Below, in pieces: positions 1 through 64,000 of a DNA stretch of 64,000 bases (the stretch's first letter is position 1; each line of letters begins with the position of its first letter). Source of the stretch: Norana najaformis (Eukaryota > Annelida > Clitellata > Crassiclitellata > Hormogastridae); assembly GCA_964023275.1 (NCBI GenBank), contig OZ029916.1, forward strand, positions 47,309,749-47,373,748. The letters are read 5' to 3'. Under the pieces are notes generated by a model. That model worked only from the letters and a program-made list of their open reading frames with translations. It made no database searches and was not told the DNA's origin. A program made the translations under genes and the position numbers.

Positions 1-1639
1 TTTGATCTGATCTGAGACCTAATAAATTTCAGCAGGCATATATAAACTCTGTTACCTGCTTTGTACTCAACGAAATGACCTGGAATTCTGCAAGATTTAC
101 AACTGTGCTATTGGACAACATCGATTGTAAAAGTTGCAAAGTAACTCATTTGTTAACACGCCATATGTTCATCAGCTGATGAGAAATTGTAGACATTGTT
201 GGATCACAGCGGTCTGTCAACAAAAGCAAGTCGGCACAAACATCACTTAGCCACCTTAAGAATATGTGTACGCCTAGATTTTGACGTGAGTAGTATCAAC
301 AGGAAGACTCTTCCAAATGGCTGATGATGAACTTTTGAATCCGCAGCAGGAGAATTCAGGCCAACAGCCTCTAATGTCGCTTAAAGCACATTATGTTTTC
401 TCCAGCAGTCCTTCAGATGTATAACGACAGTTACCAGTAGTTTAGTTTGCAAAAAGTTAAAAGCTATATAGGAATTATGGAAAAATTAGGTGGATGTGCC
501 CCATATCAGTGTGGTATTGACTGTACGGATAGAAGTCACGAGAAAGTACAATTTCTATTGATAAGCACGAAATACCTCTTCCGTCATCACAATCTTCCAT
601 TTCTGGAAAAGTTTAGGATGTAAGTAAGCATGGGTGAAGTCGTCTCAGATACAACCTGGCTGTTATGGTTTTGGTCTGCAGATTCTGACCCTGGGCTCAT
701 GTTTCCAACACAAATGACCTGACTGTTTCATACATTAATTTCATAAAGGACTAAACCCACGTTCGCACAGGTTTGTTTACAGACTAAGAAATTCATATAT
801 GAGAAGTTTGATTTGATAGGAACTACTACTTCTATGAAAGCGTATGGCATATAACATGAGAATTTGACCATGTTGCTGATTCAGAAATCAAGAGAATACA
901 AAAACATATTGCATATGCCAATAAAATCCAATTTTCACATTCATAAATAAGGTGAACCTTCCGCGATTCTTTTGCATAAACAGTCCCAGCATAAACAGGA
1001 TAACAAGCGTCACATAATTTACTCATTCTGCTTGCCCCTGTTCCACGTCTGAACGGATTATACTCCGAGTAAATCCCTCCCATGCTCAGAGCATTAGCGG
1101 AGCAGGCCTGAAGAGTCATTATCCGAGGCTTGAGGTTGGATGCGGTCCCCTGCATTCCCAGAATATCCCAGAAATTGCCTGGCAGTCGACAGGACGGCCG
1201 GCCGCAATGCCCGGAAATTCGGACGATCGTTGGCGGTGAATCGATTTTGCCACTGTTCCCGAAACTTATTGACTCTGACCTTTCATAATTGATGCCACTT
1301 TACTATCAACACGTTATGAGGTCTTTCGTAATTGAGGTCATAATTCGGAACGCAAAGGTTTGCAGCTTTCCATTACGGCAAACAGCCATCAAGCAGGCCA
1401 CAATCGAAAATGCTATATAAGAGAAATTTCATTTGTTTTAACGCCCCTACTCTGTTCGGGTGTTGGGCCAAGACGGCCCAGCCCGTGTTTATGGTTGAGA
1501 TTGGGCCATAATTCATCAATCTTTGGGTGTGTTCCATGTCTGTTCTGAACACACACCGAGTTAACTCTAAGTATACTTGAAGCCACTTGCTGTAAATATA
1601 CTTGCCCTTCGTTTCTTATAGTTGCTTGGAGTATTCTCT
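1..1639. other. No supported gene; unique-looking sequence
   Basis: I see no exon I can defend here. A minus-strand open stretch at about 832-1155 has reasonable codon variety and an AG before its most coding-like part, but no recognised domain and no convincing donor. Nothing repeated elsewhere in the window was recognised in this stretch. Confidence 0.4.
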
Positions 1640-1818
1640 GAACATTGTATCCGATTGGTGTGAGCGTTCACCTTGTGATGCCGAGTGTATGGGTTCAAGC
1701 CTCTTGGCCTGAAACATTTACTGTGTAGGGACCTTCAGCAATTCCTTTAGGCACAGTTGTTTAGCACCATCAATTGATGCTTTGTCATTGGATAGCGGCT
1801 CTTAATAAACAAAAATAA
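1640..1818 (+). mobile_element. tRNA-derived SINE copy, degenerate
   Basis: A tRNA-like head (GATTGGTGTGAGCG, then GGGTTCAAGCCTC as the B box) is followed by a body with ACCTTCAGC, ACCATCAATTGATG and GGCTCTTAATAAAC. The same body order occurs at 10005-10190, which makes this a dispersed SINE family and not a functional tRNA. The copy is clearly diverged. Confidence 0.6.
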
Positions 1819-2094
1819 TGGTGCCAAACTACTTTCAACTGTGGAAGGGAATCCGTTGGTTGGTTCCTGGGTGTGTGCCGGAACCCACCATTGGCGACTT
1901 TTCTAATTATCTGAGCAGTGTTTACTTATTGATTAACTATTTGTTCTAAACAGGCAACACTTTTTCGGGGGTACTTAAAAAGTACTACATTCAACGTTGA
2001 GATAACTAACCCTGTGTATTAAGAGTAGAATCAACAAACTGATTATGTTCAGCAAATATTTTCAAACTACCTTAAATTGTACTTATTTCGATCA

Positions 2095-2282
2095 GTTATT
2101 ACTGTTATTGTCGTTGTTATTGTTGTTGTTATTGTTGTTGTTATTGTTGTTGTTATTGTTGTTGTTATTGTTGTTGTTATTGTTGTTGTTATTGTTGTTG
2201 TTATTGTTGTTATTGTTGTTGTTATTGTTGTTGTTATTGTTGTTGTTATTGTTGTTATTGTTGTTGTTATTATTATCAATTA
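2095..2282. repeat. (TTG/ATT)n microsatellite
   Basis: About 190 bp of GTTATTGTTGTT-type trinucleotide and 12-mer repeat. The open frames through it (poly-Leu, Val/Ile or Ile/Thr) are products of the repeat, not genes. Confidence 0.9.
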
Positions 2283-2289
2283 TTAATTA

Positions 2290-2387
2290 GAAACTTCTAG
2301 GCTGTCCGTGTCTAATGCACAAGGCATCAACCGATGGCGCTTCAAATTTAAGCCGTATTCAGGTCAATATCCAGAAGATCAGTCCAC

Positions 2388-2474
<87 letters not shown>

Positions 2475-2745
2475 CAGCATACGGCGGAAAAGCTAAGTGA
2501 AAAGGTAAGTCTTAAGTCGAGAACGAAATGAAACAAGAGACTGGGCGTAATGGACAGATGCAGGAAGAGAATTCCAAAATTTTAGTCCTGCTACCGAAAA
2601 AGCCCTTTCACAAAGAACAGTTCTAGTTTCTGGCACAGCAGGAGAAAGGCATTCAGATGACCTGGTTGAATAATGACGAGTTTGAGTAGTGAGGACTGAT
2701 TTTAAGTATTGTGGTTGAGCAGACGGGCATACATGAAGCATCTTT
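2290..2745 (-). mobile_element. Non-LTR retrotransposon 3' end, ORF2 C-terminus plus tail
   Basis: On the minus strand, 2741 down to 2493 encodes a LINE ORF2 terminus: RTVLCERAFSVAGLKFWNSLP, then SFRSRLKTYLF. This WNSLP...RLKT.LF ending is known from many invertebrate and vertebrate LINE ORF2 proteins. The 3' tail follows at lower coordinates and includes CATCGGTTGATGCC and a tail motif seen again near 5060, 34720 and 39010. A (GA)n tract (2391-2473) lies between the coding end and the tail. The copy is strongly 5'-truncated and inactive. Confidence 0.75.
2391..2473. repeat. (GA)n microsatellite inside LINE 3' region
   Basis: Near-perfect GA dinucleotide of about 80 bp, placed within the 3' untranslated part of the minus-strand LINE remnant. 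A related LINE remnant at 34.7-35.5 kb carries a (GATA)/(GACA) array at the same relative place. Confidence 0.9.
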
Positions 2746-2820
2746 GTAAGATACGTAAAACGCGCTATATTACGTAAGTTGTCTTAATGCATTCACACCT
2801 AAAAATACATACATATATAC

Positions 2821-3262
2821 CTAACTTTTTGGAGGCGTTTACTGACATATCTTCTTCGCAGGCTACCATTGTCAGCTGTTGTTCCTTAAATACAGGTGGC
2901 CCTACAGGCAGCTTGGCTACTTTGGTATGCAGAAGTGTGCTGCTTGCATGGAATAGGCTGATGGAATAATCGTGGAGATGTGATAAGATCACCGGACATG
3001 GCGGTTGGTCGACGTCCCATGGCTTTATGATTTGTGGCAATGCTGTTTTATTTTGGTGGCCGTTGGGGAACTGCGATTCATCATCAGTTGGCCAGCGAGA
3101 GGCCGCTGATGAATCGTCGTCGAAATCTACCGGGCCGTATTGTGTTATGGTATTGCGTTTTCCAAATGAACATTTCACATCATCAATATCATTTGATCAT
3201 GGACAGATGCTGTTTTCGTTGTCAGACTTTTGTCGTTTTAAAGAACGATTATTTTTGCGTGC
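2821..3262 (-). pseudogene. Coding-like block, unrecognised protein, one in-frame TGA
   Basis: Reading the minus strand from 3262 to 2821, one frame stays protein-like for about 145 codons apart from a single TGA near 3200. Before the stop it gives RSLKRQKSDNENSICP; after it SNDIDDVKCSFGKRNT, then QYGPVDFDDDSSAAS and PQIIKPWDVDQPPCPVI. It ends near a possible splice donor, TTAG|GTATAT, at 2821/2820, which would leave phase 1. No start codon or strong acceptor defines the 5' edge. The mixed composition is unlike the low-complexity frames around it. I do not recognise a family. It could be an exon with a disabling mutation, a decayed transposon gene, or an exon whose true boundary lies downstream of the TGA. 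Confidence 0.4.
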
Positions 3263-3876
3263 TTAGCTCCCTCGGTGCATTTCAACTCTCGTGTATTACC
3301 GGCCATTTGTTCGTTTCATAACAGAGGAAATTTATGCGAAATCTTCCGCTCGTTCTTCCTCGATTTTACCATACAACGAGTGTGCAACGCAGTATGACTG
3401 AAATTTGATAACATAATCAGAAAAACGGCAGTTTTTGTATTTCTGTTTCGTTATTTGCCTTATGCAAAGTGACCTGTATGTAGGCCTATAGTAGTTTAGA
3501 GTTGCAGTTTGAAGGCGGAAACAAAAAAACATCATGAACTGTGCGCAGGAAGAAAGAGCTGAGTATAGTGCACTTTGTGTTAAACATGCGTTTAATTAAG
3601 TTTTGAAGGCAGATTCAAATAAATCAGCTATAGTGGGTCTTCAATTTTGAACAAAAACAAAGGTCAATAGGTAAACGCTACGTATGCAGCTTTGTTGGCA
3701 AGGTTACTGACTGATTGCCAAGTGGAATGGCAATTGATTGCCAGGTGGCATAAGCTAAAGCTTGGACTTTTCCAACTGCATTTCAGGTTTAATTCCTTAT
3801 GCTTCTTGTGAAATTGTCCACACCTCGAGACCAACTATTATCGACAGAGGCATGTCATAAACGAGCATATACCAGA

Positions 3877-4275
3877 CCTAACCTTACCATACCATACATT
3901 ACCTCACCGCACCCTGCCTTATGTTTACCTTACCATACCTTACCCTACCCTAATAAGGTAGGGTAAGATATGGTAAGGTACCATGTGTACTATACCTTAC
4001 TTAGGTATCATAGCTTATCTTATTGGACATTTACCTTATCTTAATTTACCGTATGTTACCATACCCTGCCTCACCATAACTTGCCTTACCATATCTTACC
4101 CTACCCTAATAAGGTAAGTTAACGTATGTACTATACTGTACAGTCCTTGTTAAGATACCATAGTTTACCATATCTTATATTAACTTACCTTATCATACCT
4201 TAATTTACTTTATCTTACATTGCCTTGCCTAACCAGAAGTTAACTGATTATTCTTCCTTACCTTACCTCAGCATT
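3877..4275. repeat. Degenerate pentamer array (ACCTT/ATACC)
   Basis: About 400 bp of diverged CTTACCTTACC and ATACCTTACC motifs, with some patches in the reverse-complement sense (AAGGTAGGGTAAG near 3955). A similar array lies at 20932-21160. Confidence 0.8.
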
Positions 4276-5036
4276 TCTTGTCTTAAGTAGGTTACTCGGA
4301 TTGTGCAAGTCATCTCCATTTGTTAAGTACAGAACACTCAAATTTCTTCACTGAATAACCATCACCGCTGGCACCACTTCACTACCACCATCGCCGCCGC
4401 CACCACCACCACCTCCACCAGCAATCATCTCTTGTGCGCTATGGAAATTGATCCGTCGATTGAGTGATTGATGGAATCGATTTATAATTTGTCAAACTCT
4501 AACAGTTGATGCACTCGATTCACCAGAACTCAGTATGACGTTATTGATTTCTTACACGGCTATGCAGTGACATGACCGCTCTAAGCAAGATAATACTTTC
4601 CAAAGACAACTCTTATCTAATCAAATCTAAATACATCTAAACGATAACTGTATCAGATATGCAAGTAATCGATTGAAGTGAACCAGATACCATGGTGTGA
4701 CCTACGCAATCAATCATTTCACTTTGATTTTTGCTACTGCTTTTTCCAGTATGAAGCTCTGAGAAACTAAATTCCCTAACCCTTCGTACCCATGAATGCC
4801 TCTAGTCTAGGGCTTAGCTTAAGGTCATTGATCCATCTATCTTCTGTTCTATGTCTGACAGATTCTATTCTTATAAAATGCCCTAGAACTAAATCCTACA
4901 TCATTCATTCCCTGTTGCTTTCAGTAATTCTTCTCTCAGTCCATTCTTGCTACAGTTCGAAAATATTCTTGACCTAAATTTTACATCGTTCTTTCTGTTT
5001 CCAAAGGATTGCTTTTATTCTAAAGTTATTACTATT

Positions 5037-5272
5037 AACTAATAACTTCTAAGGTGCCGGTATCTAATGCACAAGGATCGACCGATGGCGCACCAAAGCC
5101 AAGTCGCAAAACAGAAGATCAGTTCTCTGCCTGTAGTGGATAAGCAGTTTGAAAAGTTAAGTCTTAAGTCAGTATCACCAGCCAACAGCAGCAGTAGAAG
5201 CAGACACAAAGACGGGCTACGACGAGTAGTCGAAGATGTTCAACATGAATTTACGTTCAACCCAGGACGGTA
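5037..5272 (-). mobile_element. LINE 3' tail fragment
   Basis: On the plus strand the segment has GTATCTAATGCACAAGG, then ACCGATGGCGCACCAAA, AGATCAGTTC and AAGTTAAGTCTTAAGTC. The same order of motifs is found at 2300-2520 and at 34.7-35.2 kb, where an ORF2 end follows. Here no microsatellite sits between tail and coding side. The small frame through it is not a gene. Confidence 0.6.
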
Positions 5273-5761
5273 AATAATGTTGTTGGTTCAACACAGCAGT
5301 AGCACATATAACTGAATTAATAACGTAGTGCTCAGCAGGAACCAGAACAACTGAATGGGCTTTGAGTCAAGTTAAAAAATATACAAATCTGCAGCGATGC
5401 GTGTGCAAATCCAGTAACAGATCTGTCTCCGCCAGGTTTGGCAAGGAACATGAATTGGAACAATGTACAACATGAAAACTAACAAAGTAATGGAGCAGCC
5501 ATAATCACAGTGACAGAAATTAAATTAGCAATTACGGTGACAGGAATTAAAAAGGCAAGGAAAAGAGGAACAGCAAGTTTTAAAACGACATTATCGAAAG
5601 AAAAACGAATAGTACTTCAGTTCATGGGCGACTCATGAACACTGATAATTAAGAGTATGCCAGCCATTAGTGTGGACATAAACGCCGTAAAATTAAGAGA
5701 ATGTGGGAGTGGCTTCATGTGCCCATCGAAGTAACAGAAAGTGCAGGTCAGCCAACAACGT

Positions 5762-6517
5762 ATTTTCGCCGATCCCACTTACGTTCAACAAATATGAATA
5801 TTCATGATGCAACGTGCTATGTTCAGCTAGGCGCGTTGATAATGTACCCTAGATCTTAAGGTCGAGCCCAAATTCAAGCCCAAATTACAGCTATACAATA
5901 CAATACAACTTATATTTATAACGCGCCTTAATAAAACAATGTCTTACTCAAAGGACGCGTTACAACATAATAATTAGTTATAGTACTGAGAGAATAAATG
6001 AGTCTTAAGTTTTAATTTAAAATTATCTATTGAAGAGCATCTTCTAATAGATTCAGGTAAAGAGTTCCACTATGGGGCATCTTGTTGTCAAAAACGACAA
6101 TGTTTGTTCTTTTCTAACTAAATTAGTCTCACCTTAGCAGATATTGTTTTCCTCTACATCTACGGTAAAAAATATGCTCAAATTTTGAAAAGAAATATTT
6201 TGAAAATAAATGAAAAAATATGATTTTTAATATTTATGATCGTTGAATATTTTGTTATGTCACATACAGTATTCGAACTTTTAGCACTCAGTCTCCACTG
6301 CTTTCATTCAGGTATGTGTACTCGTCTGGCAGCTTAGATGTGTCAGGCATGTCGTTGTCGTGCAATAAATTACAGTAAATAAATGCAATAAATGGTTGTA
6401 AACACACGCAAAATACCTTAGCTCCAATTTCTAGCAAAGACGAATATTCATTAACAGCTTGCGTCATTGCGTCATGAATATTCATATTTGCTGAACGTAA
6501 GTGGGATCGGCGAAAAT
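5762..6517. mobile_element. Non-autonomous DNA transposon with ~53-bp inverted ends
   Basis: The left end starts ATTTTCGCCGATCCCACTTA and the right end is its inverse complement; the match runs about 53 bp with roughly three mismatches, through an AATATTCAT palindrome. The element is 756 bp. Flanks share CAACGT at both ends (left ...ACAACGT, right GTCAACGT), possibly an imperfect 8-bp target duplication. No transposase frame is present. The interior carries a minus-strand LINE remnant (5990-6130), so it was invaded after it formed. Confidence 0.75.
5880..6135 (-). mobile_element. LINE ORF2 end nested in the long-TIR element
   Basis: On the minus strand this encodes WNSLPESIRRCSS, then FKLKLKTHLFS, the same ORF2 terminus as at 2.5, 18.2, 26.5 and 35.3 kb. 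Its TATAACGCGCC tail is at 5911-5930, towards lower coordinates. It lies wholly inside the 5762-6517 element. Confidence 0.65.
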
Positions 6518-7720
6518 GTCAACGTGCATATCAACAGGAAGAAGAAATAAATTAGATGTTCTAGACGTTTATCTACTTCATTTTCTCTTGTTTCTTATGC
6601 ATAGAGACGCCGATTCTTATGCCATAGAAATAAATCTTACATATTTTCTCCTATTTCCAATGCAGATAACTAGTCTTATAAGATGTCCCAGAACTAAATA
6701 TTACATCACTTCCAATTTCCACAGAATGTCTTAGGAAAGCACTATGTTGCTTAAAGCGGTCATGTCCTACGCCCCACCATGATTCCAATGGACCGTACTC
6801 CGTACGCTGGCAGCACCGGTCACGGTTGAGCGATTAGCCCGTGCGGCAAGCGAAGGAACCATTCTTGGAAGTTAATGGTCCCGGGCGCGAGTAGTGAAGG
6901 GAAAGATTCCACTACTCGGTGCTCGGCGCATCCGGTATTGATTGGCCGCTTGGCTGATGATCCTGAACATGGAAACTAATGGTGCTCTGAACGACATTTT
7001 CCTGAGAGGACACGACGGAGATCTATAGAAAGCAAATGCTGCGATAAATCAACTCGTGCCAGACGAATTACATCAGTTTTCCATAAACGCGCGTCACAGT
7101 ATTTTCGCCGCAAAGTAGTTCCGGTGTATGCATTGATGCTACGACTGTAATGCGTTCCCTACAAAGGGGTTCTGAGTAAATTATGCAATTAAGGTTTGTC
7201 GTCGTTTGTTATAATCAGTGGGTGTTGTTCACCTCTGGCTGTCTCTTCACCTGACCTATACTGAGGTTCTTCCGTGTGCAGCTTAAGTCAGGTTTTGACT
7301 GGGCGTTTGAAAACGAGGAACAGACTGGAATATTTGCTGTAATTGTAAGTGGAATTGAACGCCTGGTGACATTTAGGCACAAGCATATGATGGGGAAAGT
7401 GTTTCTTTAGGTTTCGGTAGCGTGCCATGCAAGTCCTTTTAAGTTCAGACGGGGAAGGCATGTCTTTAAGTGAGCTAGTATGTCGTGGTCAAAGGTCAAA
7501 GGTCAACCCATGCATATGGTCAAGGAATGTATCTTTTGTGAAATATTCCGGTTTATGTATCTACAGGTATGTGCCGACGTGAGTATGCATTTTTATCTGT
7601 GTAAGTACGCATATGATTTGCGCGTGTATAAACGCATGTACGTTTAAGTAACCATCGATTCATTATTCGTGAATTATGATGACGGCGATATAGAAATCAC
7701 TAGATAAAGAGGACTTTGAA
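6518..7720. other. No gene seen
   Basis: Mixed sequence with no long frame, no recognised repeat family and no domain. If the TRIM9-like gene begins upstream, this is intronic to it. Confidence 0.4.
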
Positions 7721-7722
7721 CA

Positions 7723-7882
7723 TTTATGTATGTATGTATGTGTGTATATGTATATGTATGTATGCATGTGTGTATATGTATGTATGTATGTGTATGTATG
7801 TATGTGTATGTATGTATGTGTATGTATGTATGTGTACGCATGTATATATGTGTGCGTACAAATATATGTATATATATATATG
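7723..7882. repeat. (TATG)n microsatellite
   Basis: Imperfect TGTATGTATG array ending in ATATATATG. It lies just before the first visible TRIM9-like exon. Confidence 0.9.
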
Positions 7883-8016
7883 TTACTTTTAAATCAGCCG
7901 AACTATGAACGTTGCACGCTGATCCCCTATCACCAATTGCGACTTACGGTTACTTTTAAATACATACAAGAAAATTTCAGTAGACATTTAACATCTTAAA
8001 TACGTCCGTGTCGCAG

Positions 8017-14321
<6,305 letters not shown>

Positions 14322-15040
14322 TAGTAGAAAGTACTTTCTTATCAGTTGTAATGGAACAAGATGGAGAAGTGTTGTATTACGCGGGTCTTTGCGACTATGG
14401 TCCGTCTCTGTCTCTGACCAGTGTTGAACTCTTGCGAGGATTATATGAGGCCATTCCCGCTGGCTCTTGACCTTTGCTGAGGTCTGAGTAATGAGAGGAA
14501 TATACAATTCGTTTGGTACAACAGCTGATTGGACTTGAATCTTAAATATCTCGGTGGCAAATGGCTACCTTATGTCGTTGAGAATAAAACAGTTCCAAGT
14601 TGTGTGGAATCATTTTCTTTGGAGTTTAAAGAGGTATAGTCTTTTGTTGAGAGTAACTGAGAGTGATCTGTGCCAGTCTCCTGCAAGTAGCTTCTGGTCT
14701 ATGGTTGGATCCTCCTGGTTGGAACTCTTCTTTCTTCTGTGGCAACGGTAAAATAAGTAGCACTGTACACTATTCTCGTACAAATATAGCTGTTAGGTGC
14801 TCAAGTTATCCGTTCATCTAGAGTGTAGCGGTATTTTTGTGGCGAGAGCAAAACAGTTCTGAGTTGATATGTACAGCTCCTGCACAACATATTCGTTCAC
14901 TTCTGAATTGGACGGCGCTATTCGTGTACAGAATGCTGTGACTTGCTGTTCTTAACCACTCTGTTCGAGTGCAACTACTGTATCTGCGTGTAATCGTAAT
15001 TGTAAGTGCAAAGGAGGAAGCGTTCATACTTCGGACCTGT
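14322..15040. other. TRIM9-like 3' UTR and intergenic sequence
   Basis: No further coding sequence is seen. AATAAA-like signals (AGAATAAAAC near 14580) may serve the TRIM9-like transcript, but none is decisive. Confidence 0.3.
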
Positions 15041-15262
15041 GCTACGAAAGAGTGAAGACTTGTTAGAGAAAGAGATCATACAAGGCACAATTCCTGGATC
15101 CCGAGCTCGGGGAAGACCCAAAATGGCATGGATCGATAACACCAAGTCGCGGACTTAATTATCTTTCGACCAGTCATTACAAGAGACGAGGGACAGAAGC
15201 AGACGGCACAAAATTGTCCGTGGTGCAGCCAATCCTCGGCTCAAGGACGGTTGAAGACAAAT
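15040..15262 (+). mobile_element. LINE ORF2 C-terminus (RDRSRRHKIVRGAANPR type)
   Basis: The plus strand from about 15098 reads PGSRARGRPKMAWIDNTKSR, stop, then LSFDQSLQETRDRSRRHKIV with AANPRLKDG and a stop. This is the familiar end of a LINE reverse transcriptase. Related pieces lie at 10890 and 16850. Confidence 0.75.
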
Positions 15263-15688
15263 GCGGATTTATATAGCGCATCTTCAAGAAAACTTCAGTG
15301 GTGCTCCCGACCTGACAACACAAGACAACAGGTGAACAGAATGGTCTTAACCACTGGCGAAATAAAGGCAGAGAAAGGACAAGAAGCTCATATCTCAGGT
15401 TTAATGGCAGTCTGTTTCAGAGTATTGTATCTTTGCTTCAGTCGTCATTGGGTATTGAATTGTGTGCCAAAATTCACAGTAAGGTTAAGGCTAGGTTAAG
15501 TAAGGTTAGGATTGAACGAAAGCGATGCACCACTCCCTCAGATCGCCACTGTCGGCTGATCTGCAAAGGGTCAAGAGGTCAAAAAGGTGTATGACAGCGT
15601 ACAGACCAGTGTGAGCATTTTAAAATAATTCTTGCAGGCAGATATTGTCCAGATCCGTGACTCATGGTCCTGCTGCATCAGATTAAAG

Positions 15689-16130
15689 CAACAACTGTAT
15701 ATCAAGCCAAACAACCACTGTATATCAAGCCAAGAAACCACTGTATATCAAGCCAAGCAACCACTGTATATCAAGCCAAGCAACAACTGTATATCAAGCC
15801 AAGCAACCCCTATATATCAAGCCATGCAACCACTGTATATCAAGCCAAGCAACCACTGTATATCAAGCCAAGAAACCACTGTATATCAAGCCAAGCAACC
15901 ACTGTATATCAAGCCAAGAAACCACTGTATATCAAGCCAAGCAACCACTGTATATCAAGCCAAGTAACCACTGTATATCAAGCCAAGAAACCACTGTATA
16001 TCAAGCCAAGCAACAACTGTATATCAAGCCAAGCAACAACTGTATATCAAGCCAAACAACCACTGTATATCAAGCCAAGCAACCACTGTATATCAAGCCA
16101 AGCAACCACTGTATTCAAGCCAAGCAACCA
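15689..16130. repeat. 23-bp minisatellite, ~19 units
   Basis: Unit CAACCACTGTATATCAAGCC plus AAG, with few substitutions (CAACAACTG and AAACCACTG variants). Because 23 is not a multiple of three and no unit frame has a stop, long frames pass through; I do not count them as genes. Confidence 0.92.
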
Positions 16131-16619
16131 AGCAGAAAAGATTCAGTTGCTGGATCGTTCGCTTTAGCTGAAATATTGTTTGATCGAAATACTGCACTCT
16201 ATTAGACTAATTTTGACAGAGGCTCATAATACATACACAAACCCCTTAGCATCCATCCTAAAGTACCTTGCCAGAACTTACCCTAAATTATCTTTTATGC
16301 ACTATTGCACGAACCAAGTACCCTAAAGAGGCTAAAGTACCTAATTAAAACTTACTACATGAACTTACGTACCAGAATGTACCATCTTCTAGCTTACACT
16401 ACCCTAACTTACCTCACACTAACTTACTGTAAGAAGTGCCGCATGATTACTGTTTTGTATCTATGTTTTGAGTGTAGCCAGGACATATCTAGAGTTCGTT
16501 AGAATCTCTATGCTACTCAGTTATGGAGTATTTTGGAGTCTTTATCAGTCTGCATACTGCCTCATGTCTGCACCAATGGACATCCTCTTCTTCCCCTTAT
16601 CTATCCTGCAGACCAAATT

Positions 16620-16995
16620 CCAAACACCACCCACTGTAGCCGTCTGACTGTCTGCCTGCCTGACTCTTGCATCTTGACCTGGTACCTAACAATTTTGCCT
16701 GTCGATTTTGTTTTGACCGAGTGCCTGTGAATAAGCTAGTTCCCGCGACTTAGCTTTCGTTGGGCGCTGTAGAAATCTTTAGTTTACATGTACGATTACG
16801 ATTATATCTGTTGTTTACATCAGTCTATGAAATGATACTGTCTGTAAATATGAAATAAACATGGATACACAACATCAAGTTATGGACTCAATTATCATTC
16901 GACCAGTCATTAAAGAGACGAGGGACAGAAGCAGATGGCACAAACTTTTTCCCGGGGTTCAACCAATCCTCGGCTCAAGGACGGTTTAAGGCAAG
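16620..16995 (+). mobile_element. LINE tail and ORF2 end remnants
   Basis: 16620-16810 is a (GATTAC)-tail copy (CTGTCGATTTTGTTTTGACC, TGTAGAAATC, TACGATTACGATTA). 16855-16990 is a decayed ORF2 end with GAGGGACAGAAGCAGATGGC and AACCAATCCTCGGCTCAAGG. Confidence 0.65.
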
Positions 16996-16999
16996 AGAA

Positions 17000-18060
17000 G
17001 ACATTTTATATTAGGTTGACTAAAGCATTTACCCTGTACAAGACACCCATGTTCTGGCTGCCCTTTGATTGTGACATGGCATTTGACAGTGTCCGCATGA
17101 ACAGATTCAGAACGCCCGTGTTCTGGCTACTTCTTGATTCCAACATGACCTCTTTGGCAGAGTTCAAATGAACAGATTAATCGAGCAAAAGACAAAATGT
17201 TCAGTTTCCAAAAGAACCTGCGGAAGCCAAGTCTGTCCTATGCTGCTGAGAAAACAGGAGTTTTTCCAGCATTTTGACATTTTGTTGACATACGTTGTTG
17301 ACATTTGACCATACACTGAACCTTCCTTATAATGCTACCTCTGGGGCAACATATCAAGTATCGCATTACAGGGAGGTTGTATAGTAACTGGGTTGCAGTC
17401 TAAAGCTGAAATTAATTTGGGTTATATCAGAGTTTGTACTGTAAAGATGTGCGAGGCTGCCATGGACGAAGACAGTAATCAATTGAGAGGTGTCTTAAAC
17501 TCAGTCTAAGGTTACTTTGAGCAAAGGTCAAGTTAACAAATCAAAAATTGACTCATGTCTATGAAGTATGCAAAAGTAGAATGCATATGCGCGTCATATA
17601 CTTAATTTCGGGAAAATTGAGGCATAGCTGTCTGGAGTACTTTGTGTAACATCTTGATTTCGTTTTGTTTAGTTGAAAAAGTGTTAAGAGATTTTGGTTA
17701 GTTGAGAAAGGATTAAGGGATTTTTGACTAGTTGAGAAAGGGTTATGAGATTTCAGCACAAATTCATTTGCATGAATATCAGTCATTGCCAGTAAGTGTA
17801 AGTGGCTTGAATTACTTTTTAAATGTAATTTTCAGTTTTAGATTAATTGGTTTTTCAGTTCCACTTAAGTTTTTCATTTTCAAAATGCTAAATTGCTCAG
17901 CATCAGTAAAAAGTTCAGTAGTCATACTTTCACATTCATGATTGACTTGTTCATTGAATGGCTGTGTTACAACCGTCGGGATTTTGATTGCTGAAGAAAC
18001 GTATTGTAATATCTGAATGGGGTTAGCACTGTTAACACTTAAAGTGTAACTGCTGAAAAA
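17000..18060. other. No gene; small 32-bp triplication
   Basis: At about 17655-17755 a unit with GTTGAGAAAGG and GATTTTGGTTA occurs three times with changes. The rest has no recognised feature. Confidence 0.4.
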
Positions 18061-18068
18061 TATTGCTA

Positions 18069-18375
18069 AATAATATTGTATTGTATTTGATAACTTATAT
18101 AGCGCTTCTTACAGAATAAACTACTCAGAGGCGCTTCCAGCATGAGAACCCCGGGGAAATAAGAACCTCTTTAAACAACGAGTTGACTGAACTCTATCAC
18201 CAATAGTGACCCTTACACAAAAAGATGGCGGAAGTTCATTCCATAGAGAAGGGCCAACAACAGCAAAAGCCCTCTGCTGAGCAAACGAGGACTTAACACG
18301 AGGAACAAATAGATCCAGACGATCTAGAGAACGTAAAGGACGGGATGAGGTACTAGAGTGTGGAGGCCGAATAAG
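18069..18375 (-). mobile_element. LINE ORF2 C-terminus
   Basis: The minus strand encodes LDRLDLFVPRVKSSFAQQRA, then FAVVGPSLWNELPPSF and LKRFLF, the WNELP-type ORF2 end; the ACTTATATAGCGCTTC tail is at 18090-18110. One of the least damaged copies of this end. Confidence 0.75.
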
Positions 18376-18391
18376 ATCACAAAGATATTAT

Positions 18392-18393
18392 TC

Positions 18394-18462
<69 letters not shown>
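18392..18462. repeat. (AAT)n microsatellite
   Basis: About 70 bp of perfect AAT next to the LINE remnant. Confidence 0.95.
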
Positions 18463-18465
<3 letters not shown>

Positions 18466-18599
18466 TTGTACTACTGCATTTTTGAATGCTAACACCATTA
18501 AATGTAATCTATGAATAACGTAATCCCTAATTTTAACACTGATATTTTTCAGTTACGGTAAATAGCATTGTTAGTTACCATTATTACCCATTTATTACA

Positions 18600-18785
18600 T
18601 TACTTCAGGTCAAGATCTAAGAGTTAGGCTTTGGTGGATGGCCTCTGGAATTGAACCGGAAAGTGAGATAAGGAAAGAGGAAGGATCAGGCTAGGATTTG
18701 TGTAAAAAGAGTGTTTACATTTGTGAGTAAAAACCTCCGCAGAGATTGCAAGGGGTGAAGTGTTGGTGAGTTCGTATGATGGGTC
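18600..18785 (-). mobile_element. LINE 3' fragment
   Basis: GGTGGATGGCCTCTGGAATT, GGATCAGGCTAGGATTTGTG and AGAGATTGCAAGGGGTG match the minus-strand copy at 47560-47700. Confidence 0.6.
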
Positions 18786-18935
18786 CGATAAATGTCGTAA
18801 TTCTGGTGGGAGTTCTGGTGGTATCTACATCGAGAAAAAAATAATAAATAATAAACTCGAAGGCTCAGTCATTCGGTGGTAATCGTACAACGAATCGGCA
18901 TCGTCTTCGAACTTTTAGTGACAAGAAACCAATGC

Positions 18936-19211
18936 TCATTGTTCAGCTATCGTTCTCGAAGTTTCAACCTCCGTCGGCTCGAAGACGTCAGGCATTTCTT
19001 CAGTCGAGAGTATATCCGAATCAGTCTCGCTTTCCGACTGGGTGCCTGATCTCGTCGGCCGGAAGTAGGTAGTGACACGACTCCACAGGCTGTCACGTGG
19101 CGAAGATGAAGGCGAAGACGGAAGTGCGCCGTCGGGGACCGGAAATTGGTGGGAATCTGGTTGGGCTTCCTGTTGATGAGGACCGACGTCGGACTGCTGT
19201 GCGTCTTCAGC
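18936..19211 (-). CDS. Candidate terminal exon, Ser/Glu/Asp-rich protein
   Basis: Minus strand: a good acceptor, CTTCATTTCAG|GCTGAAG, opens 91 codons ending in TGA (18936-18938). It reads AEDAQQSDVGPHQQEAQPDS, then SLWSRVTTYFRPTRSGTQSE, SETDSDILSTEEMPDVFEPT and ends TSRTIAEQ. It is disordered-looking, with no known domain. There is no ATG at its start, as expected for an internal/terminal exon. A similar acidic exon lies upstream on the same strand at 23093-23345, but its phase-1 donor does not join this exon in frame directly, so either an exon between them is missing or they belong to different genes. Confidence 0.45.
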   Translation of the reverse strand, partial: AEDAQQSDVGPHQQEAQPDSHQFPVPDGALPSSPSSSPRDSLWSRVTTYFRPTRSGTQSESETDSDILSTEEMPDVFEPTEVETSRTIAEQ

Positions 19212-19324
19212 CTGAAATGAAGATTTAAGATATAATTTTAATTAATGGACAGATATCAAATGCTTTGCTCTGACCAGTCGGCTACCGTATACCGTTAAGC
19301 GATACTTCAGTCTGATATGCTGAA

Positions 19325-19560
19325 TCTCTCCCTGTCTCTGTCTCTGTCTGTCTCTCTCTGTGTGGCTGTCTCTGTCTCTCTGTCTCTATCTCTGTCTCTG
19401 TCTGTCTCTCTCTCTATGACTGATCTTAGCCATAATTTAACCTGATAGCCTGTATCTCTGTCTGTCTCTGCATGTCTGTCTCTGTCTGTATGCCTCTGTC
19501 TTTATGTCTCTGTCTGTCTGTCTCTGTCTCTCTGCCTCTGTCTCTTTGTCTCTCTCTCTC
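19325..19560. repeat. Degenerate (CTGTCT)n
   Basis: TCTCTGTCTCTGTCTG motifs over about 235 bp. Confidence 0.85.
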
Positions 19561-19567
19561 TGACTGA

Positions 19568-19732
19568 TCTTCCCACCGACAGTGCACGGGTTTATTAGAT
19601 ATTCAGCCGAGTTCGTTAGAGGGCGCAAGCGGAAAGGAAAATCAAAACATCTCTCCGTTCTGCCGAGGATTTGAACCCCGACTTCTCGGTTGACAGTCCA
19701 GCGCTCCAACCATTAAACCTTCGTGCACCCCG
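19568..19732 (-). mobile_element. tRNA-derived SINE
   Basis: Reverse complement has GGTTGGAGCGCTGGACTGTC and the B box GGGGTTCAAATCCTCGG at tRNA-like spacing, then a non-tRNA body. The 3' half does not close an acceptor stem, so I call a SINE and not a tRNA gene. Confidence 0.6.
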
Positions 19733-19793
19733 GGTATAAAGTGTTACTGCTATTCCCATTGACGATCCTTGTACAGTACTACGTTGCATTCTC

Positions 19794-19869
<76 letters not shown>

Positions 19870-19957
19870 TACTTGTTCAAATTAAGCGGGCAGCCATGTT
19901 CACAGCGCTTTTGAGAGATTCTGAAAATGCGCTAAATAAATGATCAGATACATACAA

Positions 19958-20000
<43 letters not shown>

Positions 20001-20010
20001 TATAATAATA
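19794..20010. repeat. Two (AAT)n tracts
   Basis: 19794-19871 and 19957-20009 flank about 85 bp containing GCGCTAAATAAATGATCAG, a typical retroposon end; the second tract runs into ACAATTTTTATAACGCC. Confidence 0.9.
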
Positions 20011-20397
20011 CAATTTTTATAACGCCAACTATCCCTCCTCAATCTCCCGTCTCACGTGCAGCTGCTGGACAAAGGCGTGCTTCCAGTTACCTGGACGAAT
20101 GTTCTAATTAGCCCTTACAGCATCCAGGTGTGGGTCTAGGCATGAATCCCTAGACAGATGGACCCTCAGGCGGTGAAGTCTGTGATATTGCTACTTACAA
20201 TGAAGGATGTGTTGGCATCTTCTTGCCAGAGTTAAGCCCTTCATATGGCATAATTTCTTTTATTTCTATTCCTCTTTTACTCTTTCCTCCTCTCTCTTTG
20301 CTTTTGTGAATGGTCACGTTCATACAAGTAGGGCTTTGTCATATTCAGACTCCTTATCCTTATCCATATGCTTGCATTTCAAGAGCCTTGACAGTTC

Positions 20398-20482
20398 TGA
20401 AAGAAACTATATAAATGTTTAGACATTTTGAATCCATATCTGAAAGAAACTATATAAATGTTTAGGCATTTTGAATGCATAT
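20398..20482. repeat. 41-bp tandem duplication
   Basis: GAAAGAAACTATATAAATGT with TTAGRCATTTTGAATSCATA occurs twice in a row. Confidence 0.85.
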
Positions 20483-20698
20483 TTACATAAAATTTCAAGA
20501 TGCTTACTAATGTAAAAATTAGATTATAGTGACTTGGAACCGCTGTACAAGATTCCTCGCTCAGTCTATGAACATATGACATGTTAACAAATGCATTACT
20601 TACTTACTTACAAGCCTTACTGTGATTTGTTTGTCATTAGCCTAGACGAATGCTCTAAAGCCACTTAAGCATCCAGTGTGGGTCTAGGTATGGATGTA

Positions 20699-20808
20699 TA
20701 GTTGCTAGAATCTTCTCCAAAGCTCCTTGATCTAGGTCTACTTAGAACGAAGTTGCTAGAATCTTCTCCAAAGCTCCTTGATCTAGGCCTACGTAGAACG
20801 TAGTCTGA
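20699..20808. repeat. ~54-bp tandem duplication
   Basis: GTTGCTAGAATCTTCTCCAA then GCTCCTTGATCTAGG is present twice with one or two changes. Confidence 0.85.
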
Positions 20809-20931
20809 TCTCTGCTAATCGAGGCCCTTACAAACTACTGGACATGAATTGGTTTCCATTTGATCGTTAGCATCAGATCTCGTCCGGTAAATTGTTCTTC
20901 CGTCCGTCCGTGTGTATGTGTGACCAGTCTT

Positions 20932-21160
20932 ACTTCATCTTACCTCCCTTTAGCCTAACTCGCCTCATCTTACCTTATCTTAGCCTACCTTACCTTACCT
21001 TAGCCTACCTAACCTTACCTTGGCCTACCTTACCTTACCTTAGCCTGCCTTAGCCAACCTGACCTTACCTTAACTTAGCCTACCTTACCTTACCTAAGGC
21101 TGTCTTACCTTACTTACCTTCTGCTGCTTAACCTTGCCTTAGTTTGCCTCGCAATATTAG
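20932..21160. repeat. ACCTT/TAGCCT pentamer array
   Basis: CTTACCTTAGCCTACC motifs repeated for about 230 bp, similar to 3877-4275. Confidence 0.85.
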
Positions 21161-21282
21161 AAAATCGCTTATGATGGTAATGGTGATTTCGATGATCTCT
21201 TTGACGAGTACTAGGAATTAAACGAAGACAACGACGATGATGATTTCGACGACTAGGCCAAGGGTTGATTCTGGCGACAACG

Positions 21283-21661
21283 ACTACGTTGATGATGATG
21301 ATGATGATAATAATAATAATGATGATGATGATGATAATAATAATGATGATGATCACAACTACTACGAAGATGATGACGACGATGATGATTATGACGAATA
21401 CGACGACGGTGATGATGATGATGATAATAATAATAATAATGATGATGATGATGATGATGATGATAATAATAATGATGATGATCACAACTACTACGAAGAT
21501 GATGACGACGATGATGATTATGACGAATACGACGACGATGATGATGATGATGATAATAATAATAATAATGATGATGATGATGATGATAATAATAATGATG
21601 ATGATCACAACTACTACGAAGATGATGATGACGATGATGATTATGACGAATACGACGACGG

Positions 21662-21710
<49 letters not shown>

Positions 21711-21714
21711 ATGT
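21283..21714. repeat. Higher-order (GAT/AAT) repeat, three ~125-bp units
   Basis: ATCACAACTACTACGAAGAT and TATGACGAATACGACGACG recur at about 21352, 21481 and 21605, with (GAT)n and (AAT)n between. The plus frame is Asp/Asn/Tyr-rich (DDDHNYYEDDDD) and the minus frames His- or Ile-rich; no start context or splice signals support a protein. Confidence 0.88.
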
Positions 21715-21967
21715 TGTAGCATCATCACTGAGAAAGTTAGACGTGTTAGACACCGGTTTCTCCTTACCCTGTTTTGATGAGGAATCGTGGAGTTGAACTC
21801 GTCACTGATCCTCCTAAGATGTCGCCCCACTTGGCGCTCGACGTAGCACCTCATGAAGGCCGGGGATGTTTTCGCCCTCGCTCTTCTTTCGAAGTTCCAT
21901 CCAACGTCTGTGCTCTCTGTCCAACAAACCATGGCCACTCCCTTTAACCCTTTCATTGCACCCAACA

Positions 21968-22097
21968 AGAACGATCGTAATCCATAAATTTCTTCAGCGC
22001 CCAAGAAAGCCAAGTAGCGGGAACTGGCTTATACACAGTCAAAATAAAATCGGTAGGCAGTTAAGTTCAGGTTCGGTTCCAGATCGAGATCCAAGTT
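21968..22097 (-). mobile_element. LINE (GATTAC)-tail family copy
   Basis: Reverse-complement tail: CGATCGTAATCCATAAATTT, CTTCAGCGCCCAAGAAAGCC, AGTCAAAATAAAATCGGTAG, and TTCGGTTCCAGATCGAGATC. Confidence 0.7.
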
Positions 22098-22099
22098 GG

Positions 22100-22550
22100 G
22101 TAGTCTACAGTCTGAACTGACTAGAAAAATTCAAAACTATTTCGATGCCTTGGGATTTGCACCCTTCAGGGCGAAGGGTAGAACTGAACTAACCCGGATG
22201 TTACCTCGACTTAAATAACCCTGGAGTCTATAATGCGGGAAGGTATGGCAGAGAAGCCCTGGGGTAGGTACAGCGAGGAGGGTAGTGTCTCATGAGTAGA
22301 AAAAAGACGGCCCTGGCAGAGGGTGTGGGGTGGAGAGAGGTCAAAGTTCGGTCCAGGCATAGAGATCTAGATCTAGTGCTTAGATATCCACTGTCCAGGC
22401 CAATGGGGGCAGCCAAGCTGGCGACAACGACCCTTCGCCCTAGGGGGTTTCATTGCCTGGGGGCGAATTTGTTACGGAGTTGCGGTCGAATTCATTACTG
22501 TCTGGTTGGATCAGCCAGATTGAACGGGTAACAAATAGCACCGCACAACA
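22100..22550. other. Unrecognised intergenic sequence
   Basis: A small plus-strand frame at 22292-22531 exists but has no domain or splice support. Confidence 0.35.
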
Positions 22551-23045
22551 TATGCCATAAGATACCATATCATGCCATTACGTAGCTTACCTTGCATGGC
22601 CTTAACTTACCCTAGGTTATCTTTACTCAGGCTATTGTAAGTTATGGTATACCATGGTATGTTAAAATATGATATGGTACGATGGTACGGTATGGCAGTG
22701 TATGGTATGATATGGTATGGAATTTTATGGTATGGTATGGCATGGCATGCTATAGTATGGTGTGGAATGACATACCATGGTATGGTATGATACGGAATGG
22801 TATGGTATTGCATCATATAGATGACATGTTATTTTATGGCATATTTGTATTTTTTTTTGCATTTACTACACGCACAAGCTCAGTAAGTCTGAAACTGAGG
22901 CGCTGATATCGCATGGTATGGTGTGGCCTGGTATGGCATGGTATGGTGTTTGGTGTGTTGTGAAAAAGCATTGTATTAGGTGGTATGGTATTGTTTGATA
23001 TGAAATGGTATGGTATGGTATAGTATAACATGGAATGGTTTGGTC
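22550..23045. repeat. (GGTAT)n degenerate array with inserted unique segment
   Basis: ATGGTATGGTATGGCATGG motifs on the plus strand for about 500 bp, interrupted near 22845-22910 by non-repeat DNA. Confidence 0.88.
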
Positions 23046-23092
23046 AGGCGCTGTGATAAGCCTACACGTGAGCAGCTATGCATACTGCCTAC

Positions 23093-23345
23093 CTTTAGAA
23101 CCCTTACACAAACCATCTTGCGAATCTTGTGACTCCTCTTCCCGCTCCTCTTCCGTATCCCCCTCTTCCTCCGGCTTCTCAGCAAAAGGAATACAGTCTG
23201 GAAGAACTGAAAGCGTCACGCATCGCCGGCGCCCAAAACCTGCTCCACCACGAGCAGAAGTTATAGCGCTACATGAATCGGTCGACGGAAGAGGGCTGCT
23301 GTCATCTGACGAATGATCAGGAATCGTCTGATATTCGGATTCCAT
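23093..23345 (-). CDS. Candidate first coding exon, acidic disordered protein
   Basis: Minus strand: ATG at 23345-23343 opens 84 codons, MESEYQTIPDHSSDDSSPLP, then PEEEGDTEEEREEESQDSQD, to GLCKGSK and a donor AAAG|GTAGGC (phase 1). The sequence upstream of the ATG stays open for a few codons and has TTTAAAG| as a possible acceptor. The protein is acidic and probably unstructured; no family is recognised. A plus-strand reading of the same DNA (Ser-rich, with its own AG) is less convincing. It may be the start of the gene whose end is at 18936-19211. Confidence 0.45.
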
Positions 23346-23393
23346 GTTATTTTTGACCTTTAAACCACAAAAAAGTTAATGTATGAATGAGTA

Positions 23394-23556
23394 AAAGCAG
23401 ACAGACAGACAGACAGACAGGCAGGCAGGTAGACAGACAGACAGACAAACAGTCAGACAGACAGACAGACGCAGATACAGACAGATAGACAGATACAGAC
23501 AGACAGACAGACAGACAGATACACCTGTACGTAAATAAATAAACATACACATACAT

Positions 23557-23633
<77 letters not shown>

Positions 23634-23656
23634 TAGATAGATAGATAGATAGATAT

Positions 23657-23706
<50 letters not shown>
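23394..23706. repeat. (ACAG)n/(GATA)n compound microsatellite
   Basis: CAGACAGACAG changes to ATAGATAGATAG near 23632. The Leu/Ser/Val/Cys frames on the minus strand are repeat artefacts. Confidence 0.95.
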
Positions 23707-23835
23707 TTTCTAGTGGGCGCTATAGCCCTCTGTGCTGACCCCTTAATAACATGCATGACCTTTATTCCTTTATTCATCCATTCATCCATGCAAGCATTTA
23801 GTTTTTCTCTTTCTACCTACTTCCCTCCTTTCCAG

Positions 23836-23985
23836 GGGCCTAGACCACCTTCTGCCTGGATTTCGCTGACCTTCAATGACCCAGGAAGTAGGCAGTCGTC
23901 TGCCCGTCCAGGGCGGTCTAACGCAGACGAGATAATATTTGACAGCAGCCGACAGAGGGCGCCGTTGAACAGAGTCAGAGGTTAA
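23836..23985 (+). CDS. Candidate terminal exon, unrecognised protein
   Basis: A strong pyrimidine tract and acceptor, CTTCCCTCCTTTCCAG|, opens 49 codons ending TAA: GPRPPSAWISLTFNDPGSRQ, SNADEIIFDSSRQRAPLNRV, RG. No upstream plus-strand partner exon was found and the minus strand is also open, so this is tentative. Confidence 0.3.
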   Translation, partial: GPRPPSAWISLTFNDPGSRQSSARPGRSNADEIIFDSSRQRAPLNRVRG

Positions 23986-24075
23986 AGGTCAGACAAAATG
24001 GCGCGAACTATATTACAGAATGACAGGTCTCTGGCCCGTACCTACTTTGTCTGTCTCTACATATGATATAGATAA

Positions 24076-24245
24076 GCACACACACAGACACACACAGACA
24101 TACACTCATGCAAACATGCATATATAAATACATACATACATACATACATATACATATGCATACATGTGTACATAGATACATTGGTGCATACATACATACA
24201 TACACGCATGCATGCATACTCACATACAAACACACATACATACGT
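24076..24245. repeat. (CATA)n/(CACA)n microsatellite
   Basis: ACATACATACATAC with interruptions. Confidence 0.85.
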
Positions 24246-24249
24246 TATA

Positions 24250-24890
24250 ACATAGATATGTGGATACGTGCATTGTATGACGCAAATTATTATAAGAAAA
24301 CGTTTAGCATTTACAGATGATAATATTATAGGAGTCCTATACAAAACGCCCACAGAAACATATGCAATTTATCATTGAAAATCCGTATACACAGAGGATA
24401 TATACATAAATAAATCGATATATATATATCTACATATAGCCCATATACATTGTTGCATAGGACGCATAGGATAGGACCGACTAGGTTCAGTAGTTGTACA
24501 TTTTGAGGGGAAGCCGACCTTATAAAAGGTGTTGTGTTAAAGTTTCCCTCAAGCTGGTTTTTAATTTTCGTCCTGCTTGATCAGATTTTTTCTTTCCAGT
24601 TTCTTTCGACTAGTGGCATTTATATCTGCCTGCGTGGATGACTTGTTTGGATTTTCTGAGCTGTTTTTCAGTTTGGGTTCCTTTTGAGCCGTTTTTCGTC
24701 ACCGTCTGTTGGTGGATGTTATGTTTTTCAACTTGAGAGGCTGTTCGCTGGCTTTATCGCCGCCTAAAGTCGACGTCTTGTTTTTATGTGAGTCATTTCA
24801 CGCTTGCAAATGCTTACGAAAAAAACATCTTAACCTAAAGCTGATATAAAATGCTTTCGAGAAAACATCTTTAACTTAAGCTGCTTCCTT
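24250..24890. other. No gene; possible TATA-type promoter at 24519
   Basis: GACCTTATAAAAGGTG resembles a TATA box, but no exon with an ATG follows at a sensible distance. Otherwise unrecognised. Confidence 0.2.
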
Positions 24891-24900
24891 ATATCATGCC

Positions 24901-25130
24901 GTATATATATATATGTGTGTATATATATGTGTGTGTATATATATATATGTGTATATATATATATGTATATATATATACACACATATATATATATATACAC
25001 ACATATATATATACACATATATATATATATACCGATTACAGGGAGCGTTCGGGCGGTAACGTTTATATATATATGTGTGTATAATATATAATATTTATAT
25101 CTGGGTCATGTATATATACACATGTTGTGT
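24901..25130. repeat. (TA)n/(TG)n microsatellite
   Basis: ATATATATGTGTGTATAT patches, partly palindromic. Confidence 0.85.
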
Positions 25131-25259
25131 ATGTGGAGCGCCTAAACGCTAGATGTAACTTTTGGTCAGATAATTAATGCGCATCTATTCATCTCAATTT
25201 TCTTCCTCGGTTGCTGATGCTGAGGTTAATTGCTGCGCACATACAGTCATCTTGTGACT

Positions 25260-25535
25260 AAGACAAGGCGACCGAATCACAGATAAACAGAGGGAAAGAC
25301 TAGGAGACAGAGAGACACAGAGAGATGCACACAGACAGAAACAGAGATAAAGAGACACAGACAGACAAAAACAGAGACAGAGAGACGAAGAGAGACAGAA
25401 ACGGAGACAGAAAGAGAGATGGCAGATAGAAAGACAGACAGAGAGAGACAGAAACAAAGACACAGACTAACAGAAATAGAGACAGAGAGAGACAGCAACT
25501 AAGGCATAGACAGACAGACAGACAGAAAAGGCAGG
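25260..25535. repeat. Degenerate (AGACAG)n
   Basis: AGAGACAGAGAGACACAG motifs for about 275 bp. Confidence 0.85.
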
Positions 25536-25772
25536 CATGAAATGACAAAGGAAAGAAGGAGGGTTAAGTGAGGGAAGAATTGAGGTAGCATGACAGACAT
25601 CACGAGAGAGATAACCAAAGGGAGACACACAAACAAGCACAGAGACAGAGGAAGGTCCTCGCCATTTGAGGCCTTTATACTGCGCCGAATACAAAGGCCG
25701 ACGTGCCAGGCATAGGCAACCCATGCCCATGTTTCTAACAAACAGCATGACAAAGACAGACAGAGAGACTAA

Positions 25773-25990
25773 CATACATACATACATACATACATACATA
25801 CATACATACATACATACTTACATACATACATACATACATACGTACATACACACATACATACATACATACATACATACATACATACATACTTACATACATA
25901 CATACATACATACGTACATACACACATACATACATACATACATACATACATACATACATACTTACGTACATACATACATACATACAGACA
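25773..25990. repeat. (CATA)n with ~60-bp internal periodicity
   Basis: ACATACATACAT with repeated CTTACATACAT and CGTACATACACAC interruptions, so longer blocks were duplicated. Confidence 0.92.
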
Positions 25991-26099
25991 TACAGAAAGA
26001 CAGACAAAAGACACAGAGAAAGCGGCAGAGCGTTAGATAGACAGAGACTTGGTAAGACAGAGAAACACAGGGATCCATGCATGTCAATGTCAGCCACAC

Positions 26100-26195
26100 G
26101 CTTCCCTTTCATACCCGATTAATTCACTGAAAAATGAGCAGAGTTGAGGCCACACGGCCGCTATAGAAAAACGTCTACATTTACATTTAATTCTC
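26100..26195 (+). mobile_element. SINE 3' body copy
   Basis: ATACCCGATTAATTCACTGA, GAGCAGAGTTGAGGCC and GCTATAGAAAAACGTCTAC match 13866-14000. Confidence 0.6.
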
Positions 26196-26429
26196 CGACG
26201 AAAAACTGTCCAAAAACTGTCTCTAGCGGTCTCGCCAATCGAAAAACTAACCCAATTTGCACAAGGGGCCGGCAATGATTTAACAGGCGCCAGACCGGCG
26301 CGCCATTGGTTAATCTCTTTTGGGGATTACATCAGAAGTTGCAAGACGAGACTGGAACCAACAGACGAATAAAGATTTGTAGCTGCAGAACAACACGATG
26401 AAGAAGAAGCTGAAGACCAGTTCTTTAAC

Positions 26430-26818
26430 CAGTTTGAGAAAGACCCAAGCGCACACCACTCTGGAATAAACTCCCGCCAGAACTACGACAATTATTTGAT
26501 CCCTCATACGAACTCACCAATACTTCACCTCTTTCAGTTTCTGCGCTGGTGTTTCACTCAAGACTGAAAACATTCATTTTCCAAAAATCTTATCCTGATT
26601 TTTCCTTTTCACCTTATCTCTCTTCTCGCTTCAATTTCAAACGCCATCCACCGTAGCCGTCCGACTATCGGACTCCTGGATCTTGACCTGGAACCGAATT
26701 TTTTTACCTATCGATTTTGTTTTGACTGAGCGCCTTTGAATAAGCTGGTTCCCGCGACTTAGCTTTCGTTGGGCGCAGTAGAAATCTCGAGATTACGATT
26801 ACGATTAAAGGATTTATA
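26430..26818 (+). mobile_element. LINE 3' end: ORF2 terminus joined to (GATTAC) tail
   Basis: The plus strand reads TLWNKLPPELRQLFDPS, then VSALVFHSRLKTFIFQKSYP, a LINE ORF2 end. It continues directly into CGATTTTGTTTTGACTGAGC, TTTCGTTGGGCGCAGTAGAA and GATTACGATTACGATTA. This copy shows that the many loose tail pieces in the window are 5'-truncated copies of this LINE or of SINEs using its tail. Confidence 0.8.
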
Positions 26819-27054
26819 TCTGATACCTTTACTGGGGGTACACGAAATTTTAAAATGCTGTCTACCCTCAATTATTCCCTACGAGCCCACACCAATGATC
26901 GTATTATTCCTCCCGCTGATAATTTAACGCGTAGATATTTTGTTATTAGGATGTTGTATGCATATTAAGTGTTTCTTGTGTTCTTAAATACTTGTAAACC
27001 GATGTGCGATTAGCTATTGTTTAATAAAGAATATACTTACTTACTTACTTACCT

Positions 27055-27205
27055 GCCTGAACCTTGGATCTCGACCGGAAATCTTACCTCACCTTACCTG
27101 CCTATTGAGTTTGTTTTGACTAAGCGCATGTGAATAAGCTGGTTCGCGCAACTGAGGTTTCTTCGCGCGTTGTAGAAATCTCGAGACTGCGACTACGTTG
27201 ACCAT
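27055..27205 (+). mobile_element. LINE (GATTAC)-tail family copy
   Basis: CTATTGAGTTTGTTTTGACT, GTGAATAAGCTGGTTCGCGC and GTTGTAGAAATCTCGAGAC. Confidence 0.65.
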
Positions 27206-28270
27206 AAATGGATTGATCCCATATAAATCTGCAGCAGTGGCGAAGGATACATAGACGAAGATATAACATGGCTGTCTTGGGAAGCGTTCCACTGCTGCTC
27301 GGAACATGGCTTAGGCTTGACTCAGAGTATGCACGTGTTCACAGAGAACAAATGCGGGCACAGCGAGTAACAATTATGTTCGTGACCTGATTACTGTGTT
27401 TACGCACGGACAGATAATTTCCTTGACCTCATATTCAGATTTACTGACAGTGCGCTCATAATGAATGCTTTAAATAAGTAAATTAAACCCATCCTTTGGA
27501 TGGATTTACTCTGCACGCCCTACTAGCTGCTGCTCCATGTCGACAAGAAGTATATACTCCGAGACAAGCCCGGAGCATGTTCCGAGCAGTAGTGGAACGT
27601 GCTCATGATACAAAGTCGGCTTAGGGGATGTAATTACAGGAAAATGAACAATCGGCTACGATTTCCCGCTCAGCCGATGGACACATGGCGTGTTAATAAA
27701 TGTCTCACCTTGCCTAACGCCGAGGTTAGAGAATCCTCTTTGAAACGCGTCTCAAATGACTGAGAAAACATTACAATAAGACGTTGCGGAAATTACTATC
27801 TACGATGATACTAGAGGCTGACGCCAACGTTTCAAGTTACAATGGCGTCCATCCATTCTATCCTCTTCTCATATTAATATGTTTAGATCACTAGGTCAGC
27901 CTTGTTCTCAGCGCTGTCGAGAACTTGAGCGGTCATAAAATTGCGCTATACAACACCCCAGACAAACACACATACATACGAATAGTCCTCTGAAAATGAG
28001 TGAAAAATAACAATATTTACAGCGGATGTTTGTAACTTGATGTTAACGAACTCCAGTGAAAGGTAAGTGCAAACTTTACCAGTCGAGATGAATTCGTCCT
28101 ACCTGAGTTCTACTTTAAAGACGGACACCTGTTGATCTGGTGGAAAGAAAATATGTAGCCGATCCATCCACTGCGCCTAATGTTGCCCTGTAGGCTGTAG
28201 GCCAAGGATGCTATGTAGGTCTGACGTCATGGCCGAGTTAGTATTTTATTGCGAACGTCGGAGAGAGATT
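27206..28270. other. No gene seen
   Basis: No frame with domain or splice support. A retroposon-like AAATTGCGCTATACAAC end is present near 27940. Confidence 0.35.
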
Positions 28271-28276
28271 GACAGC

Positions 28277-28280
28277 AGGC

Positions 28281-28329
<49 letters not shown>

Positions 28330-28460
28330 GGCAGACAGACAGACAAGCAAGCATACAAACAGAATGACTCATAAATGCAGAAAAACAGACATACACACAC
28401 AGACAGCGCACTGACAAACAAGTGCTGACAGAGAGACAAACAGACAGATAGCCAGACTTT
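28277..28460. repeat. (ACAG)n microsatellite
   Basis: CAGACAGACAGACAG for about 70 bp, then degenerate. Confidence 0.9.
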
Positions 28461-28496
28461 TATCCAGCAGCAGAATCGTAGTTTTTCTTGGTACTA

Positions 28497-28498
28497 TC

Positions 28499-28544
<46 letters not shown>

Positions 28545-28682
28545 ATTATTATTTATATTATTATTATTATTATCATCATCATAAGCAGCAGCAGCATTAT
28601 CATCATCATCATCGTCGTCGTCGCCATCATCATCATCATCATCATCATCATTATTATTATTATGATGATGATGATGATGATT

Positions 28683-28713
<31 letters not shown>

Positions 28714-28735
28714 TTATTGTTGTTGTTGTTCTCAT
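28497..28735. repeat. (ATT/ATC/GAT)n compound microsatellite
   Basis: TTATTATTATT, TCATCATCATC and GATGATGATG blocks. Confidence 0.92.
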
Positions 28736-29098
28736 GACATCATCATTATTTGTTAATTGTTGACATGAGCTTAAACTGGGTATGCGATCCTAATTAGTCT
28801 ATTTATAATGTTTAATATTTCGCTTCGGCCGTAATTAGCTACTCAGGCGAATGGCCCCTGGCAATCCTCGCCATAAGCCTCGACTGGATGGATGCTGCGC
28901 TTTCTACTGAGATGTTAGTTACTACCTGAATTGGTCGCCAGGTGTAATTATCTCGTTCCTGTCCAACTCCAATCATTCTAGCTGACAGGCATGAACTTCT
29001 GCTGCTCCTGTCTTCGTATACTGCTTCCAGGAACCCACGGTGGCGACCTTTTCCATCTTAGAAGGCGTCGTGGCGGCCAGGTCATTGTTTTTTATTCA

Positions 29099-29100
<2 letters not shown>

Positions 29101-29178
<78 letters not shown>
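29101..29178. repeat. (AT)n
   Basis: Perfect AT of about 78 bp against the left end of the palindrome. Confidence 0.95.
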
Positions 29179-29179
<1 letters not shown>

Positions 29180-29180
29180 G

Positions 29181-29471
29181 CGGACCGTGATATCCCATAG
29201 TGTCCGTTGCCTCCAAGGTGGCTTCAGGATCGGCCGCATCCTTAGCAGAGGCAACACAGATCTACATCTGCATTAGACTGCCTCTTCTGTCATCGCTGGA
29301 TTAGAGTAAGTATATATACACACATATATATATACTTATACATATATATATATAATATGTATTATATATATAATATATATAATCCGTTGACCGCGGAAGA
29401 AGCCAAGTCTATATATGTCTATATATATATAGACTTGGCTTCTTCCGCGGTCAACGGATGACCGGATATAT

Positions 29472-29521
<50 letters not shown>

Positions 29522-29653
29522 TACTTACGCAAATCCAGCGATGACAGAAGAGGCCGTCTAATGTCGAGGTAGAACTGTGTCGCCTCTGCTAAGCTTGCGG
29601 CCGATCCTGAAGCAACCTTGGAGGGAAAGGACTCACTGGACTAGCACGGTCCG
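29181..29653. repeat. 473-bp nested imperfect palindrome (foldback)
   Basis: Outer arms 29181-29320 and 29519-29653 are inverse complements at high identity (CGGACCGTG, CCTCCAAGG, CTTCAGGATCGGCCGC, CTCTTCTGTCATCGCTGGAT). AT-rich spacers follow, then inner arms 29382-29416 and 29425-29459 match almost perfectly (CCGTTGACCGCGGAAGAAGC). All arms share one centre near 29418-29420, so the whole segment can fold as one long hairpin. No reading frame is present. Confidence 0.88.
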
Positions 29654-29663
29654 TGCACAGGGA

Positions 29664-29757
29664 CCTGGAGTGGTGTGGCCCTCATTCAAACGGGCAGCGG
29701 TGGCGAAGGATCTCACCCGATTAACTCGTTGAAAAATGAGCAGGGTCGAAGTCATAC

Positions 29758-29762
<5 letters not shown>
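29664..29762 (+). mobile_element. SINE 3' body copy
   Basis: CTCATTCAAACGGGCAGCGG, GAAGGATCTCACCCGATTAA and GAGCAGGGTCGAAGTC, ending at an (AAT)n tract. Confidence 0.65.
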
Positions 29763-29832
<70 letters not shown>

Positions 29833-29955
29833 GACAATTTCTATAGCGCCGTAACACGGCCGAGGCCGAAGAAAAGGGCACTGTACATAAGTTCAGGCGA
29901 CAATAGGAAATTAACCACAGTCATACGATAAGTTACTACAGAAATATTGTACATT
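29763..29955. mobile_element. (AAT)n plus ATAGCGCC-type retroposon end
   Basis: About 68 bp of AAT then AGACAATTTCTATAGCGCCG and GGCCGAAGAAAAGGGCACTG, collinear with 11641-11745. Confidence 0.75.
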
Positions 29956-29965
29956 TACATTTAAG

Positions 29966-30048
29966 TAGTTCCTCAGTTTAACGACATCTTATGGCATCAA
30001 AGGCTGTTGACGTCGCCCTCCTCCTTTATCCAGACTTGGGACTGACAC
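29966..30048 (-). mobile_element. 109-bp retroposon family, truncated copy with TSD
   Basis: GTTCCTCAGTTTAACGACAT to GGGACTGACAC matches the family clustered at 42.7-46.9 kb, lacking about 25 bp of the far end. TACATTTAAG flanks it on both sides (29956-29965 and 30049-30058). The truncated side is the 5' side if the family is read on the minus strand, as expected for target-primed reverse transcription. Confidence 0.8.
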
Positions 30049-30059
30049 TACATTTAAGA

Positions 30060-31135
30060 TATGGAACGGCCATTTTATGTAGAGAGAAGGATCGGTGATG
30101 CAGGTGTTTCCGGGGTAAAAACTGCGTTGAAGTCAATTCTGCTGGCGATGTTTTTGTAAACAAACAGCGATCGCCACATAATCAATGACTTTTGCGATTT
30201 ATTAATAAGAAATTGTTGATAATATAATCGCAGTGTTTTAACAACATTTTCACAGCGGACGCCATTTTCATTAGACAATCAACACGTTGTGATACGTCAG
30301 TGCGTTTCAGAATATGGGCGGCGCCTGACGAAAGGATTCGTACTAAATTTCGGATACGTTTTCCATACATAGTCGACAGCTTAGGCTACGGCTGCAAATA
30401 AAAAATATGTTAAAGCAGTCAGTTTCTTTACCTCCTTATTGCGTAGAGGTCTCAATTTGTTACTTTATCACAGGTCGAATGCTCCTGTTGTGTCGATTTC
30501 AGTTCCGAATTCGTCGCCCAAGAAAATAACACCGTTGTTTATTACGGAAGTATATTTCACGGGGAAATTATTTTCCGGTGTCTGATGTTTTGATCGGGAC
30601 TTCGCGCGTCTTTCGTCGGCAACAATCTTATAGCGCATTTCATGAAATACAATCTGTGTGCGAAGCGCTGTCTGCGATAATTACAGAGGTGATATCCACA
30701 AGGATTGTTCGGTCGGGTGTCAGTTAAAGAGTCGCTGTCAAATATATGATCGCTTAATGCTGGCAAAGCGCTCGGCAAGACTCGAAGGCAAAAGGAAAAC
30801 GGCCTCTTCGTCACATGACGTCGTAAATGTGTTGTCAAAATGCGGCTTATTTTGCAAAAGCCCGACAGCAATTACGGTGACACGGTTCTGAAGAGTTCCA
30901 ATTAACGCAGCCGGACCTTCTGTTGAAGTAAACACATTAAAATACAGCGCTTAATTCCTGTTTCAAAGCAGTAGGTCATTCACATCTGCCAATAATTTAG
31001 AAATTTTTCGCATTTAAGAACTTCAGTAGCACTATCTTTAGGTCCGTTTTTCTTTCTTTTTGTTTGTTTCTTCGTCTGGCGATGCGGCTGTTCATCCTTC
31101 TGCTGGAATATCGGTCTATACGTCAGTTGAACAGT
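30060..31135. other. No supported gene
   Basis: Several short frames on both strands but no domain, initiation context or splice signal that separates them from chance. Confidence 0.35.
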
Positions 31136-31136
31136 C

Positions 31137-31210
31137 AGTCGTTCGTTCGTTCGTTCGGTCGGTCGGTCGGTCGGTCGTTCGGTCGGTCGGTCAGTCAATC
31201 AGTCAGACAG
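31137..31210. repeat. (CGGT/CAGT)n microsatellite
   Basis: TTCGGTCGGTCGGTC then CAGTCAATCAGTCAGACAG, directly against a MITE. Confidence 0.88.
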
Positions 31211-31367
31211 AAGTGGCGGCTCCAGGATTGCTTGCTTGGTGGGGGCAAGAGCATTTCCAGAGGGGCGCCACATTCTGACAGCCCACCATGCACGGGTCTG
31301 GTCGGGGGGCGCCGGCATATGACCAAGAGCGAACCGGCCCCCACGCCTATAGCTGAATCCGCCACTG
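31211..31367. mobile_element. hAT-like MITE, 157 bp, with 8-bp TSD
   Basis: Ends AAGTGGCGG...CCGCCACTG form short TIRs of the CAGTGGCGG type common in hAT-derived elements. TCAGACAG is duplicated exactly on both sides (31203-31210, 31368-31375), the 8-bp size typical of hAT. The inside has GGATTGCTTGC and GGGGGCGCCGGCATATGACC. Related copies: 34146-34274 and 57472-57628. Confidence 0.8.
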
Positions 31368-31439
31368 TCAGACAGCCAGCCAATCAGCCAGTCATTATAC
31401 CTTCCCACCGTCTGTCTTGTCTTGTCTCTTTAGTTTGAG

Positions 31440-31870
31440 TGCTATGTAAACCTGTTGCTTGGATAAGGTGGAGCACCCAGCATTGGGTCCGAAGTCTCGG
31501 CTGTGAACCCTGGGATTCGTGTAGATCCGGTGAGATTCTTTATCCGTTACACCCCTCAGTCTTATTGGCGACTTGACTTTGCCCTTTCGATGGATATAAG
31601 TATTTCTCCTGGCCGAATCCACGTATCCGATTCCCGTCGAGTCTTATTTCGGCTAACTCCGGTTGCTTCCGTGGTTGCCCGCTTGACCATTATGTGAATC
31701 CAAAGGCGCTGCTCAGGTGTCCAGTTCATTAAGGGCTCGCTCTGCCAGACCCCATCAATTTTCTTCGATATACCGTACCTCTCCTGGCTAAATAATACCG
31801 TGTACGCCATTGCTTGGATACAGTTTCTATGGCTTTTAGGGTCAATTTGGCTGAATGTCATCGACGAGAC
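31440..31870. other. Unrecognised block with open minus frame
   Basis: A minus-strand frame (31562-31861, 99 codons, ATG) contains WTPEQRLWIHIMVKRAT and SDTWIRPGEILIS. I do not recognise it and see no splice partners; a decayed transposon is as likely as a gene. Confidence 0.2.
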
Positions 31871-32164
31871 GCTCTGTCATTTTGCGTTAACGTCACGCTG
31901 TACAGACTAAATTTAGCAACATATAAGACTTAATCCTGTTATGCACCACTTTCCACTATATAAAAATATATACTGTATACGCATATATGTCTATGATACA
32001 CACTATATATATACATATTCGTGTATATTTAGAAAATATATGTAATTATGTAGACACGTATTCTTTTATGGATTAAGTTTTTCGTAGGTTAATAAGAGGA
32101 TAAGAGCAAATTTAGCTAATTGATTTTGTCTGGCCATCCGTGGACTTTGCTTGAGCCCGGAAGG

Positions 32165-32235
32165 AATTGCAGCTGCTGCTGATGATGATGTTGATGATGA
32201 TGATGATGATGATGATATCATGATGATGATGATGC
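32165..32235. repeat. (GAT)n microsatellite
   Basis: GATGATGATGATGATG with a TATCATGATGATG inversion. Confidence 0.85.
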
Positions 32236-32396
32236 TTAGCGAAGATCCATTTTTCTGTAATCTGCCGAAGAAGAAAAAGTCTTGCCAAGAAATATCTTTG
32301 CTCAGTCTCTTAAGATACATCGCTGCTCTTAGCTGTCCGTGCTGTATCAATCTCTGTCTGTCTGTCTGTCTGGCTCTCTCTCTCTCCATTTGGCCA

Positions 32397-32570
32397 TCTG
32401 TTTCTGTCTCTCTACTTTCTATATCAATCAGTCAGTCAGTCAGTCAGTCAGTCAGTCAGTCAGTCAGTCAATCAGTGTCAGTCAGTCAGTCAGTCAGTCA
32501 GTCAGTCAGTCAGTCAGTCAGTCAATCAGTCAGTCAGTCAGTCAGTCTGTCTGTCTGTCTGTCTTTCAGT
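32397..32570. repeat. (CAGT)n microsatellite
   Basis: TCAGTCAGTCAGTCAG ending in CTGTCTGTCTG. Confidence 0.92.
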
Positions 32571-32859
32571 CTGCCTGTGCGTAGGTCTATCTGGCTGTCT
32601 CGATCTGCCTGTTTTTGTAGCTGTAGCCGTCTCTCTTTTTCTCTATCTCTGTGTCTGTCTCGGTTTTCTAGATGTCTCTTCCTTCGTAATTCTTAGGGGC
32701 TCTAATTTATTCTCTGTATGTCTGCCTCTCTGTGTGTCTCCCTATGCCTCTCTTTCTGCCTATGTTTCTGCTTCTATCTTTTTGTAGGTTTTGTGTTTGT
32801 CTGTCTGCCTTTCTGCCTGTATATCTCTGTCTGTCTGTCTGTCTGTCTCGTTCTGTTTG

Positions 32860-33055
32860 CAACGTAAACGGACAACATATGTGGACAACATGTGGGGCAA
32901 CGATAGCGCATACGAGAACATCTTATACGATTTGCAATACACGATAACGAACCTCGCAAACTGCCAATAAAACCGAAAACTTTGGGAATTCGAACCCCAG
33001 AACGCAGTGATAAATGACCAGCGCTCACCAGTGCGCTGGTCCAAAATATGCAGCT
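32860..33055 (-). mobile_element. tRNA-derived SINE
   Basis: Reverse complement has GGACCAGCGCACTGGTGAGC and GGGGTTCGAATTCCC (B box), then a non-tRNA body that ends towards 32860 before a (CTGT)n tract. Confidence 0.5.
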
Positions 33056-33235
33056 TCATTTAGTTGCGCAGAGGCTTAGATGTCGGATTCTGGTCTCAGC
33101 AATCTCAACTTCAAACGACTTCATCAGCAGAGCGGATTGTCCGTCGATGATAGTATTGTAAGTCAAAAGAAGCATTAAGGGACATCTTGTCTTTAAGAGA
33201 TTGAAAAAGTCGCTATAAAAACGGTCTGATACATT

Positions 33236-33530
33236 CCTCCACCCATCCGTCCATCCATCGATCCAGCCATCCGTCCATCCGTTCATACATCCGTCCATCC
33301 ATACGTCCATCCATCCATCCGTCCATCCATCCGTCCATCAATCCATCCATCCGTCCATCCATCTGTCCCCCCCATCCATCCATCCGTCCATCCATACATC
33401 CGTCCATCCATCCATCAATCCATCCGTCCATCCGTTCATCCATCCGTCCATCCATCCATCCATCCACCCATCTATCCATCCGTCCATCCATCCATCCATC
33501 TATCCATCTATCCATCCGTCCATCGATCTA
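33236..33530. repeat. (CCAT/CCGT)n degenerate array
   Basis: ATCCATCCGTCCATCCATC over about 295 bp. Confidence 0.92.
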
Positions 33531-34045
33531 TGTGTTTTATGTGGTTTGTTGCATAACACTGTATAACACTATAACACACACGCGCGCACTCACACACGAC
33601 TTGTAGGAAATTCTGTTTCGTCGTCATCATAGGACGGATTTGCCTGCTGTAGCTACCTGCCCTTCAACCGAAGTTCCTCTCACGTTCCTCTCAGGACACA
33701 GATGCAGTCTTCTTTTTGCAAACGAACGGCCATTATTAACTCCTATTACCCTCCGTCAGTAAACTGAAACTGCGCGTCTCTATAATTATGCGTCTGGAAA
33801 TAGATTGTCTTTCCCGTTCTGATGGGATCGCGTGACACACAGCGCGCAGAGGTGTCGGCGTTCCGTGGGCGAAACTATTTCAGTTGTTTTCTAGGAATAT
33901 CCAAATTTAGCAATTCAGTTATTACTATTAATCGGCAGAAAGCGTTTCTTTTTAGTCAGCTTCATATAGCGCCCACTGTCAAGGGCGAATCCAGAATGGG
34001 GCTGTCCGACAATATCTCCATATGATTTATGGGTGCGCGGCAGTC

Positions 34046-34145
34046 AGTGTGAGTGAGTGAGTGAGGGAGTGAGTGAGTGACTGAGTCAGTCAATGAATCA
34101 GTCAGTCAGTCAGTCAGTCAGTCAGTCACTCAGTCAGTCAGACAG
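34046..34145. repeat. (GAGT)n to (CAGT)n
   Basis: GTGAGTGAGTGAG turns into CAGTCAGTCAGTCAG and ends TCAGACAG at a MITE, as at 31.2 kb. Confidence 0.9.
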
Positions 34146-34274
34146 CTGTAATGGCTCCAGGATTGCTTGCGTGGGGGCATGGGAATTTCCAAAGGGGCGC
34201 AACATGCAAGAGTCTGGTCGGAGGAGCGCTGGTACATTACCGCCCCACCACGCCTGTAGCTAAATCCGGCACTG
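34146..34274. mobile_element. hAT-like MITE, degenerate copy
   Basis: GGCTCCAGGATTGCTTGCGT, TTTCCAAAGGGGCGC and CTGTAGCTAAATCCGGCACT match 31211-31367. Its left flank TCAGTCAGACAG equals that of the other copy, but the right flank shows no duplication. Confidence 0.7.
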
Positions 34275-34440
34275 CAGTGAGCGGCTCTCCAAGCGGGTTT
34301 TTGTAAGAGTTGCTCGAGAAAATTGTAAAGTAAGAGACGGCTGTAAACGTACCGCTAAAGGAAATGTATGAAGAGGAACATGGGAAGTTAAAATTGGCGA
34401 AAATTCGAAAAATTCGGACAGAACAGATATTTGGAGGCAA

Positions 34441-34680
34441 GCAAATGGGTAGAAGAGTTAATCTAATCTACCTTGATCTGATCTAATCTATTCTAGTGTA
34501 CTCTAGTCAGATCTAGCCTAGACTAGTCTAGGCTAGATTAGCTTAGAGTAGTCTAGTCCATACTATTCCAATCCAATCTAGTCTAATCTAATCTAATCTA
34601 TTCTTATTTAATCTAGTCTAATCTAATCTAATCTATTCTTATTTAATCTAGTCTAATCTAGCCAAATCTAGTGTAATCTA
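34441..34680. repeat. (TCTAA/TCTAG)n array at a LINE 3' end
   Basis: TAATCTAATCTAATCTA with variants for about 240 bp, ending where the ATATAGCGCC LINE tail begins (34690). Confidence 0.88.
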
Positions 34681-34689
34681 ATCGTATAC

Positions 34690-34810
34690 GTAACCTAACA
34701 ACTCATATAGCGCCGATATCATAATGCACAATGCATCTATCGATGGTCGCTTCAAATGAGACCGTAACCAGAAATCAGATGGAAGGATGGATGGATGGAT
34801 GGACGGATAG

Positions 34811-34879
<69 letters not shown>

Positions 34880-34940
34880 CAGGCAGACAGACAGACAGAC
34901 AGAAAGAGAGACAAACAGACAGACAAACAGACAGACAGAC

Positions 34941-35019
<79 letters not shown>

Positions 35020-35466
35020 CAGGCAGGCAGACAGAAAGACAGAAAAACAGACAGACAAACAGACAGACAAACAGACAGACAGATAGACAGACAGACAGAC
35101 AGATAAACATATAGATAGATAGATACTTTTTTGGAGAAGCCAGTACAACTTTCAGTGCATCGGAAACGAGTAGTCGTACTACAGTTTCTTGGAAAGGTTG
35201 AACAGGTGAGTCTTAAGTTTAGACCTGAATGACATCACACAAACGACAGAAAGTCTAAAACTTGGCAGCGAATTCCAAAGTCGTGGACCAGCAACAGAGA
35301 TTGCTCTGAAACCCAACACTGTCCTGGTACAAGGGACAACAAGAGTCATAGTGTCCACTGATCGAGTGCAATATTTGTTAGTATGACGGTTGAGCATGTA
35401 TGACGTGTATATAATGCATGTTCTATGCATGTAAGTAAGTAAGTAAGTATGTTCTTTATTAACCAA
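34690..35466 (-). mobile_element. LINE 3' end carrying an internal microsatellite
   Basis: The minus strand from 35466 encodes VPCTRTVLGFRAISVAGPRL, WNSLP and [16 protein letters not shown], then the tail with CATATAGCGCCGATATCATA (plus sense) at 34707. Between them lies a (GATA)/(GACA) array. Layout equals the copy at 2290-2745. Confidence 0.8.
34780..35128. repeat. (GATA)n/(GACA)n array inside LINE tail
   Basis: Two rounds of ATAGATAGATAG followed by CAGACAGACAG, a ~175-bp block duplicated once. Confidence 0.92.
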
Positions 35467-35632
35467 TAGCTAATCGCACCTCGGTTTACAAGTATTCAAG
35501 AACACAAGAAAAACTTATCATGCATACAGCATCCTAATAATAAAACATTTACGCGTTAAATTATCAGCGGGAGGAATCATACGATCATGGGTGTTGGGCC
35601 GTAGGGAATATGAATGTATAGTATGACGATTG

Positions 35633-35803
35633 AACCCTGACCCTAACTCTAGCCCTAACCCTAACCCTAACCATAGCCCTAACCCTAACCCTAACCATAG
35701 TCCTAACCCTAACCCTAACACTATTCCTAACCCTAACGCCTAGATTCGCCGCAGTGCCCTAGCCCTAGCCCTAGCCCTAACTCTAACCCTAAGGTTGAAG
35801 GTT
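35633..35803. repeat. Interstitial telomere-like (CCCTAA)n
   Basis: CCCTAACCCTAACC in several perfect runs mixed with CCATAG, CCCTAG and CTCTAACC variants, C-rich strand on top. A non-repeat AACGCCTAGATTCGC interrupts it near 35735, and this phrase recurs at 35938. Confidence 0.85.
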
Positions 35804-36064
35804 CGAAGAGAAAACCGGACGAATAAGACGAATGTCTAAAAATCATAACCTTGAAGTCCTGAGAGCCAAAAACCTCATGAGAATTGCTTCGCCACACAAT
35901 ACGCCGATCGGGATAAAATCTGGCCCTTCATTTCTCAACGCCTAGATTCGCTGCAATGCTCTTTGTAAGGCGCATTATTGGGAAAAACTGCGCCAATGTG
36001 GGATGTGATGAAGCCAGACGATTGCAATTACTCTACCGGGTAATTGCCTGGATGGTTTCCTTGT

Positions 36065-36215
36065 GGGTCTTCATGTGCGTATGTGTGCTTGTGTGCGTGT
36101 GCGTATGTGTGTGTGCGTGTGTGTTTGCGTTTGTGCGTGTGTGTTTGCGTTTGTGTGCGTTTGTGTGTGCGCGTGTGCGTATGTGTGTGTGTGCGTGTTT
36201 GTGTGTTGCTCTGTC
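36065..36215. repeat. (TGTGCG)n microsatellite
   Basis: GTGTGCGTGTGCGTATGTG motifs. Confidence 0.88.
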
Positions 36216-36447
36216 CATCGTTCAGTATCTGTGGTTGGTTGTGTTTGTGAGCGTGTTTCTGTGGTAAAATCGCTAATGGCATGTGTCAACTTTGTCGTAT
36301 ATGTAAAAAGGCTTACATATCAGGTAAAAACTCTGAATTATATCTGTATTCAGAACATACATGCAAACACCTCCTATACATTAACTCCAAATAGCGTCCA
36401 CATGCGTCCTCTTATACAAAAACTCAGACACGTATAAATATACACCA

Positions 36448-37072
36448 CCAACCCCTCATAACGCGGAATTTGGCGTCCATATCCGCTACCGCGTTATATC
36501 AAAAACCGCGTTATAAAAATTTCGCAAAGCAAAATGAGTTTAGGTTGTGTTTTAGTGTATAATTTCAGGTTTTGGGGACGTTCAATCACAGGTGGTCGTC
36601 CTTTTGTGCAGTAAAAACGTGCTTCAACGGGGGAATTCTTTGGCCAAAAATTGCCAACACTGGCTGTTGCGAACGCGTGTTATCTTCTGATTGTTTAGTA
36701 TTCGTTCGAGGCTGTTAAAAGGAGTTGCCCCCGATGGCGTAAAGCTGCGTCTGAGTAATTCGTAACAGAATAAGCTTTGCGTGTACAAGTATCATGAGAG
36801 ATCCTTCTAACACATTAGTATCTTATGTATTTATGATCTTGCCCTGCGAGATACAATTGCGTGATTGCCCCGGTATCAAATGCAGAAATACTGTGTATTA
36901 GCACATGTATTATCGTTCACAAAAGGCAGAGAGGATATGATAGTACTTGGTAACTGAAAATGTCAGCAAAGCTATTCTCCAATAGCGCGTTATTAGAGCG
37001 AACACAATTGAACGCTGGCACCTGCTGTTGTAGAAAAAATGGGGCCCGCGTTATAACCGAAATCGCGTGACA
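36448..37072. mobile_element. Possible pogo/Tigger-like non-autonomous element
   Basis: CCCCTCATAACGCGGAATTT and CCGCGTTATATC with AACCGCGTTATAAAAATTTC on the left, and CAATAGCGCGTTATTAGAGC with GGGGCCCGCGTTATAACC on the right, form inverted ATAACGCGG motifs like those of pogo-type repeats. Exact ends and target duplication could not be set. Confidence 0.4.
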
Positions 37073-37266
37073 GACGATTTTGTCCAATTACTTTGAAAGA
37101 CCACATTGATGTCTTAATATTGGAACAGTGTGTTTGTGATTTAATACCGGACAATGTCTGTTTCTAGCTGCATTAACATTGATTGTCTCCAGACATTATT
37201 TTAAAGGTGAAGTCCCGTCAATTGGACTGGCAAACCCATTAGTACACAGCTGTTGTAATCTTGGTG

Positions 37267-37267
<1 letters not shown>

Positions 37268-37344
<77 letters not shown>

Positions 37345-37355
37345 TAGAGAGAGAG
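37268..37355. repeat. (GA)n microsatellite
   Basis: GAGAGAGAGAGAG with two interruptions. Confidence 0.95.
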
Positions 37356-38009
37356 CGAACAAAAAGCTAAGTTCCTGCCTGGTACAGAGCTGGGCTGTTG
37401 GGTTTGGGGAGGGGAGATATGTGTGCACCTATAGTAAGTTCACCTACTTTGGAACTGTACTGTCCCCTGCTTAAAACCAGCTGTACCCAGCACTTGTTGC
37501 CGTCCAGTGATACAGCTGTTACAGCTGTTATACGCTGTCTATTATAATGACAATGAGACTACATATTAGCCGGTGCAGCGTGTGTATTGATTGTACCACG
37601 TGCCACTGCGTCTCGCGAGGTAAATATTTATCGGCGGGAGCCATGACTTTACCGCGGATTAAGCGGATTCGCGCGTGAACGGGCCACGCGTAAACGGTAC
37701 TGCACTTTATACATACATACATATATATAATATATATATACAAGAATAAACTGATCCTTAATAACATAATGAAGTCGGCGATCTCCCGCTTAGAAAGTAA
37801 AGCACGTTCCAAACTATAACTGTCGACCGACATCGAGACGTGCTCATTAACTTGTTGTGCATAAACTCACCGAAGACGTAATTCTGTACATTAACACCTG
37901 CTGATCGAAACATTTGTATTGCACAGGTAGGTGTTGCCTCATTTCCTGTTTCATCTGTGTTTGCCTGAGCTGCTGATGGTCACCGGAATTATGCTTTCAG
38001 CGCCTTTGA

Positions 38010-38372
38010 AGATGGATATATGTATGTTTGTTTGTATGTATGTATGTATGTATGTATATGTATATGTGTATGTATATCTGTGTGTATGTATGTATGTATG
38101 TCTGTACGTATGTATGTATGTGTGTATGTATGTATGTATGTATGTACGTATGTATGTATGTATGTATGTACGTATGTATGTATGTGTGTATGTATGTATG
38201 TATGTATGTATGTATGTGTGTATGTATGTATGTACGTATGTATGAATGTATGTAGGTATGTATGTGTGTATGTATGTATGTATGTATATACGTATGTATG
38301 TATGTGTGTATGTACGTATGTATGTATATTTGTACGTATGTATGTATGTATGTATGTAAGTATGAACGTATG

Positions 38373-38403
<31 letters not shown>

Positions 38404-38578
38404 GTATGAACGTATGTATGTATGTGTGTATGTACGTATGTATGTATGTATGTATGTAAGTATGAACGTATGTATGTATGTGTGTATGTACGTATGTATG
38501 TATGTTTGTACGTATGTATGTATGTACGTATGTATGTATGTATGTGTGTATGTATGTATGTATGTATGTATGTGTGTA
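38010..38578. repeat. (TATG)n array, ~570 bp
   Basis: ATGTATGTATGTATG with repeated blocks TAAGTATGAACGTATG at ~60-bp spacing, so longer segments were duplicated. Downstream it meets ATCATAACACTTAATATAGC, a retroposon end. Confidence 0.95.
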
Positions 38579-38660
38579 TCATAACACTTAATATAGCGCC
38601 TTCTAAGTATGTCACAAAAGCGCTACCTGCTCTAGCCTGAGTTTGCGTTATGTGTTCATT
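38579..38660 (-). mobile_element. ATATAGCGCC-type retroposon end
   Basis: ACTTAATATAGCGCCTTCTA and ACAAAAGCGCTACC, with the (TATG)n array as its presumed tail. Confidence 0.5.
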
Positions 38661-38769
38661 AAGAACACAAACTTTATCAGTAAGAAAACAGTGTCCAGGA
38701 AACTGAAAAGCCATCATCGGCGGGTTCTCGCAAACACGTAGAGCAGAACAAACGAATTTTCATCCCAAG

Positions 38770-39056
38770 TTGACGCCCAATTATGGCGATGCGGTGATGT
38801 TGTGGTATGGGCTGAGCCTCGTAACCGGAGGGTCGGGGATTCGAATCTGCCTCATGCCACTGCGTAGCGACCTTGGATAAGTTGCTCAGCCACAATTTTC
38901 TGTGAGGAAGGCAACGGGAAACCACCTCACTCATCTCATCTCCGGTTGGCAAAAAGCCAAAGGACCCGCCTTCGGGCAGAGAACTCGTCATCACCATGGC
39001 GGCGGGGTCTAATGTACAAGGCACCAACCGATGGCGCACCAAATCAAACTTCAGTC
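38770..39056 (+). mobile_element. tRNA-derived SINE, ~285 bp
   Basis: GCGATGCGGTGATGTTGTGG with GGGGATTCGAATCTGCC (B box), then GACCTTGGATAAGTTGCTC, GGCAACGGGAAACCACCTC and the tail TCTAATGTACAAGGCACCAA shared with the LINE at 2.3 and 34.7 kb. The shared tail suggests it is mobilised by that LINE. Confidence 0.75.
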
Positions 39057-39114
39057 AGCTAGTTTAGCTATTACACATTTACACTTTATGTTCCCCTTTT
39101 CTTACAATTAAGGT

Positions 39115-39128
39115 ACAATAATAATAAC

Positions 39129-39180
<52 letters not shown>
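39115..39180. repeat. (AAT)n
   Basis: ATAATAATAATAAT against the truncated 5' side of the LINE fragment. Confidence 0.95.
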
Positions 39181-39903
39181 GCCAGAACAACCGTGGTCGC
39201 AGGTGCTGCTGCTGAGATCGCAGCAGAACGAAAGACCTCAAAATACAGTGATATTCTCTCGACACACTGCTTCGTCCCTCTGGCCTTCGAGACTCTATGC
39301 CCCATAAATCAGGAAGGCTTCAGCCTCATCAAGAAAATCGGACGCCATTTAACCCAAGTATCGGGAGACAAGAGGGAGACTTCTTTCCTGTTCCAACGCC
39401 TCTCCATTGCCATCCAGCAATCTAACGCGATTGCCTTTAATGGCACATTCTTGGAGCCAGATTTAAGCGAAGACTGGCAATTCCAGAGAACAATCACCGT
39501 GCCTGAAGCCAAGATTAAAGAAAAGGAGAGAACCTGGAACTGGTCGTCGAGACCCAGCCGACGGGCCCCAACCGATCCTCTGGGTCAAGGAGCCACACCG
39601 CCTGTCGAAGGTCAGCCGGCGGGTCGAGGAGACGTCGACGCTCGGGTCAGTGAAGCCCACGACGCAGGCGCCTTCGAAGCAGACGACGACGGCGATGAAG
39701 AGGAGGGAGTTGGTGGTGCTGGATGTTCGTCCGATCCACACCGGAAGTTCTTGCGCCCCATCGAAGAAACGCCCACAGAACGCTCTACACTTACGCGACC
39801 GCTTCTTCACCACGGCGCTTAAAGACAAGATCATGAGATTCGGAGGTGCAGCTAGTCGACCTGTTTCCAATGTGCCAGCCTGGACGCCACAGCAGCTCTA
39901 GTT
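39181..39903 (+). CDS. LINE ORF2 C-terminal fragment with unusual extension
   Basis: From 39181 the frame reads ARTTVVAGAAAEIAAERKTS, then FETLCPINQEGFSLIKKIGR and RETSFLFQRLSIAIQQSNAI with AFNGTF. This matches the C-terminal region of a class of invertebrate LINE reverse transcriptases (the ET.G...ELGRR...RET.YLFQRLS.A.QR.NA pattern). It has no ATG because the 5' part is missing. After EPDLSEDWQ the frame continues about 110 residues into Pro/Glu/Asp-rich sequence (VSEAHDAGAFEADDDGDEEE) ending near 39822. A second frame, shifted by one, is open to 39903 (KPTTQAPSKQTTTAMKRREL ... AWTPQQL). The extension from about 39490 is homologous to 63.5-63.8 kb on the other strand. Confidence 0.6.
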
Positions 39904-39924
39904 GCTCCAGCAACAATAGATTTG

Positions 39925-39937
39925 TATAATAATAATG

Positions 39938-39988
<51 letters not shown>

Positions 39989-40000
39989 CTGTTCAACTGA
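39925..40000. repeat. (AAT)n after LINE fragment
   Basis: ATAATAATAATAATAAT follows the LINE stop and AACAATAGATTTGTATAATA, so it is probably the element's tail. Confidence 0.93.
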
Positions 40001-40262
40001 CTTGGTCCAGTTTTCACCTCACTTTCACAGTCTCAGTTTTGTCATAAGATGTGTGCTTGTGTGGTTGTCTGCTTTAGATTGCCTGGATGTATGGATAGAT
40101 ATGTCTACGTAAAATTATCAAACAACGTGGCCTTTATGCTCTGGTCCTTGGTTGCTAGCTATAAATATATCTGTAGCTGTACAATTGAGTTGAAATATTG
40201 AATGACATTTTACAGTGACGAAAGCAAAAAAATAAATATCTACAATATAACAAAATAATTGT

Positions 40263-40359
40263 CATAATAATAATAATAATAATAATAATAATAGTAATAA
40301 TAATAATAATAATAATTTTAATATTAACATTAATATTAATATTAATTTTAATATCACTA

Positions 40360-40390
<31 letters not shown>

Positions 40391-40402
40391 TATTATGATA
40401 TT

Positions 40403-40439
<37 letters not shown>

Positions 40440-40465
40440 GTAATAATAAATAATATTAGACATCT
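40263..40465. repeat. (AAT)n/(ATT)n inverted tract
   Basis: AATAATAATAAT on the left, ATTATTATTATT in the middle and AATAATAATAAT again, able to fold on itself. Confidence 0.92.
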
Positions 40466-40469
40466 CGCT

Positions 40470-40780
40470 ACTGAATAGACCACCATATTGTGCATGATTC
40501 AAACTCAAATTGGGAACGATTTTATATTCGAGTTTTTTTGCGATATTGAAATAAAAAAGTTGGCGAACTTCATGCCGTGTTATTTTGGTTGTATATTGTC
40601 AATGAAATCGGGATAAACTTTCATCTAAGGTGTCTCCAATATTGGAGACGATTTGCGAGTTCATCGACTGCGCAAGGGATGGAATTATGGTCTCATTTCA
40701 AACTGCAATAAACTGAATGACTGACAGCGATGGTGTCACATTTCTCTTCATGTTTTTCATATCTACCTGCGTATGCATTT
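40470..40780. other. No feature seen
   Basis: Short non-repetitive stretch without frames of interest. Confidence 0.3.
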
Positions 40781-40945
40781 GTCTCTGTCTGTCTGTCTGT
40801 CTGTGTGTGTGAGTGAGTGAGTCAGTCAGTCAGTCAGTCATTCATTCAGTCTGTCTGTCTGTGTGTCTGTTTGTTTGCCTGTTTGTCTGTCCGTGTGTCT
40901 GCCTGTTTGTCTGAGTGTCTGTCTGTTTGTCTGTGTATCTGTACA
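40781..40945. repeat. (CTGT)n/(GAGT)n
   Basis: TCTGTCTGTCTGTC, GTGAGTGAGTCAGTCAG. Confidence 0.88.
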
Positions 40946-41334
40946 CATTTAGTAGCTGAAATTTTCTTTTTTCATTTGATAATTTGACGCCGATGTCTGC
41001 TCACTACGCGATATGTCAACGAGCGAGAGGGCAAGGCAGGCAGACAGACAGCAGACAGACAGACAGACACAAACATAGAATAGAGATTCAGAAACAATGC
41101 AAAGACGAAGGCAGGCGGTCAAAGAGAGACATCGAAAGAGATAATCAGAGATACAGACAGACAAATAGATAAGGACAGGAATGACTACAGAGAAAATGAG
41201 AAACGCGTGGACTTAAGGGGATTAGGAGACTTAGACGAAGGAAATGACATCAACAACAACTACAGGAGGCAACAGACGAACAACAGAAGCAGCAAACTGC
41301 TTCGAATACGAGAGCAACACGAGACAACAGCGCC

Positions 41335-41765
41335 TGACAACATCACAACACATCACATCGCATCACATCCATCGCATCACATGACGTGATCTCACATAAC
41401 ATAGCATCACATCACATCACTTGACATGACATCGTATTACATGACAACAGATCACATCACATTATTTGACATGGCATCACACTACATGACATGGCATCGC
41501 ATCACATGACATGACATCATATCACATGACATAGCATCATATGACATCACATGACGTTACACCACATGACACGACATCCCATTACATGACATGACATCAT
41601 TGCCTCTGAGTAGTTTCTTCTGTAAGAAGAACTACATAATTTATCAAATACAATACAATATCACATGACATCGCATCACATGACATCACATCACATGACG
41701 TCATGTGACATCACATCAGATCACATGACATCACATCACATGAAATCACATGACATCGCATTAAG
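41335..41765. repeat. (CATCACATGA)n degenerate array
   Basis: ATCACATCACATGACATGAC motifs with a non-repeat insert near 41604-41660. Confidence 0.9.
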
Positions 41766-42039
41766 AGGCGAGCTGGTGAAGCCATAGGAGCAGAAGCAAT
41801 ATCAATGATCACTTCTAATGATGGTGATCATCTGTCCCTGGCTGATGCTTTTGCTGCTGCAGCTGGTAATGATGATGATGCGCCTGAGAGCACGAGACAG
41901 GAGAATGGAGGTCGTTCGGGGAAGAGATGAGGCCAGTTAGGAAGAGGAATTGTTCGTCCTTCTCCACCAGATGGAGGGACGATAACAACGCAGATCACGC
42001 CACGACAAGACGCAAAACTAGACACATATGAAAAGACAG

Positions 42040-42153
42040 AGACACAGGCTGATACCAAGACAGAGATGGAGACAGAGATAGAGACACAAAGACAAAGACG
42101 GGCAAAAACACACAGACAGCGATAGAGAAACAATAGATGAAGACAGACAGATT

Positions 42154-42216
<63 letters not shown>

Positions 42217-42330
42217 TAAGATGCAGAAACACAAAGACAGAGATGGAGACAGCGATAGAGACACAAAGACAAAGACGGGCAAAAACACACAGACAGCGAT
42301 AGAGAAACAATAGGTGAAGACAGACAGATT

Positions 42331-42380
<50 letters not shown>

Positions 42381-42410
42381 GAAACACAAAGACAGAGATG
42401 GAGACACAAA
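42040..42410. repeat. ~190-bp direct duplication holding (GA)n tracts
   Basis: GAGACACAAAGACAAAGACG, GGGCAAAAACACACAGACAG and AGACAGATTCACAGAGAG occur twice, each ending in GAGAGAGAG and then ATGCAGAAACACAAAGACAG. Confidence 0.88.
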
Positions 42411-44399
42411 GGCAAATACTGACAGTGACAGACACAAAGCCAGAGACAAATGCACAGATAAAACAGAAGATCTGGAGTCATTAAAAGGAGTCGTGTCGTT
42501 GGAAAGCTGTGCACCCCTGTGTTTGCGCCAAAAGGCAGGAAAAACATCAATTGTCATTCTTCTGCACCTCTTTCCTTTTTCTTTCTTTTGACTTTCTCCT
42601 GATTTTCGTTTATTTTTAATTTTATAAATCAGATAATGTAAGAATCAGGGTGCAGTACTTGCCACTCGTATCAGTAGTTTCAGATTAAGTACTTAAACCA
42701 AGTTTAGCTATGTAATACCACGAAGCGAGGAGCATGAAGGTCAAAGCTCAGAATTGTCAGCAGTATTTTCCACTGTTTAGCGACATCTGGTGTCTGCCGT
42801 GAAGTGCATTTAATGTCGACTTCACCTTACAACAAGATTCGTGGTTAATATTCGCTCTGCTGAGATGTGTGTGTAGTTTCTGTCTAACGACGCTGTGTCA
42901 TAACGAAGATAATTAGCGGCTCCTCTTCCTTTTTCTAGGTTTCGGAATGGCTCCACCCGAACACAGCCGTTGCGTTGTTAGAAATCTTTAGATCTCGTTT
43001 ATTAAACACGCAGTAGTAGTAGTTTCCAATGCTTAAGGCCGTTGAATGGAAATTTTTTACAGTTTTTACTGTTTAGTAGTAGCAGTCCAGTGTTTCACGT
43101 TAACGACATCTTACGGCATCAAAGGCCGTTGACGTCACCCTCCTCCTTTATCCAGGCTTGGGGACTGGCACTACCCCCAAATACGGCAGTGGCGGAGTTT
43201 CACTGTTCAGACTGAACAAAGATGCGTTATATTAAACCGCACTTCAGGGCTAGCTTTCTTATAGAGGGATAGAGATACTTAAAAGAGGTGTCCAAATTGC
43301 AGCCGACAATTGACGTCTGAAAGAGTGCCTAGGTGTGTAAGAGCGAACAGTTGGCTAGAATATTCGCAAAGGTGTCCGGGCACATTTAACTGTCGCCTAC
43401 CGCCAGGCAGTTTTGTCCAGTTCATTTAAAAGATTACAATGAAGTCTGGCTGCAGGCCACAGTGGTTAACCCTTATTACAACACAGTTGACGCTTTTGGC
43501 TTTATCGCTGTCCACTGTTTACTGTCAAATATATGCTTGGAGACAATGCCACAAATAAGCAGGCAGCGCGTGTGTGTGTGGTTTCTGTTTAACGACGCTA
43601 TGTCATGGCGAAGATGATTAGCGTCGCCTTCCTCCCTTACCCAGGCTTCCGACTGGAACCACTCGATTAAAGGGAGTGCCAGAGTATCTCTTCATATTTG
43701 AAAGTGGTTAAAGAGTGACTACAGTAGCTTATATTGGAAGCCTTATTATTGTGTCTAAATGGTGTGTTGCATTTATTTAATAGAATAGTCTGTGTTTAAC
43801 GACGTCTTGTGGCTGTCAGGGACGTTCACGTCGACCTTACCTTGAACTTTAGTTCTTGGCCAACCTAGCGACTAGTAGTTTCAAATGTTTAACGATATCT
43901 TCTGGCATCAAAGGCCGTTGACATCGATTGGAATAAATTTAATACTGTTTTCACTGCGGTTTTTTGCGTAAATATATATTAACGAATTTATTTGTTAAAC
44001 GTATTAATAACTAACCCGCAGTTCATGAACATATAGCGTTGTTTGGAAGCGTTTTAAAGGTGTCTAAAGAGAACCATTCATTACCCACTGGTTAGCGACA
44101 TCTCACGATGGACATCGATCATACATTGCTCTTAAAATTTTGTCGGTCAGCGTTCTAACGATTAGTAATAGTTTCTGTTTAACGACGCTGTGTCATACCG
44201 AGTAAGAACAGCGTCGCCTTACTCCTTAATCCAGGCTTCGGACTGGAACAAGCCGAGTAAGGGCGCTGGCGGAGTTAATACATTAAATTAGTTTCTATTG
44301 TTTAACGACATCTAGCAGCGATCTGAGCCGTTGACGTCGACCTTGGCTTACTTTATCATACCCTTGGAAGTACCCGATATCTTACGATTTAACGGAGCA

Positions 44400-44537
44400 A
44401 ATTCTTATATAGCAGTTCCTCAGTTTAACGACAGCTTATGACACCAAAGGCCGTTGCCGTCGCCCTCCTCCTTTATCCAGGCTTGGAACTGGCACTACCC
44501 TCAAACAAGGCAGTGGCGGAGTAATTCTTATATAGCA
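44400..44537 (-). mobile_element. Type A retroposon with perfect 15-bp TSD
   Basis: AATTCTTATATAGCA is present at 44400-44414 and 44523-44537. The element between is 108 bp. Confidence 0.88.
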
Positions 44538-45954
44538 ATGATGAGAGCCTTTTAAAGGTGTCTAAAAGGAGCACTGCGTTTCCAATGTTTAGCGACATCT
44601 TGCGGCTGCCAGACCCGTTGACGTCGACCTCATCTTATAACGACGATTGTAGTAAATACAGGAGTATTACTATCTGGCTATTATGAACCAAGACACGGCA
44701 GCAAATTCTGTTGCCGTGATAAGTTTTCTGTTCAGTGTGTTTTTGGATTTTTACCCATTGTCTTCAGAAGTTTCCTTCTTTCTTTACTGAAGGCGTTTCT
44801 TGTTTGTTCGTTGTCTGCATTGTTGATGTTGTTGCGCAGTTGTACTCGGCCTCGTCGTTCTCATTGGTGGTTGTCAGCGTTGTGGTTGTTGAAATAAGGC
44901 AACAGGGTGAACATGTCGATCTTTTTATAGTTTTCAGCTAATCTTATTTTGGGTTTTCTTAGTTCTGTAAATAGTCTGTTTCTTTGTAATCTTGCTAACT
45001 TAACAACACCCAGACAACCTGACAATAAGGCAGTTAGTGTCCGCTTAACGACTCTGTGTGGTGACAAAGATGATTAGTGTCGTCTTCCTCCTTTATCCGG
45101 CTTCCGACTGGCACCACCCGAATGAAGATAGTGTGCCAGTTGAACCTGCGATTATAACAGTTTCCATTGCTTAAGGACATCTTATGGCTGCCAAGGCCGT
45201 TGAAGTCGACCTCTCAATGCAAGACACTCGAAATAGTGCAGTCAATCGATAGTAGTTTCTCAGTTTAACGACATCTTATGGCATCAAAGGCCATTGAAGT
45301 CGCCCTCCTCCTTTATCCAGATTTGGGACTGGCACTACCCCCAAACAAGGCAGTGGCGGAGTTGCAGTGGTGGAGGAGTAGTAGTAGTAGTTCCCACAGT
45401 TTAACGACATCTTATGGCATTAAATGCCGTTGCCGTCATAGAGGTTATACTAGAGTATATATCATTGGTTGCCGTCCATTGGGAAAAAATTGCAGTTTTC
45501 ACTGTTTGCAAACTGTTATACTCCAGTTTCACGTTTCAAGGCAATCTCATGATCTAATACATAGGTAAAGCGGATTGGCTTTATATAATTTCGGTTACAC
45601 GGATGTTAAAGGTGTCTAAAGATACCATTGCATTATTTAGTGTTTTGCAATACCTTGTCGATACCAGGACCATTGACGTCAACTTTACTTCCTGAAACTG
45701 CAATCAGTTGTTTTTATTGGTGTGTAGTTTCAGTCAAATGACGCTGTGTCATAACAAAGATGATTAGCGTCGCCCTGCTCCTTTATCCGAGCTTCCGACT
45801 GGCACCTCCCGACTAAAGGCAGTAGCCGCGTTAAACCTAACACTAAATGGAGCTTTGTATTTACAGTGACTGTATAAAGTCACATCTTGTGGCTGTCAGC
45901 CTGGGCCGTTAACGTCGATTTCACCCTACGTTAAATAACATGCTGAAAATGGAG

Positions 45955-46091
45955 CACATTATAGATTAGTTCCTCAGTTTAACGACAGCTTATGGCATCA
46001 AAGACCGTTGCCGTCGCCCTCCTCCTTTATCCAGGCTTGGGACTGGCACTACCCCCAAACAAGGCAGTGGCGGAGTTCACATTATCGATTA
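45955..46091 (-). mobile_element. Type A retroposon with 14-bp TSD
   Basis: CACATTATAGATTA (45955-45968) and CACATTATCGATTA (46078-46091) differ at one base. Element 45969-46077, 109 bp. Confidence 0.86.
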
Positions 46092-46104
46092 AACGAAAAT
46101 GAGG

Positions 46105-46860
46105 ATCATATAGCGTTGAAGAAAGCGAAGTAAAGTGTCTAAAATTTCCTTCTATTAATATCCGCATGTAGTGTTTAGCGACATCTTGTGGATGCCAGCC
46201 ACGGCCGTTGACGTAGATTTTGCCTTACATTAAATAGCATACACAAACCTTGAAGCCATAGCATCATCCTTTTAACGAAAAGAAGTGTTATATAGCCTTG
46301 AAGAAAGCGAAGTAAAGGTGTCATATTTCCTTCTAGTAATATCAGCGTGGAGTGTTTATCGACATCTTGTGGATGCCAGCTATGGCCGTTGACGTAGATT
46401 TTACCCTACATTAAATAGCATACACAATAAATTGAACGCAAAGCATCGTTTTAACGAAAATGAGAATTATATAGCGTTGAAGAAAGCGAAGTAAAGGTGT
46501 CTAATATTTCCTTCTATTAATTTCAGTCTGGAGTGTTCAACGACATCTTGTGGATGTCAACCGTTGACGTAGATTTTACCTTACATTAAATGGCATACAT
46601 AAAACATTGAAGCCATAGCATCGTCGTTTAATAGTAGTTTAACGACAGCTTATGGCATTAAAAGCCGTTGCCGTCGCCCTTCTCCTTTATCCAGGCTGGG
46701 GACTGGCTCTAACCCCAAACAGGGCAGTGGCGGAGTTCCATCGTCGTTTTAAAGAAAATGAGAATGAGAAAGCGAAGTAAAGGGTCTAATATTTTCTTCT
46801 ATTAATAGCAGCATGAAGTGTTTAGCGACATCTTGTAGACGTTAGCTACGGCCGTTCAAG
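46105..46860. repeat. ~180-bp tandem repeat, four units
   Basis: TATAGCGTTGAAGAAAGCGA begins at about 46110, 46292 and 46471 (spacings 182 and 179), and a fourth diverged unit (GAGAAAGCGAAGTAAAGG) lies near 46767 after the inserted element. Each unit contains a type C sequence (TTTAGCGACATCTTGTGGAT). Confidence 0.85.
46619..46749 (-). mobile_element. Type A retroposon inserted in ~180-bp tandem array
   Basis: CATCGTCGTTT is duplicated (46619-46629, 46739-46749) around a 109-bp element. Neighbouring array units supply the empty site: AAGCATCGTTTTAACGAAAA. Confidence 0.86.
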
Positions 46861-46861
46861 C

Positions 46862-47080
46862 GTAGTTAGCTACATCAGTAAGCGCGTACGCCAAGGAAGC
46901 CTCGGTGCGTGAGGATCCCAAGTTCGCGCCCCGGTCGTGGCTTATTTCAGAGATTTGAATCTCGGGCTAGTATGGTCCGTGCGCGGGGACCTTAAATGGC
47001 GTGTAGCGGTGGTGAAGGATCTCACCCGTGCGCGGGTGGAATCCATATGGTCGCTTTAGAAAAACGTGTACAATTTAAAT
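46862..47080 (+). mobile_element. tRNA-derived SINE, fuller copy
   Basis: TTAGCTACATCAGTAAGCGC (A-box side) and GATCCCAAGTTCGCGCCCC (B-box side), then TGAATCTCGGGCTAGTATGG, GTGAAGGATCTCACCC and GGTCGCTTTAGAAAAACGTG. It shows that the 3' bodies at 13.9, 26.1 and 29.7 kb belong to a tRNA-headed SINE. Confidence 0.65.
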
Positions 47081-47389
47081 TTTTTTAGATCTTACCTTGC
47101 AACTTTCAATTAATCGTCACCTTTCCATCTTAACGAATGTAACGTTCTTACATTTCTGCTGCTATGCTGCTTCTAACTACGTACTTCAGTTTCATAACAA
47201 AACAGAACAAATTTATTTTCAAAAAATCTCAATTAACTATAATTATGGACATCTGAAATGAGAGCCAATGTCAAAATGATCAAAGCAGAACGCTTGCAAT
47301 TTTCTTAAGTAAATAGTCTAATTTTTCAAGTTACATAGAACTCATGAAATATTTTTTAAAGTGAGGATAAACTGATGTAATTTGCCTAT

Positions 47390-47720
47390 CACCGTAATCG
47401 TAATCGTAACCTCGAGATTTCTACAGCGCCCAACGAAAGCTAAGTGACGGGGACCAGCTCATTCACAGGCGCTCAGTCAAAACAAAATTGATAGGCAGGT
47501 AAGATCAGATTCGGTTACAGGTTAAGGCTCTAGTGTCAGGCAGGCAGTCAGACGGCTACGGTGGATGGTGTATGAAAACTAGAGCGGCAACCAGATAAGG
47601 GGAAGGGGCGGAATCAGGACAGGATTTGTGTGAGAGAAGTGTTTTAGTTTTGAACAGTAGGCCTAGGCAGAGATTGCAAGAGGTGCAGCGGTGGTGAGTT
47701 GGTAGGATGGGTATCAAGCC
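47390..47720 (-). mobile_element. LINE (GATTAC)-tail family, longer copy
   Basis: GTAATCGTAATCGTAACCTC, CTACAGCGCCCAACGAAAGC, AAACAAAATTGATAGGCAGG, then GGCGGAATCAGGACAGGATT and AGAGATTGCAAGAGGTGCAG. Confidence 0.72.
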
Positions 47721-47924
47721 TACGTTTGATATTCAAGTCCCCTGCAACCTTTGAACAGTCAGTAAAAAGAGCTCACGGATATAGAATACGGCCACTAAGA
47801 ACTTCAACGGTTTACAACATATCACCGGAGGATTTCGGTTTTTACAACATCAAAAAATACAAAACAAGAGAAATTTGATAATGCCCCTTACAAAGTTCAG
47901 AAGTGCAGACTGAAGCTGGACAAT

Positions 47925-48035
47925 AGAAACACTAAGAACCATGAACAGACATGAAGAGGTAAGTTTTGAGTTTGGAGCAAATGTTTGTCTCAGTTACAGA
48001 GTCACGAACACGAGGACCTAGCGGGTTTTGAATTA
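47925..48035 (-). mobile_element. LINE ORF2 C-terminus remnant
   Basis: Minus strand reads PRVRDSVTETNICSKLKTYL with FMSVHG, the KLKTYLF end of the WNSLP-type ORF2. Confidence 0.6.
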
Positions 48036-48071
48036 TACAGTCTCGCATGAAGCTACTATCGACTGACGTAT

Positions 48072-48690
48072 TCTGATAACCGCGCTATAAAAGTCATTAG
48101 AATTGAATAGAATAAAGTGGAATGGAATAGAATAGAATAAAACAAGTTAGAATACAATAGAACATATTAGAATAGAATAGATTAGAATATAATGTATTAG
48201 AATAAAATAGATTATAGTAGAATAAAATAAAATACACTACAATAGAGCATATTAGAATAGAATAGAGTGAAATGGAATAGAATAGAGTAGATTAGAATGG
48301 GTTAGATTAGAATAGAACATAATAAATTAGAATACAATAGAACATAATAGAATAGAATAGATTAGAATATAATGGATTAGAATAGAATAGATTAGATTAG
48401 AAATAAAATAAAATAAATTAGAATACAATAGAACATATTAGAATAGAACAGAATAGAACAGAGTGGAATGGAATAGAATAGAGTAGATTAGAATGGATTA
48501 GATTAGAATAGAATAAATTAGAATTGAATAGAACATATTAGAATCGAATAGATTAGAAAGGATTAAATTAGATTAGATTAAACTAGATTAGAATAGATTA
48601 GAATAGAATATATTAGAATATTTTAAAATATAATAAATATATTAGATTTGAAAAAATTAATTAGATTCGATTCGATTAGATTAGATTAAA
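48072..48690. repeat. (TAGAATAGAA)n array, ~600 bp, behind a retroposon end
   Basis: GCGCTATAAAAGTCATTAGA runs into ATAGAATAGAATAG and TTAGATTAGATT. A single-copy version of the same junction (GCCATAAAGTCATTAGATTA) is at 59438-59470, so the array is an expanded tail. Confidence 0.85.
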
Positions 48691-48858
48691 TGATACATTG
48701 TCAAAAATTGCTTGGCAGTCACAGTCAACTGTTGAAGAAGTATCCTATCAGGAATGACGGCGACCATAAGAAGGTTTTTGAAATATGAACAGTCTGGAAA
48801 CAGTACTGGAACGAGCAACATAATCTTCGGTGAGCGCCAAATCTCTTCCGACAGGGGA

Positions 48859-50286
48859 TCAGTCCGTCTTCTGTCTATCGTCGGAGATCCTCCGACCGGA
48901 GAAGCGCTGATCTTGGTTCCAATAGGGAATCCTAGGCGGCGCACTAACCGTCTTCCTCGTGTCCTGTCCACGCTGCAGTCGCGCCCTCTGGCTGTGGAAA
49001 AGCGAGTTGACGTTCAGGGCGTCTTCCGGGTAGAACTCGGGATCGTCGCGACGACCCCGTCGGGTGCGGGTTCGTCGAAGTCTACCGCAAATACTGACCC
49101 GCCGAACGGTGCGACAAAGCTGGGCACGAAACGTCCGCGCGCAGAGACTGTAGAGGACAAAGTTAAGGCCGTAATTGAGGAAATATGGAACCGAGGTGAT
49201 GTACTTCGTGGCAAAGAGCGTCCAGGCTATCTCCGGGTTCGAATCCCCGTCGGCATCGACGAGGCTGAGGTGGTTGAAGAAGACGACGAACCAGGAGACG
49301 CAGTAGGGTACGTTGAGAACAACGAATGTCGTCGAGACGGCCAGCAGGACGGTGGTTACGCTGTAGTCTCGCAACGGCCGGTAGTGGATCGGTTGGTTGG
49401 GCCGGTGGTTCTGGTGACTGCACGGGGACCACAGGTCGAAGGACGTGCTGACCTCGGATTGGTTGCCATGGCGATGGGCATGTTGGTGGTCGTCAAGGTG
49501 ATGGTGGTGGTGGTGACGGTGGTGGAAGTTCAGGTGGCGAGGAGACCACACGAGGTTTGGAACGAAGTTCTCCGAGCGAACCCCGATCTTCTTCAGGATG
49601 ACGAAATTGAGTACGACTATCGTCATGACGGGAACGACGATCGACCCGAAGATAAGAAAGATGACGTTGCAGACGCCGTATACGGTTGCCATCTGGGGTA
49701 AAACATCGCAGTCCGTGCTCGACTCCCCTCCCTTGTGATCTGGCACAATCCCGATGGTAAAGAGAGTAAAGGATGCGAACACGACACAAGCGACCGTCTC
49801 CAGAACTATCACGTTCCTCGCATGACTGACGGAGATGACGGAGGACCGACGGAGGGGGTATACGACAGCCACGAACCGCTCGACCGTGAACGTCGTGACC
49901 AGCCAAGCGGAAAGCAGTCGGCTGGAGTAGGACAGGTGCGTGAGTCCGGTGCAGACGGCCCTTGACATCCTCATCACCTGCAGACCGACCTTCTCGTTCT
50001 TCAGCCAGTAATCGAAGGTGATCGCTACTAGGGAGAGGTTGTCGGAGATGGCCAGGGCAGCTAGGTACCAGCTCGAGGCCCGCCGTCTCATCTGTGGGGT
50101 TGTAAAGACGATGACGGATACAGAGTTGCAGATGAGTCCGAGAGGTACAATGAAAGAGAGGCTGTAGAACATGAAATCGAGGCTGAAGCGGTAGAGCGCC
50201 GACTCCGTGGAGCTGTTGCAACAGTCCAGGTGACCGACGACGGTGCTTAGCAACGACTGTGACGAAGTGTTCGGTGGCGCAGCCAT
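48859..50286 (-). CDS. Rhodopsin-family (class A) peptide-type GPCR, intronless
   Basis: A 475-residue receptor. I start at ATG 50286-50284 (M-AAPPNTSSQ); a longer frame would need a TTG start. Seven hydrophobic segments: TM1 about 38-61 with N54; TM2 LAALAISD with D82; TM3 after C112, ending ERFVAVVYPL (E136-R137-F138 in place of DRY); TM4, TM5; TM6 with FVVLNVPYCVSW (P327); TM7 LNYGLNFVLYSL (N375...Y379 in place of NPxxY). C112 and C193 form the usual disulphide. N6 and N24 are possible glycosylation sites. This pattern fits the FMRFamide/TRH-receptor-like peptide receptors expanded in lophotrochozoans; ligand unknown. The third intracellular loop is His-rich (255-273). The basic tail RLRRTRTRRGRR follows TM7. 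Single exon; the long antisense frame is a shadow. Confidence 0.85.
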   Translation of the reverse strand: MAAPPNTSSQSLLSTVVGHLDCCNSSTESALYRFSLDFMFYSLSFIVPLGLICNSVSVIVFTTPQMRRRASSWYLAALAISDNLSLVAITFDYWLKNEKVGLQVMRMSRAVCTGLTHLSYSSRLLSAWLVTTFTVERFVAVVYPLRRSSVISVSHARNVIVLETVACVVFASFTLFTIGIVPDHKGGESSTDCDVLPQMATVYGVCNVIFLIFGSIVVPVMTIVVLNFVILKKIGVRSENFVPNLVWSPRHLNFHHRHHHHHHLDDHQHAHRHGNQSEVSTSFDLWSPCSHQNHRPNQPIHYRPLRDYSVTTVLLAVSTTFVVLNVPYCVSWFVVFFNHLSLVDADGDSNPEIAWTLFATKYITSVPYFLNYGLNFVLYSLCARTFRAQLCRTVRRVSICGRLRRTRTRRGRRDDPEFYPEDALNVNSLFHSQRARLQRGQDTRKTVSAPPRIPYWNQDQRFSGRRISDDRQKTD

Positions 50287-50399
50287 TGGCAACGACCAGT
50301 CACAGACCAACGTCTGCTGGAGCTAAGCAACGGTTGCAATCCGTTTCTTCGTGTCTTATGGGATTGAACGCAAACACGGTTTACTGAAAAGATTATATA

Positions 50400-50665
50400 C
50401 AGCGGCTTATAAAATTGATTGACTGATTGATTGGTTTATCGACTGACTGATTGATTTGTGTATTTTATTTATTTATCGATGGATGACTTATTAATTCTTT
50501 TACTCATTCTACCCATCCACAAATTAATTAATTAATTCATTCATTAGTCCATCCAACCATCCGTCCATCAATCTATTCATTCATTCATTCGTTCATTCAT
50601 TCACTCGTTCATTGATTGATTGATTGATTGATTGATTCATTGATTCATTCATTCACTCATTCAAG
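50400..50665. repeat. (TGAT)n/(ATTC)n tetramer patches
   Basis: GATTGATTGATTGATTG and ATTCATTCATTC with spacer DNA, upstream of the GPCR start. Confidence 0.75.
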
Positions 50666-50747
50666 ACAGCCACGGCAGGTGAAAATACTTCAGCTGGCGC
50701 CATCCGTTTCATCACTGATTCGTTGATTCGATAATTTTGACAGCTTT

Positions 50748-51198
50748 GGGGCCGTCCATAAATGACGTCACGCAATTTAGGACGATTTTTGACCCCCCCC
50801 GTTCGTCACAAAAGTCATACCCCCTCAAATATGACATCACAAAGCTCTGCACACACCCCGAAAAAAACAGATGTCCAGAATGTTACATGCAAATTTTCTT
50901 ATAATTATCAAATAAAGTAATTATAACTATAAAAATACTTGAAACTATATAGTAGAACGAAGAAAAATGGAGGGAGTATAATTATTACAATCATTATGCT
51001 TTCCACAAAATGAAAAGCTCTGGTAGAATCATTACAATTATTTAAAATGTTTAATAACAATAACTCGAAACAATCCAAACTGTTTGATGTGATGACGTGA
51101 CGTCACATTTCTTAAACCCCTCCCCTTCGTCACAAATCGTCACAGATGTGTGACCTCCTCACCTCCCTAGGTGCGTGACGTCATTTATGGACGGCCCC
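50748..51198. mobile_element. 451-bp MITE with 27-bp perfect TIRs
   Basis: Left end GGGGCCGTCCATAAATGACG (plus TCACGCA) and its exact inverse complement at the right end. Inside, CCCCC runs and GTCACAAA motifs occur near both ends. No coding sequence. The flanks (CAGCTTT / ACCACAC) show no duplication, so superfamily is open. Confidence 0.85.
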
Positions 51199-51800
51199 AC
51201 CACACAAAATCAAATTACAGTTTTTCCATTAGAATGTTATGATGAAAAGGTGAAACCGGAGACACAAACATCTCGCAGAATCATTCATATAAGTCACTAA
51301 ACGAAATAATATTTCAACTACGACAAAATATCGCCGCGTGTAAAAGCAGCAGTGAAGGAAATATATTTGGTTTATATTAGGGGAAGATGGATCACATGCG
51401 ACTTAGCATGTCACCGTCTCTCTTCGCTTGATCTCTCTGAAGTCCGACGCTAGCGCTATATAAATATGTTTACAATTACTGTTTATATTGATACCCACCA
51501 AACAACCTGGGTCTTGTGGGATTTCATTTGACTGTGGACCGATGAATGAGTAAGCCGGTCTCCATGGCACAGCTTTTGTGAAGCGCTGAGCAATGTGGGT
51601 GATTTACGCTGCGTAGTAATACATTACATGGCGGAAACGGCAGGAAACTGGGTCACACTGACGTCGGCGACAGTAATTGGATGGCTTCAAATAACAGAGA
51701 GACAGAGTGAAAAAGAGATAGGCAGACTGAGGCAGGACGATATTGACAGTCAGACACAGAAAGGAAGGGAAGGCGAGAGAGAGACAGAAAGACAGAAAGA
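51199..51800. other. No gene; retroposon traces
   Basis: A GCGCTATATAAATATGTTTA end near 51450 suggests another retroposon remnant. Nothing else seen. Confidence 0.35.
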
Positions 51801-51805
51801 CTGAG

Positions 51806-51809
51806 AGAC

Positions 51810-51902
<93 letters not shown>

Positions 51903-51909
51903 CAAAATG

Positions 51910-51945
<36 letters not shown>
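51806..51945. repeat. (GA)n then (GACA)n
   Basis: GAGAGAGAGAGAG for about 95 bp, then CAGACAGACAGACAG. Confidence 0.95.
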
Positions 51946-51949
51946 GGAC

Positions 51950-52735
51950 TGAAATCAAAGGATATCGTACTTCCATCATTCCTCAGTGTCTGTCTCCATT
52001 TATTTTCGTTCGTTAGCTCCAATTATTCTAATTTTTCAACTTTACCATCGCTTCTTTAAACATTTACGCCGACGAGCCTTACGCAATATTAACCTTACTT
52101 GTAAACGCAGATGTATATAGCGCCACTTCATCAAAACCACTATCGAACATATTGTTTTTCAGGAAAAAAGAGATACTCAACAACTGATGAAAAATTTGTG
52201 TAGCGCCAATTAGAGTCAAACTTGCCAACACTGGCTCAAACCCAATATCGCCTTTCGGGAAACGGTTGATAAAAAAGAACGGAGGGAAAAGATCATAAGT
52301 TCATAAAATAGTTGCTAGGCAACCACTCGAGGCTAGTTTCTCGTATCAGCAGCTTTCCTCTTTCATCCTTTCCTCCATCCATCTATCAATCTCTCTTTGA
52401 TTCGTCCGTCCATCCGACCTTCCGTCTTTCACTTCAGACGTCTGTGTTTGCTTGCTTTTATTTTTCGATGTGTGTGGCGTGACAAAGCCGTAATCAGAGT
52501 ATATAATTAGTCAGTGTGTGCATCGTGGGATGATATGCCAAATGTCCATATGCCAAACTGAATGACGTAGTTAAGCGAATTCAGTGGAAATCTGACGTCA
52601 GTGATGAAAAGATCGAAAGAGACGACGCGTTCTTTAGACAAACAACTCGTGTGAAAACAGAGAATTTCTCGTCAGATTTGCACGATGGACGTGTACAAGC
52701 AAACATGACCACATAAGTATGATTTTACGTGTGGA
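51950..52735. other. No gene seen
   Basis: Two short ATATAGCGCC / GTAGCGCCAATTAGAG retroposon-like pieces near 52115 and 52200; otherwise unique. Confidence 0.35.
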
Positions 52736-52747
52736 AAAAATATATAT

Positions 52748-52785
<38 letters not shown>

Positions 52786-52977
52786 ATATTATATAATATG
52801 TATATTTGCACGAATCTCTAGAAGTTGTATAGGGTAGCCCCCGGGACCAGGACACTGGAAATAATTTGAAAAGGGGGCTCAGGCCAGGCAATATTTCACC
52901 CGCCTTAGCTATGTAAACGTTTTCAGCTTCAGAAGCACTGACCAACAGAACGTGGCCTTTGACCTTGGACCTCGCTG

Positions 52978-53092
52978 GGGGCTTCGCCCCAAACCCCCAT
53001 TTTAGGCTTCGCCCCAAACCCCCATTTTAGGCTTCGCCCCAAACCCCCATTTTAGGCTTCGCCCCAAACCCCCATTTTAGGCTTCGCGCTCG
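52978..53092. repeat. 25-bp tandem repeat (GCTTCGCCCC...), 4-5 units
   Basis: GCTTCGCCCCAAACCCCCAT plus TTTAG, nearly identical units, last one broken at GCTTCGCGCTCGCC. Confidence 0.92.
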
Positions 53093-53184
53093 CCACGTAT
53101 CGGGTTCCGGCAATTTTCGCAAAGGTTGATGCCTCATTCGTTAATACAAATATTTACGTTGCTAATTTATTGATAAAGTCTATG

Positions 53185-53585
53185 TCTGCTTCTGTATCGG
53201 TCTGCCTGTCTGTGTGCCTTAGTCTCTGTTTGTCGCAGTTTATGTCTGTGTATCTGTCTCTATGTCTCTCTCTCTCTCTTTCTCTCTCAATCTCACTAAC
53301 ACACGGACACACACTGTATGTTTGTCTATCTTTCTATCTCATTTATTATTTCTCTTTCCTTGTTTCTAGATCTTTGCGTTTGCCAACCTTTGAATGAGTT
53401 GTCTAGTGTCTGTCCGCATGTCTGTCTTTGCTTCTGCCTGTATAGCTGTCTGCGTCTGTCTGTGTGTCCGCCAGTGTTGTCTGTATGTCTGCAGTATGTC
53501 CGTCTGTGTGACTGCCTGTTTGCGTGTCTGCCAGTGTGTCTGTCTGTGTGTCTATCTGTGTTTCTCTCTGTGTGTCTTTTTCTCT
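53185..53585. repeat. Degenerate (CTGT)n tract
   Basis: GTCTGTGTGTCTATCTG motifs; Cys/Leu/Val frames are artefacts. Confidence 0.82.
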
Positions 53586-53735
53586 CTCGAACACTTAATC
53601 GTTTATCTGACGGCGACTCCACATATTGCTGTCTTTTGTCCTTTGCTTGGAGATCATCGACGGAGCACAGTTTCCATCTCATAAAAATCCATCGCCGTAT
53701 CACGTGTCCTCCACTCCACTCCCAAGGTATGCAGC

Positions 53736-54235
53736 CAGGGTTAGGTCAGATGGATAAATTAAAGCTAAGGTTAGATCAAATGGATAAATTAAAGGTAAGG
53801 TTAGGTCAGATGGATAAATTTTAGGTAAAGTTAGGTCAGATGGATAAATTTTAGGTAAGGTTAGGTCAGATGGATAAATTAAAGGTAAGGTTAGGTCAGA
53901 TGGATAAATTTTAGGTAAGGTTAGGTCAGATGGATAAATTAAAGGTAGGGTTAGGTCAGATGGATAAATTAAAGGTAAGGTTAGGTCAGATGGATAAACT
54001 AAAGGTAAGGTTAGGTCAGATGGCTAAAGCAAACGTAAGGTTAGGTCATATGGATAAATAAAAGGTAAGGTTAGGTCAGATTGATAAATTAAAGGTAAGG
54101 TTAGGTCAGATGGATAAGTTAAAGGTAAGGTTAGGTCAAAGGGATAAATTAAATTTAAGGTTAGCTCAGATGTTGTAAGCTATGGTAAGGTTAGTTAAAT
54201 TAAGGTTATTCCAGATGGTGTAAGCCAAGGTGAAG
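53736..54235. repeat. 30-bp minisatellite, ~15 units
   Basis: GGTTAGGTCAGATGGATAAA with TTAAAGGTAA, decaying at the right side. Confidence 0.93.
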
Positions 54236-54409
54236 GTGAAACAGAAATAAAATACCATAATCACGCATGCAGTAGCTCGACTGACATTCATTTGACGAAA
54301 CCCTTCAAAGTAACGTAAGAAGCCAACGTGAGCGCCACTCATGAGTGTTTCGCAAACAACGTTACGGAAAAGCCAAGTTTTCCATGCACACGTATTAATG
54401 CCAATGTCT

Positions 54410-54510
54410 ATATATATATATATACGCAGATATAGACCTTGGAATTAATATCATTAATGTCAACGTCTGTATATATACATATAAATATATGTATATATAG
54501 ACCTTGGCAA

Positions 54511-54554
<44 letters not shown>

Positions 54555-54605
54555 CCCAAGGTTTACCTACATATATAAACGCAACGTGTATATATATATA
54601 AATAC
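54410..54605. repeat. (TA)n-rich segment with CCTTGG repeats
   Basis: ATATATATATAT tracts and the phrase ATATAGACCTTGG at 54430 and 54496. Confidence 0.8.
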
Positions 54606-54639
54606 ACATAAATATAACCATGTCGTTCTACAACGATGT

Positions 54640-54778
54640 TTGCACTGACCTAATTATCCTTTAAATTATTCATCTGACCTAAACTACCTTTGCTTTTTCC
54701 ATCTGACCTAAACTACCTTTGCTTTTTCCATCTGACCTAAACTACCTTTGCTTTATCCATCTTACCTGACATTATAAT
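54640..54778. repeat. 28-bp repeat, inverted relative of the 30-bp minisatellite
   Basis: CCATCTGACCTAAACTACCT with TTGCTTTT, about four units; its complement TTAGGTCAGATGG is the core of the 53.7-kb units. Confidence 0.88.
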
Positions 54779-55094
54779 AATGTTCAAACGTGCATTTATA
54801 TACATACATATCCATATCTATCTATGCATATCTATGTGAACATATATATCCATATATATCTATGTATGCATACATATGCATACATATCCATGTATATGCA
54901 TGTCCATTATGTATGTGGTTATGTATATACGGATGGATGTTCGTGCGTGTATGCCGTGACTAAGGTCAACGCCGAATTGTCTTCAACACAATCGATCACT
55001 CAGACTTTGATCGGTCGTTTTGTCTTGCGATGACGAAGGATCTCAGATCTGTAAAGGCAAATATAGATGGGGAGAGGCAGAGAGATCTTGGAGG

Positions 55095-55640
55095 GAGGGA
55101 GACAGACAGAGCGATCAGACAGACAGACAGGCAGGCAGGCAGGCAGACAGACAGGCAGACAGACAGACAGACAGGCAGACAGACATACAGGCAGGCAGGC
55201 AGACAGACATACAGACAGACAGACAGGCAGACAGACAGGCAGGCAGACATACATACAGAATGACAGGCAGGCAGGCAGACAGACAGGCAGGCAGACATAC
55301 ATACAGAATGACAGGCAGGCAGGCAGACAGACAGACAGGCAGGCAAGCAGACAGACAGGCAGACATACAGACAGACAAACAGACAGACAGGCAGACAAAC
55401 AATCATACGGACAGACACACAAACAGATACAACACACGCATAGACAGGGAGGCATATAGACACATAGGCAGGCAGACAAATTGCACGGAGAAAGGCAAAC
55501 ACTTCATCATACAGAAAGACATAGGGAGAGGTAGAATGCGAGAGATGGGCAAATATGGAGGAATAAAGTGTCAAAGACAAACAGTCAGACAGAGACGACA
55601 AAGACAGACAGACAGACAGACAGACAGACTGACTGACAGA
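55095..55640. repeat. (GACA)n/(GGCA)n array with duplicated blocks
   Basis: CAGACAGACAGGCAGGCAGG; a ~65-bp block with ACATACATACAGAATGACAG occurs twice at 55245 and 55300. Confidence 0.92.
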
Positions 55641-56087
55641 CAGACACCAATCAAGACCAAGAAGAAACAGAGGGAAATTGATTGACCCAGAATGACAGGC
55701 AAATATACGGAAAGCGACAAGGAAAGAGACAAAGAGAGACACACAGACAGCAAACGAGACTGCGAAGGTTTCATAGCAGAGGCGACAATGGTCGGCAGAG
55801 GGGATTAATGAGCCATCAGAATCAGACTCCAAGGAATAAAATGGGGCGACGCATTGGCTCTGTTCTCGTGCTCCAGGAAAGGAAAGGGTGAAATTGATGA
55901 TGGATGATGATAATACTGACACCAATGATGACCAATTTATTCATGTATTATATGTAATTATGTATGTATGCATCAATGTATATATGTATGTATTTATGCA
56001 TTTATCTATGTGTCTCTATGTGTGTATCTGAACATTTTTATATATCTTTTAATTTTATATTTTTATACCTCAAAAGGCGAGTTCATT

Positions 56088-56089
56088 GC

Positions 56090-56133
<44 letters not shown>

Positions 56134-56300
56134 GCGCTGTATAATAATAATAATACCGAGATAAATACCTGTATGCATACATACATACATACATACAAAT
56201 ATACATACATACGTACATACATACATACGTACGTACGTAAATATATACATACATACGTAAGTACGTACATGCGTACGTACATTCATACATATATACATAC
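56088..56300. repeat. (AAT)n then (CATA)n around a short ATAGCGCTG piece
   Basis: AATAATAATAAT, AGCGCTGTATAATAATAATA, then ACATACATACATAC. Confidence 0.9.
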
Positions 56301-56304
56301 ACGA

Positions 56305-56765
56305 AAGTCAATGATTTTGCAAAGACGTGCTGTAATAATTGTTGTTAAACAGTATCATGGAATACACAGCCAACCATATTTTCTCATAAATTAAATTTAT
56401 AAAATAGTCATTGGTAAAGAGATTTCAAAACTACTGAATTTAAGTATCTAATGGGGGTAAAGATTATTACTTCGCGTCGTTGTTGGATATTTCTTAAATT
56501 TATTTCAACATCAAACACATTCTATACCACATCGCAGGACATACAAAATCGCTTTCAATCATTTATATAGAAAGTTAAGCAGTCTGTAAGATATATGCGT
56601 TGACAAACATCGTACATTTTAACAATAAAATAATGTTGATCTATTCATTGCGAATTGCAATGTGTGTGCACATTCCAACTTTAAAAAATTGCATATTTTG
56701 AAGAACCGTTTAACCTTCTAAATTATGAAAAGCGACTGTAATTTTGTCTTAAATTTTAGTTTGTA
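56305..56765. other. AT-rich, no feature seen
   Basis: No frame, repeat or element recognised. Confidence 0.3.
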
Positions 56766-56767
56766 AA

Positions 56768-57190
56768 TTTGATTCGTTGCTAAGTAGGTCATGAATATGA
56801 CATGTTTCTTTTCCTTTGAGTCGTTGCTAAGTAGGTCATAAATATATGTATTCTTCTCGTCTGATTCGTTGCTAAGTAGGTCATAAATATGGCACGTTTT
56901 CTTTTCCTTTGATTCGTTGCTAAATAGGTCATAAATATCACACGTTTTCTTTTACGTTGATTCTTTGCCAAGTAAGTCACAAATGACACGTTTTCTTTTC
57001 CTCTGATTCGTTGCTTAGTAGCTCAAAAATATAACATGTTTTTCCATTTGATTCGTTGCTAAGTAGGTAATGAATATGATATGCTTTCTATTTCTTTGAT
57101 TCGTTGCTAAGTGGGTCATAAATATGACATTTTTCCCTGATTCGTCGCTAAGTAGGACATAAATATGAAATGTTTTCTTTCCTTTTGGGT
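56768..57190. repeat. ~50-bp minisatellite, about eight diverged units
   Basis: GATTCGTTGCTAAGTAGGTC, ATAAATATGACAYG and TTTTCTTTTCCTTT repeat with length variation. The minus frame gives MTYLATNQRKRK repeats without independent support. Confidence 0.88.
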
Positions 57191-57471
57191 AGGACAAACA
57201 TTTACTGATGTTCTTTGTAGCCATCTTTATTGTATAACAGGGGACATTAATCAAGCGGGACTCCTGGCCCCTTTTGAGTCTGCCACTTGTACCCAAATAA
57301 CTGGAAAAAGCTCGTTCACCTAGAACTTGTTTATCAAGAAAAATCTCATTCTCCTACTTATGGGCGCCACACATAAGGGTGAGACGGGGCACTTGCCCAC
57401 TCCTGGAATTCACATATGAACATTTTAGCCCACATCAGACCGTGATTGGGTGTCCGTTGTCATGTTTACCC

Positions 57472-57628
57472 CAGTGGCTGATTTAGCTATAGCCGCAGTA
57501 GGGCCGGTTCCTCCGCGTGTCTCTTAGTTATATGCCGGCGCCCCTCAGCTGGTTAACTGCCAGAATGTGGCGCCCCTCTTGAAATGCCCTTGCACCACCC
57601 CACGCAAGCAGTCCTGAATCCGCCACTG
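57472..57628. mobile_element. hAT-like MITE, third copy
   Basis: CAGTGGCTGATTTAGC ... AATCCGCCACTG, with ATATGCCGGCGCCCCTC and TGAAATGCCCTTGCACC inside, opposite in orientation to the 31.2-kb copy. Flanks TTTACCCC / TTTGCCCC look like an 8-bp duplication with one change. Confidence 0.78.
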
Positions 57629-57949
57629 TTTGCCCCTCTGCACATATTTCTGAGGGAAACCTTGGACCTAACACGTATATTAAACTCCCTTTCAAACGTA
57701 TGTTGAACCGGCGATCATGTTTTGGTCTTCGGCTATCTCGGTTTTGAACCTATGACGCCCCTTTATGGAACTGCTTCGTGAGGTTCTTAAAATGCGCAAT
57801 ATAATTTTTTGATACACACATACATATGAGAATTTTTTGTAACTAGTTAGGAGAAAGTCTGTGAGAACTGCTGCCTTACTTGTAAAGTATCGCATATCCC
57901 ACAAGTGAGATATAGGGAGGGCGCTCATTTCCTTTTCTTAGGCCCTTGA

Positions 57950-58172
57950 ACCGGCAATAGACGAATCCCTAGGTCCTGAACACGGGGCCAGTGCATCGCA
58001 GGACTTGCAATTTACTTCCCAGCTTACGCCGGCACCAAAGTATACTGTTTGGCGACAGAAGCACGGTGTGCGCAAACAACTTGTCCAGGGTCGTTACACG
58101 GAGTCAAACCCGCAACCGCACGATCATTGACCAAACGCGTTACCGATAGACCACAGTTCCGCGCCTCACTTG
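57950..58172 (-). mobile_element. tRNA-derived SINE
   Basis: Reverse complement has GTGGTCTATCGGTAACGCG and GCGGGTTTGACTCCG, then CCTGGACAAGTTGTTTGCGC, GTGCCGGCGTAAGCTGG and GCACTGGCCCCGTG. Confidence 0.62.
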
Positions 58173-59735
58173 TAGCATGGACATATGGCGTGTTAACATA
58201 CATACATGTAAGCTGATATGTTTGTCAATTCTTGAGATCAATTAACTAAAGTGAACGATTGAAAATGAACGGATGAGAATAATTCGAGCGTAAACTGTGA
58301 TTACTTCCGTAATGTCTTGCGAACGACTTACCTGAAGATCAGTCCAACATCACATCGGCTTCGAACAGTTTCAAAGAACCGACCAAGCTAAAGACCCATC
58401 GCTGCTCACGCGACTACATTTTGTCCTCGATTCGAAGCCATCCGTCCGTCCATTGTCCACCCATTCGCTGGCATTAACCATCGCATACCCTGCTCCGAGC
58501 AAGCCATCAAGGTAAGTCAGCTTAATTCCCATTCTGTTGCGTGCCAACCCTGAGAAATCCCGCCATTGAATATCACAAAAGCAGACGACACCATATATAT
58601 ATATATATACATCAGCTGTATAAAATATATATGCAACACTATTTTACGGTTATAAACCCTACATAAATATATACAGCTATTAATATGGTGTAGCCCAATT
58701 AGGCTATGACGCCGAAGTTAACCGCTGTTAAATTAGGTCACCTTGTATGGAGCGCGGATGCGGTATAAATATGCTTGCTTGCTTAGCGATGCGAGCAATA
58801 ATTCCGAAACGCTATGTGCGTTTATTTATGTGTCGCAATTTCGTGTAGTCGCTTCATAATCTGTTAGCAGCGATTCCCATATTATAGAACCGAAAAAAGC
58901 TTTGGGGTCGTTGAGCTCTGCGTTGATGAAGCTTCACACTGTGGGGAGCAGAGTCGGGCTTGGGCTTGCTAAAGGGCGCGGCTGCCCATGGTGGCTAGCG
59001 TTGGGCTTATTCTCGGCGCAGGTGGGCGATGCTACTGCAGTAGGCGCTGTATCGATTTGCAGATTGGTATTCCTAGGGCGCTTTGATATTATCCTTTGCA
59101 TGATTTCAGATCCTCCATTGATATCGCAAATTTCTCTCTCTATCCTAATTTGTTACAAAAAATTCTATTTGCTACATAAATTACTAATTAGTTACTATTT
59201 ATCGTGTTTACTAAACAGCCTCCCTCGAATAATTACTAATTAGTATATTTTACTCTTATTGGTTGCTAATTGTTGCGTTTACTCCTCAATCAAAAATTAT
59301 TAATTATTTACTAATTCATATCCTATCGGAATTTACCTATCGGAATTCGACCCGCCTTTTCCATTGGATTATGATTTTAGATCGTGATTACGACTTGAAG
59401 AGACTAATGACTAATTCCTTGGGCATTATGATAACGACGCCATAAAGTCATTAGATTAGATTAGATATAATTATTTACCAAAATTTTATGTTTACTGTTT
59501 CAAACTTACTAAATTCTATATTTACTATGTGCTTTTACCATTACTGATAATGGGAAAAGTAAGACAGCAGTTTTTTGCAGACTTATTTTTCTCCTAACTA
59601 GTTACTAAATATTTTCCAAGCCCGTTAAACGAGTTTGGAAAGTGATGCATAGTAGAATCATTCTTATCGTATCCTTGCTATTAGAAACACAACATAAGAC
59701 AGAACTCGGCAAATGGACGAGATTTTCAATTCACC
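58173..59735. other. No supported gene
   Basis: One plus-strand frame at 58902-59243 has no domain. 59438-59470 is a retroposon junction (CATAAAGTCATTAGATTAG). Confidence 0.35.
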
Positions 59736-59744
59736 CAACAGTGT

Positions 59745-60560
59745 GATATGATAGTACTTTCCACTGCTTAACGACATCTTACGGCTGCCAGGGCCGTTGA
59801 CTGGATCCAACAGTTTTGACGCCATCTTATCAAATGCCGTCGGCGTCCATAGGTAAAATTTTTTGTAAAGTTCTCACTGTCAGGCATATTATTTCCTGTT
59901 CACATCGACATCATCCTACCTTATAAATACACGTTTTAATCGCTTACGATTACAGGAGCGGATAGAAATAAATTATAGCATGTGTTGAAAGCGTTTTAAA
60001 GGTGTCTATAGAGAACAATGAATTTTCAGTGTCTAACTGTAACGACATCTTGAGGCTGCCAGGGCCGTTGGCGTCGATCTTTCGTTACGTTAACAATTCA
60101 TTCATAGTTTCTGCTTAAAGGCGCAGTATTGTAGCAGGGATGATAACGTCTCCCACCACCCTTATCCTTTATCTAGGCTTTGAACCGGAACCAAACATCT
60201 AAAGACGTAGCCGAGCTTTCTGCGTTTTTAATCGGCAAGCTTTATAAAGACTCTAAGTAAGAAATAAAGGTGTTTAAATGGTAATAGTAGCGTTTCTTAT
60301 GGTTGAAGAATTGTCTTAATAACGGATTGCAGTTTTTTACTGGAACATTTAGTTTTTAGTGTTTAGCGACATCTTACGGCTGCCTAGGCCGTTGACGTCG
60401 GCCTTATCTTAATTTTGTGTGCCCCATCATCCATCCACGACCTTGTGTATGTAGTTCTGTTTAACGAAGCTGTGCCATAACAAAGATAATTATCGCCGAC
60501 CTCCTCCTGTATCCAAGCTTTGGACTGGCACCGCCCGACTCAACTGTCGCTTGCGAGCAG
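59745..60560 (-). mobile_element. Second cluster of the short retroposon family
   Basis: Type C-like: CTGCTTAACGACATCTTACG (59767), TAACGACATCTTGAGGCTGC (60037), TTTAGCGACATCTTACGGCT (60361). Type B-like: AGTTTCTGCTTAAAGGCGC (60107) and TTCTGTTTAACGAAGCTGTG (60455). All lie in the same orientation as the 42.7-46.9 kb copies. Confidence 0.7.
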
Positions 60561-60654
60561 TTGAAGAATATATGCTATGGATTAAAAGCTGTCAAGAGCT
60601 GGCGTACACCGGATGTTGAGTTAAACACGGAAACATTGGTTCTAGCATAAACTA

Positions 60655-60725
60655 ATCTAATGAATTCTATAGCGCGTTTATCATTATAATGCGTAAGATA
60701 CCAACCAATGATACCTTCAAAGGAA
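60655..60725 (-). mobile_element. LINE tail fragment (ATAGCGC...GATACC family)
   Basis: CTATAGCGCGTTTATCATTA, ATGCGTAAGATACCAACCAA and TGATACCTTCAAAGG parallel the tail at 34707-34760. Confidence 0.55.
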
Positions 60726-60784
60726 ATCGTTCTAAAATCATAGTTCGGACAATAAAGCGATTGCGCGGAAGCCCATTATTATAA

Positions 60785-63408
60785 CACTGGCCAACACATA
60801 ATTTGTTGCCTCAAATGTTAGAACTGTTTCTGGGTATATTTGACCTGCTGATTCCAGAAAAGGCACCAGTTTTCTCCCATCAGGTCTAGTTTTCGAGATA
60901 TAGAACATTATGCCATATACCAGTCCTTGCCTCTGCTCGCCCATAAAACATAAGGCTATAGCTATAATTATGTAGTGCTCAATTTATTATGTGATACACT
61001 AATTAAACATAATAATACAAATACTTAAAAAAAAATGGTAGTACCTGAAACTGTACTTATATGATGCCAAACAGAACAAGTTTGTTATAAAAATTTCAAG
61101 TCATTCGACACCGAAGAAGCTCCTTTTGTACGATTTCCCAGTGTGGCATCTGCCGGAACAATCGCGCATAATATTCCAGCAATAGTCTGCCATCATGTGT
61201 GCATCCCATCTTCCTTGATATCGATTTTCCATTGTTTTGATGTCTTGGTGAAATCTTTCACCTTGCTCTTCGCTGAAGTCACCAAGATTCTCTGGAAAGC
61301 GATCTAAGTGACTCTGGAGATAATGGACTTTAATGCTCATGTTGCAGCCAAGCTTGTTGAAATGAAGAAGCATATCCTCTACTAGTTGTGCATAATTGTC
61401 TGCCTTCTTGTTGCCAAGAAAATTTTTAGTTACAAGAACAAAGGAAGACCAGGCACAAGATTCGATTTCATTCATTGATGGTATGAAAAGTGGGTCATTC
61501 ATAAGTTGCCTGATCTGTGGACCATCGAAGATTCCAGCCTTCAATTTTTCCATTGTAATTCCTGGTAACTTGTGTACTATGTATTCAAAGCATGAACCTT
61601 CTTTATTCAAAGCCCTGACAAATTCTTTCATCCGGCCTAGCTTTATATGTAGTGGTGGCAGTATGATCCTATCTCGTGCCACCAAAGATTCCTTGATTAC
61701 ATTTTGAGCTCCAACCACCATGTCTTTCCTCGAAGGCCAATCTTTTCTTGTCCAATGTTCATGCTTGGCTCTACTGTCCCAAAGACACAAAAAGCAGGGA
61801 TACTTTGTGTAGCCACTTTGTTGACCAAGGAGGAAATTTACCATCTTCAAGTCTACACAAATTACCCATTGATGTTCTTTGTATTTTATCTTTTCCAGTA
61901 CTAAAGAGATGGCATTGTACTCTTCTTTCATCCTGGTGGAGTGACCGATTGGAATAGAACCAAATTTGTTGCCGTTATTTAAAAGCACACATTTCAGACT
62001 ACGTTTTGAACTGTCGATAAAAAGACGCCACTCATCTGGGCTGTAATCCGACAGACCAATTTTCTTCAATAAGTTGCTGATGTCATTACAGAATACTAGG
62101 TTGTTGTCTTCGGTAAAGAATGGCAGCAAATCCTTTTCTCTGTTTCCATAAATTGTAATTTTCGTTCCAGGCTGAAGTGCATTCTTTTCCTTTAGTCTGG
62201 ACGCAAGCAATTCAGAGGACTCTTTGGAAAGATTTAAGTCCCTGATCAGATCACTCAACTCTTTTTGGTCAAAACGTTCACTGTGTGAAGTTGATTGGAA
62301 ATCACTGTCACTGCCCCCACTTTCTTCACTTTCGTCATCTTGTCCGATATTGGACATGCAAGTCTCATCGTCTGAGAGCTGAGGTAGTTCGCGAAAAGGT
62401 GGAACTGGTACAATATCCGAATGCGGAACAGGTCTCCTGGCTGAAGGTATATCAGGGTAAGACAACTTGTGACGATTATTTCGATTGATGCCTATGATAT
62501 TAACCATACAAAAGTAACAGTCGTCGAAGTGGTTTATCTGTTCCCTCCAAACCATCGGTACACCAAATTTCAGGCAGCTTCTCTTTCCAATTGTCCAGTG
62601 GCGCAATTGTTCAATACAAGTTTTGCATACTGTATGAGGAGCCCATTGCTTATCTTGATCTCCAAGTTTGACACCAAAATAACCTACATATGCTCTTTTT
62701 ACAAACTCAGAAATCGGTTTCCTGTTTGCTTTTAGTGTGTATTCCCCACAAATGTAGCAGAATATGTCTGGATGGTTAATGCAGCTCCGTCTGGAAGTAG
62801 CCATAACCTTAAGGATGTTCGCATCTGAGGAATTAAATGACTAACCTAAAAAATAGTAAGAACATGTAGTTATTTAATGCTCACATTCACAGATTGTTCT
62901 TGCGACCAACTCTTAATATGCCCTAAGACGACTGCGGCTGCTCTAGCTTTCAGGAGGCGGTTTATATAGGCTATAAATGCTGACTGCAGCATAATCTATT
63001 TACATAGTTCGAAACCATGAAACGCTGTATAAGCACAAATAAATTCTAAATGAGGCCATGAATTTAGTGCTGAGTAAGCTGTAGGCTACGGAATAGTTAT
63101 TTCGTTGAATCAGCAAAATCTCAGCACGCGGCAAGATATGCTGATTTTACATTATAAGGATGTAGGCATTATATGAATCAGCAAGAATTATAATTAGCCA
63201 TAAATAAAGCTTATTATGACATTTTAGTTTTGCCAAAGACATCGTTTAAAGAGTGGACTGGGTTTTCTTTACAAAATCGACGATATCTCAGAAACTAGAC
63301 CTGATGCACTCAATCCAATGACATTTTCTGAATCAGCGCCCAAAATTACCCCAAGAACAGGTCTAAAACCGAAGGCAACAAGAAAAAAAAATTTTCTGTT
63401 GGCCAGTG
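60785..63408 (-). mobile_element. Complete-looking DNA transposon with ~120-bp TIRs
   Basis: The left end (60785-60901) and the inverted right end (63283-63408) both start CACTGGCCAACA and share, in the same order, TTGCCT, CTGTT, GCTGATTC, CATCAGGTCTAGTTT and GAGATAT. The 2,624-bp element holds one intact gene (61101-62804). Each side is flanked by TAA, a possible 3-bp target duplication. CACTG ends and 3-bp duplications recall the CMC/CACTA group, but the encoded protein is not the usual CACTA transposase. Confidence 0.8.
61101..62804 (-). CDS. 567-aa protein of an unnamed multi-copy metazoan family, probable transposase
   Basis: An uninterrupted single-exon frame from ATG (62804-62802, G at -3 and G at +4) to a stop at 61101. 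N-terminal cysteine pairs C16-C19 (FCYICGEY), C60-C63 (VCKTCIEQL) and C96-C99 (DDCYFCMVN) look zinc-binding, a little like ZAD or BED-type fingers. Conserved-looking phrases include YFGVKLGDQDKQWAPHTVC, PSARRPVPHSDI, an acidic stretch near 145-172, KMVNFLLGQQSGYTKYPCF with CLWDSR, and EEQGERFHQDIKTMENRYQG. From memory this sequence type recurs as uncharacterised proteins in many animal genomes, often in many copies. Acidic residues in ICVDLK and in GERFHQD could belong to an RNase H-like catalytic core; that is inference. It is centred between the TIRs, which argues for a transposase. It is not recognisable as a host gene. Confidence 0.7.
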   Translation of the reverse strand: MATSRRSCINHPDIFCYICGEYTLKANRKPISEFVKRAYVGYFGVKLGDQDKQWAPHTVCKTCIEQLRHWTIGKRSCLKFGVPMVWREQINHFDDCYFCMVNIIGINRNNRHKLSYPDIPSARRPVPHSDIVPVPPFRELPQLSDDETCMSNIGQDDESEESGGSDSDFQSTSHSERFDQKELSDLIRDLNLSKESSELLASRLKEKNALQPGTKITIYGNREKDLLPFFTEDNNLVFCNDISNLLKKIGLSDYSPDEWRLFIDSSKRSLKCVLLNNGNKFGSIPIGHSTRMKEEYNAISLVLEKIKYKEHQWVICVDLKMVNFLLGQQSGYTKYPCFLCLWDSRAKHEHWTRKDWPSRKDMVVGAQNVIKESLVARDRIILPPLHIKLGRMKEFVRALNKEGSCFEYIVHKLPGITMEKLKAGIFDGPQIRQLMNDPLFIPSMNEIESCAWSSFVLVTKNFLGNKKADNYAQLVEDMLLHFNKLGCNMSIKVHYLQSHLDRFPENLGDFSEEQGERFHQDIKTMENRYQGRWDAHMMADYCWNIMRDCSGRCHTGKSYKRSFFGVE

Positions 63409-63531
63409 TAATCATTGCTATCAATGTCGTTGTCACTCGCTACAAGTGACGTTGTTTTTGCCTCTTCCTCAGGAAACTACAGCCGCGGAATTGGAGCAAA
63501 GTAGCAAGACGTCCTTATTCCCTTCGATGGA

Positions 63532-63990
63532 TCATAATCGGTGGGGATCGGACGAACATCCTGCTCCTCCAACTCCCTCCTCTTCGCCGTCGCCGTCGTC
63601 TGTTTCGATGGCAGCTGCGTCATGGGCTTCGCTGGTCCGAGCGTCGGCGTCTCCTCGACCTTGACTCGTCGGCTGACCTAGGTCAGGCGTTGGGGCTCCT
63701 TGATCTTGAGGACCGGTTGGGACCCGTCGGCAGGGTCTCGTCGTAAAGCTCCAGGCTCTCTCCGTTTCTTTAATCTTGGTTACAGGGGCCGCCTTCTCTC
63801 CTTCTTTGATTTCGGCTGTAGGCGTCTTCTTCTTCATTTTATTATTGTCGATGAAGACCTTAATTTGCGACTGGATACGCTCGCTCGTTGCACTGAGTGC
63901 TAGTTCTGAGATCGTGAATTCGTCTGATTGCCTCTTCTGAACTAAATCCTTCAGGTCTCGTCCCTGTTTTCTGCTGTTAACCTTTGTTAA
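63532..63990 (-). CDS. Unrecognised Lys/Pro/Glu-rich coding fragment
   Basis: On the minus strand the frame is open from about 63990 to a stop near 63532. Upstream of the first ATG (63837) it reads GRDLKDLVQKRQSDEFTISE, then LALSATSERIQSQIKVFIDN; after it come AEIKEGEKAAPVTKIKETER, TSEAHDAAAIETDDGDGEEE and GVGGAGCSSDPHR. The second half is homologous to 39.49-39.75 kb. A frame shifted by one (VLKIKEPQRLT, one stop, KPMTQLPSKQTTATAKRREL) is also conserved between the copies. Beginning without ATG and touching the window edge, it may be an exon or a retroelement ORF fragment. Confidence 0.4.
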   Translation of the reverse strand, partial: LTKVNSRKQGRDLKDLVQKRQSDEFTISELALSATSERIQSQIKVFIDNNKMKKKTPTAEIKEGEKAAPVTKIKETERAWSFTTRPCRRVPTGPQDQGAPTPDLGQPTSQGRGDADARTSEAHDAAAIETDDGDGEEEGVGGAGCSSDPHRL

Positions 63991-64000
63991 TGCTTAGTCT

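Follow-up and report, generated by a model that had tools for sequence, protein, structure and literature searches.

Within the window, the whole stretch of 64,000 nucleotides of Norana najaformis DNA that was analysed here, lies an element of which we conclude, with a probability of roughly 85%, that it is a full-length and probably autonomous transposon of the Chapaev3 type (CMC/CMCT), a type with which we compared it by published features and which would move by a cut-and-paste mode. The element is well formed and young, and on its features it belongs to a named group, Chapaev3; the group itself is not new. The coordinates of the element and its parts are collected in Table 1.

Table 1. Positions, in window coordinates, of the element, its ends and the features of its transposase gene.
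Feature	Position	Strand	Basis or remark
Complete DNA transposon, 2,624 bp	60785..63408	- (gene strand)	Terminal inverted repeats, 3-bp duplication, and sister copies that are nearly identical and share the borders
Left target-site duplication TAA, A before	60782..60784	.	Flank reading and copy comparison
Right target-site duplication TAA, T after	63409..63411	.	Flank reading and copy comparison
Left terminal inverted repeat, first 12 bases CACTGGCCAACA	60785..60901	+	End alignment, blastn
Right terminal inverted repeat	63283..63408	-	End alignment, blastn
Subterminal repeat GCTGATTC, left	60847..60854	+	Repeat near both ends
Subterminal repeat GCTGATTC, right	63330..63337	-	Two further copies at 63107-63114 and 63175-63182
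Subterminal repeat CAGGTCTA, left	60881..60888	+	Repeat near both ends
Subterminal repeat CAGGTCTA, right	63296-63303; 63358-63365	-; +	Repeat near both ends
Transposase gene (very probable), 567 codons, no intron needed	61101..62804	-	Open frame; intact in 9 of 19 aligned copies
N-terminal putative zinc-binding region, residues 16-99 (C16xxC19, C60xxC63, C96xxC99)	62508..62759	-	Sub-threshold Pfam zf-AD, DZR_2
D264, candidate first catalytic Asp	62013..62015	-	End of predicted first strand, low confidence
D318, candidate second catalytic Asp, aligned with mouse RAG1 D708	61851..61853	-	RAG1 comparison
C337xxC340, C(2)C motif	61785..61796	-	RAG1 comparison
L385 H386, LH motif	61647..61652	-	RAG1 comparison
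H494-x4-H499, H(4)H motif	61308..61325	-	RAG1 comparison
E516, most likely catalytic Glu; alternatives E512, E513	61257..61259	-	Motif reading, RAG1 comparison

Borders and inverted ends

The first 12 bases are identical at both ends of the element, and a similarity of about 70% continues from there for 120-150 bp. Local alignment of the outer 200 bp gave a score of 52, compared to a maximum of 24.5 in 500 Markov-simulated pairs, and when the first 14 bases were removed, the remaining score of 44 was reached in none of 1000 simulated pairs. In a blastn comparison, 60785-60901 matched 63408-63283 with 69.5% over 128 columns (E 6e-6). The inverted ends of about 120 bp that had been proposed in a first-pass annotation of this DNA are thus real, and its reading of TAA on both flanks was confirmed. 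The alignment of sister copies, which had been suggested there as a way to define the ends, fixes both borders as well as the 3-bp duplication. The termini of the window element read CACTGG..CCAGTG, and the CAC..GTG trait of Chapaev3 is therefore present. Two short repeats recur in subterminal positions near both ends, and one of them, GCTGATTC, is a possible binding site of the transposase.

Some observations were made elsewhere in the window. Just outside of the transposon lies one arm of an inverted pair with 82% identity (39502-39743 and 63539-63786), the frames of which have a common GVGGAGCSSDPHR peptide; the pair is probably a dispersed repeat or a gene fragment. The region 29181-29653 matches its own reverse complement with 81% over 488 columns and thus represents a long hairpin or foldback-like element. 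On the minus strand at 48859-50322, there is a stop-to-stop frame of 487 residues that by eye resembles an intronless seven-transmembrane (G-protein-coupled) receptor.

Dispersed copies and their age

All copy searches were carried out with the genome from which the window was taken (608,420,607 bases in 17 contigs). Across the genome, 131 sites (63 forward, 68 reverse) have the right-end 19 bp without mismatch and TWAT directly after them, as opposed to 0 sites with the reversed control pattern. When the right-end 216 bp were used, 40 of 661 candidates were scored, and all 40 matched these 216 bp from end to end with an identity rounding to 100%; the 661 are unscored first-look matches and do not represent a copy number. 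The left-end DNA yielded 4 matches, including the window's own, which is an undercount because most of the regions found by the right end also contain the left end. We fetched 20 regions, 17 of them chosen by right-end and 3 by left-end matches. As these regions were picked from end matches, the sample is biased to the youngest copies.

The whole element was matched without interruption in 15 of the 20 regions, corresponding to 16 copies (two in L044) with 97.5-99.4% identity to the window copy. For all counts that require both ends, we used 20 copies, namely 19 from the fetched regions and the window copy; L047 and L056, in each of which one end was unrecognised, are not part of this set. The alignment comprised the 19 copies of up to 2,800 bp, again including that of the window, and only here the 4,509-bp copy L053 was left out. 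The mean pairwise identity of the aligned copies was 99.3%, and the individual copies were 0.08-0.53% off the majority. Two copies, L040 and L042, are identical in sequence; they occupy separate contigs and differ in their flanks and in their duplication (TAA in one, TTA in the other). Compared with the majority, they have nine amino-acid changes in common, seven of which are confined to this pair, and they are a very recently moved sublineage. Recent activity had been suggested in the first-pass annotation on the basis of the intact frame, and recent amplification is supported by the high mean identity of the 19 copies together with the identical pair. The window element is very recently copied and unusually young, and the family could still be active at present.

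The 567-codon frame is kept in 9 of the 19 aligned copies. In the other 10, the full frame is gone due to lesions that differ from copy to copy and that may postdate the insertion. We had considered the frame-less copies as a sign of movement in trans, but this interpretation was withdrawn because the lesions are not common to the copies. Coding changes found in single copies comprised 60 non-synonymous and 3 stop changes versus 12 synonymous changes (pN/pS 1.31), and the shared changes had a ratio of 12 to 1 (pN/pS 2.99). Neither the singleton nor the shared changes thus gave any sign of purifying selection among the copies. Copies that drift once they have inserted would be expected to lack coding constraint in this way, and the result is neutral with respect to present activity.

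Some copies deviate in arrangement or length. L044 contains two full-length copies in tandem, in the same orientation and about 190 bp apart. An additional stretch of about 1.9 kb is present in the L053 copy, and the copies in L052 and L055 have lost about 350 and 800 bp from their interior; length variants of this type are possible non-autonomous derivatives. We joined the flanks and searched the available DNA for unoccupied target sites; no clear empty site was detected. The only junction-spanning matches, those with L039, L046, and L052, were rejected, as they appear to represent either simple repeats or the same locus.

Other sequence collections were searched as well. In viral contigs, one peptide-pattern search gave no match and another gave 23 pattern matches, none of which was a relative according to tblastn. 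Two matches to a first degenerate pattern in viral contigs (L001 and L002) were judged to be chance after tblastn, and a second degenerate pattern had no match there. Two pattern searches of genome contigs resulted in 3 and 23 matches, none of them a relative, and tblastn searches of phage and plasmid collections gave no match. As these collections cover viruses, prokaryotes, phages, and plasmids, the negative results say little about animals.

Target-site preference

An exact 3-bp duplication was present in 18 of the 20 both-ended copies; the two without it are L055 and one of the two L044 copies. The 18 duplications were TAA (8), TTA (6), TAG (2), TAT (1), and TGA (1). TWA thus accounts for 14 of them, with a background of 4.5% of window positions. 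The duplication was preceded by A in all 18 cases and followed by T in 16, and the latter position therefore reflects a strong preference and not a strict rule. The background of the complete ATWAT is 0.7% of window positions. The termini CACTGG..CCAGTG were found in 19 of the 20 copies, with TACTGG at the left end of the mentioned L044 copy as the only exception. As the copies were recognised by near-matching ends, the termini of the other copies are not independent support. The CACTGG ends and 3-bp duplications that the first-pass annotation had proposed to look for in genomic copies are there, at the stated frequencies.

The encoded protein and its N-terminus

The longest stop-to-stop frame of the element has 579 amino acids, which compares to a maximum of 225 in 1000 Markov-simulated sequences. 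The 567-codon frame had been described as intact and centred between the ends; it is indeed intact, but it is not quite centred, with 604 bp of the element upstream of the ATG and 316 bp downstream of the stop codon.

In a Pfam search of the protein, no model reached its cut-off, and phmmer found no match among PDB sequences up to E 10. The three CxxC pairs that had been noticed at the N-terminus could be assigned to the positions given in Table 1. The N-terminus had sub-threshold matches to zf-AD (E 0.0059 with the whole protein, 0.00082 with the first 113 residues) and DZR_2 (E 0.029 and 0.0023, respectively), and further zinc-finger models matched more weakly. The rest of the protein matched a single model, a bacterial ZapG-like one, and again below threshold (E 0.19 and 0.1). 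A Chapa zinc finger is described for the N-terminal part of RAG1, for Chapaev, and for Chapaev3 in the accessible part of PMC4411706, and the N-terminal cysteine pairs of the element protein possibly represent such a Chapa domain, the name of which we take from that source. A comparison with the N-terminus of mouse RAG1 gave a local score of 40, which was reached by 49 of 2000 full shuffles, by 133 of 2000 shuffles with fixed cysteines, and by 173 of 2000 that kept C, H, and W in place. The register of the alignment differed from that suggested by the order of the cysteines. Because this likeness is not significant and out of register, we do not regard it as evidence.

Candidate catalytic motifs and predicted fold

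The protein contains the three motifs C(2)C, LH, and H(4)H of Chapaev3 transposases in the form of C337xxC340, L385H386, and H494x4H499, followed by the candidate glutamates E512, E513, and E516. With a C(2)C and an H(3-4)H lying in the interval from the second D to the last E, it also has the CMCT trait. The counterparts in mouse RAG1 (PDB 9jpu) are D708-x18-C727xxC730, L794H795, H937x4H942, and E962, and the D-x18-CxxC spacing is the same in both proteins. In blastp, the best piece paired D318-C340 exactly with RAG1 D708-C730 (35% over 23 residues, E 0.22), and a second piece, which is collinear with the first, paired the LH regions (E 2.9), whereas a third piece (E 0.48) was out of register. 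With E values of 0.22 and 2.9, neither of the first two pieces is significant by itself, and the two proteins have no significant overall similarity. An hhalign comparison of the two single sequences (RAG1 core) recovered only the D-to-CxxC piece, with a probability below 1%. The chain D-x18-CxxC..LH..HxxxxH..E occurred in 17 of 20,000 shuffles, and in 44 of 20,000 when LH was not required, with gap limits of the pattern that had been chosen after the sequence was seen.

Two single-sequence AlphaFold (AF2) models were poor, with pLDDT values of 33 and 37. In both, the low-confidence prediction runs through three strands, then a helix, then one more strand; D264 lies where the first strand ends, D318 just past the fourth, and E516 in a later helix. 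Such an order of strands and helix, with residues at those positions, is as in RNase H-like transposases. Foldseek with the core model found nothing at E <= 0.001 among 208 matches up to E 10, and there was neither RAG1 nor a transposase among the 50 matches listed of these 208. The models are of too low quality for a comparison of folds, and we make no use of this list. The RNase H-like core considered in the first-pass annotation is likely to be present by its motif order, and the sequence of strands and helices in the two poor models agrees with it. The 567-residue protein, whose frame and motifs are in keeping with a transposase of the appropriate class, is very probably the transposase of the element, in agreement with the earlier view.

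The putative zinc-binding N-terminus and a linker would probably bind the inverted ends of 120-150 bp. An RNase H-like DDE core consisting of D264, D318, and E516, which may carry a zinc-held insertion formed by C337xxC340 with H494x4H499, could cut the element out at its CAC ends. The excised element would then be inserted at an ATWAT target that has been cut with a 3-bp stagger, and repair after joining would leave the TWA duplication.

Probable assignment to Chapaev3 and alternative readings

In the portion of the published Chapaev3 description that was available to us, the hallmarks are CAC..GTG termini, a TWA duplication, and the C(2)C, LH, and H(4)H motifs; A and T adjoin the duplication in every Chapaev3 examined there, and the genes mostly have one exon, with an example of 556 residues (PMC4079192). 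The CMCT clade includes Chapaev, EnSpm, Mirage, Transib, Plavaka, ESTA, and Lanisha, and the motifs common to its members, located after the second D and before the E, are C(2)C and H(3-4)H, according to the accessible sections of PMC12730594. The termini, duplication, target site, and transposase motifs of the element match Chapaev3 in that description, and on these features the first-pass annotation was wrong in placing it in a group not usually named; at the level of features, as distinct from protein sequence, the element clearly falls within a superfamily that has a name, an outcome that the annotation had listed as refuting its reading. Excerpts of two further sources equate Pfam DUF1280 with Chapaev (PMC3985635) and describe Chapaev3 as only distantly related to other Chapaevs (PMC4411706). 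DUF1280 (PF06918), Transposase_21, and RAG1 were absent from the Pfam matches up to E 10, a range in which the HMMER filters drop most matches above about 0.1. The absent DUF1280 match counts against a plain Chapaev and is compatible with a distant Chapaev3.

An animal EnSpm/CACTA transposon would share the CMCT group, the CAC..GTG ends, and the 3-bp duplications. In the accessible text of PMC12730594, CAC..GTG termini with a 3-bp target-site duplication are indeed taken as EnSpm features, and both groups have C(2)C and H(3-4)H. Nevertheless, we consider this reading quite unlikely, since there is no Transposase_21 match within the above search range, and since the ATWAT preference of the element fits Chapaev3 better, for which such a target is described (PMC4079192, in the part seen), whereas excerpts on animal CACTA elements describe CCC ends and a 2-bp duplication (PMC1636069, PMC4298943).

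The lack of a Pfam model at cut-off, together with the fact that the likeness to Chapaev3 was determined by description and not by protein comparison, would also suit a new and unnamed CMCT lineage that is sister to Chapaev3 or to Transib/RAG1. As the testable Chapaev3 hallmarks in the accessible description, i.e., ends, duplication, target, and motifs, are all present (PMC4079192), such a lineage is distinctly improbable. That the element represents an undescribed branch of CMCT/RAG1-like transposases is unlikely. If true, its intact and recently amplified copies would provide a working and compact single-gene relative of RAG1, whose zinc-finger N-terminus and catalytic core would be open to direct study.

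It is very improbable that a host gene or unrelated insert was captured between terminal repeats mobilised by another element. The loss of the full frame from 10 of the 19 aligned copies could at most indirectly be taken in favour of a capture, but it occurred by differing lesions, perhaps after insertion; moreover, borders and gene travel together in the copies, and the frame and motifs are those to be expected of a fitting transposase. PIF/Harbinger elements also make TWA duplications. Despite this duplication in the element copies, a PIF/Harbinger element is hardly tenable, as no Harbinger-type transposase model was among the Pfam matches, the termini are CAC..GTG, and C(2)C..H(4)H is a CMCT trait in the available part of PMC12730594.

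Significance and comparison with known systems

The element family assigned here to Chapaev3 comprises numerous copies that are nearly identical, a considerable share of which retain an intact frame, and it is a candidate for testing the activity of a Chapaev3 transposase. It is likewise a candidate for studying how TWA duplications are made and how this transposition relates mechanistically to RAG1. Such elements would account for proteins of this type perhaps appearing as many-copy uncharacterised genes in animal annotation.

The Chapaev3 transposase is a distant relative of RAG1, the enzyme that cuts antibody genes. With RAG1/Transib, the element protein has in common the same order of D-x18-CxxC, LH, H-x4-H, and E, as well as N-terminal CxxC pairs. 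The difference in size is large, as mouse RAG1 has 1,040 residues and the element protein has 567. The duplication of RAG1/Transib is 5 bp, in contrast to the 3 bp of the element.

Compared with the Chapaev3 elements Merrow, Garfield, and Conan, in the accessible part of their description (PMC4079192), the element shares the CAC..GTG ends, the TWA duplication flanked by A and T, and the motifs C(2)C, LH, and H(4)H. In size, it is close to Garfield_BM in the same source (2,289 bp and 556 amino acids, versus 2,624 bp and 567 amino acids). Its single exon is like that of most Chapaev3 elements and unlike Merrow and Garfield, and a few of its targets are not TWA, unlike what this part of the description gives for Chapaev3.
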